Origin: a virus
Virus record (IMG/VR): IMGVR_UViG_3300006192_000737
Coordinates: 1-32,234 of that record
Reading direction: 5' to 3' (one strand)
Length of the DNA stretch: 32,234 bases
Shown in pieces: positions 1-32,234 of the stretch. Below the pieces are notes generated by a model that was given only the letters and a program-made list of their open reading frames with translations, did no database searches and was not told the origin of the DNA. Both the position numbers and the translations under genes were made by a program. How positions within the stretch are numbered: the first letter of the stretch is position 1; each line of letters starts with the position of its first letter.

Positions 1-2100
1 GCGCGCGCGGGCATCATCGAGCATGTAGGGCCAGCCAAGGCGCCAGTCGGTGCTGGTCAGGGCAATCGAGCTGGTCTCGAAGTTGCTGTCGCCCAGAATA
101 ATCAGGTGCGGGGATGCAGCCACGGGCACCGTGTGCTCATACCAGTCGATGCGGGGACTGCCGTTGAGGCTCACCACGCCGGGAGAGCCCATCATCCGGG
201 CGCTATTGGCCGGGGCCGATGTGTTGTTGAAGACGTAGCTGTAGGCGTATTGGGCCCCGTCGCTCTCGCGCGTGACGCTCATCGACCAGGACAGGCGATG
301 CTTGATCGCCTCGATCACGTAGCGACCACCCGCCGCGCAATATCCGGCAGGCAGCGGCGCCGATGCCGCGAGGGTGGCCGCGCCGGCCGCATCCACCGCA
401 TACAGTTCGAGCGCGCCGCTTTGCCCGTTGAGCACCACCCCCGCGCCATAGGCCTCGACGAGCGAGCAATCGAAGAGCATGCCCGGCGCATCGGTGGCAG
501 CAGCCAGCGTCACGCCCGCCCGAGCGATCCGGTCTGCCGCGCAGCTGGGTGCGCCATAGACCGCGCGCGAGGCCGTCCACCCCGCCGCCGTCGGCACGAG
601 GCCATCAGACCAGGACATGCCAGTGAGCGACCAGCCGGCCGCACGCGCAGTGCCAGGGAACGTGGTGCGCAAGGTCGGCACGATGGGGGCTGCGGGGTGC
701 GACAGATCGGGCTGAGCATAGCCGATCGTCGCCTCGATGGAGGTGGTCGCAGCATAGGACTCGCACGCGATCTGGGCGCCGACCGAGACATCGGCCCCGG
801 CAGCAATGCGATACGAGGTGCCGCCCGAGCGGTAATGCAGCCCCACAGACGTTCCCGGCACCCACAGCAGGCAGGAGCCAACCGGCGGATAGACCGCGCC
901 CAGCGCGCCGATATCGATCGTATCGGCCCCGCCGGTCACGGTGATCGACCAGGCATGCAGCGGGGTCAGCGTGGCGCCGTCGATCTGCGCGAGGATCAGC
1001 GTCCCGGTGCCAGCCGCCTGGGCATCGATCCGCACCGCGCGCAGCGGGCCGGTCTCGGCAAATTGCGCCGTCGCCCACCAGTAGCTGATACTGGCGGGGC
1101 CGCTCGTCGTCGCTGTCACATCGCCTACCGTCTCGGACAGCGGGTAGACAGCCGCCAGCGCGGATGCGACCGCCGCCGATGCCTGACCTACGCCCGCCTC
1201 GACCGCATCGAGCCGCGACGTGATCGGTGCCGGCGCATAGGTGATCGCGTACTGGACGGCGATGGTGATGGTCGTCACCGCCGGGGCAGGAGTGATGTCA
1301 CCGACAGCCGCCACCGACCCGACAGGGATATACGGCAGCACATACCCACCCGAATTGTAATAGGGCGTGCCGCCAGTCTGCCTCTGATAGCCGATGCGCC
1401 AGCCGGGCGGCAGATAGGGGCTGCCCGAGACGCTCCAGGTATTGGAGCCGCCCGTGGCCGTCACCGCCTGCACGAGAGCGACACGATAGGTACCGTCTCC
1501 GACGGGCTCGAACACCACGAGGTTGCCGGTCCCGCCGCCGTTGATGCCGATGGACACCGATTTCAGGAACCCCGCATAGGGGCTGGGTCGGCTCATGTAG
1601 ATGCTGCTGTTGCTCGACAGCGAGCCAGCTGTGAACAGATCTCCGATCATTGCGCTGGTGACATCGGAAAGATCAGTTCCGATCTCGGCAAGCACGGACT
1701 GTAGCCGCTCAATCAAAAATGCTTCGGCATCGGCAAGGATTTCGACACGCGATGCTGCGAAGAGACCATCCAGAATATCGTGGATGATGGTCGTAGGAGA
1801 CCAGGATCCAGCCCCCGCAGCGCCGCTCTTCACATATAGGTCGTTGTTGGCATCGACGGGATCGCCGTAAACAAGTGCAGTAGCGCCAGCCGCATAGGAC
1901 AGATCGGAATCGAGAGCAGCACGCGTAACCTTGGTGGTGGCCACGAGGCCCGAAAGTCCGATGGCGCCCAGCGCGCCTTCAATCAGCGGGCCAATCGCAC
2001 GCACATCCGACTTCTTCACTTCGTGGAGCCCGCTCGAAGGCACGCCATCCATCGCGTAATCGCGATAGGCCCGGTCGAATTGATCAGAAATGGTGCCCAT
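1..2100 (-). CDS. Tail fibre / receptor-binding protein with C-terminal SGNH (GDSL) hydrolase-like domain, partial
   Basis: I translated this frame by hand from the ATG at 2100. It stays open for 700 codons to the window edge with no stop, so the C-terminus is missing. The N-terminus (MGTISDQFDRAYRDYAMDGV, then an SSG...KSDVRAIGPLIEGALG stretch) looks like the virion-anchoring segment of alphaproteobacterial phage fibres. The middle is rich in Gly, Ser, Thr and Ala with beta-like repeats, typical of fibre shafts. Near the cut end the segment LIILGDSNFETSS matches block I of SGNH/GDSL esterases, with the Ser of GDS as expected nucleophile. I infer a fibre that binds and may deacylate surface polysaccharide. 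It starts 13 bp after the gpJ-like gene, with AAGGG as ribosome binding site. Confidence 0.85.
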   Translation of the reverse strand, partial: MGTISDQFDRAYRDYAMDGVPSSGLHEVKKSDVRAIGPLIEGALGAIGLSGLVATTKVTRAALDSDLSYAAGATALVYGDPVDANNDLYVKSGAAGAGSWSPTTIIHDILDGLFAASRVEILADAEAFLIERLQSVLAEIGTDLSDVTSAMIGDLFTAGSLSSNSSIYMSRPSPYAGFLKSVSIGINGGGTGNLVVFEPVGDGTYRVALVQAVTATGGSNTWSVSGSPYLPPGWRIGYQRQTGGTPYYNSGGYVLPYIPVGSVAAVGDITPAPAVTTITIAVQYAITYAPAPITSRLDAVEAGVGQASAAVASALAAVYPLSETVGDVTATTSGPASISYWWATAQFAETGPLRAVRIDAQAAGTGTLILAQIDGATLTPLHAWSITVTGGADTIDIGALGAVYPPVGSCLLWVPGTSVGLHYRSGGTSYRIAAGADVSVGAQIACESYAATTSIEATIGYAQPDLSHPAAPIVPTLRTTFPGTARAAGWSLTGMSWSDGLVPTAAGWTASRAVYGAPSCAADRIARAGVTLAAATDAPGMLFDCSLVEAYGAGVVLNGQSGALELYAVDAAGAATLAASAPLPAGYCAAGGRYVIEAIKHRLSWSMSVTRESDGAQYAYSYVFNNTSAPANSARMMGSPGVVSLNGSPRIDWYEHTVPVAASPHLIILGDSNFETSSIALTSTDWRLGWPYMLDDARAR

Positions 2101-2113
2101 GTGATAGCCCTTG

Positions 2114-4171
2114 TTAACTGACGGTCGCGGTCACAGGGCCAGCAAGGGCAGATGATCCACCACCCGTTGCATAGGCCCGTACCCAATAGTATTTCATGCC
2201 GACCGGCAGCCCGCCGTCATGCACGGACATGACCTCTCCCAGTCCTCCGACGAGATCACCACCAACCTGGGTAGAGCTCGCGAAATCATCAGCTGAGTTG
2301 CGATAGAGCCTGGCAAAAGCCAGCGTGGCACCGGTCGGCATTCGGAATGAGACATCCGCCGCACCAACCGCGCCTGAGGCCGCCAGTTCGGACGGCGCGC
2401 TCAAGGATACCGTCGCAGTAGGTGTGATATCGACGCTCTCGGACCAGGCGCTGGCCCAATAGCTGATGCTCAGTGCGCGCACCTGCACTTCGTACTGCAC
2501 ACCGCTATTGACCGGACCGCTGCGAGCTGTGCGGGCAGTATTATCGACTGCCATGGATACCCATGTTCCACCGGATGTCGGCCGATATCGAACCTCGTAG
2601 GTAAGCCCGGCCCGTGATGTGGACCAACTGGCCTCGATCGCTACCCCTTGGCCGCTGCCCAGGGAAATCTGCACCGATGTGAGTGTGACCGCATTGGGAA
2701 CCGGGATAACGATGGTGGTAGTGGTATCTTCAGGGACCAACGGTGGGGTGCCCTCCTCGGTCACCGCATCGAATTCCCAGTCGTCGGCCTTCACTTCGGT
2801 CAGCGTGGCCGTAACGCGCATTTTGGCAAGATCGAGCTTCAGGCCTTCCACCATGAAGTCGGCCGAAACACCCAACTGTGCGAGTTCGAGCCGACAGAAG
2901 CGCTCGCCCAGCAAATTGAGGCCATACAAGTTCAGTTCGGCGGTGATATGCCAACGATTGCCGAGGCGGGCGAGCACGAGCTTGCCAATCCGCACAGCCT
3001 GATTGTGATGCGGCGCAAAATAGAGTTCGACGCTTTGGGGGTCCGTGTTGGGATCTTCGGACGCTTCGGCTGGCCCCACCGTCGCGCTTTCCTGCTCGCG
3101 ATAGCCGATCGAAGCCTCTGTATAGAGCACTTTTACAGCGCTGACCCGCTCAGTCGCTTTCGGCCCCAGCACGGCAGTCATCGACAGCACATGGTCATCA
3201 GTGACAACCACGGTGGGCGCCACATAGCGGCCGACCATAAAGTTGAATTTACCGCCAGCATCCTGCCAGCAGAAGGCGTCGCAAGCCTTGAGCATATTGG
3301 CCAAAACCTGCCTTCGCTCATCCGTCGAGAGCGAATAACTGGCCCAGATACGCCAACGCTTGATGCTGGCACCGGTCACCGCGATCACCGTCTGGTCGCA
3401 GATATCCGCCTCAATCGCGACCCGGCCCCAGTTCACGTTGCCATAGCCACCACCGTAGCCATCCGAGTGCGCAAAATAATCGGCAATCACCAGTGCCGCA
3501 TTGTCGCTACGCGGCCAGGTGGAGCTATCGGATAGCCGTACAGGACCGGCGCCACCAGCAGTTGAATCAAGGCGCGGGTCATAGACGCGGCTCCCCCAAC
3601 GCACTTGGGTATAAGCGGGCATCTGGCCATTATAGACCTCGGAAAATTTGTCTTGATCAACCGGATCACAGACCAGGGCAGCATGAGCGCAGCCCAACTG
3701 CCTATGGGCTGATGTCCATTGCGGAAATTTTGCGGTCAGTTGGGCAATGGCTGTTTGGGTCGAGCTGCCGCTACGAGTGTAGATGTGAATGGCGCCATGG
3801 AAGCTCGATTCCGTGACTGTCCCCGAACTGTTCACCGTCACCTTATTGCCGTTGATACGGTGCTCAAGGATATCTCCCTCTTCACCCGTGCCAAGGGTAA
3901 GGACCATTCCCAAGGTCCCACCAGAGCTTTCAAGAAACGACAGCTGGCCCGCAGTATGAATGATCCCGTAGTGCCTGCGTCGCGATCCGACGGGCTGACG
4001 CGTCACCTGTTGGCCATCACTGGGCTTAGGGGTGCCAGTGCCGAAGATCGTCCCGATCAGCGCATTGATACCAGCCGTAATCGCGATAGTGAGCGCTACA
4101 GTCAGCACCGCACCGATCACACCCGATGCGCCGATCCATGCGACGATTGCGGAAGCTATGGCTTGCGGCAT
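2114..4171 (-). CDS. Tail tip / central fibre protein, lambda gpJ-like, with FN3 domains
   Basis: 685 residues. I chose the ATG at 4171 because a strong site (GGAGG, 5-nt spacer) precedes it and the protein then begins MPQAIASAIVAWIG; the longer reading adds unrelated sequence from the neighbour's frame. The N-terminus has a long hydrophobic Gly/Ala/Ile segment (about residues 3-46), common in tail-tip proteins that close the tube. The middle resembles the baseplate-hub part of gpJ-like proteins. The C-terminal 200 residues hold two fibronectin type III-like domains (YEVRYRPTSGGTW and YYWVRAYATGGGS strands). It probably forms the tip that contacts the host and carries the fibre encoded next. 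It overlaps the preceding gene by 16 bp. Confidence 0.8.
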   Translation of the reverse strand: MPQAIASAIVAWIGASGVIGAVLTVALTIAITAGINALIGTIFGTGTPKPSDGQQVTRQPVGSRRRHYGIIHTAGQLSFLESSGGTLGMVLTLGTGEEGDILEHRINGNKVTVNSSGTVTESSFHGAIHIYTRSGSSTQTAIAQLTAKFPQWTSAHRQLGCAHAALVCDPVDQDKFSEVYNGQMPAYTQVRWGSRVYDPRLDSTAGGAGPVRLSDSSTWPRSDNAALVIADYFAHSDGYGGGYGNVNWGRVAIEADICDQTVIAVTGASIKRWRIWASYSLSTDERRQVLANMLKACDAFCWQDAGGKFNFMVGRYVAPTVVVTDDHVLSMTAVLGPKATERVSAVKVLYTEASIGYREQESATVGPAEASEDPNTDPQSVELYFAPHHNQAVRIGKLVLARLGNRWHITAELNLYGLNLLGERFCRLELAQLGVSADFMVEGLKLDLAKMRVTATLTEVKADDWEFDAVTEEGTPPLVPEDTTTTIVIPVPNAVTLTSVQISLGSGQGVAIEASWSTSRAGLTYEVRYRPTSGGTWVSMAVDNTARTARSGPVNSGVQYEVQVRALSISYWASAWSESVDITPTATVSLSAPSELAASGAVGAADVSFRMPTGATLAFARLYRNSADDFASSTQVGGDLVGGLGEVMSVHDGGLPVGMKYYWVRAYATGGGSSALAGPVTATVS

Positions 4172-4581
4172 GGCAGCCTCCAAGCGATCATTGCCGAGGA
4201 TGCGAACATGACGATTCCCCGTTCCGCACGGGCAGCCCAACGGTCGATGCCAAGGCACAAACAAAGCGTGGGGCCAGCCTCGGGGAGGTCGACCAATCCG
4301 ATATCTCCACGCACGCTCGATGATACCTCGATGCACCCCAGAGCCAGCAGATCGCGGCGGCACAGGCTGGCCATCCCACCCGCACGCTCGATGATACGTT
4401 TTGCACTCATCGCGCTTGAGCAATTCGGCCATGGTTCAAGACGACGACCGGTGTTGCGCTCGATGTACCGCAGGATCGATTGGCAGCAATCTGTCTGCCC
4501 CCACCGGAATTCAGTCGAAGCCCAGTGTGCCAGTTCGATCTGGACCGGGTCTGATCCGGACTGGGTCAATAGTCCGGCCAT
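4156..4581 (-). CDS. DUF6950-like / NlpC-P60-like tail protein
   Basis: 141 residues. The N-terminal half has LAHWASTEFRWGQTDCCQSI, the pattern of small phage tail proteins resembling NlpC/P60 cysteine peptidases, with the Cys of QTDC as likely nucleophile (C32). The position between a hub protein and the gpJ-like protein is where many siphoviruses and gene transfer agents carry a tail-associated cell-wall peptidase. A clear catalytic His is not obvious after the Cys, so the protein may be structural or inactive. It overlaps its upstream neighbour by 16 bp and its downstream neighbour by 16 bp, so translation is probably coupled. Confidence 0.62.
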   Translation of the reverse strand: MAGLLTQSGSDPVQIELAHWASTEFRWGQTDCCQSILRYIERNTGRRLEPWPNCSSAMSAKRIIERAGGMASLCRRDLLALGCIEVSSSVRGDIGLVDLPEAGPTLCLCLGIDRWAARAERGIVMFASSAMIAWRLPCRKP

Positions 4582-5159
4582 GTGACCACCTTGTTGATCA
4601 GCGTGCCGACGAACTCAAAACCTTCGTCGCCTGGGAAGCGCCGCTGTTGATCGGCATCGGTGTACATTGCGTACTTTGGCCGGCTGCGTAGAGAGAACAG
4701 GCTCTCGGCCGAGATCGCCACGGACCTTTCACCGTTCTCGCCATAGGTGAACGTGGGCTGCAACATCCGGCCCGCCCAGATCGCATAAGGATTGTCGAGC
4801 GCACGCTGGTTATCCGGGTCATCGGGATCATCGACGCCGAAAAACTGGATCAGAACATAGACGGTCCGTCCATAGACTTCCGCCTCGAATTCGTCTCGGG
4901 CGAGGCGGAGGATTTCGCTGCTGACGCCCGACAGACTGAATGTCGCCTCGGGCGCATCACCATTAATCGCCTGTTCGATGCCGGCCATACCGCCAAGGTG
5001 GCCGATACCCTGCCAATCGCGCCCATCATTGCTTCGCAGTATGCCGTTACCCGTCCACAACTGCATGGGCGTCGTGGTGAAATCGAACAGAACCAGTGCT
5101 GCGCACTGCACTGTCGATCCTGCCAGCGATGCGGCGATCGTCTCAGGAAAAAGGGCCAT
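4566..5159 (-). CDS. Baseplate hub-like tail protein (DUF2163-like N-terminal region)
   Basis: 197 residues, starting MALFPETIAASLAG. The ATG at 5159 is preceded by a near-perfect AGGAGG six bases upstream, which decides the start over a longer reading to 5195. The pattern ALVLFDFTTTPMQLWTGNG and the following beta-rich segment resemble the N-terminal part of DUF2163-type tail hub proteins that act between distal tail protein and peptidase. No membrane segment or catalytic motif is seen. It overlaps the preceding gene by 17 bp. The role is inferred from similarity of pattern and position. Confidence 0.6.
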   Translation of the reverse strand: MALFPETIAASLAGSTVQCAALVLFDFTTTPMQLWTGNGILRSNDGRDWQGIGHLGGMAGIEQAINGDAPEATFSLSGVSSEILRLARDEFEAEVYGRTVYVLIQFFGVDDPDDPDNQRALDNPYAIWAGRMLQPTFTYGENGERSVAISAESLFSLRSRPKYAMYTDADQQRRFPGDEGFEFVGTLINKVVTWPDY

Positions 5160-5814
5160 CAAAAGCCTCCTGAAATTCGATCGATGGCATGCCATATCGC
5201 AGGGATTGCAAGGTCAGAGCGCCGTTATCATCGTCGACCAGTCGCCCGATCATGGTCGGGCGCAACCGAAGCGACGCAGCAGCATAATCACGGCGCAGCG
5301 TCGGCGAACAACGAATTGTCGCAACAGATGCCGCCCAGGTGATCCCGGTAACGATATACGGATGATCCCCCAAACCGAAGTAGCATCCCGCTTGAAGCAC
5401 AGGGCCATACGTGCCGAAATCGGCAGTGATCACCCGGCCCCCTTGAGGCGCTGTGACGAGCACCCCCACCAGATCATCGGTCACATACAAAGCGCCATCG
5501 GAAAATGAGGTGCCATCGGTATGAGGTGTCTCACCGGCCATGATCTGGGCAGCCGTCGCTGCGTACCAAAGATCGAAGAGCGGTATACGCACCAGATTGG
5601 CGCGCCCTTCAAGGGCGGCATGAATGGCGCGATAGGCAAGCACATCGTCGCCTTCCAGTGCATCGAATTGCATGGTGAGGCCGAACGGAGGGCGGATCGA
5701 AGGCACGGCCTGCGTAAAATCAGTCAGGCTGGTGCTTAGTCCGAGGGTATGGCGAGGCGGGCGGATAGTGATATCCTTGGGAACCAAAGTGGTCGGCCAA
5801 TCGAACACCGTCAT
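5143..5814 (-). CDS. Distal tail protein-like (position of Dit / gp12 of gene transfer agents)
   Basis: 223 residues, directly after the tape measure gene and overlapping it by ATGA. In siphoviruses this slot normally encodes the distal tail protein that joins tube to tip. The sequence is beta-rich with no low-complexity region. WPTTLVPKDITIRPPRHTLG near the N-terminus and GCYFGLGDHPYIVTGI later fit a jelly-roll-like tail protein, but no diagnostic motif is visible. The call rests mainly on order: tape measure, this gene, hub, peptidase-like, gpJ-like. Confidence 0.58.
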   Translation of the reverse strand: MTVFDWPTTLVPKDITIRPPRHTLGLSTSLTDFTQAVPSIRPPFGLTMQFDALEGDDVLAYRAIHAALEGRANLVRIPLFDLWYAATAAQIMAGETPHTDGTSFSDGALYVTDDLVGVLVTAPQGGRVITADFGTYGPVLQAGCYFGLGDHPYIVTGITWAASVATIRCSPTLRRDYAAASLRLRPTMIGRLVDDDNGALTLQSLRYGMPSIEFQEAFDGPFS

Positions 5815-8252
5815 GATCCGCGCCTCGCCAGATTATCTTTGACGCGAGAACCCACATTGGCGTCATAGGCTGACAACCCTTGCTGCACGCCTGCCCGCAC
5901 CATCTCCATGATTTCCTGGTTGCCGCGCGCGCCTGTGACGGCCACTTCGAGTTTGCGCGGGCTACCATTTTGCCCGCGTGCCGGGTTCGGCACGACCTGG
6001 ACGCCATTGCCAGTGGCAAGCACTCGTTCTGGCCCTTCTTCTCCGACAATCCCCCAGTTCCCGGAAGGAATGGTTCCGCCGTCTGCAAACAGTCCGGCAT
6101 ATTGCGGGTCACTGATCGTCGAGGCCGCATCAGCCGATAGCGATGTGCTGACTGATCCACCGCCTCCGAAAATTGAGCCTAGCGAACTGAACAAGCTCCC
6201 AAATAGACCACCGCCTCCACCGCTGCTGCCAGAGTTTGTGCTGCTAGCCTTGGCCAAGGCATCAGCGATTGGCTTGATCAATACCTGCTGGATAAACAGA
6301 TCGATCAGTCCCTTGAGCAGGGGGTCCTTCACGCCCATGCGCTTGGAAATGGTATCGGTGATCGATTGCTGCACATAGTCGAGTTCGTCGACGATCAGCA
6401 GTTCGACCTTATCGCCAATATTCGCCCGATCGGATTGCAGCCCCGCTGCATATGAGGCGAGAGGTCCCGCGCTGCGTTGAGACAGGCCTTCCCGCGCGGC
6501 AGCCTGCTGGCTTCTCAGCTCCTGGCGTGCCTTGGCCGCATCAGCGACTTGGCCGCTCGCGATTTGCTGCTCCAGCAGATTGCTCTGGATCTGTTGCTGG
6601 ATTTTGAGCGCCTCGGCTTCGAGGCGAGCGCGTTCTTTCGCATTGGTCGAAACCTGAGCCCATGCTTCCAGCGTCGTCGCCTGACGTGCCAGCATGTCAT
6701 TCGCCAGTTGCGCTTCGGCCTGCTGCTGCTGTCGGCCAATCTGGGTCTGGAGCAAGCCCGCCTTGCCCACCAGGATCGTGCCATCGTTCGATCGCTGGCC
6801 ATAGAGGCCATCCAGCGCGGCGATCAGCTGCTTTTTCTGGGCCTCGCTGTAGTCCTTGTTGGCGCGGATTTCGGCCTCGCGCTGGTCGCGCTGGTCGCCC
6901 AGCATCTGATACGCGATGTCCGCGCGTTCCTGGGCCGAGGTTGCCAGCGCCTGGCGCGCAGCCAGTTCCTGGCTATCAATCGCATCCATGTCCTTGAGGA
7001 ACTCGGCATCGATATCCTCTTCGGACTTTCCTGACCGAGACTTGCGCGTCTTCTTGGACTGGGCAGAGCCAGCTTGGCGCAACGACGGATCGAGCACACC
7101 TTCTTTCAGGCTCTTCTCGATGGCGTCAGCCACCTTCTGCTTTTCCGGGTATGACACCCCATCAGCCACGGCCCTGAGAAAGTCCTCTTTGGTGACTGCA
7201 AGGCCGCTGAAATCAAGCCCCTCGGCCCTCCGCGCGGCCGCTGCACCGCTCACACGCCCAGCGCGCATATCTTCTACAAGCTGGCGCACCTGGGATTCGC
7301 GCCCCATCGCATCGCCGACATTGATACCCAGTGCGCCCAGTGCCTTTTGCCCGGTCGAAAGACCAAGGCTACCTTGCCCAAATCGGTCCATGGTGGACTG
7401 GGCATTGGTTTTTTCCGATTGTGCCTGCGCGCGCAGATTAATCGCCATCAGCTCTGCATTGAGCTTGAGCATATCGTTCTGCGACTTGAGCTTGCCAGTG
7501 GTGAGGTCAAACATCTGCCCGAGCACACCTTGAGCATCGCTCAGACCATTCGATGCCATCTCGACCTTTTTCATGGCATCTTCGGTTTCGAGCAGACCGG
7601 ATACCAGCGGCCCCAGCACCATCACCGCAGCCGAGATCGCAATGCCCCACGGCCCACCCAGGAACCGCGCGAAGCTGCTACCTTCTCCTGCGAGCAGTTG
7701 CACTGCACCCGCCACCTGGCCGATCTGGCTCGCGAATATCTGCTGGGGCCGCATGCCCAGCGAGTACATAGTCGACATGTCGCCCAGCTGCTGGGTCAAC
7801 TGCATCAGGCCAGCCTTCTGCGCACCTGATGCACCCGTCGCGGAATTCGTCGCCGCGATGTGCTCACGCAGCACAGACTGCGCCTTGCGATGCTCATCCT
7901 CGAACTGAGCGAGGCCCGCTTTGGTTTGCAGTATCTGCCGGTTATAATCTTCCAGCGTAATCGTTCCGGCAGCGAGCGAAGCCTTGGCCAGATCTGTTTC
8001 AGCTTTGGCTGTGACTTGGGCCGCCGCAAGCGCATCGATCGCCGTTCCGGCTTTCAGCCAGGCCTGTGCCCCGCGATCACCGGCTGTCGCCGCCTCGGTG
8101 ATCTTGTCTGCCAGCCCGACCGCACTGCCAGAACAAGCATCGAGCTTCACGCCCAGCCCATCAGCTGCGACCTTGGCCTTGTCCAGTCCGGACGCATAGC
8201 CTCTGTCGTCGGTGCGCAGGTAGAGTACCGCGTCGCCCAGCGTTTCAGGCAT
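5811..8252 (-). CDS. Tail tape measure protein
   Basis: About 813 residues. Three starts are possible: GTG 8261, ATG 8258 and ATG 8252. I prefer 8252 because AGGG then lies eight bases upstream. The N-terminus and middle are long, helical and rich in Ala, Gln, Lys and Glu. PQQIFASQIGQVAGAVQLLAG followed by a hydrophobic segment (about residues 202-225) matches lambda gpH-type tape measures. The C-terminus has a Gly/Ser-rich linker and then GIVGEEGPERV, a common tape-measure ending. By the usual rule of about 1.5 angstrom per residue the tail would be near 120 nm. It follows the chaperone genes with an 8-bp overlap. Confidence 0.9.
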   Translation of the reverse strand: MPETLGDAVLYLRTDDRGYASGLDKAKVAADGLGVKLDACSGSAVGLADKITEAATAGDRGAQAWLKAGTAIDALAAAQVTAKAETDLAKASLAAGTITLEDYNRQILQTKAGLAQFEDEHRKAQSVLREHIAATNSATGASGAQKAGLMQLTQQLGDMSTMYSLGMRPQQIFASQIGQVAGAVQLLAGEGSSFARFLGGPWGIAISAAVMVLGPLVSGLLETEDAMKKVEMASNGLSDAQGVLGQMFDLTTGKLKSQNDMLKLNAELMAINLRAQAQSEKTNAQSTMDRFGQGSLGLSTGQKALGALGINVGDAMGRESQVRQLVEDMRAGRVSGAAAARRAEGLDFSGLAVTKEDFLRAVADGVSYPEKQKVADAIEKSLKEGVLDPSLRQAGSAQSKKTRKSRSGKSEEDIDAEFLKDMDAIDSQELAARQALATSAQERADIAYQMLGDQRDQREAEIRANKDYSEAQKKQLIAALDGLYGQRSNDGTILVGKAGLLQTQIGRQQQQAEAQLANDMLARQATTLEAWAQVSTNAKERARLEAEALKIQQQIQSNLLEQQIASGQVADAAKARQELRSQQAAAREGLSQRSAGPLASYAAGLQSDRANIGDKVELLIVDELDYVQQSITDTISKRMGVKDPLLKGLIDLFIQQVLIKPIADALAKASSTNSGSSGGGGGLFGSLFSSLGSIFGGGGSVSTSLSADAASTISDPQYAGLFADGGTIPSGNWGIVGEEGPERVLATGNGVQVVPNPARGQNGSPRKLEVAVTGARGNQEIMEMVRAGVQQGLSAYDANVGSRVKDNLARRGS

Positions 8253-8580
8253 CGCCATCACCCTTCGGCATGATCACACCAATACCAAGCGCTCGCAATT
8301 GATCGGGGGTGGCCTTCTTGGCCTTGGGCTGGCTGGTGTCTCCACCGGATACCCGCTCGCGCAGTTCGCGCAGCATTTCTTCGGCGTCCTCGCGGGCATA
8401 TCCCCCCATCGCCAATCCCTGTACGCGCAGGGCAGCCAGATGCTCTCCGGCTTCAAGGCGAGGCATCATCATCACGTATGCGCGGACCAAGGCCGCAGGC
8501 GCTTCAGCCAGCCACCACTGCGGCGCCCCGCCATAGAACCGGCTGAGCTGGGGGAGGAGCTTTCCCCAGTCGGCAGGGCC
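8245..8580 (-). CDS. Tail assembly chaperone, frameshifted C-terminal (T) part
   Basis: The only start-like codon giving a free-standing ORF is a TTG at 8490 (81 residues). Upstream, the same frame continues with clearly protein-like sequence: GPADWGKLLPQLSRFYGG, then WWLAEAPAALVRAYVMMMPR. That reads like the C-terminal domain of tail assembly chaperones, and no ATG or GTG lies in a suitable place. This frame is -1 relative to the G gene (8472-8984) and overlaps its end. I infer a G-T fusion made by a -1 shift near 8555-8580, giving a product of about 246 residues spanning 8245-8984. I found no canonical X XXY YYZ slip site, so a sequence error or strain mutation is also possible. Confidence 0.68.
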   Translation of the reverse strand, partial: GPADWGKLLPQLSRFYGGAPQWWLAEAPAALVRAYVMMMPRLEAGEHLAALRVQGLAMGGYAREDAEEMLRELRERVSGGDTSQPKAKKATPDQLRALGIGVIMPKGDGDA

Positions 8581-8984
8581 ATCCCGGCCGCCTTCGCGAT
8601 CGCTCCTGCCACGCCGAGGCGATTGCGCAGCAGAAGCCCGGTAAAAACATCCGCGATCGCCTGCTTGTGCGCACCACTCAGCTTCACGAAGATATCGTCG
8701 GGCACGCCTACGGCTACACGGCGTGCAAGGCGGTCGATCAGGTCTTCCAGCTCGGTCTGGTCTTCGGGGCTGTCGATGTCATGGCTGGCCAGTTCGTTGA
8801 TGCGGCGGCCCCACCGACCGAACCGCGTGCCATCCAGGATCGACAGTTCATCCGGGCTCATGATCTCGAAGCGCATGCCATCGATCCGGATGGCAGGACG
8901 AATGATCAGGGTTTCGAGATCGAGCAGCGGCGCGGCCCTGTCGGCCTGTGCACCGCTGTTTTCGGGGGTTTCGGGCGTCTCCAT
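8472..8984 (-). CDS. Tail assembly chaperone (G-like)
   Basis: 170 residues, starting METPETPENSG. It lies between the tail tube gene and the tape measure gene, the standard slot for tail assembly chaperones. The centre is helical and acidic (SPEDQTELEDLIDRLARRV, then AHKQAIADVFTGLLLRNRLG), with no catalytic motif. The last 36 residues (after AGMALP) become Ser/Arg-rich and look unlike the rest, consistent with the biologically important reading moving to the -1 frame. Reading can extend upstream to 9047, but that stretch runs through the palindrome at 9022-9039, so I prefer 8984. The ribosome binding site is weak (GGGC). Confidence 0.74.
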   Translation of the reverse strand: METPETPENSGAQADRAAPLLDLETLIIRPAIRIDGMRFEIMSPDELSILDGTRFGRWGRRINELASHDIDSPEDQTELEDLIDRLARRVAVGVPDDIFVKLSGAHKQAIADVFTGLLLRNRLGVAGAIAKAAGMALPTGESSSPSSAGSMAGRRSGGWLKRLRPWSAHT

Positions 8985-9021
8985 GCCCGGTGGTATGCCC
9001 GCGCTATCGCAGGGTCTGCGC

Positions 9022-9039
9022 CCCGGACACATGTCCGGG
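9022..9039. repeat. GC-rich palindrome, copy 3 of 3 (upstream of tail chaperone)
   Basis: Arms CCCGGACA and TGTCCGGG flank a 2-nt centre. It lies 38-55 nt upstream of the chaperone start and after the terminator at 9075-9112. On the minus strand the right flank continues GGGGCGC, identical in the copies at 14509-14532 and 22497-22520. No U tract follows. Confidence 0.85.
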
Positions 9040-9074
9040 ACGGGCAACTTCTCGACATGGTCCTGATGGGAAGA

Positions 9075-9112
9075 AAGGGTCCCGCAGCAGACCCGATCAC
9101 TGCGGAACCCTT
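9075..9112 (-). terminator. Rho-independent terminator after tail tube gene
   Basis: Arms of 13 nt (AAGGGTTCCGCAG and its partner, 12 of 13 pairs) with a 12-nt loop. On the minus strand the stem is followed by TCTTCCC within a pyrimidine run (CCCTTTCTTCCC). It lies 49 nt after the tail tube stop. It likely reduces readthrough so that abundant tube protein is made in excess over chaperone and tape measure. Confidence 0.75.
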
Positions 9113-9160
9113 ACGCCGATCGGCGCTGGCGCGCAACGACTGCGCTGATCGGCGATATGA

Positions 9161-9757
9161 TCAGAGCGCTGCCTGATGCTGGAACACCAGAGATCCGAAG
9201 CGCAGATCCTCGGTCACCGCAGTCAGGTCTTCGAGCGCGGTAAATTCCAGCTGCACACCAGCCGGAACACCCTTGCGGTAGACGATTGCCGGCGAATTGC
9301 TGTTATAGCAGCGCGGCACCTGGTACTGGGCCACCATGCCATCGCCATAGGGACTGTCGCCTCGTGCCAACAGAGCATATTCGGTCACCGATTTCCCGCG
9401 ACTGAGCCCGAGTTTCTTGGTGCCGGCTTGTCCGACACCCGCTGCCGTAGTCGTCAGGGTGTTGGAATTGAGAGCCAGCTTCACCTGTTCGAGCGTGACG
9501 TCCCAGATCGTCAAACCGAACGTCAGGTCTTCTTCGCTGCGGAAAACCTTGACCGGACCAAGAGCCCCGCCGGGCCGCACTTTGTTGAGCGTCTGGGTGT
9601 GCGTGACAGTCACACCATTTTCGTCCTGGCTGCGTTTTCCACTCGTGCCCACCAGAACCCAGGCCATCGCCGGATCAGCCGTCACCAACGGGAACGCGGT
9701 GGCGACCGGCGCCAGCCACAGGGACAGTGGCTGCCCCACGATCTCATAAGGCTGCAT
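9161..9757 (-). CDS. Major tail tube protein
   Basis: 198 residues, beta-rich, with repeated short strands (KVFRSEEDLTFGLTIWDVTLEQVKLALN, then VQLEFTALEDLTAVTEDLRFGSLVFQ) typical of siphovirus tube proteins. The start at 9757 has AGGAG with a good spacer. It lies between the tail terminator-like gene and the chaperone pair, the normal place for the tube gene, and is followed by its own terminator, fitting a protein needed in many copies. Confidence 0.82.
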   Translation of the reverse strand: MQPYEIVGQPLSLWLAPVATAFPLVTADPAMAWVLVGTSGKRSQDENGVTVTHTQTLNKVRPGGALGPVKVFRSEEDLTFGLTIWDVTLEQVKLALNSNTLTTTAAGVGQAGTKKLGLSRGKSVTEYALLARGDSPYGDGMVAQYQVPRCYNSNSPAIVYRKGVPAGVQLEFTALEDLTAVTEDLRFGSLVFQHQAAL

Positions 9758-9758
9758 T

Positions 9759-10193
9759 CTAATCTCCTACTTTCACCAGCGCGTACAGGACCTGAAACGA
9801 CCGCCACGCGCGGGGCCAGTCGGTGTCGGGCTCGCGTCCCGAGGAATAGCCGCCTGCGCTCTTGGCCCAGTGCACCAGCGTGCCGTCGATCGTCCGCCGA
9901 TCGAGCCGGCGCAGCTTCAGCCCGATCAGGTCGGCCAACTGGCCAGCCAGCGACGGAGTATGGCCATAGGCGAACAGGTCGATCCTCTGTGCGTCGACCT
10001 CGGCAAAGCTCCCGCTGGTCAACGGTGCCCCGCCCGAGGGGCGCAGCACGAACGCAGCGCGCGGCATCGCAGCCGCCTCGGCTGCCGGCAGCTCCGCACC
10101 GAACCCCCGCATCGTGACGATTGCAGCCACGTCGGCATCGTCGAGCAGATACCGCACAAGCGCGCCGACCGGATCGGCGATCACGTCAGGCAT
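9759..10193 (-). CDS. Tail terminator-like protein (DUF3168 / gp17-like position)
   Basis: 144 residues, starting MPDVIADPVGALVRYLLDDADVAAIV. The pattern of a short helical N-terminus with LRPSGGAPLTSGSFAEVDAQRIDLFAYG followed by helices fits DUF3168-type or minor tail proteins that cap the tube at the head end. It overlaps the previous gene by 8 bp and ends 1 nt before the tube gene. The first in-frame ATG after the overlap was chosen over the long reading to 10256. Confidence 0.65.
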   Translation of the reverse strand: MPDVIADPVGALVRYLLDDADVAAIVTMRGFGAELPAAEAAAMPRAAFVLRPSGGAPLTSGSFAEVDAQRIDLFAYGHTPSLAGQLADLIGLKLRRLDRRTIDGTLVHWAKSAGGYSSGREPDTDWPRAWRSFQVLYALVKVGD

Positions 10194-10740
10194 CGTCGTC
10201 ACTTCCCGAACTGGATGGGCGCAGCTTCTCCCATTCCTTGCGGATGTTGCCTGCAAGATCGGGATACTTGGCGTCGGCCGCCGGGCGCAGATAGGGCCGC
10301 GCCGGGATCGTCACCCGCTTGCGCAGCAGGTAGTGGACGGTGCCCGTGGTGCTGTCGACCAGCATGGGCTGGCCCTTGATCGACTGCACATAGGCCAGAT
10401 TGCCCATCATGCGCGGCGATCCGGCTGCACGGGCGGCATCCGATATGGGGATGGCAAGGAACTTGGCATTCTTGGGCTCGATTGTTCCCCCCAGTTCGTG
10501 GATCAGCGCATATTCCACGTCATGCACGCCCCAGGTTCCGGACACGCCGTTTTCATCAGGTGCCGCGTAACCCACGATGTCGATGCCGCCGGTCAGCACA
10601 CCGGTGCGGTTCTGCCAGTTGTGGTTCTGGCGGGCATGGTTCACCGCCGCCCCCATCGTGCGGTTCACGCCCGCGACCTGGGCTGCGCGCATGCGGGCCG
10701 TGATCCCGGCGCCGTTCCATGTGATCGACTTCTCGGCCAT
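10186..10740 (-). CDS. HK97 gp10-like / Mu gpG-like tail completion protein
   Basis: 184 residues, starting MAEKSITWNG. The middle has VHDVEYALIHELGG and the C-terminal part has TIPARPYLRPA, the arrangement of HK97 gp10-family and Mu virion-morphogenesis proteins, where the basic PARP-L/F motif sits near the end. The role is in joining head and tail or finishing the tail. The start is fixed by a TGATG overlap with the preceding stop. Confidence 0.72.
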   Translation of the reverse strand: MAEKSITWNGAGITARMRAAQVAGVNRTMGAAVNHARQNHNWQNRTGVLTGGIDIVGYAAPDENGVSGTWGVHDVEYALIHELGGTIEPKNAKFLAIPISDAARAAGSPRMMGNLAYVQSIKGQPMLVDSTTGTVHYLLRKRVTIPARPYLRPAADAKYPDLAGNIRKEWEKLRPSSSGSDDDA

Positions 10741-11087
10741 CAGCTGATCCGCCTCAGATTGCATTCCAGGTGGGTGTGCTTGCGCTGGACTGGCCCCATC
10801 ACTTCCAGGCGGCCCGGCAGCACTTCCACGCTGCGCCGATCGCGAACGGATGCGACCACGTCGCGCGGCAACACATCGGCATCGAGGGCAAACAGCGCGC
10901 GGTAGCTTTCGGTCTCGGCGTTCTTGCTACCATCGACCAGTTCGACCGCGTTGGTCGACCAGATGAAGCACGCTACCGGTTCACCGGTCGATACGAAGTC
11001 GGGCGCGGCCGGCGCGTTCCAGGCATCGCCCCCCGTCGCCTGGTTGCGCTCGATCGCAGCGCGCATGGTGAGCCGTCCGGCAATCAC
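10740..11087 (-). CDS. Head-tail adaptor-like protein
   Basis: 115 residues. A GTG at 11087 overlaps the previous stop as GTGA and gives MIAGRLTMRAAIERNQA, which fits head-closure/adaptor proteins that sit before gp10-like genes; the longer reading to 11243 is out of keeping. RRSVEVLPGRLEVMGP.. QRKHTHLECNLRRIS ends in a beta-strand pattern. No catalytic motif is seen. The role is by position and weak resemblance. Confidence 0.6.
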   Translation of the reverse strand: MIAGRLTMRAAIERNQATGGDAWNAPAAPDFVSTGEPVACFIWSTNAVELVDGSKNAETESYRALFALDADVLPRDVVASVRDRRSVEVLPGRLEVMGPVQRKHTHLECNLRRIS

Positions 11088-11320
11088 TGCTTCACCTCCG
11101 GATCGGCGGTAACCATGCGGGCCTCGAAGAAAAACCCTTCCGGTCCACAGCGCCGCTTGCGCAGCAGTGAGCGCTGGCTCGACCGCTCGATGCCGACATC
11201 GACGTTCAGCCGCGATCGGCGCTGGCCGACCGCCGCATTCCAATGACTGCCTACCGGTCGGGCGCAGGTGAGGCGCCCGGCAAAGTGGATGCAGTCGCGG
11301 CAGGCCCGTGCGGTGGTCAT
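11084..11320 (-). CDS. Small Cys-containing protein of unknown function
   Basis: 78 residues, start at 11320 with GAGGG seven bases upstream. The N-terminus holds CRDCIHFAGRLTCARP, a C-x2-C...C pattern that could bind a metal or be structural; a further Cys lies at GPEG. It is strongly basic. It sits among head-tail connector genes and its end overlaps the next gene (GTGA). I do not recognise a family. Confidence 0.55.
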   Translation of the reverse strand: MTTARACRDCIHFAGRLTCARPVGSHWNAAVGQRRSRLNVDVGIERSSQRSLLRKRRCGPEGFFFEARMVTADPEVKQ

Positions 11321-11338
11321 GCCGTCGCCCTCATGACT

Positions 11339-11641
11339 TCATCCATCGGCCTTCGCCTTTCCTTTCACCACGCCACGCCACGTGGCGCTCCAACTGGTCA
11401 GCGCGCCCTGGCCGTTGATCTTCACCCCGGTGCGCGCAAAATTGAGCGTGATGGACCATCCATTCGGATAGTCGGCCCGCGCCCGCGTGAAATTGCCGCC
11501 ACGGCCGCGCCATCCGATCACGGTGGGCGTGGCGCCATCGCCCAAACCGGTCAGCTGCTCGAGCATGGGCGCGGCCTTTTCGGCATCGAGCACAACCCGG
11601 GTTGTCGCCGGCCGGTTCTTCCTGGTGCGCTGGGCAGGCAT
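11339..11641 (-). CDS. Hypothetical connector-region protein
   Basis: 100 residues, basic. It contains GWRGRGGNFTRARADYPNGWSITLNFARTGVKINGQG, which reads as beta strands, and a Lys-rich tail. It begins as the connector gene ends (1-nt overlap at 11641) and ends 18 nt before the next gene. It may be a small head-tail or head-decoration protein. No family recognised. Confidence 0.55.
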   Translation of the reverse strand: MPAQRTRKNRPATTRVVLDAEKAAPMLEQLTGLGDGATPTVIGWRGRGGNFTRARADYPNGWSITLNFARTGVKINGQGALTSWSATWRGVVKGKAKADG

Positions 11642-12207
11642 CAGGCCATCACCATGCCACGGCGGCTCTCGAGCCCGGCAAAAATGCGCTCGCGCTCCTC
11701 GGCCTGGTTGTCGGCCAGCGTGAACTGGTAATCGCCAGCGCGCTCGCTTTTCAGGCCGCCGCGATAGGACAGGTCGAGCGCGATCAGCTTGATCGTGGCC
11801 TCGTCCCGCGCCGCCTGCTCGCCGATCGGCATGTACGTCACCGTCACCAGCGGCGCCCAGAACGATCGGCCATTCGGACCGTCGATCAGGCGCTGCAAAG
11901 TGCGCCCGCCATGCAGCACGCGGTAATCGCCCGCTGCCAGCGTGGTGATGGAGGCAATTTGTCCGGTATCGCCCGGCTCGGCCTCCTCGATCTCGACAGG
12001 CTGCGCGGCATCGAGCGGCCGAGACAGGCGCAAGGTCCGCAGCATCCGCGAGCAGGGATCGCCCAGGTCTCCGAACTCCACGGTAATCGGGCCGGCCGGC
12101 CCAAACCGTGCGTCCATCTCCTGGGCGATGCCGTCGATCATCGCCTGCAGCTCATCATCCGGAAAATCGCTGCCGGTGCGCAGCTTGACGCGATCGAGGA
12201 GCGCCAT
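11641..12207 (-). CDS. Head-tail connector protein (gp6-like)
   Basis: 188 residues, starting MALLDRVKLRTGSDFPDDELQAMIDGIAQEMDARFG. The opening helical pattern (L-x-L-x5-D-x4-L-x2-I) is characteristic of gp6-type or DnaT-like head-tail connector proteins that dock below the portal. The C-terminal half adds a beta region (FWAPLVTVTYMP) and a helical end. It lies downstream of the capsid genes and is the first clear connector in the cluster. Confidence 0.66.
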   Translation of the reverse strand: MALLDRVKLRTGSDFPDDELQAMIDGIAQEMDARFGPAGPITVEFGDLGDPCSRMLRTLRLSRPLDAAQPVEIEEAEPGDTGQIASITTLAAGDYRVLHGGRTLQRLIDGPNGRSFWAPLVTVTYMPIGEQAARDEATIKLIALDLSYRGGLKSERAGDYQFTLADNQAEERERIFAGLESRRGMVMA

Positions 12208-12209
12208 GG

Positions 12210-12692
12210 TCAGTCGCCCTTCTGATCGGGCGGCGTGCCGCGCTTGCCGCCCTTGTTTTCACCGGGCGTCTGTTCCTTGTCGTCGCCGGGTGCCTGTTCC
12301 TTGGCGGCGGCATCGGCCGCAGCCTTGGCCGCAGCGGCGTCCGCATCGGTCTTCGCTTTGGCGTCGGCTTTCGCTTGCGCGGCAGCTGCTGCCTGCACGG
12401 CGGCGTCTGCATCGGCTTTTGCCTTGGCATCGGCCTCCGCCTGTGCGGCAGCCTCCTCGGTGGCCTTGGCCTGGGCACTTGCCTGGGCTTGCGCCTCGGC
12501 CGCCGCAATACCAGCTGCATCAATGGCCACGATGGGCGGCAGATCGCCATCGACCAGGTCAAAAGCCTCCACCACGCTGTCCGGGATTTCGTCCCCCGGC
12601 GCAGCGTAGAGAAAGCGGGCGAGAGGATCGCCCTCGGCCACCAGGACATCGCGATTAACGGTCAGAAACAACCGCGCTTTGGCAATCATCAT
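12210..12692 (-). CDS. Low-complexity Ala/Lys/Asp repeat protein, unknown role
   Basis: 160 residues. The first 55 residues look ordered (MMIAKARLFLTVNRDVLVAEGDPLARFLYAAPGDEI). The rest is a long Ala-rich repeat region with a KADAKAKTDADA type unit, then a charged Gly/Lys/Asp tail ending DQKGD. The repeat should form a long helix or flexible extension. It sits between the head decoration candidate and the connector, so it may be a head- or neck-associated protein, or an accessory that varies quickly through repeat slippage. No family recognised. Confidence 0.6.
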   Translation of the reverse strand: MMIAKARLFLTVNRDVLVAEGDPLARFLYAAPGDEIPDSVVEAFDLVDGDLPPIVAIDAAGIAAAEAQAQASAQAKATEEAAAQAEADAKAKADADAAVQAAAAAQAKADAKAKTDADAAAAKAAADAAAKEQAPGDDKEQTPGENKGGKRGTPPDQKGD

Positions 12693-12703
12693 GGTCAGTG
12701 TCC

Positions 12704-12967
12704 TCAGTCGTTGCGGACCCAGGTCACGTAAAGAAAGCCTCCCGTGGTGACCGTGGTGGTGTTGGTGACCGAGTTCCCCTTGCCCGCCGTGATGGTGAAC
12801 TCGCTTTTGCGCTCGACGGCGGTGGCCGGGCTGCCATCGATGATGTGCAGAACCGACAGCAGCGTATCGCTGGGCTGCAGATCGCCCGGCACGCTGAAAG
12901 CGCCGACCGGACCGCCCGGAATGAGCGCGCTCTGAATGGCCTTCGAGAAACCCGAAATCGTGGGCAT
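12704..12967 (-). CDS. Hypothetical protein next to capsid, possible head decoration
   Basis: 87 residues, starting MPTISGFSKAIQSALI. AGGAG six bases upstream of the ATG at 12967 decides the start; the ATG at 12973 would touch the binding site. The sequence is beta-rich (KSEFTITAGKGNSVTNTTTVTTGGFLYVTWVRND), in keeping with a small decoration or head-stabilising protein, a role suggested by its place directly after the major capsid gene. It is preceded by a hairpin at 12986-13008. Confidence 0.6.
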   Translation of the reverse strand: MPTISGFSKAIQSALIPGGPVGAFSVPGDLQPSDTLLSVLHIIDGSPATAVERKSEFTITAGKGNSVTNTTTVTTGGFLYVTWVRND

Positions 12968-12985
12968 TATCATCTCCTGAGAAAT

Positions 12986-13008
12986 GCCCGCTCTGTTCGG
13001 TGGCGGGC
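12986..13008 (-). other. Hairpin between capsid gene and next gene
   Basis: Arms GCCCGC and GCGGGC with an 11-nt loop, followed on the minus strand by ATTTCTC and then the ribosome binding site of the 87-residue gene. It may be a weak terminator after the capsid gene or an RNA end-protecting stem. The gap 12968-13116 holds no gene. Confidence 0.5.
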
Positions 13009-13116
13009 GCCGGCGCTGGGTTATCGCCACGTCGAAGTGGGGCCCTCCCGGCTATGCATTGGGCTGTACGAGGCCACCCCGAACGGCAGGTATCTCGCAG
13101 TGAACGCCCCTCGGTA

Positions 13117-14442
13117 TTAGAGGCTAGTCACCGAGCTGAAGGCGGCCGGACGGAACACCGTCAAGTTGGCGCGCATGTCGGCGCGCACGGTCCGCTTGCC
13201 TTCGGTGAACTGGGTACCGACATAGCCGACCTGGACATCGACGCCCCGGCGCTCGAACAGGCTGATCCAGGCAGGCTGGAACGATCCGACGTAGCCGGTT
13301 CCGGCCGAGCCGGCATCCTGCTGCACGACCGGCAGTCCCCACAGGCGTTCCGGTCCAGCCTCGGCAGGCGATCCCCAGATGTAAACGCCATCGGCGGTAC
13401 GCAGCAGGCGCACGTTCTGCCAGTCGGTCGGGTGCATCACATGGTGCGTCGGGATGGCCCGCCCGGTGACACGGATGTTCGTCATCCCCTTGAAGAAGGC
13501 GTCCGGCACCGGATCGGTACCCCTGGCCTGGGTCTGGATGCCGACGACATTGGCGATCCCGCGCAGGTTCGGCGCGGTGCCGTTGCCGATCAGAACCTGG
13601 CGATCGAGACGCTGGCGCACGCCGAAGGTCAAGCGGCTGTTGATATAGCCGTTCATCATCGCGACGTCTTCGAGCTGCTCATCCGTCACGGGCAGGCTGT
13701 CGCCGATCTTCGCGATCGTGCCGGTGCGCTCGGTGAACGCGAACGCGCTTTCCGCATAAGCGCCGCCTTCAGCCAGCTCGGCTGCCGCATGGGTGCGGGT
13801 GGTTTCTTCCATGTACTTGATCGCGGCTTGCGCGGTCGGAAACATGGGAATGATGTCCAGCAGCTGGATCGGGCGAGTCGCGGCCTCGACGTAATTGGGC
13901 AGGCGCACGCTTTCCGGGGCGTAGCCCGCGCTGGTCGCCATCAGCGTCTTGCTGCCCATGGTCTCGAACGCGGCACCCATCGCGAGCATGTCCGACGGCA
14001 GCAGTTCCTGCAGCGTCAAACTGATCCCGCCCGGTGCGCCGGCCTTGGCATAGTCCTGGTAGCCCTTGCTCTCGGCCAGCATGTCGCCGAGCGACTTCAT
14101 TTCCTTGCGCTCGCCGCGTCCATCGCCCTTGCCGCCCGGCAGGCGGAAGCCACGCTGCGGCGCGTTGCGGGCCGCGTGTTCGGCCGCTGCCTTCTCGGCC
14201 GCGTCCAAGCGCTGCACGTGCTCGCCCAGTTCGTTGAGCTCGGCGTTCATCTGGTTGACCTTCTCGGCCACCGCGATCGAACCCTTCACGTCGGCGCCCA
14301 GGATGGTCACCTTGTTGAAGTCGTACTGCTTGCGGCCATCGCCGCCCGTCACCAGGGCCTGTTCGAAAACCTTGCCCAGCTCTTCCTGCTTGGTCGCCAT
14401 CTTCTGGCGCGCCTGCTCCAAATTCAGTTCCTGTACCGACAT
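13117..14442 (-). CDS. Major capsid protein, HK97 fold
   Basis: 441 residues. The start at 14442 (MSVQELNLEQARQKMATKQE) has GGAG with a six-base spacer; a longer reading to 14649 passes through the palindrome at 14509-14532 and is not protein-like. Residues 1 to about 115 are a charged helical delta domain, expected to act as scaffold and be cut off by the prohead protease. The rest matches HK97-type capsid features: LPNYVEAATRPIQLLDIIP, a long helix near YMEETTRTHAAAELAEGG, then RTGTIAKIGDSLPVTDEQLEDVAMM, a VMHPTDWQNVRLLRTADG A-domain stretch and a VQVGYVGTQFTEGKRTVRADMR end. Mu's own capsid protein (gpT) is not of this type. Confidence 0.9.
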   Translation of the reverse strand: MSVQELNLEQARQKMATKQEELGKVFEQALVTGGDGRKQYDFNKVTILGADVKGSIAVAEKVNQMNAELNELGEHVQRLDAAEKAAAEHAARNAPQRGFRLPGGKGDGRGERKEMKSLGDMLAESKGYQDYAKAGAPGGISLTLQELLPSDMLAMGAAFETMGSKTLMATSAGYAPESVRLPNYVEAATRPIQLLDIIPMFPTAQAAIKYMEETTRTHAAAELAEGGAYAESAFAFTERTGTIAKIGDSLPVTDEQLEDVAMMNGYINSRLTFGVRQRLDRQVLIGNGTAPNLRGIANVVGIQTQARGTDPVPDAFFKGMTNIRVTGRAIPTHHVMHPTDWQNVRLLRTADGVYIWGSPAEAGPERLWGLPVVQQDAGSAGTGYVGSFQPAWISLFERRGVDVQVGYVGTQFTEGKRTVRADMRANLTVFRPAAFSSVTSL

Positions 14443-14508
14443 GCCGATCTCCACTGCACCGCAGTCCACAAAAGACCGGGCCATATGGCGGCACTCGAAC
14501 AGGCCTAG

Positions 14509-14532
14509 CGCCCCGGACAGGCGTCCGGGGCG
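14509..14532. repeat. GC-rich palindrome, copy 2 of 3 (upstream of capsid gene)
   Basis: Perfect 10-bp arms CGCCCCGGAC and GTCCGGGGCG around AGGC. It lies 67-90 nt upstream of the capsid start. The stem is shared with the copies at 22497-22520 and 9022-9039 while the 4-nt loop differs (minus strand GCCT here, ATGT there). No U tract follows. Confidence 0.88.
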
Positions 14533-14702
14533 GGCTGGTTGTTCACGATGGATGGAAAGGCACCGCAGCGGCGCCGATGGATACCGGTCTAGCCGATGAA
14601 GGCCGCCGCTGACAACTGGGCGTGCGATACGGTGTCCAAAGAGCGCCAAATTGGCGTTTAAGAAGGGCTAAGAAGGCGGGTGGCGAGATTTTCCGGGGGA
14701 AC

Positions 14703-14736
14703 GGCCGCCAGAGCGCCCACGGGCGCCCTGGCGGCC
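14703..14736. terminator. Strong hairpin after prohead protease gene
   Basis: Outer arms GGCCGCCAG/CTGGCGGCC (9 bp), one A-C mismatch, inner arms GCGCCC/GGGCGC around AC. It starts 14 nt after the protease stop. No run of U follows on the minus strand, so it is a stem that may pause transcription or protect an RNA end rather than a textbook terminator. Confidence 0.55.
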
Positions 14737-14749
14737 TTTGGCACGGTGT

Positions 14750-15466
14750 TCAGCCTCGGCGGGGCAGGTGCTTTTGCGATTGGGCCAGGAGGAAGCCGTA
14801 GAGGGCCTCGTCCACTTCAAAAGATGAGCCCGACAAATCCACGTCGATCTTCGGAGCAAGCGCCTTGCTCAGCGCCTCGTGGATGTCTTCCAGCTGCTTG
14901 CGGCCCGTGGCCGACAGCACCGATGCATCGGCCGCCGTGACGCTCGCCAGTTCGCCCAGTGCCTCGATCAACCCGGCGAAGTGGTTTTCCTTGAGCGCGG
15001 CGGCCTTGATCGACAGCGTGCCGGTGCCCACGCCCGCGCCGCGCAGCACCGGGCTGATTTCATCGCAGTCCAGCTTCTTGAGCACGCGTACCTGCACGCC
15101 TTCGCGCTGCTCGAAGGCATAGTCGAGCGTCTGGAATCCGTAGCTCCACTCCTGGACCGGCAGCCCGGTGGCAAGGTCGAACTTGAGCGTCTCATGCCAT
15201 TCCTTGCCCGTCTGGGTTGCAAGGTTGAGCGTAAAATCGGCCAGCGCCCAGCCATCCTGCTCGAACAGCCAGGCCTTGCCGAACGGCATCGCCTGCCGGT
15301 TATGCGCTGGGATCATCTGCACCCACTGGCCGCCACCGGTCTTCCAGCTGAAGGCGCCGGGCGCGTAAGTGTCACCATCATAGTCGACAGTGGCAAGCTG
15401 CGCGATGCGTGCGCGACCTTTGCCGGTTTCGTCCATGCTCTCGATCGTCACTGCCTTGAATGGCAT
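14750..15466 (-). CDS. Prohead protease, HK97 type (peptidase U35/S78)
   Basis: 238 residues. The fold signature is clear: GDTYAPGAF, then PAHNRQAMPFGKAW with H55, then GLPVQEWSYGF with S108, then DEISPVLRGAGVGTGT with E136 and the usual end of the protease domain. The role is to trim the delta domain of the capsid protein and other prohead parts before packaging. The C-terminal 85 residues are a helical tail (ALGELASVTAADASVL...), possibly a scaffold or prohead-targeting segment. It starts 3 nt after the portal stop. Mu uses an unrelated protease-scaffold gene (I/Z), so this is one marker of head-module exchange. Confidence 0.9.
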   Translation of the reverse strand: MPFKAVTIESMDETGKGRARIAQLATVDYDGDTYAPGAFSWKTGGGQWVQMIPAHNRQAMPFGKAWLFEQDGWALADFTLNLATQTGKEWHETLKFDLATGLPVQEWSYGFQTLDYAFEQREGVQVRVLKKLDCDEISPVLRGAGVGTGTLSIKAAALKENHFAGLIEALGELASVTAADASVLSATGRKQLEDIHEALSKALAPKIDVDLSGSSFEVDEALYGFLLAQSQKHLPRRG

Positions 15467-15469
15467 GGG

Positions 15470-17527
15470 TCAGTCCTCAAAGTTGGGGGCAAAGCTCAGC
15501 GTGCCGTTGGGGTGTTCTTCGTCCGCCATGGTGAGCGCCTCCTCGATCGACACGATCGAGCCGTTGCGGGCGATATGGGTCAGCAGTGATCGACCGGGGC
15601 CGAGCAGCCCATCGTAGACGATCAGCGATGTCACGCCGGCCGCCTTGGCGCGCTCGATCGTCGAGATGTTCTGCGCATACTTCGTCTCGGTCCGCGCGAT
15701 CCGGCGCGACCTGGTCAACGGCGTGTCGCTCGGCCCGGCCTCGACCATATCGGCGATGCGGTTGGCCAGCGCCGTGGTACCTTCGCCCTCGGCGCGCCCT
15801 TCGGCCAGCGCCTGGAACAGCGCATCCTTGGTCTGCCCTTCCAGGTCGACCAGACCGGCGCGGCGCCCGCCCGCCGCCAGGATCGATCGCGCCACCACGT
15901 CGGGCAACGAGGTGCCCAGGCCAGCGCGCTCGGCCACGTCGTTCGCAGCCTTGGCCACTTCCAGGTACTGGGCCTGATAGAGATCGCGCAATTCGCTGTC
16001 CCAGCGGGTGATGCCCAACTGGTCGAGGATCATGGCAATGACCAGATCGTCGGACTTGGTTTCCTTGCCGGCAAGGCTGGGGTCTTTCTCGAGCAGCGGC
16101 AGTGAGGCCTTCTCAGCCTGCGCACCAAGCCCCGAAAACCACTTCTCAAGGCGCTGCTCAAAGGCAGCTGCCAGCCCATCGCCCTGCTGCTGCATCAGCA
16201 GCGCCCAGGCATAGCCGCGCTGGTACGCGTCCTGGCTAGCCTGGGCCTTCTGCTCTTTCGGCGCGGGGAGTGCCGGCGCGGGAGCGCGCACGGCCAATGC
16301 CTTGCCATCGCCTTCCGGTACTTCGATCACCGAAATCGAGCGCAGATAGAATCGGTGGCTGTCATCGGCCGGAAGGCCAATGCCCATCCGATATTCGAAC
16401 ACGGTAACGGCGCCCGAGGACAGCGCCTCCTTCCAGCGGGTCTGGCGCTTGTCCTCGTCTTCCTGGAGCGCCACGACAGCCGACGTATCCCAGCCCACGC
16501 TCTCGCTTTGATCTCGGCGAAACTGGCCAACCAGGCTGCGCTGCAGTTCGTCGGCGAACATGCGCGCCATGGGCAGAACGCCATTCGACCACGCGAGCTT
16601 GCGCATCTCCTCCATGGTGGCGCCAACCTTGGTTGCCTGAAGCCCCGCACCAAAGCCTACGACGGCGGCGGGGATGCCGAGGCAGGCGCAGACGCGCTCC
16701 TCGGCCACGTCCCGACCTTCGCTCATGTTCATCTGCTGCGGGTTGAAGCCATAGGGCTGCACATCGGTGGGCGCGCCCATCACCAGTGTTTGACCGCGAT
16801 TGTCGCCGCCGAACTGCTGCTGGAACCATGCCTTGGTCGCGTTGACATCATCGGGCGAAGCCATGGCGCCGTTTTTGGGACTGATAACCACGCCGGGCGC
16901 GCCCATGTTGCGCAGCAGGCTGGCCACGAAGTTGCTGCTTTCCAGGTCGACGAAGATTTCCCGGATAGCGCCGTCGATCGGCGAAAGCCCGAGCCGTGTG
17001 TTTCGCGGGTTCATGCCGTGCCGGAAATGGATCACGTCGGCGAAGTCGATCGACATGGGACCAAGGCCGTCGCCGCAGTTGTATTCATAGTGGCTGATGA
17101 ACACCGACCCGTCCTCAGGCCATTTCGGCTCCATCATCCACGGCGGCACGAACCAGAGCTCCACCGGCACGCCATAGCTATTGCGCACGATCAGCCAGTA
17201 GGCATTGCCCGTGATCGCGAACGCAAAGATGGTGGCCATCCACAGCGCGATATCGCCGTAGAAGGCGTTGGGCCGCTGGATCAACGCCAGCATGGGATGA
17301 TCGGCCACCGGTTGGTGGTTTCCATCCTTGTCCGGCTTCGTCACTTCGAGCACGGCCTCGGGCAACGCGCGGGCAATCCACATGACCGGCGCGGTCACCA
17401 CCGAGGAATCGAGGCAGTCGCCCACTTCCTTGCGATAGTCGTAACGGGTGCGCTTCAGCAGCCTCGCCAGGAACGGCGCGCGCGCCACATGGCGCATCGC
17501 GGTCAGGGCCTTGGTGAACCACATCAT
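15470..17527 (-). CDS. HK97-type portal protein fused to MuF-like head morphogenesis domain
   Basis: 685 residues, against about 400 for a usual HK97 portal. Residues 1 to about 400 carry portal features: SSVVTAPVMWIARALPEAVLEV, ITGNAYWLIVRN, VIHFRHGMNPRNTRLGLSPI, APGVVISPKNG, and GRDVAEERVCACLGIPAAVVG. A Pro/Ala-rich linker follows (APAPALPAPKEQKAQ). The C-terminal 165 residues have IARTETKYAQNISTIERAKAAGV and end near DEEHPNGTLSF, the pattern of MuF/SPP1 gp7 head morphogenesis proteins. It should form the dodecameric DNA gate and bring the minor head domain with it. Start overlaps the terminase stop as ATGA. Confidence 0.86.
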   Translation of the reverse strand: MMWFTKALTAMRHVARAPFLARLLKRTRYDYRKEVGDCLDSSVVTAPVMWIARALPEAVLEVTKPDKDGNHQPVADHPMLALIQRPNAFYGDIALWMATIFAFAITGNAYWLIVRNSYGVPVELWFVPPWMMEPKWPEDGSVFISHYEYNCGDGLGPMSIDFADVIHFRHGMNPRNTRLGLSPIDGAIREIFVDLESSNFVASLLRNMGAPGVVISPKNGAMASPDDVNATKAWFQQQFGGDNRGQTLVMGAPTDVQPYGFNPQQMNMSEGRDVAEERVCACLGIPAAVVGFGAGLQATKVGATMEEMRKLAWSNGVLPMARMFADELQRSLVGQFRRDQSESVGWDTSAVVALQEDEDKRQTRWKEALSSGAVTVFEYRMGIGLPADDSHRFYLRSISVIEVPEGDGKALAVRAPAPALPAPKEQKAQASQDAYQRGYAWALLMQQQGDGLAAAFEQRLEKWFSGLGAQAEKASLPLLEKDPSLAGKETKSDDLVIAMILDQLGITRWDSELRDLYQAQYLEVAKAANDVAERAGLGTSLPDVVARSILAAGGRRAGLVDLEGQTKDALFQALAEGRAEGEGTTALANRIADMVEAGPSDTPLTRSRRIARTETKYAQNISTIERAKAAGVTSLIVYDGLLGPGRSLLTHIARNGSIVSIEEALTMADEEHPNGTLSFAPNFED

Positions 17528-19128
17528 CGTACCGGTATCCAGTCTGTCGGCGTTTCGTTGTCGTAGGAGGCGGTGAGCGCCATCATCCCGGCGCTGGTGG
17601 GTCGCAGCCGGCCTTCGGCGTCGATCATCACCAGTTCGGGCACGAGCAGGCGCAGCAGATCTGGCCCGATCGGCCCGTAGTGGTCGTTGAAGTCGCCGGT
17701 GGTGGCTTCACCATGCCGTACCATGGTGAAGGCAATGGCGTTCAGCAGCTGATTGGCCGTGTCTTCGCGCTTGATCGTGCTCGATGAGACCGGCCGCCAC
17801 GACGCGTCGTTCGCAGCCGAGCCGGCATGAATTGCCAGCGCCAGCGCCCAGAACCGGTCCGCGTGCCCATCAGGCGTACGCTCGGCCGTGAAGCGGATAT
17901 TGCCCGCCTCGGTCGTTTGTTTTGTGACGGAGCGCAGATCGGCGCGGATGACAGGGTCATACGGGATGCGCAGACCGCGATCTTCCATGCGCGAGCGCAC
18001 CGGATAGGCCAGGGCTTCCTTGACCTTGGGCGTGAACGTCACGCCCTCGACCATGTACGTGCCGAACTCCTTCTGGGCATCGTCGGTCCACCCGATGCCC
18101 AGGCCGGTGGCATCGATGCAGGTGCGGCGGCAACGCCTGATCCACGGCCACAGGATCTTCTCCTGGTCGCCCTTGGTCATCTTGGCCAGAGGTTCGACGT
18201 GGCGGGTGTAGAACGTGTCGCCCAGGCGCTCGACCACCCACAACACGGTAAGGTCGCGCTTCCGGCCGATATCGATGCCGGCATAGAGCTCACCGCTCTC
18301 GATCGTCGTCCAGTCGGTCCCTTGCGGGTACTCGTTCCTGGCGATCAGGTCGTATTCCAGGAACGCCGCGTCATCGTCAGCGGGCTGGCACATGTATTCC
18401 TGGAGGAAGCTCTCTTCGTCCGCGCAGCCGCTCTTCACGAAGTCGAAATATGCCGCTTCATCCATGTCCTGGATTGGATCATCGGCGGGGATCGATCGCT
18501 GCAGCTTGAAAAGGAAGCCATCATCCAGCGCGGTCTGCAGCGTGACAGTGTGAAGGCTGATTTTCTTTGGATTGCCTTTTTCCTTCACCTCGCGAACCAG
18601 CTGGTTGAAGAAATTGTGGCTGCCGCGATGGGTGGAGATGAGCTCCATCGAGCCGCCCCAGGTAATACCGGGATAGGCGATGGCCCACAGCTTGCGCGGG
18701 TCGGGGTGGAGCGCGAACTCGTCCAGAATGCGCCCACCGCGCTTGCCGGCCTGGGCATCGGGGTTCGAGCTCATCGAATTGATGCGCTTGCCCGTCAGAA
18801 AGTGCAGCACATAGGCGGTCTGCTTTTTCTCGGCATCGAGCACCTGCTCGCCCAGATCGCGGGCGGCCATGTCGAGAATGCCCGAAAACAGCTTGCAGTC
18901 TTCCAGAAACAGCCGGGCCTGAATGTCGTCGCGCGACGATACCCACTGATCCAGTCGCGCGCCCTGTTTTCCCGTGCGCGCCACGGCGGCATAGGCGGTC
19001 GACCAGGAGATGCCGATCTGGCGCCCCTTTTCCATCAGCTTGAGGCGGCTCTCGTCCGCGATCCACCGGCCCTGATAGGGCAGAAAGATGGCATCGGGAT
19101 TGGCCGGGATGATCTTGGCCGCGCCCAT
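17524..19128 (-). CDS. Terminase large subunit, Mu gp28-like
   Basis: 534 residues. ATPase part: EKGRQIGISWS (residues 34-42) is the Arg-type Walker A of Mu gp28 relatives, and GGRILDEFAL (131-140) is Walker B. Nuclease part, RNase H-like: D286 in YAGIDIGRKRD, D339 in CIDATGLGIGW, D424 in PDGHADRFWALALA. It drives ATP-dependent packaging and cuts DNA; Mu-like phages package from integrated copies by headful. It follows a small orf and precedes the portal (ATGA overlap). The partner small terminase is probably the gp27-like protein upstream, by analogy with Mu. Confidence 0.92.
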   Translation of the reverse strand: MGAAKIIPANPDAIFLPYQGRWIADESRLKLMEKGRQIGISWSTAYAAVARTGKQGARLDQWVSSRDDIQARLFLEDCKLFSGILDMAARDLGEQVLDAEKKQTAYVLHFLTGKRINSMSSNPDAQAGKRGGRILDEFALHPDPRKLWAIAYPGITWGGSMELISTHRGSHNFFNQLVREVKEKGNPKKISLHTVTLQTALDDGFLFKLQRSIPADDPIQDMDEAAYFDFVKSGCADEESFLQEYMCQPADDDAAFLEYDLIARNEYPQGTDWTTIESGELYAGIDIGRKRDLTVLWVVERLGDTFYTRHVEPLAKMTKGDQEKILWPWIRRCRRTCIDATGLGIGWTDDAQKEFGTYMVEGVTFTPKVKEALAYPVRSRMEDRGLRIPYDPVIRADLRSVTKQTTEAGNIRFTAERTPDGHADRFWALALAIHAGSAANDASWRPVSSSTIKREDTANQLLNAIAFTMVRHGEATTGDFNDHYGPIGPDLLRLLVPELVMIDAEGRLRPTSAGMMALTASYDNETPTDWIPVR

Positions 19129-19379
19129 TATGTCTTCCGTACCAGCTTGGACTTGAGCCAGCCGAGCTTGCGCTCGACACCCACGATGAACTGCCGAAGG
19201 TGTGCTCCCTTCGTGTTTCCTGCGGCTGCATGCAGCACATATGTGGTGCCATCCTGGTCGCTTTCAGCGCCGATCACGATCACCATCACGCAACGCCCAT
19301 TGGTGGCCAGCATCTGCGCCAGCGCCTCGGCCTCCTGATCAGCCAGCTTCATCCAGGCGCTGTTCTCACCAGTCATCAT
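19128..19379 (-). CDS. Small hypothetical protein before terminase
   Basis: 83 residues. The start at 19379 overlaps the previous stop (ATGA); a second ATG follows at 19376. It has ATNGRCVMVIVIGAESDQDGTTYVLHAAAGNTKG, a short beta-rich core, and a basic C-terminus. It lies between gp27-like and gp28-like genes and shares their operon. No family recognised. Confidence 0.55.
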   Translation of the reverse strand: MMTGENSAWMKLADQEAEALAQMLATNGRCVMVIVIGAESDQDGTTYVLHAAAGNTKGAHLRQFIVGVERKLGWLKSKLVRKT

Positions 19380-19966
19380 ACCACCCCCAGCGCGCGGTTG
19401 ATTTCGGCCAAGGTTTCCGGAGAAACACCTGCTTTCTTGCCAACCTCCTGCGCGGCTTCCGCCGCCTTCTGCAGCCGGGCCTGCACATCGTCTTCCAGTC
19501 GGCGCCGCGCCTCGGCCGAGGCCTTCTGCGCATTCACGGCCGACTGCAGCGCGCGGCTCAGCTCCATGATGCCCTTGGTCGAAATGTCGCCTTCGAGCTG
19601 CTGGAACATGGCGAGCTTGAGCATCTCCGCGACGGCGACCGTGACCTGATCGGGTCCTTCGGTGCCCAGAGATCCCACCAGTTCGGCCGACATGCGCTGC
19701 ACCTCATCCAGCTTGCGGAACTGGATTGCCTTGCGCACAGCGAAGCGCGACCAGGCCGACTTCGAGATCGGCTCGATGCCGCGATCAGCGAGGCGTTCGT
19801 TGAACTCAATCAGGATCGCAGTCTGCGGCAGCTTGTTGGCTCGCAGCTGCTCCAGCGCCCAGACCACATCGGCCTCAGCTTCATCCGGTAGCAGGTCGAT
19901 TGTCGAAAGGCGGCCCCGGCCATCACGGCGGGCCGGGCTGGCCTTTTCGCCGGGACCCGCGCTCAC
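19376..19966 (-). CDS. Mu gp27-like protein (DUF3486), probable small terminase
   Basis: 196 residues from a GTG at 19966 that overlaps the previous stop as GTGA; the longer reading to 20047 is shadow sequence. GRGRLSTIDLLPDEAEADVVWALEQLRANKLPQTAILIEFNERL is the DUF3486 signature seen in Mu gp27 relatives, with SAWSRFAVRKA as a likely DNA-binding helix. The C-terminal half is coiled coil (AEARRRLEDDVQARLQKAAEAAQE). In Mu, gp27 sits directly before the large terminase and is thought to act as small terminase. Same order here. Confidence 0.83.
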   Translation of the reverse strand: MSAGPGEKASPARRDGRGRLSTIDLLPDEAEADVVWALEQLRANKLPQTAILIEFNERLADRGIEPISKSAWSRFAVRKAIQFRKLDEVQRMSAELVGSLGTEGPDQVTVAVAEMLKLAMFQQLEGDISTKGIMELSRALQSAVNAQKASAEARRRLEDDVQARLQKAAEAAQEVGKKAGVSPETLAEINRALGVV

Positions 19967-20265
19967 CGCCGCAGTTCCGACGGCAGCGTGATACCCGCCA
20001 GCACAGCCCGCTCTTCCAAGTGCGACCGCCCGGCCGGGGCAATGCACGCAACCAACAGCGCTCCAGCATCGATCAACTCGATCGCGCCCAGCGAGGCCAT
20101 CTTGCGCAGTTGGGTCTCGACCCAGTCGTCATCGCGCTTGATGCCGTAGATATCGAGCGTGCGGCGGATCAGCAGGGCATTGAGCCGCCCGTCCACCTGC
20201 TCAGCCAGCGTGCGCAGGATCGCCAGCCGCGCGTCGGCGGCTTGGATATCGGCCAAATCCCTCAC
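19963..20265 (-). CDS. Mu gp26-like winged-helix protein (VpaChn25_0724 family)
   Basis: 100 residues. IQAADARLAILRTLAEQVDGRLNALLIRRTLDIYG, then VETQLRKMASLGAIELID, then PAGRSHLEERAVLAGI fit the small winged-helix family usually found between gp25-like and gp27-like genes in Mu-like phages. It may help packaging initiation or regulate late genes; its true job is not known. It overlaps neighbours by 4 bp on both sides. Confidence 0.72.
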   Translation of the reverse strand: MRDLADIQAADARLAILRTLAEQVDGRLNALLIRRTLDIYGIKRDDDWVETQLRKMASLGAIELIDAGALLVACIAPAGRSHLEERAVLAGITLPSELRR

Positions 20266-20633
20266 CGTCCCAATCCTTTCTCGATAAGCAGGCGCTCGAT
20301 GCGATCGACGCCACGATGGGTTCGTTCCGCCAGTTCGCGGTGGCCCGCGATCTCCGCGCGCATCGTGTTGAACTTCTCGGCCATCAGTTGCTCAATGCGC
20401 GCCACATCCTCAGTCGTGGCGGCCTCCGCCTTCAGCTCCGCGAACTCGCTTTCCAGATGACCCAAGCGCACCGACAACGTGCTGACCTTGCTGGAAATGG
20501 TGTTCACCTTCCTGCCCAGACTGCCGGTGCCTTCCGGGTTTGCGGCTCCACCCTTCCAGACGGCCACGCCGATGCCAGCCATAATGAAGGCGATGATCGC
20601 CAGCTCGATCCAATCACTCGGCACTGTCGGCAT
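20262..20633 (-). CDS. Mu gp25-like protein (DUF2730): membrane anchor plus coiled coil
   Basis: 123 residues. One N-terminal membrane segment (WIELAIIAFIMAGIGVAVW, about residues 8-26) followed by long coiled coil (VNTISSKVSTLSVRLGHLESEFAELKAEAATTEDVARIEQLMAEKFN) to the end. That is the DUF2730 plan found in Mu gp25. It may belong to the lysis set or hold a complex at the inner membrane. It overlaps the holin candidate by 20 bp. Confidence 0.72.
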   Translation of the reverse strand: MPTVPSDWIELAIIAFIMAGIGVAVWKGGAANPEGTGSLGRKVNTISSKVSTLSVRLGHLESEFAELKAEAATTEDVARIEQLMAEKFNTMRAEIAGHRELAERTHRGVDRIERLLIEKGLGR

Positions 20634-21054
20634 CCTTTCGTTGCGCCGCGCCTGCCGCGCGGCTGATCATGTCGCGGGCGAACTGTGCCACCTGGGCACC
20701 GACCATCTCGATCAGCGAGTAACCAGCGAAGCCGAGGCCAAGCGAAACGACGAAGGCGAACAACAGCCCAGGCCGATCTTCCACGATCCACAGCTGGGCG
20801 GTGATCAGCATGATCAGGCTGACCAAAGCAAACATCGGCCAGGAAAGGGTGCTTTCGGATCGGCGGGCTAGCGGACGCGCGCACAGCACGCCGATCGCGC
20901 CGATCGCGCAGGTCAGTGCCGGTACCGGCACACCGGGTGCCAGATCGAACGTAAAGGCATCGGCAAGTCGCGGTGTCAGATCAACGCTGGCACTGATCGC
21001 CAGCGCCGGAAGCCAGGCCAGTGCGAATTTCGGCAGGCTGATATGCCCGATCAT
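20614..21054 (-). CDS. Membrane protein, candidate holin
   Basis: 146 residues with about four hydrophobic segments: FALAWLPALAISAS, ALTCAIGAIGVLC, WPMFALVSLIMLITAQLW and LLFAFVVSLGLGFAGYSLIEMVG. The C-terminus is short and charged (RAAGAAQRKDADSAE). Position next to endolysin and spanins supports a holin. The ATG at 21054 overlaps the Rz1 stop as ATGA, which I prefer to the ATG at 21060. No diagnostic holin motif is visible. Confidence 0.58.
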   Translation of the reverse strand: MIGHISLPKFALAWLPALAISASVDLTPRLADAFTFDLAPGVPVPALTCAIGAIGVLCARPLARRSESTLSWPMFALVSLIMLITAQLWIVEDRPGLLFAFVVSLGLGFAGYSLIEMVGAQVAQFARDMISRAAGAAQRKDADSAE

Positions 21055-21362
21055 CGACACGCCTCCGCACCATCGCGAAGCCGGTCTTCAACCAGACCGA
21101 GAAAGGCCAGGATTGCGCTCACCCAGGCCATACCCGCTGTATTGCCCGTCACCACGGCATCGTCCGCAGGCTGCGGGCGCGAGGCGAGTGGCGCAGTAAT
21201 ATCGACCGGACACACTGTGCGCTCCACGATGCGCGTTTCGATCACCGGGTCGGGCGATGCAGTGAGCGTGGGCTTACTGGGCGAGCTGGCGCAGGCAGCC
21301 AGCGTCGCACACGATATGGCCATCGCCATCGCGCGGCGCAGCCGCAATAGTGCCCTGGGCAT
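21051..21362 (-). CDS. Rz1-like outer-membrane lipoprotein (o-spanin)
   Basis: 103 residues, starting MPRALLRLRRAMAMAISCAT. A basic N-terminus and short hydrophobic core end in a lipobox, L21-A22-A23-C24, then ASSPSKPTLTASPDP, a Pro/Ser-rich mature start typical of Rz1. The first 89 bp of the gene overlap the 3' end of the Rz-like gene in another frame, the classic Rz/Rz1 arrangement. It would pair with Rz to fuse inner and outer membranes in the last lysis step. The C-terminal hydrophobic stretch (GMAWVSAILAFLGLV) is unusual for Rz1. Confidence 0.82.
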   Translation of the reverse strand: MPRALLRLRRAMAMAISCATLAACASSPSKPTLTASPDPVIETRIVERTVCPVDITAPLASRPQPADDAVVTGNTAGMAWVSAILAFLGLVEDRLRDGAEACR

Positions 21363-21801
21363 GGTCGGTCCTTTTCTGCTGGGTGCTGGCGCGGCTCTCT
21401 GCGCGGGATACGGCGGCATCGGCATTGGCCCGCGCGCGGTCGAACAACGTCTTCAGGCCATCCCGCTCGCTGGCAAGGGTATCACGCTCGGCCACCAGGC
21501 GTTTCGCGCCGGGGCCGCAGCTGTTGAGCATGATGAAACGCGCCGTCGCATCCATGGTGGGCAGCAATGTGCGGTCGCATTCTGCAGCCTGCCGTGCGGC
21601 AGCGACTTCCAGGGCGATCACCGGCAAACAGTCGTCCAGACTGCTGCCCTTGCCATCAGCGGGTTTGCTGGCGGCCATCGCGCAACGTTCAGCGGCATCC
21701 GCCAGCCTCTTCTGGTGGAAGCGGTCCTGGATCAGCCAGGCGCTGGCAAGCATCCCGGCAGCCGCAGCAGCAGAGGCGGCGATCTTGGCCCAGCCGATCA
21801 T
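21274..21801 (-). CDS. Rz-like inner-membrane spanin (i-spanin)
   Basis: 175 residues. An N-terminal membrane anchor (IGWAKIAASAAAAAGMLASAWLI) is followed by a helical periplasmic part (KRLVAERDTLASERDGLKTLFDRARANADAAVSRAESRA) and a Cys-containing end (HIVCDAGCLRQLAQ). Overlap with the endolysin stop (ATGA) and nested Rz1-like lipoprotein support the call. It has several Cys, suggesting disulphide links in the periplasm. Confidence 0.8.
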   Translation of the reverse strand: MIGWAKIAASAAAAAGMLASAWLIQDRFHQKRLADAAERCAMAASKPADGKGSSLDDCLPVIALEVAAARQAAECDRTLLPTMDATARFIMLNSCGPGAKRLVAERDTLASERDGLKTLFDRARANADAAVSRAESRASTQQKRTDHAQGTIAAAPRDGDGHIVCDAGCLRQLAQ

Positions 21802-22463
21802 CGACCGAGTTCCTCGGCGCGGGCCAGCCAGCCATTGAGGAATCGCTTCTGTTCAGGATAGCGAGCGACGATGTTGCGATATCGTTCACGCACTGCATCG
21901 CGATAGGCTGAAACCAGACCGGTCACCCCAAAGCTGTTCGATTGCACCACCTCGCGCAGCGCGGCCATCGTGATGTCTCCGATACCGCCATCGACCTTGA
22001 GAAGCGACTTCTTCGCGGTTGAGACAGGAATGAGCAGAAGGCCCGTATTGATGGCTCGCTGTAACAGCTTGCGTGCTGCTGTCAGGCCACCGTTCACGCC
22101 CTGGTCGAACAGCATTTCACCGATCGGCACCGGAAGACTATCGGCGCCTAGCGGCTCCCAGAAATGCTTGAGGTAGAGGTAGACCGCATCACCACGCGTC
22201 AGCTTGCGGATATCGACTCCATCGATATCGCCGTCCATGTCCAGGTCGAAATCCGCGATGCCATCACCATCGCTGTCGAATGCGCCAGCCACTGCCAGGA
22301 AGCGCAGCGATATGCCAAATTTAGTGGCACCGCCCCGATCGAGGGGATCGTCTACGAAGCCGCCCTCGATCAATAGCAGCTTCTTGATCGCTGCCGCGTA
22401 GCGGGTCGAATACCCTTGAACCAGGATATCCAGATCGGTGGGGGTGGAGGATGTGCCGCTCAT
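21798..22463 (-). CDS. Endolysin, GH108-like N-acetylmuramidase
   Basis: 221 residues, starting MSGTSSTPTDLDI. IEGGFVDDPLDRGGATKFGIS (residues 32-52) is the glycosyl hydrolase 108 signature; E33 is the expected catalytic acid. AVNGGLTAARKLLQ-type and DGGIGDITMAALR segments are the family's second and third conserved parts. A stretch at about residues 63-84 (DSDGDGIADFDLDMDGDIDGVD) has two EF-hand/dockerin-like Ca-binding loops inside the catalytic domain. No signal peptide is seen, so it needs the holin to reach the wall. The start has a poor binding site; a GTG upstream in the palindrome region is an alternative. Confidence 0.85.
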   Translation of the reverse strand: MSGTSSTPTDLDILVQGYSTRYAAAIKKLLLIEGGFVDDPLDRGGATKFGISLRFLAVAGAFDSDGDGIADFDLDMDGDIDGVDIRKLTRGDAVYLYLKHFWEPLGADSLPVPIGEMLFDQGVNGGLTAARKLLQRAINTGLLLIPVSTAKKSLLKVDGGIGDITMAALREVVQSNSFGVTGLVSAYRDAVRERYRNIVARYPEQKRFLNGWLARAEELGR

Positions 22464-22496
22464 AGCGGCGTTTGTGGCCGTGCAGGCAACAAGGCG

Positions 22497-22520
22497 CGCC
22501 CCGGACACATGTCCGGGGCG
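22497..22520. repeat. GC-rich palindrome, copy 1 of 3 (between mor and endolysin)
   Basis: Arms CGCCCCGGACA and TGTCCGGGGCG (11 bp) around CA. It fills the 70-bp gap after mor, 34-57 nt upstream of the endolysin start, where Mor-driven transcription would be expected to begin. The same stem recurs at 14509-14532 and 9022-9039 in the same orientation of flanks. No U tract follows on either strand. Confidence 0.88.
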
Positions 22521-22533
22521 GCCAAGGATCACA

Positions 22534-22926
22534 TCAGAACAGGGAGAGTTGACAGCTTGTATCGCTGCCCGTGGCAAGGCGCGCGCGCCTCCGCCGTATC
22601 GCTCGGATGGTGTAGCGCGTCGCCATCGCGATGTCACGTTCCGACGCGCCAGCCTCGATCATCGCATCGACACGCGCGCGCATCTGGGCAGCATGGCCAG
22701 TCGGGCCCAAGGGCAATTCGAGCCTCAGGCCCTTGATACCCATGGTCAGTTCGGCAGCAAGTGCACGGGCCAAGGCGACACCGATGAGTTTGCAAAGCCA
22801 GTGATCGCTGGGAGGTTCGGGCGGGATATAGACTTGAGTGCCGCCACGCGCCGCCGCGATCGCGAGGGCAGCATCTTCGCCCACTATGTCCGCGATTTCC
22901 TGCAGAATGCCCGGCAACCCACTCAC
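22534..22926 (-). CDS. mor: Mor-family transcription activator with C-terminal clamp-binding-like motif
   Basis: 130 residues. LPGILQEIADIVGEDAALAIAAARGGTQVYIPPEP (residues 4-38) is the dimerisation signature of the Mor/C family of Mu, including the GGT-x-YIP turn. The C-terminal HTH is near ASERDIAMATRYTIRAIRRRR (94-114). In Mu, Mor switches on middle transcription. Here it is the last gene of the early chain and is directly followed by the lysis genes; no second Mor/C homologue is seen, so it may drive late genes directly. Oddly, the protein ends QLSLF (126-130), identical to the consensus peptide that binds the bacterial beta sliding clamp. Confidence 0.88.
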   Translation of the reverse strand: MSGLPGILQEIADIVGEDAALAIAAARGGTQVYIPPEPPSDHWLCKLIGVALARALAAELTMGIKGLRLELPLGPTGHAAQMRARVDAMIEAGASERDIAMATRYTIRAIRRRRARLATGSDTSCQLSLF

Positions 22927-23210
22927 GGCTTTTCTGCCTTACGCGCCATGGCACGCGCGTGGCCGTGGCGGCTATCTTCCTCCACTACGGTCACAACCAC
23001 ATCATCGCGAATGATGAACACCATCCCTTCCGCCAAGATGATGAACTCGCCCCCTCCCATGGCTGATCCGGCCTGAAATGCCCGATCGAGAGCCGAGGCC
23101 AGCATGGTGCGAATTTGTTCCACATCGATGATCCGTGCGCGTTGAAGCCAGCGAAACAGCGCGTGATCGGACACGCGCAGTTCACGACGGGCAGCGATCT
23201 TCTTCGCCAT
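22923..23210 (-). CDS. Small protein of unknown function (DUF4258-like pattern)
   Basis: 95 residues, starting at 23210 with a TGATG overlap and ending in an ATGA overlap with mor. SDHALFRWLQRARIIDVEQIRTMLASALDRA followed by EFIILAEGMVFIIRDDVVVTVVEED reads as helix-helix-beta hairpin, similar to small DUF4258 or RelE-like folds with a conserved H...R pair. No partner antitoxin is evident. Function unknown. Confidence 0.6.
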   Translation of the reverse strand: MAKKIAARRELRVSDHALFRWLQRARIIDVEQIRTMLASALDRAFQAGSAMGGGEFIILAEGMVFIIRDDVVVTVVEEDSRHGHARAMARKAEKP

Positions 23211-23392
23211 CAGTGAAACCACACGATGGCGAAGACGACACCAGCCCAGAACACCAGCAGGGCCGCCGCGAACAGCCGAATTTCCCGGATGCGGCGCATA
23301 TGCCTCTGCCGGTCGGCGTTGCCGATCGCGGGCCGATCGTGCCAGTCGAGCGAGGGACCGAAATTGCGACGTTCGGTATAGCGCCCGTTCAT
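23210..23392 (-). CDS. Small single-pass membrane protein
   Basis: 60 residues, starting MNGRYTERRNFGPSLDWHDR. The N-terminal 36 residues are charged; the C-terminus is one membrane segment (IRLFAAALLVFWAGVVFAIVWFH). Start and stop overlap the neighbours by 3 bp and 1 bp. In Mu this neighbourhood holds small toxic genes such as kil; a similar role here is only a guess. Confidence 0.58.
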   Translation of the reverse strand: MNGRYTERRNFGPSLDWHDRPAIGNADRQRHMRRIREIRLFAAALLVFWAGVVFAIVWFH

Positions 23393-24114
23393 GCCGCGTC
23401 TCCCGATCCCGAGGGGCCACCGAATGCGCGCAGCTTCTCGCCCAGCGCCTTCGCCAGGCGCTCGTAGTCGTCTGCCGTCCACGGCACCGCGCGCCCGTTT
23501 TCGATCCCGCACAGCTTCCAGGCCGCGTCGTGCAGCGCCCAAACCTGCGGCACCACACTCTTGTCTTTCAGCCTGATCAGGATCGCGTCGCACAGCGATG
23601 CTTGCAGCGCCAACGGCTCGAGGCGCTTGCCGGTTTCGCGATCATGCTGCAGCCATCCGCCGCGCTCGCCCATGCTCTTGAGCGCTTCGATCAGCCTGTT
23701 CGCGTCCGACTGCCGCGCCCATGCCAGCCGATCGCAACCCAGCTGCCGCTTGGCGAACGCTTCCAACGCCGCCTCGCTCGCATTGTGCACCACCCCCAGG
23801 TGGTGCAGCGAAATCCACAGCGCGCGGGCTTTGCGCGCCATCGGGTGCGTGGCGCCCTTGCTGCGCGGCAGCGGTTGAAAGCCCTTGCTCTTCATCCAGC
23901 CGAGAATGTTGTGAAGCTGGGTATCCGTGCAAGCGCGCAGGCTCATCTGTCCCGAAGCATCGAACACCGCTTGACGGTAATCATCTTCGTCGATCTGCAA
24001 CTGCTGTCGCGCGATCTGGATTTTCGCGATCATCGATCGGCGGTTCTGACTGGAGGCATCAAATTGGGCACGATGTGCCATATTGATAACCGGTGTATGG
24101 AGATGGCGTTTCAT
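23389..24114 (-). CDS. gemA: GemA-like regulator (Mu gp16, DUF1018)
   Basis: 241 residues. SMIAKIQIARQQLQIDEDDYRQAVFDASGQMSLRACTDTQLHNILGWMKSKGF (about 28-79) is the DUF1018 core. Then a mixed helical region with RKARALWISLHHLGVV follows. In Mu, GemA modulates host gyrase and gene expression. The ATG at 24114 overlaps the previous stop (ATGA) and is preferred to the ATG at 24126. It is longer than Mu gp16 because of the extra C-terminal part. Confidence 0.85.
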   Translation of the reverse strand: MKRHLHTPVINMAHRAQFDASSQNRRSMIAKIQIARQQLQIDEDDYRQAVFDASGQMSLRACTDTQLHNILGWMKSKGFQPLPRSKGATHPMARKARALWISLHHLGVVHNASEAALEAFAKRQLGCDRLAWARQSDANRLIEALKSMGERGGWLQHDRETGKRLEPLALQASLCDAILIRLKDKSVVPQVWALHDAAWKLCGIENGRAVPWTADDYERLAKALGEKLRAFGGPSGSGDAA

Positions 24115-24473
24115 ATGATCCTCCACCCAAATATCGCAACAAACACACCTATCGCCGACGCAACGATAAGAGATGTCCCAAGTATCCGGTCGATGACCTG
24201 GGGTGCCCCCTGATCATCAACTTCATCCACCAAAACTGGCAGCGTCATGCTCTGGATACGTGCTGCCATCACTTCGACAGCTGTAATGATGGAGTCAGGA
24301 TGGCATCGAGCCGTATCCCAATCGATCATTGTCGAGGTACGTGCGCCTGCCAGCGGCGTCGTAACACGGCCGACCACTTCCACCCCGACACCATTGATCT
24401 GCACCGAGATCTGGCGCTGTGGCATCGTCGCGGCATCAGCCATGACCGCCGCGCGGATCAGTTGCGTGATCAT
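24111..24473 (-). CDS. Tail-anchored membrane protein of unknown function
   Basis: 120 residues. The first 90 residues are soluble and look beta-rich (QISVQINGVGVEVVGRVTTPL, then MTLPVLVDEVDDQGAPQV). The last 24 are one membrane segment (LGTSLIVASAIGVFVAIFGWRII). Start and stop overlap neighbours by 4 bp. The usual Gam (host nuclease inhibitor) slot lies around here in Mu, but this protein shows no Gam pattern. No family recognised. Confidence 0.58.
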   Translation of the reverse strand: MITQLIRAAVMADAATMPQRQISVQINGVGVEVVGRVTTPLAGARTSTMIDWDTARCHPDSIITAVEVMAARIQSMTLPVLVDEVDDQGAPQVIDRILGTSLIVASAIGVFVAIFGWRII

Positions 24474-25432
24474 GCAGCACCCCCACGCATCGAGAGCTGC
24501 GACCAGGCCGCCTGCAAATCGTCCAGCGCCAGCGCCCGGCGTTCGCCCAACGCGATCATTTTTGCCAGTTCGACCGCAAAGGTAGCACCACGCAAACCGC
24601 CGGGGATTGTCGCGATCCGCACGATAAAGGCTACCAGGGCTTCGTCGTGGATGTCCCAGGCCGCTGCCAGAGCGATGGCATCGGCTTTGAGCGGCACGGG
24701 CCGGATCAGGCGCATCGACAGGCGGCTATAGAGCTGCGCGAACGCATCATCGCGGCCGCCACCTTCAATCCGCTTGAGCACCTTGATGTTCCCAAAGAAC
24801 GCAATGCCAAGATCGGCCAGATCGTTCCACGACCTGATTTCCTCGATTGCCTTCTCGCTCAAGTGTTGGGCTTCGTCGATGATCAGCAGCGGCATATGCA
24901 TGTTGCGCACCATCTCGCAAATCCGGAAGCTCAGCGCCTGGGGCGTGCCCTTCGGATTGCGTTCGCCAAGTGCGCGCAGCACCGCGATCTGCATGTTGTT
25001 CACACCAGCCGACGACGGCGTCATCGTCGCGCGGAACACGTTGGGATAGCAGGCGGTATAGTAGGTGCTGGTCTCAGTCTTGCTGCAACCAGCACCCGTC
25101 GCGGCGACCACCACGCGGCCCCGCTTTGCCCAGTGCAGCAACTGGGTCAGTTCCTTTGTCGTCTGGGTTTCATAGAACGGCGGAAGTTCCGGCAGTTCCA
25201 CAGCCATGCTGGCTTGCTGGTTGAGCTGCTGGCGATAACGGAACACCGCATCGGCCAGCTTCTTCTCATCACCAGCATAGCCCTTTGTGCTGCCGAACTG
25301 GGTCAGCGTTCCGGCAGGGATACCCACGCGCTTGGAGAGTTCTGACCAGGTGAAACCGGTCGACACGCGATGCTCCATCAACCAGGAACGCATCTCCTCG
25401 ATATCGATGGGCTGTGCGCTGGGGTCATTCAT
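24470..25432 (-). CDS. MuB-like AAA ATPase, target DNA activator
   Basis: 320 residues. An N-terminal HTH (about residues 28-50, WSELSKRVGIPAGTLTQFGS) precedes the AAA core. Walker A is ATGAGCSKTET (111-121), where the usual Gly before Lys is Ser117; Walker B is PLLIIDEAQHL (181-191). The C-terminal part matches MuB relatives that end in helical bundles. In Mu this ATPase binds target DNA, gives immunity and activates the transposase. It follows the transposase after a 76-bp gap with two hairpins, rather than an overlap. Ribosome binding site AGGAG with 9-nt spacer. Confidence 0.9.
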   Translation of the reverse strand: MNDPSAQPIDIEEMRSWLMEHRVSTGFTWSELSKRVGIPAGTLTQFGSTKGYAGDEKKLADAVFRYRQQLNQQASMAVELPELPPFYETQTTKELTQLLHWAKRGRVVVAATGAGCSKTETSTYYTACYPNVFRATMTPSSAGVNNMQIAVLRALGERNPKGTPQALSFRICEMVRNMHMPLLIIDEAQHLSEKAIEEIRSWNDLADLGIAFFGNIKVLKRIEGGGRDDAFAQLYSRLSMRLIRPVPLKADAIALAAAWDIHDEALVAFIVRIATIPGGLRGATFAVELAKMIALGERRALALDDLQAAWSQLSMRGGAA

Positions 25433-25443
25433 GATATCAAACT

Positions 25444-25505
25444 CCTGTCTCTCTTTGTGGGACAGGCGGCGCGGGGAGAGTTTCCTAGGCTGGCCCCGCG
25501 CCGCC
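25444..25505 (-). promoter_or_regulatory. Paired hairpins in the transposase-ATPase gap
   Basis: Hairpin 1: 12-bp perfect arms at 25465-25476 (GGCGGCGCGGGG) and 25494-25505 with a 17-nt loop, just after the transposase stop. Hairpin 2: CCTGTC/GACAGG at 25444-25449 and 25461-25466, which takes in part of the AGGAG binding site of the ATPase gene. The two share 25465-25466, so they may exclude each other and control translation or readthrough into the ATPase gene. Confidence 0.6.
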
Positions 25506-25508
25506 CTT

Positions 25509-27482
25509 TCAATCCACCACTCTCAGATGACTGAGCGCAGCGAATACCTTGGCCTCGTGAGCTGGCGGTTCGGGGGCCGCTTGCACAGCCTTGATCGCAG
25601 CAACGCTGCCGCGATGGCGCACTGGGCGCACCACTTGCAGCTCGGGCATGATTGGTTCGGGGGATGCGGCCTGCACTGCTGCCACCTGGGCAGCGGTCAA
25701 CAGGTCTTCAGCTTCGGCTGCATCCCGGATTTTCTTGCGATACTCCGCTACGCGCTTGGCCGTAGCCTTGGCCTCGGCAGCATCCAGAAATTGCACGTCT
25801 CCCAGCAGTTGCGCCGTGCACAGATAGTGATCACCCTGGTCGTAGAGATGCACATCGCACAGCAGGTTATCTGGGTCGAACCGCACCGTTACGCGCTGGC
25901 CATGAAGCCGGCCGCATTCGGGTGACCAGTACCGGTTGCCGAACAATCGCACTTCGCCAGTGCGAGCATCGATCCGCCTTTGCTCGCCCGCCAGCAGTGC
26001 CTTGCGCATATGCTCGGGCGTCGCCTTGCCGATCGGCGCCACGGCATAGGATTCGGCGAACACATCGTCGAAGCTGCGGCCTCGCGCCGTTTCGGTGCGG
26101 CGTCCGACCTTGGCGTTGTGGTCTGCGATCCCCTTGTCAACCTGGGCCACGAACTCGCCCCATTCCACAGCCCGGCTGCCATAGTTTTCCGGCTTCGCCA
26201 TCGGGTTGTTACCCACATAGGCCCCGGCAAACGCCGGATGCTTGGCGATCCTGTCGCACATGTCGCGAAAGGCTCGCTCGATCGGCTTGGACTGGCCTCG
26301 ATAAGGTGTCGCCCAGTGTATTTGGATGCCCAGGCCGACCAATAGGCCGGTTGGGTCCTCTTCGCGCACCTTGAACCGGAAACGGGTGTTGGCTCCTCCC
26401 GTGATCCACTTGCTGGCAAAGGCCCGCCCATTGTCGAACACGCATTCCTTGGGAATGCCCCAGGTCTGAAACAGGTCGGCAAAGCACAGGCGTGTCTGCA
26501 TGGCCGATTCCTCGCCGCCTATGCGCCAGGCCAATACCTTGCGGCTGTAGATATCCTGGATCGTCACCATGATCGGGCGGATGATCCGGCCATCGCCGGT
26601 CTTCACGAACACGTCGAACTTATGGCCGTCGATGTTGACGACTTCCATTGCGTGCAGGTGGGCCACGGTGCGGCGCTGGGCCGGAATCGAGCGACGGAGG
26701 GCCTCGCTGCCGTGGCGTCGGAACAGCAGCACGCGCGGATCGATCTCGCGCTCGGCCTTGCGGCGCAGCGACCGTTCGGACGGCATCCGCAGCCCCCGTT
26801 CCTTGGCAATCGCAGCTGTCCGGTCATAGCAGCTGGTCATGGTCGGGGCTTCCAGCCGCAGGTAATCGCTCAGGAAGATGCGCCACAAATCTTCGTCGAT
26901 ATCTGCCTCGCGCCCACCGCCCTTGCGCTGCGGCGCCAGCGCAGGAAGCCGGTGATGTGGGGCCACGCCCTCTACCAGCTTGAGCCAGTTCCAGATCGTC
27001 TGGGCGCTCTTGCGGTGCTCATGTGCCAGAGCTGTGACCGCCAGCGTGCGTGACAGGCCAGATTGAAGCAGCGTATCGAACTGGGCGATGACCCGCGCGC
27101 GTGCTTCGGCCTCGGCCTTCACCGCGCCACTCTGGAGGTCATACCAGCGCCAGCTGGCAGCCATCTGATCCTCGGCTGTGACCAGCACGGTTTCGCCGAT
27201 CTTGCGACCCAGCTCGATCCGCGCTGGGCCGGGCAACAGCGACACATGGAATTCCAGGCCGCCGCCGCGCGCCTCACGCGGCCGGGCCAGTGGATTGCCC
27301 ATTTTGTCATGCTGGATCAGCCAGCGCGATGCGCGGGCATGGCGGTTCATGGCGCGTTTGTCGTGCGGCACGCCGGGTAGTTGCAGCTGCGCCAGCTCGG
27401 CCGCCGTGAACCACTCGCGCGGCTCGGCCTGATCGGCGAGCGTCGCGGCGGTTTCTGGTGTGGTGCGTGCCGGTTGCATCAC
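25509..27482 (-). CDS. MuA-like DDE transposase
   Basis: 657 residues. EWFTAAELAQLQLPGVPHDKRAMNRHARASRW (23-54) is the Mu-type N-terminal DNA-binding domain, followed by a second HTH region (about 130-180, FDTLLQSGLSRTLAVTALAHEH...). The catalytic core has D285 (VVNIDGHKFD), D350 (CVFDNGRAF) and E402 (KPIERAFRD); spacing 65 and 52 fits MuA (D269, D336, E392). The C-terminus is helical and would contact the ATPase partner and host remodeller. It catalyses cutting at phage ends and strand transfer for integration and replication. It begins at GTG 27482 (or ATG 27479), overlapping the previous stop. Confidence 0.95.
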   Translation of the reverse strand: MMQPARTTPETAATLADQAEPREWFTAAELAQLQLPGVPHDKRAMNRHARASRWLIQHDKMGNPLARPREARGGGLEFHVSLLPGPARIELGRKIGETVLVTAEDQMAASWRWYDLQSGAVKAEAEARARVIAQFDTLLQSGLSRTLAVTALAHEHRKSAQTIWNWLKLVEGVAPHHRLPALAPQRKGGGREADIDEDLWRIFLSDYLRLEAPTMTSCYDRTAAIAKERGLRMPSERSLRRKAEREIDPRVLLFRRHGSEALRRSIPAQRRTVAHLHAMEVVNIDGHKFDVFVKTGDGRIIRPIMVTIQDIYSRKVLAWRIGGEESAMQTRLCFADLFQTWGIPKECVFDNGRAFASKWITGGANTRFRFKVREEDPTGLLVGLGIQIHWATPYRGQSKPIERAFRDMCDRIAKHPAFAGAYVGNNPMAKPENYGSRAVEWGEFVAQVDKGIADHNAKVGRRTETARGRSFDDVFAESYAVAPIGKATPEHMRKALLAGEQRRIDARTGEVRLFGNRYWSPECGRLHGQRVTVRFDPDNLLCDVHLYDQGDHYLCTAQLLGDVQFLDAAEAKATAKRVAEYRKKIRDAAEAEDLLTAAQVAAVQAASPEPIMPELQVVRPVRHRGSVAAIKAVQAAPEPPAHEAKVFAALSHLRVVD

Positions 27483-27937
27483 AGGAATCGATCCCCTCGG
27501 ATAAGCGGCGCAGTGGCCGAAATTTTGCGACGTTCTTCTTCGAGCATCGCCATCGCGCGCTCGATCTGGCCTAGTCTGGCCGTCTTCACTTCTTCACCGA
27601 TGAGCAGCGCTGCACCGATCTCGCGCATCAGCGGATCGAGCAGGTCATGCCGCTGGGTCACAGCCACCAGCGCAAGAAAACGCGACATGGGCACCTTGTG
27701 CTGGTCACGCGCAGGGCTTGAATAGGCATCCAGCATCGCGCGGCTGACTTCCTCGTCCAGCAGGATGCTCATTTCCGCCGCGAGCAGTTCACGTGGGCGG
27801 GAATCACTGTTGAGCATCGCGCCCACACATCGGGAAATGCGCTGTTCCAGACCGGCAAGGGCCGCTGCTCCCGTCGCCGGTACAGGCGCGGTGAAGGCAA
27901 AGCCCAACTGGTCGGGATGCGCACGCGCTTTAGCCAC
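27479..27937 (-). CDS. Conserved protein upstream of transposase in transposable phages
   Basis: 152 residues from a GTG at 27937 with AGGGG upstream; the longer reading to 28039 is shadow. ELLAAEMSILLDEEVSRAMLDAYSSPARDQHKVPMSRFLALVAVTQRHDLLDPLMREIG is a pattern I associate with small proteins preceding the transposase in B3-like and alphaproteobacterial Mu-like phages. The C-terminal segment (RLGQIERAMAMLEEERRKI) is helical. The N-terminus has QLGFAF at residues 10-15. Function unknown; a role alongside transposase is inferred from neighbourhood. Confidence 0.68.
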   Translation of the reverse strand: MAKARAHPDQLGFAFTAPVPATGAAALAGLEQRISRCVGAMLNSDSRPRELLAAEMSILLDEEVSRAMLDAYSSPARDQHKVPMSRFLALVAVTQRHDLLDPLMREIGAALLIGEEVKTARLGQIERAMAMLEEERRKISATAPLIRGDRFL

Positions 27938-28151
27938 GGCACGATGCCCCTGCCTGCCGCCAGCTCGGATCGTAATAAGCCTCAGGCGTGAAATCGATCG
28001 GCCGGTCGCCACTGGCCGGATACACCCAGGCATCGCCATTCCAGCGCACCAGAGCCATCACCGCATCTGCCTTGACCAGCAGAGAATCGCCATGCCGTGC
28101 CGCATCATCGATCGGACGCCATTGCAGCACAGGTTGATGCTCGCCGCTCAT
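27930..28151 (-). CDS. Small DUF551-like protein
   Basis: 73 residues, starting MSGEHQPVLQWRPIDDAARHG. The pattern WRPIDDA..G......MALVRWNGDAWVY matches small phage DUF551-like proteins. Start overlaps the previous stop as ATGA; end overlaps the next gene by 8 bp. Function unknown. Confidence 0.62.
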   Translation of the reverse strand: MSGEHQPVLQWRPIDDAARHGDSLLVKADAVMALVRWNGDAWVYPASGDRPIDFTPEAYYDPSWRQAGASCRG

Positions 28152-28300
28152 TGCATTGTCCCATGCCACTGGATCATCTGCATGGCGTCTGTCGGTGCCA
28201 TGCGCTCGGAAACATGAGCCGCAAGCGCAATGATTATCAGGCTCAGCAAGAGCGCGACGATTCCGAACAAATTGAGGATTGCGGTAACGAGGCCCTTCAT
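28148..28300 (-). CDS. 50-residue single-pass membrane protein
   Basis: Found by hand translation; no usual-length ORF covers it. It reads MKGLVTAILNLFGIVALLLS, continues LIIIALAAHVSERMAPTDAM and ends IQWHGTMQ. One membrane segment (about residues 5-29). It fits exactly between neighbours: start 3 nt after the preceding stop and ATGA overlap with the next gene, which supports it being real. Function unknown. Confidence 0.68.
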   Translation of the reverse strand: MKGLVTAILNLFGIVALLLSLIIIALAAHVSERMAPTDAMQMIQWHGTMQ

Positions 28301-28303
28301 GGC

Positions 28304-28540
28304 TCAATCCCTCATCATCCATGGCGCGGACCATGCCGAAAATTCAGTCGGCACACGGTCCAGAGGCTCAAGAGTTTCTGTTGGCATCTGTGCGGTCGTG
28401 CCGCACACTAGGCGCCGTGCGCGCTTTTCCGCGCGCAATTGGCGCTCGGCCTCCTTCGGCGTGCACCCAAGGCGCAGGGCAAGCTCGAAAGCTTCCCGAT
28501 GCGCCCTGTAATGCTCAGCCAAGGAGACGCTGCCCGACAT
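28304..28540 (-). CDS. Small helical protein of unknown function
   Basis: 78 residues, starting MSGSVSLAEHYRAHREAFELALRLGCTPKEAERQLRAEKRARR. The first 43 residues are helical and charged, and LALRLGCTPKEAERQL looks like the recognition part of an HTH. The rest is Pro/Trp-rich. Start overlaps the preceding stop by one base. No family recognised. Confidence 0.58.
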   Translation of the reverse strand: MSGSVSLAEHYRAHREAFELALRLGCTPKEAERQLRAEKRARRLVCGTTAQMPTETLEPLDRVPTEFSAWSAPWMMRD

Positions 28541-28779
28541 CAGCAGCCCGTCCGCTTTTCTTCCGCGGAGAAACGCTCCTTCATGATCGCATCGCGAAGC
28601 GCGCGGCTTCCCGCTTCCATGGCGCGCCGATACGTATCATCCGGTCCCGTACCGTGGCACAGGGTCGAAATCCGGCGGCGAACGTATTCAACCGTCAGTT
28701 TCATCATTTTAGCGATTTGAAGGGCTTGATATCCCTGTTCATGCAGATCGATGATCTGCTGCTCACGCGTTGTGATCAT
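28540..28779 (-). CDS. HTH protein, sigma-70 region 4 / LuxR-like
   Basis: 79 residues, starting MITTREQQIIDLHEQGYQALQIAKMMKLTVEYVRRRISTL, a compact HTH with the TxREQQII start of LuxR/sigma region 4 domains. The remaining half is helical and charged. Start overlaps the methyltransferase stop by one base. It may regulate early genes. Confidence 0.68.
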   Translation of the reverse strand: MITTREQQIIDLHEQGYQALQIAKMMKLTVEYVRRRISTLCHGTGPDDTYRRAMEAGSRALRDAIMKERFSAEEKRTGC

Positions 28780-29477
28780 CACGCTACTCCTTCGATAGGC
28801 GCGATATGGCCAGCGCTCAGCGCGGGCAGCCAGATCGTGCGGGTGAAGCCGGAAGCGGTCGGACGCGTCTTGTCCCAAACCACCCAGCAGTAATCGATCA
28901 TACCGCCGCGATAGGCGCGACCGGCCATGGCCTCGATCATGTCTCCCGGCGGCATCGATGGGCGCTCGCACAGGTGCAGAACCGCCAATGGCGGATAATC
29001 GACCATGAACAGGCGAAACCGGCCCTTGCTGGCCAGCCACTTGTTGGGCACCAGCATGCAAACGCGTCGTGTTGCCAGCCACAGCGCCTGCCGGGCAAAG
29101 GCCTCGGCAATGCCTTTGATGTAGCTGTACGGCGGGTTGCACACGATTGAGCAGGGCCGCTGCATCGGCGTGCGCTCGCGCTCAAGGAAATCTGCGCTGA
29201 AGAACTGGGGCCGCAGATAATCCGCCATGTGCTCGAAATCAGCCCAGGCCACGCGGTTGACGATGTCCGACAGCCACACGTCGAAGCCCGCCTCGACGAA
29301 TGGCCCCGCGACATGGCCGAAGCCTGCGGCCGGGTCCCAGATGATTTCTCCGGTATCCAGTTCCTGCGCGAAACCGCCCAGCGCCTGGAACAGTTGCCAA
29401 GTCTCCCAGCCCTGCTCGACATACCAGTCGTAGGGATGGCGCTTGGAGTGGCGGCCAGATGAAATTTCACCGCGCAT
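28779..29477 (-). CDS. DNA adenine methyltransferase-like protein
   Basis: 232 residues, starting MRGEISSGRHSKRHPYDWYV; the reading to 29561 is longer but upstream codons are shadow of the neighbour. SAM-binding motif I is WDPAAGFGHV (47-56) and catalytic motif IV is CNPPYSY (113-119), the order and form of N6-adenine methyltransferases with NPPY. No separate target-recognition domain is evident, so it is short. It probably modifies phage DNA against restriction, the same need that Mu meets with the unrelated Mom. No restriction enzyme is nearby, so it looks like an orphan. Confidence 0.8.
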   Translation of the reverse strand: MRGEISSGRHSKRHPYDWYVEQGWETWQLFQALGGFAQELDTGEIIWDPAAGFGHVAGPFVEAGFDVWLSDIVNRVAWADFEHMADYLRPQFFSADFLERERTPMQRPCSIVCNPPYSYIKGIAEAFARQALWLATRRVCMLVPNKWLASKGRFRLFMVDYPPLAVLHLCERPSMPPGDMIEAMAGRAYRGGMIDYCWVVWDKTRPTASGFTRTIWLPALSAGHIAPIEGVA

Positions 29478-29724
29478 CAGCGCTCTCCTGGCTGATGGGC
29501 GCGCGCGCCTCTTGGCGCAATTTCTCAATGGCCGGATCGAACCGCTTCTTGAGGCGATCATGCAACATCACCAGGCGCTGCCGTAACACCCGCACTTCCA
29601 GGCGCTGCGCCTTCGGAAGGCAGGGGAACATTTCGTCAATCCGTCTGATCTGAATGCCCAGCGCATTGATGACACTTTGCGTTTCAAACAGATCGAGCGT
29701 GGCGAAGGTGCTACCGCGCTTCAT
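29467..29724 (-). CDS. Small helical protein of unknown function
   Basis: 85 residues, starting MKRGSTFATLDLFETQSVINAL; a longer reading to 29796 is rejected because it runs back through the ParB-like frame. Predicted helical with coiled-coil character (RLEVRVLRQRLVMLHDRLKKRFDPAIEKLRQEA). Overlaps the ParB-like gene by 14 bp and the methyltransferase by 11 bp. No family recognised. Confidence 0.58.
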   Translation of the reverse strand: MKRGSTFATLDLFETQSVINALGIQIRRIDEMFPCLPKAQRLEVRVLRQRLVMLHDRLKKRFDPAIEKLRQEARAPISQESADAR

Positions 29725-30835
29725 TGTGTGCACTCCCTTCAATGCCGAACAAGGCGCTCTGAACCACGCCGCAGGCATCGTGCAGGGTGTCGTCATCGAT
29801 CTCGTTCTCGCCCGTCAGGAGCGAAGTGAGCACATGGAAAGCCGTCTTGAGCGCGGGCGTCGCCGGTCCAGCCGCTTCCTCGCCCAGATCGCGGCTAAGG
29901 ATGTCGCGCAGTTGCCGCTTCACTTCGGCATTCTTCAGCCCCTGCACGATCTGCGGCAGATACCGCTTCTGCTGAGGAGCCGTCAGACGACCGAGGTTAC
30001 CGACAACGGCCGACAGCGCTTTTTCGTCTTTCGTTGGTGCTCGCCCGGCAGGCACATCCACGCCTGCCAGGATGCGCGCATCGTCGGCGCCGATCTCGGG
30101 ATCTGCCAACAGCGCTTCGATCACGCGGCGGCGATCTGCTTCCTCGCGCACTTGGGCAATTGCACGCAGTTGCGCTGCGTTTTCGCCCACCACAGGGTGT
30201 CGGCTCAATGGCTCGATCAGATCGCCAAACGGCTCGATAATCAGGCGGAAAAGTTCGAGGTCACGATGGATCGAGCGACGCGACATGCCGAGAGCTTCAC
30301 CCACCGACTCTTCCCAGCCGTATACGTGTGCCACGGTGGCACACGTATCATCGACTTCCTCAGTCAGCGCTTGATCAGGGCGCATCTGGTGGGCTTTGAC
30401 CTTCTCCCAGCGCGCCTTGATGGCCAGCTTTTGCTGGGCGAGGCTGCCATGTTCACGCGCGATACGCTGTTGCGCTGCTTGAACCAGCGCAGCCGTGAAT
30501 TTCGCGCGCTCGATCGGTCCGAGAGGGCGACGGTGCAGGTTCTCCGACGCTTCCAGATCCGCAAGGTCTTCGGGCTTTCCAGAAACCTCGACCGCAAACA
30601 CCTGGATACCTTCCAGTCGGGCACCGACCAAGCGATGCATACCGGTCACAAGGCGCCATGGCTGCGCCTTGCTTTTGGACTGCGCCACCACCTTGATCGG
30701 GTCACGCTGACCATCCACGGCCATAAGCCGGCCGATCGCGGCGGCCTTGTCCTCATGCAAAAAGCCGATGCGCTTCCCTTCATCGACGGTGTTGGGATCA
30801 AGGGCAAACAGCTGGGCGTTCGAAAGGATGCTCAT
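29711..30835 (-). CDS. ParB/Spo0J-like protein
   Basis: 374 residues. The N-terminal ParB domain (about 12-110) includes GQRDPIKVV (42-50), WRLVTGMHRLVGARLEG (60-76) matching the G-x-HR CTP-binding box, and ASENLHRRPLGPIERA (96-111). The HTH follows at about 174-195 (EESVGEALGMSRRSIHRDLEL). The C-terminal part is helical (RDILSRDLGEEAAG...). No ParA partner is seen. Roles for lone ParB-like proteins in phages include DNA binding, gene control or segregation; I cannot tell which. The gene itself contains a 27-bp palindrome at 30322-30348. It starts with ATGA overlap. Confidence 0.84.
   Translation of the reverse strand: MSILSNAQLFALDPNTVDEGKRIGFLHEDKAAAIGRLMAVDGQRDPIKVVAQSKSKAQPWRLVTGMHRLVGARLEGIQVFAVEVSGKPEDLADLEASENLHRRPLGPIERAKFTAALVQAAQQRIAREHGSLAQQKLAIKARWEKVKAHQMRPDQALTEEVDDTCATVAHVYGWEESVGEALGMSRRSIHRDLELFRLIIEPFGDLIEPLSRHPVVGENAAQLRAIAQVREEADRRRVIEALLADPEIGADDARILAGVDVPAGRAPTKDEKALSAVVGNLGRLTAPQQKRYLPQIVQGLKNAEVKRQLRDILSRDLGEEAAGPATPALKTAFHVLTSLLTGENEIDDDTLHDACGVVQSALFGIEGSAHNEAR
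30322..30348. promoter_or_regulatory. 27-bp palindrome inside parB-like gene, candidate parS or operator
   Basis: Perfect 13-bp arms ATACGTGTGCCAC and GTGGCACACGTAT with a single G between. It lies in codons 163-171, just before the HTH region. A perfect dyad of this length is not expected from coding need alone. Its ligand could be the ParB-like protein itself; this is inference. Confidence 0.6.
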
Positions 30836-31236
30836 TTGCGGCGCTCACTTAGACGATGCGCGGCAACGGCGCGGGCGATACGCTTCTCTTCGTCGGCAAC
30901 GGTGCCGGCTTCGATGTCAGGAGAAGTTGGATGACGATGGCGCTGCAGAGCCGGATTGAGGCGCTCGAACACCTCATCTTCGCCCATATCGTTGCGGTCG
31001 GCAGGGCTATGGATGGGATACTTGAAGCGACCGTTGAGCAAACCGACGCATTTGCTGATCAGGCGGTAGAAGATGGAGAATTTGCGATGGCGAGGCGCCT
31101 GCAAACTTTGGTTGATACCCTCCGCATCGCTAGCAATATTGCTGAAAAGAGTTGATCCCGTTGCGTGCTGGCGACGGTATGCAGAGACTCGGCGGGCGAT
31201 AGCTCGCTCGACGGTGATTTCTCCCGGTTCGCTCAT
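30832..31236 (-). CDS. Hypothetical early protein carrying an internal operator
   Basis: 134 residues, starting MSEPGEITVERAIARRVSAYRRQ. Basic and helical at both ends; the end KRIARAVAAHRLSERRK resembles the start IARRVSAYRRQ. Start and stop overlap neighbours by ATGA. The sequence TAGCAATATTGC, the operator core, falls inside its coding region at 31131-31142. No family recognised. Confidence 0.6.
   Translation of the reverse strand: MSEPGEITVERAIARRVSAYRRQHATGSTLFSNIASDAEGINQSLQAPRHRKFSIFYRLISKCVGLLNGRFKYPIHSPADRNDMGEDEVFERLNPALQRHRHPTSPDIEAGTVADEEKRIARAVAAHRLSERRK
31131..31142. promoter_or_regulatory. Repressor operator core, internal copy
   Basis: TAGCAATATTGC, identical in all 12 bases to the operator half at 31508-31519, lies within the second early gene about 345 bp downstream of the Ner-like start. 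It could be a roadblock or looping site for the repressor. Confidence 0.6.
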
Positions 31237-31472
31237 GATGCGACCCGATGCGAATCACGCTTGGGCTTTTGCCGAGAGAGATCGCGCAAGGCTTCATAGA
31301 GCTTCTCGATCAAGCGCATATTCGCACCGATCGGCTCCGGATTGCCCAAGGTGCGCTTCCACCGGCTGAAGGTTGTCGGGTGCACACGAGCGTGCATGCA
31401 GATCCGGCGAATGGAGAGGTTCGCGTCTCGCGCTCGTCTCTCGATGTCGGCAATGACGGCTTGTTGATCCAT
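31233..31472 (-). CDS. Ner/Cro-like HTH regulator
   Basis: 79 residues, starting MDQQAVIADIERRARDANLS. XRE-like HTH near LSIRRICMHARVHPTTFSRWKRT (19-41). First gene of the early chain, divergent from the repressor, as ner is from c in Mu. It should limit early transcription and repressor expression. No good ribosome binding site precedes the ATG; the start sits 12 bp from the nearest operator. Confidence 0.78.
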   Translation of the reverse strand: MDQQAVIADIERRARDANLSIRRICMHARVHPTTFSRWKRTLGNPEPIGANMRLIEKLYEALRDLSRQKPKRDSHRVAS

Positions 31473-31484
31473 ACGCTATGGCTA

Positions 31485-31523
31485 ATCTGCAATATTGCTA
31501 ATTGCAATAGCAATATTGCAGAT
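31485..31523. promoter_or_regulatory. Operator pair: 16-bp perfect inverted repeat between divergent regulators
   Basis: ATCTGCAATATTGCTA at 31485-31500 and its exact reverse complement at 31508-31523, separated by ATTGCAA. Each arm holds the 10-bp palindrome GCAATATTGC (31489-31498, 31510-31519); centres are 21 bp apart, two helical turns, so two dimers could bind the same face. The promoters for both regulator genes must overlap it. Confidence 0.82.
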
Positions 31524-31532
31524 CGTCGCCTT

Positions 31533-31546
31533 TAGCGATTTTGCTA
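31533..31546. promoter_or_regulatory. Third, degenerate operator before repressor gene
   Basis: TAGCGATTTTGCTA differs from the ideal TAGCAATATTGCTA at two positions. Its centre is 25 bp from the second operator and it ends 10 bp before the repressor ATG, where binding would damp repressor synthesis. Confidence 0.55.
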
Positions 31547-31556
31547 ATGGTGAGGT

Positions 31557-32234
31557 ATGAATGGCCTTGAACAAGACCAACACCTTCTTAAGGCTCTCAG
31601 TGTGTTTGCGGGGCTCCCGCCCTCGCGTCTCGCGTCTGAGGCAGGGCTCGCAGCAACAACCATTCTGCGGCCTTTCAATGGCACTGCGACCTCGCGCTTA
31701 AGTGCCCCCACTATCGAAAAGCTGAAGGCTCAATTCCCGGATTTTCCCGGTTGGGGAGATTTTACCTCACCATCGAATCTACCAGCGGATGGCGCAAAGC
31801 GCAGGATTACCGCTGATGGAATGGTCGATGTCCGTCAGATCGATTTGCGCTTTGGCCTTGGCGGTGTCATCATGGATAGCGAGATCGTGGAAGATCAGGC
31901 AGAAACCATGTCGTTTCCTATCGCATGGTTGCGGATGATAACCACGAGCCCAACAGATATGCTCTATTGGGCCCGCGGGATGGGCAACTCCATGGAACCT
32001 GCAATAGGTGATGGTGATGTCATTCTGATTGATCGGTCGCAGTTCGATGTAGGTTTTGGTGACCTCTATTGGGCAATATCATATGGCCAAATCGGTATGA
32101 TAAAGAGATTGCGGCCCATGCCTGATGGCGGAGTAAAGATACTCTCAGACAATCCTGCAGTGACCCCAGAAACAGCATATGACGGTGAGCTGCATGTGTT
32201 CGGTAGGGTCGTTGCGGTGGTGAAACGCCTATGA
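31557..32234 (+). CDS. Immunity repressor, HTH plus S24 peptidase-like domain
   Basis: 225 residues and the only plus-strand gene. HTH near residues 23-55 (RLASEAGLAATTILRPF...). C-terminal S24/LexA-like domain: S145 in MGNSMEPAIGDGD and K183 in IGMIKRL are the expected catalytic pair. No Ala-Gly or Cys-Gly is visible in the linker region (about 70-110), so self-cleavage may be lost. It should bind the operators next to it and keep the early operon off. The ATG at 31557 has GAGG only one base upstream, so translation may be weak or near leaderless. It is visibly more AT-rich than the other genes. Confidence 0.88.
   Translation: MNGLEQDQHLLKALSVFAGLPPSRLASEAGLAATTILRPFNGTATSRLSAPTIEKLKAQFPDFPGWGDFTSPSNLPADGAKRRITADGMVDVRQIDLRFGLGGVIMDSEIVEDQAETMSFPIAWLRMITTSPTDMLYWARGMGNSMEPAIGDGDVILIDRSQFDVGFGDLYWAISYGQIGMIKRLRPMPDGGVKILSDNPAVTPETAYDGELHVFGRVVAVVKRL

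Follow-up and report, generated by a model that had tools for sequence, protein, structure and literature searches.

A QLSLF tail, candidate ligand of the host sliding clamp, on a probable Mor/C-family late activator of a Mu-like transposable phage

The mor locus and its candidate operators

The window, meaning the whole stretch of DNA that was analysed, corresponds to an IMG/VR virus record 32,234 bases long, in which the genes for MuA, MuB, GemA, a Mor/C-family protein and an endolysin follow each other in this order. The genes needed for the argument are the following.

25509-27482, minus strand: MuA transposase (PF02914, E = 2.1e-54)
24470-25432, minus strand: MuB transposition ATPase (PF09077, E = 3.1e-14)
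23389-24126, minus strand: gemA, a transposable-phage marker, upstream of mor (PF06252, E = 1.6e-29)
22534-22926, minus strand: gene for a Mor/C-family late transcription activator (mor), 130 aa, GTG start, assigned from PHROG_836, PF08765 homologues and AlphaFold2
21798-22463, minus strand: endolysin (glycosyl hydrolase 108), the first gene past candidate operator 1 (PF05838, E = 6.7e-19)
13117-14442, minus strand: major head protein, after candidate operator 2, with the start at 14442 inferred from the sequence (PHROG_10, E = 7.1e-47 for the open reading frame 13117-14649)
8472-8984, minus strand: gene after candidate operator 3, with an inferred start METPETPE, upstream of the tape-measure gene (5811-8261)

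Translation of positions 22534-22926 on the minus strand yields 130 amino acids with the C-terminus RRRRARLATGSDTSCQLSLF directly before the stop codon; the C-terminal residues are also given as ATGSDTSCQLSLF. A preliminary description, made from the sequence without database searches, had placed this protein in the Mor family, and the profile comparisons uphold that placement. The match to PHROG_836 ('late transcriptional activator', E = 1.8e-17) extends to the final residue, PF08765 is matched by 47 of the 51 members of the homologue alignment, and profile-profile alignment with Mu-type Mor/C proteins using hhalign, with the tails removed, gave 94.6% probability and E = 7e-8. By sequence and profile the protein is thus a homologue of the Mor/C family, while the window sequence alone scores 21.6 bits against the Pfam Mor cut-off of 24.9 and is sub-threshold. 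The AlphaFold2 model (50 sequences) has a confident core with a mean pLDDT of 88.6, and its final two helices form a helix-turn-helix, as is typical of the C-terminus in this family. Foldseek of the model against the PDB, where the Mor/C structures are 1rr7, 9l0y, 9l0x and 9vw8, returned weak, mostly helix-turn-helix-type matches and no Mor structure, so that the fold as a whole was not confirmed by this route. The gene probably encodes a Mor/C-family late activator of a Mu-like transposable phage and does the job of Mu C.

Three dyad-symmetric candidate operators were located upstream of late genes, as would be expected of a Mor/C-type activator.

22500-22517, unstranded: candidate Mor operator 1, CCCGGACACATGTCCGGG, an exact dyad in a 24-bp palindrome (22497-22520) in the gap between mor and the endolysin gene
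14512-14529, unstranded: candidate Mor operator 2, one mismatch, between the head protease and major capsid genes and in the same place in four relatives
9022-9039, unstranded: candidate Mor operator 3, an exact match, flanked by the major tail protein gene and the genes running up to the tape measure, likewise in four relatives

With up to three mismatches, CCCGGACAnnTGTCCGGG occurs three times in the window (at 22500, 14512 and 9022) against 0.21 expected. The placement of operator 2 was based on the protease match and on the sequence itself. Sphingomonad-type relatives carry three such sites in 4/8 of those searched and two in a fifth, compared with 0-1 for a reversed control pattern, and in the four relatives that were read the sites occupy the same gene intervals in the same order as in the window. 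Three copies of CTGACAnnTGTCAG (at most one mismatch) were present in 6/11 other viral contigs. A perfect GACA-n(1-3)-TGTC was found no more than 120 bp after mor in 19 of 69 alphaproteobacterial-type loci, against 0.4% of shuffles. The palindrome after mor was also considered as a plain terminator, which is disfavoured: it lacks a T-run and, in its rhizobial version CTGACAnnTGTCAG, GC-richness, and further copies precede the capsid and tail genes.

The three candidate sites have their parallel in the lys, I and P promoters, which depend on C in Mu (PMC4461284), so that 'the late activator' is the most fitting name for the gene. A link between Mor and the expression of lysis and structural genes had been proposed in the preliminary description; the proposal is strengthened by the conserved trio of candidate operators, which precede genes for lysis, capsid and tail. 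In the window (22463-22508), as in several relatives (loci L001, L002, L006 and L013), 44-47 bp separate the operator centre from the ATG of the lysis gene. In Mu the activator site is at -43.5 (PMC4390567), and if this geometry applies, late transcripts would start almost at the ATG and be nearly leaderless.

The C-terminal motif and its conservation

The C-terminal part of the protein is made up of three segments.

22564-22641, minus strand: helix-turn-helix, residues 96-121 (helices 96-103 and 107-121), from AlphaFold2, with homologues matching HTH_23 and other Pfam HTH families
22552-22569, minus strand: variable linker GSDTSC from the helix-turn-helix to the tail, differing among relatives in length and sequence while the motif is kept
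22537-22551, minus strand: C-terminal QLSLF, candidate beta-sliding-clamp ligand, read directly, with the stop codon at 22534-22536

Translation and codon reading agree with the earlier statement that the protein ends in QLSLF after a GSDTSC linker, the codons at 22534-22551 being exactly CAA CTC TCC CTG TTC and the stop TGA. The pentapeptide fits the consensus of bacterial beta-clamp ligands, QxxL(x)F or QL(S/D)LF (PMC5371812). The last ten residues of the AlphaFold2 model are of low confidence (mean pLDDT 54), and the motif is accordingly predicted to sit in an accessible, flexible segment at the extreme C-terminus. No C-terminal motif of this kind was found in the 15 other window proteins checked, MuA, MuB and GemA included. 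Motifs of this type are thus no common trait of the phage's proteins; among those checked, the only other near-terminal case is QSALF, 16 residues before the C-terminus of a ParB-like early-region protein (29711-30835).

Mor proteins of close relatives end in QLSLF, QMSLF, QGSLF or QGNLF after linkers of differing length. Further family members were obtained from scans of viral contigs and GTDB genomes. Recruitment from loci used core-only queries with the last residues cut, so that the tail could not select for itself at that step, and the family was clustered at 60% identity into 105 clusters. The pattern Qxx[LMI](x)[FL] was present within the final 20 residues in 64 of these (61%), against 15/1280 other open reading frames of at least 200 aa from the same loci (1.2%), 4.0% of shuffled tails and 9/522 internal 20-mers. 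For the strict pattern Qxx[LM]F the count was 53/105 clusters, compared with 2/1280 other open reading frames (0.16%), 0.46% of composition-preserving shuffles and one among the 522 20-mers taken from inside the same proteins. A chance origin of QLSLF is excluded by this census against three backgrounds. Around 39% of clusters are without the strict motif, and many of those that belong to transposable phages retain a [DSP]LF remnant. The Mor of a Helicobacter prophage has no tail, and that of a Microcystis prophage has a weak SGQLF internal to a long C-terminal extension.

The tail is also kept over large distances. Mu Mor ends in RQYQPSLL (motif QPSLL) and Mu C in RRHQPDLFSPETPK (motif QPDLF). 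In an alignment of 17 proteins including both (30% mean identity), a proline and the tail leucine are the only invariant columns, and the tail glutamine is one of two further columns at 90% or more. Across 50 alphaproteobacterial-type members, Q126 and L129 are almost invariant. Conservation in related phages had been named beforehand as the check on the motif, and the QLSLF-type tail has passed it, being kept in close homologues, across the alphaproteobacterial family and in both Mu proteins, Mor and C. Among the 40 strictly terminal cases the glutamine is encoded by CAG 22 times and by CAA 18 times, and all six leucine codons are used; as the tail codons vary silently, selection acts on the peptide, and a DNA-level cause of the motif (an overlap or a repeat) was rejected on the same grounds. 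At position 2 of the motif these cases have Gly 15 times, Pro 6 times and Leu 4 times; Ser, Asp or Glu stands at position 3 in 23 of them. Gly or Pro instead of Leu at position 2 (21/40) may make binding weak.

Restriction of the tail to transposable phages

PF08765 was searched in 399 sampled Pseudomonadota genomes and gemA in 80 of the genomes with a PF08765 match. Tails were read in 109 complete Mor-domain proteins, and gemA was scored as adjacent when within 3 kb. The motif occurs in 30 of the 43 Mor proteins with gemA and in 1 of the 66 without (odds ratio 150, Fisher p = 1.6e-15); the motif tail is restricted to transposable phages. A relaxed form (QLSFNF, QPAFDF, QMAFDF, TKDLF, TGDLF) is seen in several of the gemA-adjacent exceptions. 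Another exception comes from a tandem of two Mor genes, in which the first protein closes with QLSLF and the second has no tail. Tandem Mor genes after gemA were seen within one transposable prophage (locus L181, contig C31 of genome G423, 8255-9716).

Mor-domain proteins without gemA mostly terminate directly after the helix-turn-helix. MuA, MuB and GemA were absent from ten tail-less loci (7-16 kb read), as judged with window-derived probes that can miss very distant homologues, and gemA together with other phage genes was present in 5/5 tailed loci examined. A large set of tail-less Mor-domain loci (L132-L134, L137, L139, L140, L142 and most of L189-L250) has no gemA nearby, and some genomes carry several tail-less Mor-domain copies. 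The MuB_C profile was tried as a second marker of transposable phages and dropped as too insensitive, having matched only 3/80 genomes. Mapped on a FastTree tree, the motif shows 14 changes and gemA 12, and the association is phylogenetically clumped. Supported branches gave 4 independent pairs, approximately 3 in the expected direction and 0 against, which alone is not significant, and phylogenetic replication of the link between motif and gemA is thin.

Probable clamp binding, rival explanations and known systems

Members of the family carry pentapeptide forms QxxLF (QLSLF, QPDLF, QGSLF) and, at the equivalent place, hexapeptide forms QxxLxF/L (QLAMDF, QLVMTF, QHSLDL, QGKLDL, QLSLDF). As sequences, the two together are the published definition of bacterial clamp ligands. 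The same pentapeptide has a tested counterpart: an IS1634 transposase from an alphaproteobacterium, with QLSLF placed at its C-terminus, binds the beta clamp of Acidiphilium, Leptospirillum and E. coli, and replacing Q and F of the wild-type motif with Ala abolishes binding (PMC4549789). In host genomes of the relatives, DinB ends in QLALAL (Sphingobium) or QLSLELPGL (Gellertiella), which indicates that the same hosts use such C-terminal ligands. Other alphaproteobacterial DinB proteins end in PDLFGTG or LDLFGH, weakened variants as in some Mor tails, and the host ImuB proteins have no such motif at their C-terminal end. From these resemblances we strongly infer that the Mor tail binds the clamp.

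Replicative transposition loads host clamps onto phage DNA. We propose that the folded part of Mor probably binds the GACA-n2-TGTC dyad at three late promoters (lysis, head and tail) and, once bound, would activate host RNA polymerase there, while the flexible C-terminal QLSLF, kept by selection, would dock on the host beta sliding clamp (DnaN). Because clamps are loaded by replicative transposition, the tail would tether or concentrate the activator on clamp-bearing, actively replicating phage copies, and late genes would be expressed preferentially from replicated DNA and with the proper timing. In Mu, late gene expression follows the onset of replication (PMC4461284). Mu Mor activates host RNA polymerase as a dimer (PMC4390567) and requires the C-terminal regions of alpha and sigma70 (PMC4287176); for Mu C, RNA polymerase is the only partner needed to activate late promoters in vitro, and the contact is with the beta' subunit (PMC4461284). 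Since Mu C needs no clamp in vitro, the tail would serve tuning or timing and not as an absolute switch. The explanation as a whole, a late activator that binds the dyad and whose DnaN-ligand tail biases late transcription towards replicating DNA, has in our estimate a probability of about 0.6. That the tail's purpose is the coupling of late transcription to replication we put at even odds or slightly better.

The motif evidence would be identical if the tail bound the clamp to act on replication, either slowing host replication or repair or bringing the activator to host forks, and competition for the clamp cleft is known from the Caulobacter toxin SocB (PMC9690074). A sequence-specific activator with few operators would, however, be an odd inhibitor, and the tail sits on the late activator of phages whose own replication depends on the host clamp; an effect on replication is therefore unlikely. 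The tail could instead have another partner, namely RNA polymerase, GemA, MuA or MuB. A contact with the polymerase (sigma, alpha, beta flap or beta') that only resembles a clamp ligand would suit the requirement of Mor for alpha and sigma70 (PMC4287176) and of Mu C for beta' (PMC4461284). Yet Mor-domain proteins outside transposable phages, which presumably meet the same polymerase, are without the tail (1/66 with the motif), and the coexistence of penta- and hexapeptides is a clamp-ligand pattern, so that we regard a polymerase contact as distinctly unlikely.

Co-occurrence of the tail with gemA would be explained if it bound another protein of transposable phages (GemA, MuA or MuB), but a link through replicative transposition itself would predict it just as well, and the motif is that of a textbook clamp ligand. 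No case in which GemA recognises a motif of this kind is known to us, and a phage-encoded partner appears very unlikely. Finally, the conserved C-terminus could be a coincidence or a relic, functionless or purely structural (dimer packing, a degron), in keeping with the loss of the tail in several family members. This too is very unlikely: the linker drifts in length and sequence, but Q, L and F persist through silent codon changes, the tail is of low confidence in the AlphaFold2 model, and it is present in far-diverged branches.

Docking of Mor on the host clamp would have consequences beyond this phage. If the tails bind DnaN, the order 'replicate first, then make heads and lyse' gets a direct molecular cause, also in Mu, which has served as a model phage for decades. 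That transposable phages generally, Mu included, couple late expression to replicative transposition via Mor/C on the host beta clamp is a tentative extension, to which we give a little less than an even chance. If true, clamp-driven late transcription would have evolved independently a second time, in a system that uses the host's clamp; to our knowledge this would also be the first case of a host bacterial sliding clamp as co-factor of a sequence-specific activator, outside T4 with its own clamp. Among open-access papers, the scope of the literature search, no report was found on Mor or C together with the sliding clamp, and none that remarked on the conserved QxxL[LF] tails of Mor/C.

Ligands of the QLxLF type for the host beta clamp are known from other mobile elements, in the transposases or TnsE of IS1634, Tn7 and IS608 (PMC4549789, PMC5371812). 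Those ligands steer transposition, whereas the candidate ligand of the window phage sits on a transcription activator. In T4, late transcription is activated by the clamp (PMC2988020, PMC9690074), and the clamp epitope of gp55 is conserved, lies at the C-terminus and follows a divergent linker of 17 residues (PMC2988020). The analogy with T4 drawn in the preliminary description holds for the architecture, since gp55 has, and the window Mor would have, a C-terminal clamp epitope on a divergent linker of variable length in a late-transcription factor. It fails for the parts: T4 has its own clamp, gp45, and its epitopes are on the sigma factor gp55 and the coactivator gp33, which both bind RNA polymerase, whereas in the window phage the candidate epitope is on a DNA-binding activator and the clamp would be the host's. 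General profile scans found no phage clamp, gp55 or gp33 among the scanned window proteins. The coupling of late transcription to replication is proven in T4; in the window phage we infer it.

The closest comparison is with Mu itself. Mu Mor and C (PF08765, PHROG_532/836) share with the window Mor a homologous core, a dyad operator, which in the window phage is a candidate, and the same type of tail, and the genes have the same position beside gemA and/or lysis genes. Mu uses a relay from Mor to C and four C-dependent promoters (lys, I, P and mom; PMC4461284), whereas in the window phage one Mor/C gene is seen, with three near-identical candidate operators. Mu-type Mor/C proteins further have an N-terminal QxDLF-like motif that is absent from the window Mor: Mu C (locus L079, 1964-2386) starts with MQHDLFEHD, and QTDLF, QTDMF, QDDLF and QSELF were read in five other Mu-type loci. 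On this reading of their two ends, the Mu-type proteins may have two clamp ligands, compared with the single C-terminal candidate in the window phage.

Follow-up and report, generated by a model that had tools for sequence, protein, structure and literature searches.

A palindrome within the parB-like gene of a Mu-type phage as the very probable cognate site of the gene product

We describe a 27-bp perfect palindrome that lies inside a parB-like gene of a Mu-type phage. Very probably it serves the ParB-like product of that gene as its cognate, parS-like site. Comparison of related sequences brings out the dyad itself, its compensatory conservation, its fixed place in the gene, a code that links helix residues to arm bases, and the joint exchange of helix and site. 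The explanation that we favour as a whole, and judge likely, is that the palindrome is a specific binding site situated inside the gene of its own reader, beside the codons of the reading helix.

Results

The palindrome and its gene

The window, i.e., the whole stretch of viral DNA that was analysed (32,234 bases), holds the following features.

24470–25432, minus strand: MuB-type transposition ATPase (PF09077, phrog_296)
25509–27482, minus strand: Mu-type transposase A (PF02914, E 2.1e-54; phrog_310)
29711–30835, minus strand: ParB-like protein, 374 aa (phrog_3264, ParB-like partition protein, E 9.6e-18)
30236–30316, minus strand: HTH codons, residues 174–200, with helices 174–182 and 186–200 predicted from the structure model (residues 174–179 at pLDDT < 50)
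30263–30277, minus strand: codons of R187 (turn Gly+4), H190 (Gly+7) and R191 (Gly+8), which covary with the site
30322–30348, no strand assigned: 27-bp perfect palindrome, proposed cognate (parS-like) site, central base 30335
31557–32234, plus strand: CI-like S24 repressor (PF00717, phrog_4)

The MuA- and MuB-type domains PF02914, PF09039, PF09299 and PF09077 identify a Mu-type transposable phage, and the other genes on the IMG/VR contig include portal, terminase and tail genes. The early region also contains a DNA methyltransferase-like gene (28779–29561, minus strand; phrog_799, E 4.9e-37). Between the CI-like repressor (31557, plus strand) and the early genes there is a 16-bp perfect inverted repeat with a 7-base loop (31485–31523), which is probably the operator of that repressor.

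The palindrome reads ATACGTGTGCCAC-G-GTGGCACACGTAT, its 13-bp arms being 100% complementary around one central base. It is located inside ORF 29711–30835 (minus strand), just ahead of the HTH codons, and codes for D163 (from the second base) to Y172 (to the first base) in the stretch ...DTCATVAHVY.... The initial annotation had reported a 27-bp perfect palindrome in the parB-like gene, and we confirmed it at 30322–30348 as described. Order-2 Markov simulations of the window never (0/60) produced perfect 13-bp arms around a 1-base loop, and when loops of 0–7 were allowed the same simulations gave a mean of 0.033 perfect-arm palindromes each; the palindrome is real, and chance is excluded as its source. 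Synonymous codon shuffles of the window gene alone regained 13/13 pairing in 5/400 cases, a weak test because the amino-acid string is itself palindrome-compatible. A single gene by itself is no proof, and the decisive support for the palindrome is the comparison across relatives. The sequence differs from the canonical parS consensus; the palindrome is parS-like and not a canonical parS.

The ParB-like protein of the window matched no Pfam family at E ≤ 0.1, and hmmsearch returned Spo0J (1vz0, E 0.00057). Its AlphaFold model (pLDDT 75.9, pTM 0.56) has a ParB/Noc/KorB-like fold in a different domain arrangement (rmsd 6 to 12.5, as quoted for two-domain matches). Foldseek matched ParB 7bnk with E 6.4e-7 and a probability of 1.00, at a TMq of 0.25 and an rmsd of 11.7 over both domains. 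VIA matches to ParB, Noc and KorB had Z scores of 9–11, KorB 8qa8_F being the best (Z 11.0, rmsd 11.5, 172 aligned) and tied with ParB 7bnk. For the N-domain alone, VIA gave sulfiredoxin and serine kinase rows near 9.7, and the model points to an N-terminal ParB/sulfiredoxin-like domain. Residues 163–172, encoded by the dyad, are modelled as the end of a linker helix, and residues 186–200 as the recognition helix. In the window's group, A1, all 51 genes (51/51) contain both CTP-motif-like strings (GxxR-type and ENxxR); in group A4 (see below) ENxxR was found in 0/79 genes and a looser form in 72/79, so that CTP use may not be general and cannot be assumed for A4.

Conservation among relatives of the window gene

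Scanning viral contigs and genome contigs for relatives of the window protein, we read 65 loci containing 51 distinct genes; the 21 loci from named genomes all belong to Sphingomonadales. A tblastn search of the window protein against named phages and plasmids gave no match, and relatives in named phages were reached only via two loci, L164 (a ParB-methyltransferase relative) and L171. The dyad lies at the same codons in all 51 genes, with a score of at least 8 in 46/51 and of 6.5 to 7 in five. The ends of the site, AT[AG]C...G[CT]AT, are nearly constant across A1 while the inner arms vary, and the peptide tracks the DNA, reading D-T-C-x-x-x-A-H-V-Y in some A1 genes and D-A-C-x-x-x-A-Q-A-Y in others.

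Covariation was counted over the sites of 49 relatives (35 distinct sites), leaving out L024 and L041, whose dyads are shifted or longer. Across these 49 sites, 96.0% of arm cells were paired compared with 74.4% after shuffling, and changes on both sides were seen in 9/12 base pairs. The covariation score was 0.517 versus 0.144 for shuffled sites, with 0/500 shuffles as high and slid controls reaching at most 0.133. Rather than being lost where the amino acids are kept, the dyad persists through amino-acid changes. Judged from these sites, the arms stay complementary through compensatory changes and it is the amino acids that follow the DNA.

Dyads in other ParB-like genes

When viral contigs were scanned for exact matches to two classes of site, 16 and 14 loci came up, of which 29/30 are in ParB-like genes (26 assigned by tblastn, L164 and L165 by ORF, and L172 by translation), L150 being the exception. 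At three of those loci the ParB-like proteins are quite different, and the dyad is again just ahead of the HTH. Our gene set comprised 247 distinct genes in five groups, namely A1 (window type, 51), A3 (RcapMu type, 22), A4 (Pelagibaca/Thiobacimonas type, 79), A5 (POA1180 type, 83) and AM (ParB-methyltransferase, 12), and the dyad sequences differ completely between groups. Strong dyads (score of at least 10) were found in 30/51 A1 genes (59%) versus 3/102 synonymous shuffles (2.9%), in 13/22 A3 genes (59%) versus 0/44 (0%), in 43/79 A4 genes (54%) versus 5/158 (3.2%), in 48/83 A5 genes (58%) versus 1/166 (0.6%), and in 9/12 AM genes (75%) versus 2/24 (8.3%). Their place is fixed: over the five groups, 142/143 strong dyads are centred 8–45 codons before the HTH turn glycine, and a dyad scoring at least 8 lies inside that stretch in 214/247 genes versus 108/1,235 shuffles.

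Named phages with the dyad include RcapMu, POA1180, RR1-B, StopSmel, Aussie, vB_PeaS-P1 and vB_ThpS-P1, and Staphylococcus phages EW and IMEP5 also carry it. The named relatives RcWaterboi (7.0), Rhodovulum vB_RhkS_P1 (6.0) and Staphylococcus phage 85 have no dyad scoring 8 or more. In 11/11 annotated Mu-like records the ParB-like gene is positioned 0–2 genes upstream of transposase A. A further arrangement occurs at loci L173–L185, mostly from metagenome series 3300006674, where a ParB domain and, behind it, a DNA methyltransferase-like part share one reading frame; site and recognition helix differ strongly among these proteins, which are about 95% identical elsewhere.

As a control we read 30 loci from a generic ParB search (phrog_3264) of one class, setting aside L101 and L124 as unreadable (no ORF was found in L124). 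The 21 genes of canonical layout, with the HTH directly after ENxxR, had no such palindrome, their best dyads scoring 5.5 to 8.5. In 7/7 genes with a long linker before the HTH, it was this linker that contained the highest-scoring dyad (8.5 to 11), and three Gordonia phage proteins with a short linker had no dyad before the HTH. As a sampler of the subfamily phrog_3264 was rejected, since it matches 368/385 genomes of the class and hence ParB in general.

Helix residues and arm bases

We then compared arm bases, counted from the palindrome centre, with residues counted from the HTH turn glycine, using 219 dyads with a score of at least 7.5 and an odd centre; the remaining 28/247 genes were unused (24 below threshold, 4 even-centred). 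Outside the dyad some 200 protein columns are variable; the two that covaried best with the site, in A4 and in A5 separately, were Gly+7 (with base 6) and Gly+8 (with base 3). In A1 the columns Gly+4, Gly+8 and Gly+7 ranked 2, 3 and 4, the top column being A138, which is no helix residue, and in A3 (n = 21) mutual information did not single out helix columns.

The resulting code is as follows. Arg or Lys at Gly+7 goes with G at base 6, Glu or Gln with C, and Phe, Tyr or His with T; because His at Gly+7 occurs only in A1, its pairing with T is drawn from that group. Arg at Gly+8 goes with C at base 3, and Lys, Leu, Asn, Tyr or His with A. Arg at Gly+4 was accompanied by G at base 5 in 158/158 sites with agreeing arms. 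The window fits the code, with R187 and G at d5, H190 and T at d6, and R191 and C at d3; in the model, the bases that the helix would read are 30330/30340 (d5), 30329/30341 (d6) and 30332/30338 (d3).

Leaving out one group at a time, the Gly+7 rule gave 365/366 covered arm bases correctly (32/32, 32/32, 142/142, 139/140 and 20/20 for the held-out groups in turn), and label permutations reached this in 0, 0, 0, 0 and 3 of 1,000; 30 A1 genes (29 with His and one with Trp at Gly+7) were unpredictable from other groups. For Gly+8, the held-out counts were 88/90 in A1, 137/140 in A4 and 126/126 in A5, with 0 of 1,000 permutations as good in each, while A3 (20/22) and AM (10/10) carry one label only and are uninformative. 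Loci outside the training set, 15 of 17 of which were scorable, gave 26/28, 26/30 and 26/26 arm bases in agreement, the misses falling in L103, L102 and L404, of which L404 has an uncertain HTH register. These loci were in part not blind, because L097–L100, L102, L103, L142 and L171 had already been seen when the rule was fixed, and a site pattern had led to L171 and L393; the six previously unseen loci (L398, L400–L404) gave 10/10 for Gly+7 and 10/12 for Gly+8. Even-centred dyads, compared by eye, fit in part, Pseudomonas phiAH14a and Vibrio eugene 12A10 breaking one rule each.

The initial annotation had proposed a parS-like site of the ParB-like protein, and this proposal is supported by the code, in which the encoded HTH predicts arm bases across sites that are unrelated to each other. 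It suggests that the window protein, too, has an HTH that reads a cognate palindrome. PMC7383237 reports that G170, K171, S172 and N178 of C. crescentus ParB contact parS, and that the difference between ParB and Noc is set by R173, T179, A184 and G201. By residue numbering, in a register that is our own reading of the numbers, Gly+8 would correspond to the N178 position, and in our code, too, Asn at Gly+8 goes with A.

Joint change of helix and site

Site and HTH would together form one cassette of about 50 codons. Among pairs of proteins at least 90% identical outside this cassette, pairs that are mutually non-independent, the same Gly+7 residue came with the same base 6 in 63/63 and a different residue with a different base in 47/48; for Gly+8 and base 3 the corresponding counts were 61/61 and 44/50. 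In one such pair, L176 and L177, the proteins are 97% identical outside the cassette, with Arg versus His at Gly+8 and C versus A at base 3. Helices of the relatives include, for example, the IHRD, IHND, RTIRR and RTIQR types. Proteins about 90% identical elsewhere thus differ in palindrome and helix jointly. We examined identity along 114 switched pairs, in which the helix residues differ and the rest is at least 85% identical. It was 0.31 to 0.58 over codons −30 to −6, except for 0.84 just before the turn, and 0.48 to 0.58 over codons 0 to +9, with flanks mostly at 0.84 to 0.97, whereas 76 same-specificity pairs kept an identity of 0.70 to 0.99 throughout. Such dips are the trace that exchange of a site-plus-HTH cassette would leave; a gradual joint change of helix and site is a possible alternative. 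From these comparisons, reader and target appear to travel as one swappable unit.

Palindromes outside ParB-like genes

No second copy of the palindrome, allowing up to 3 mismatches, was found in the 32,234-base record, and in the records of relatives matches were almost confined to the dyad of the record's own ParB-like gene. The class-1 pattern with up to 3 mismatches was present in 35/51 records holding the window's relatives, 15 of the 51 being whole genomes; compared by eye, the matches were dyads of own ParB-like genes bar three, namely two in an array in genome G040 and one 3-mismatch match in G035. The class-2 pattern was found in 1/296 order-mates, in a ParB-like gene close to L060.

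The array (L096 4114–4752; G040 contig C100, about 61613–62251) belongs to the same genome as L050, Sphingobium ummariense, and comprises a run of at least 11 distinct 27-bp palindromes. It sits in a phage remnant outside any ParB-like gene, and several of its units match dyad types found within the ParB-like genes of different phages. The array is possibly a sponge or a multi-address array; blastn of it against plasmids and phages gave no match. At L023 (region 1788–1880; also in L047) there are three adjacent palindromes; an in-frame insertion of about 20 codons, placed ahead of the HTH, contains two of them.

About 1–1.5 kb upstream of parB, an unrelated Ant/Rha-like gene carries a strong palindrome (11.5–14) at codons 52–61 in 6/6 distinct genes, five of which were noticed because of the palindrome. 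The loci are L064 and L065 (on the contigs of L011 and L012), L008 1344–2036, L043 986–1681, L081 (L024 contig) and L080 (L023 contig). The gene matches phrog_63 with E 6.7e-9 for L011 and more weakly for the others; the arms differ between genes, and 1/30 synonymous shuffles reached a score of 10. The self-carried palindrome may not be limited to ParB-like genes.

Discussion

Physical binding of the palindrome by the ParB-like protein seems to us highly probable, given how the code and the joint changes agree with it. In the proposed mechanism, the two HTHs of a ParB-like dimer would dock on the two half-sites, with R187 reading G at base 5, H190 reading T at base 6, and R191 reading C at base 3 (G on the other strand). 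The protein would load at the site in its own gene as a CTP-dependent clamp, like ParB at parS; this step is reasonably probable, because the protein is of the ParB type and both CTP-motif strings occur in the window's group. A clamp on its own gene would damp transcription along the early operon towards the transposition genes, and since the site sits in that operon the protein probably restrains it. That autoregulation of the early operon is the main role can be put forward tentatively, whereas self-labelling of phage DNA as the role is unlikely. As site and HTH would share one cassette, recombination or drift that altered the specificity would alter the address too.

Among other readings, the one that fares best is a ParABS-like partition centromere, at which the ParB-like protein would load for segregation or condensation of phage DNA. 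The ParB-type fold agrees with it, as does the presence of parS-359 inside B. subtilis parB (PMC4442127). However, there is one site per record as a rule, the phage is of a transposing, integrated type, and no ParA was named among the 28 window ORFs scanned with PHROGs, which are part of the ORFs of a record that may be incomplete. The lack of a named ParA makes partition less likely, and we consider it rather improbable; a plasmid-like partition role is left without support.

The dyad could alternatively act in mRNA, as a hairpin controlling translation, decay or termination of the early transcript, instead of being a DNA site. Perfect inverted repeats in a transcript can fold, and over all groups the coding-strand arm mismatches were GT in 45 cases versus AC in 31. 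Taken alone, the excess is compatible with a hairpin; it is driven by A4 (30 versus 10), and without A4 the counts are GT 15 versus AC 21. A hairpin would also leave unexplained why Gly+4, Gly+7 and Gly+8 predict arm bases across groups, and the array of similar palindromes outside any ParB-like gene speaks against it as well, making an RNA role very unlikely.

Rickettsia and REP-type palindromes are elements that insert in frame into genes. The adjacent dyads and in-frame insertion at L023, and the row of at least 11 different palindromes in the phage remnant of the L050 genome, would suit a mobile or repetitive palindromic element of this sort. We rejected a mobile repeat on the rarity of matches outside ParB-like genes, only three for class 1 in 51 records, the 1/296 for class 2 being within such a gene. 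Moreover, place and complementarity are kept although the arm sequences vary, and these sequences are predicted by the HTH, which leaves this reading little credence. That the peptide is kept for folding, with the palindrome as a codon by-product, is scarcely credible, for although shuffles of the window gene do at times restore full pairing, the peptide is unconserved and follows the DNA (T..V and A..A versions), the both-side changes already contradict a by-product, and group-wide shuffles seldom yield strong dyads.

The reading that we prefer, a cognate site inside the gene of its reader, has partial counterparts in known systems. KorB of plasmid RK2 is a CTP-dependent ParB-family repressor, and KorB operators lie in promoters. 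The structure model suggests a likeness to KorB in fold, and operon repression by a ParB-family protein is the model favoured here; in contrast to KorB operators, the phage site lies inside the coding sequence of the regulator. In B. subtilis, parS-359 is a palindromic ParB site within parB (spo0J), the gene of its own ParB (PMC4442127), and thus likewise a ParB-type site inside its own reader's gene. It differs in being one of a conserved parS type read by a chromosomal ParB, whereas the phages have lineage-specific sites that are tied to their own helix and placed right before the HTH codons. ParB/parS and Noc/NBS, according to PMC7383237, also have the HTH of a ParB-fold dimer on a palindrome with few specificity residues, and there one specificity switch (the four positions named above) was dissected by experiment. 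The phages, by comparison, offer many natural specificities with the target in the same gene and a code at Gly+7, Gly+8 and Gly+4.

The same kind of gene is found in the alphaproteobacterial Mu-like phages RcapMu, RR1-B, vB_ThpS-P1, vB_PeaS-P1 and POA1180. ParB homologues were noted in such phages and a part in integration was suggested for them in PMC5488378, whose accessible part mentions no site. Within the literature searched, outside of which lay preprints and most subscription journals, we met no account of a site within its own reader's gene that is coupled to the HTH of that gene and exchanged along with it. A parS within parB is already known; a lineage-specific, helix-matched site beside the HTH was not found in print and appears to be new here.

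It is tempting to speculate, at a confidence somewhat short of probable, that many ParB-like genes of mobile elements, and perhaps others such as the Ant/Rha-like genes, are self-addressed cassettes of about 50 codons that contain both helix and palindrome and are swapped whole. Each phage would then mark its own DNA alone, specificity would be under diversifying selection, comparable with self/non-self among related prophages, and the natural pairs would amount to a recognition code for HTHs of the ParB type. As a rule, genomes are a poor source on protein-DNA specificity, since one has to guess which site a regulator binds. In the present genes the target comes with the reader, and hundreds of natural reader-target pairs can therefore be read directly. 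From them emerges a three-residue code for the ParB-type HTH that is open to testing, and they offer a concrete, function-first way into the ParB-like proteins that transposable phages encode. The arrangement would provide a way for a gene to switch specificity without losing its site, and it suggests a diversification of DNA addresses among phages of the same kind.
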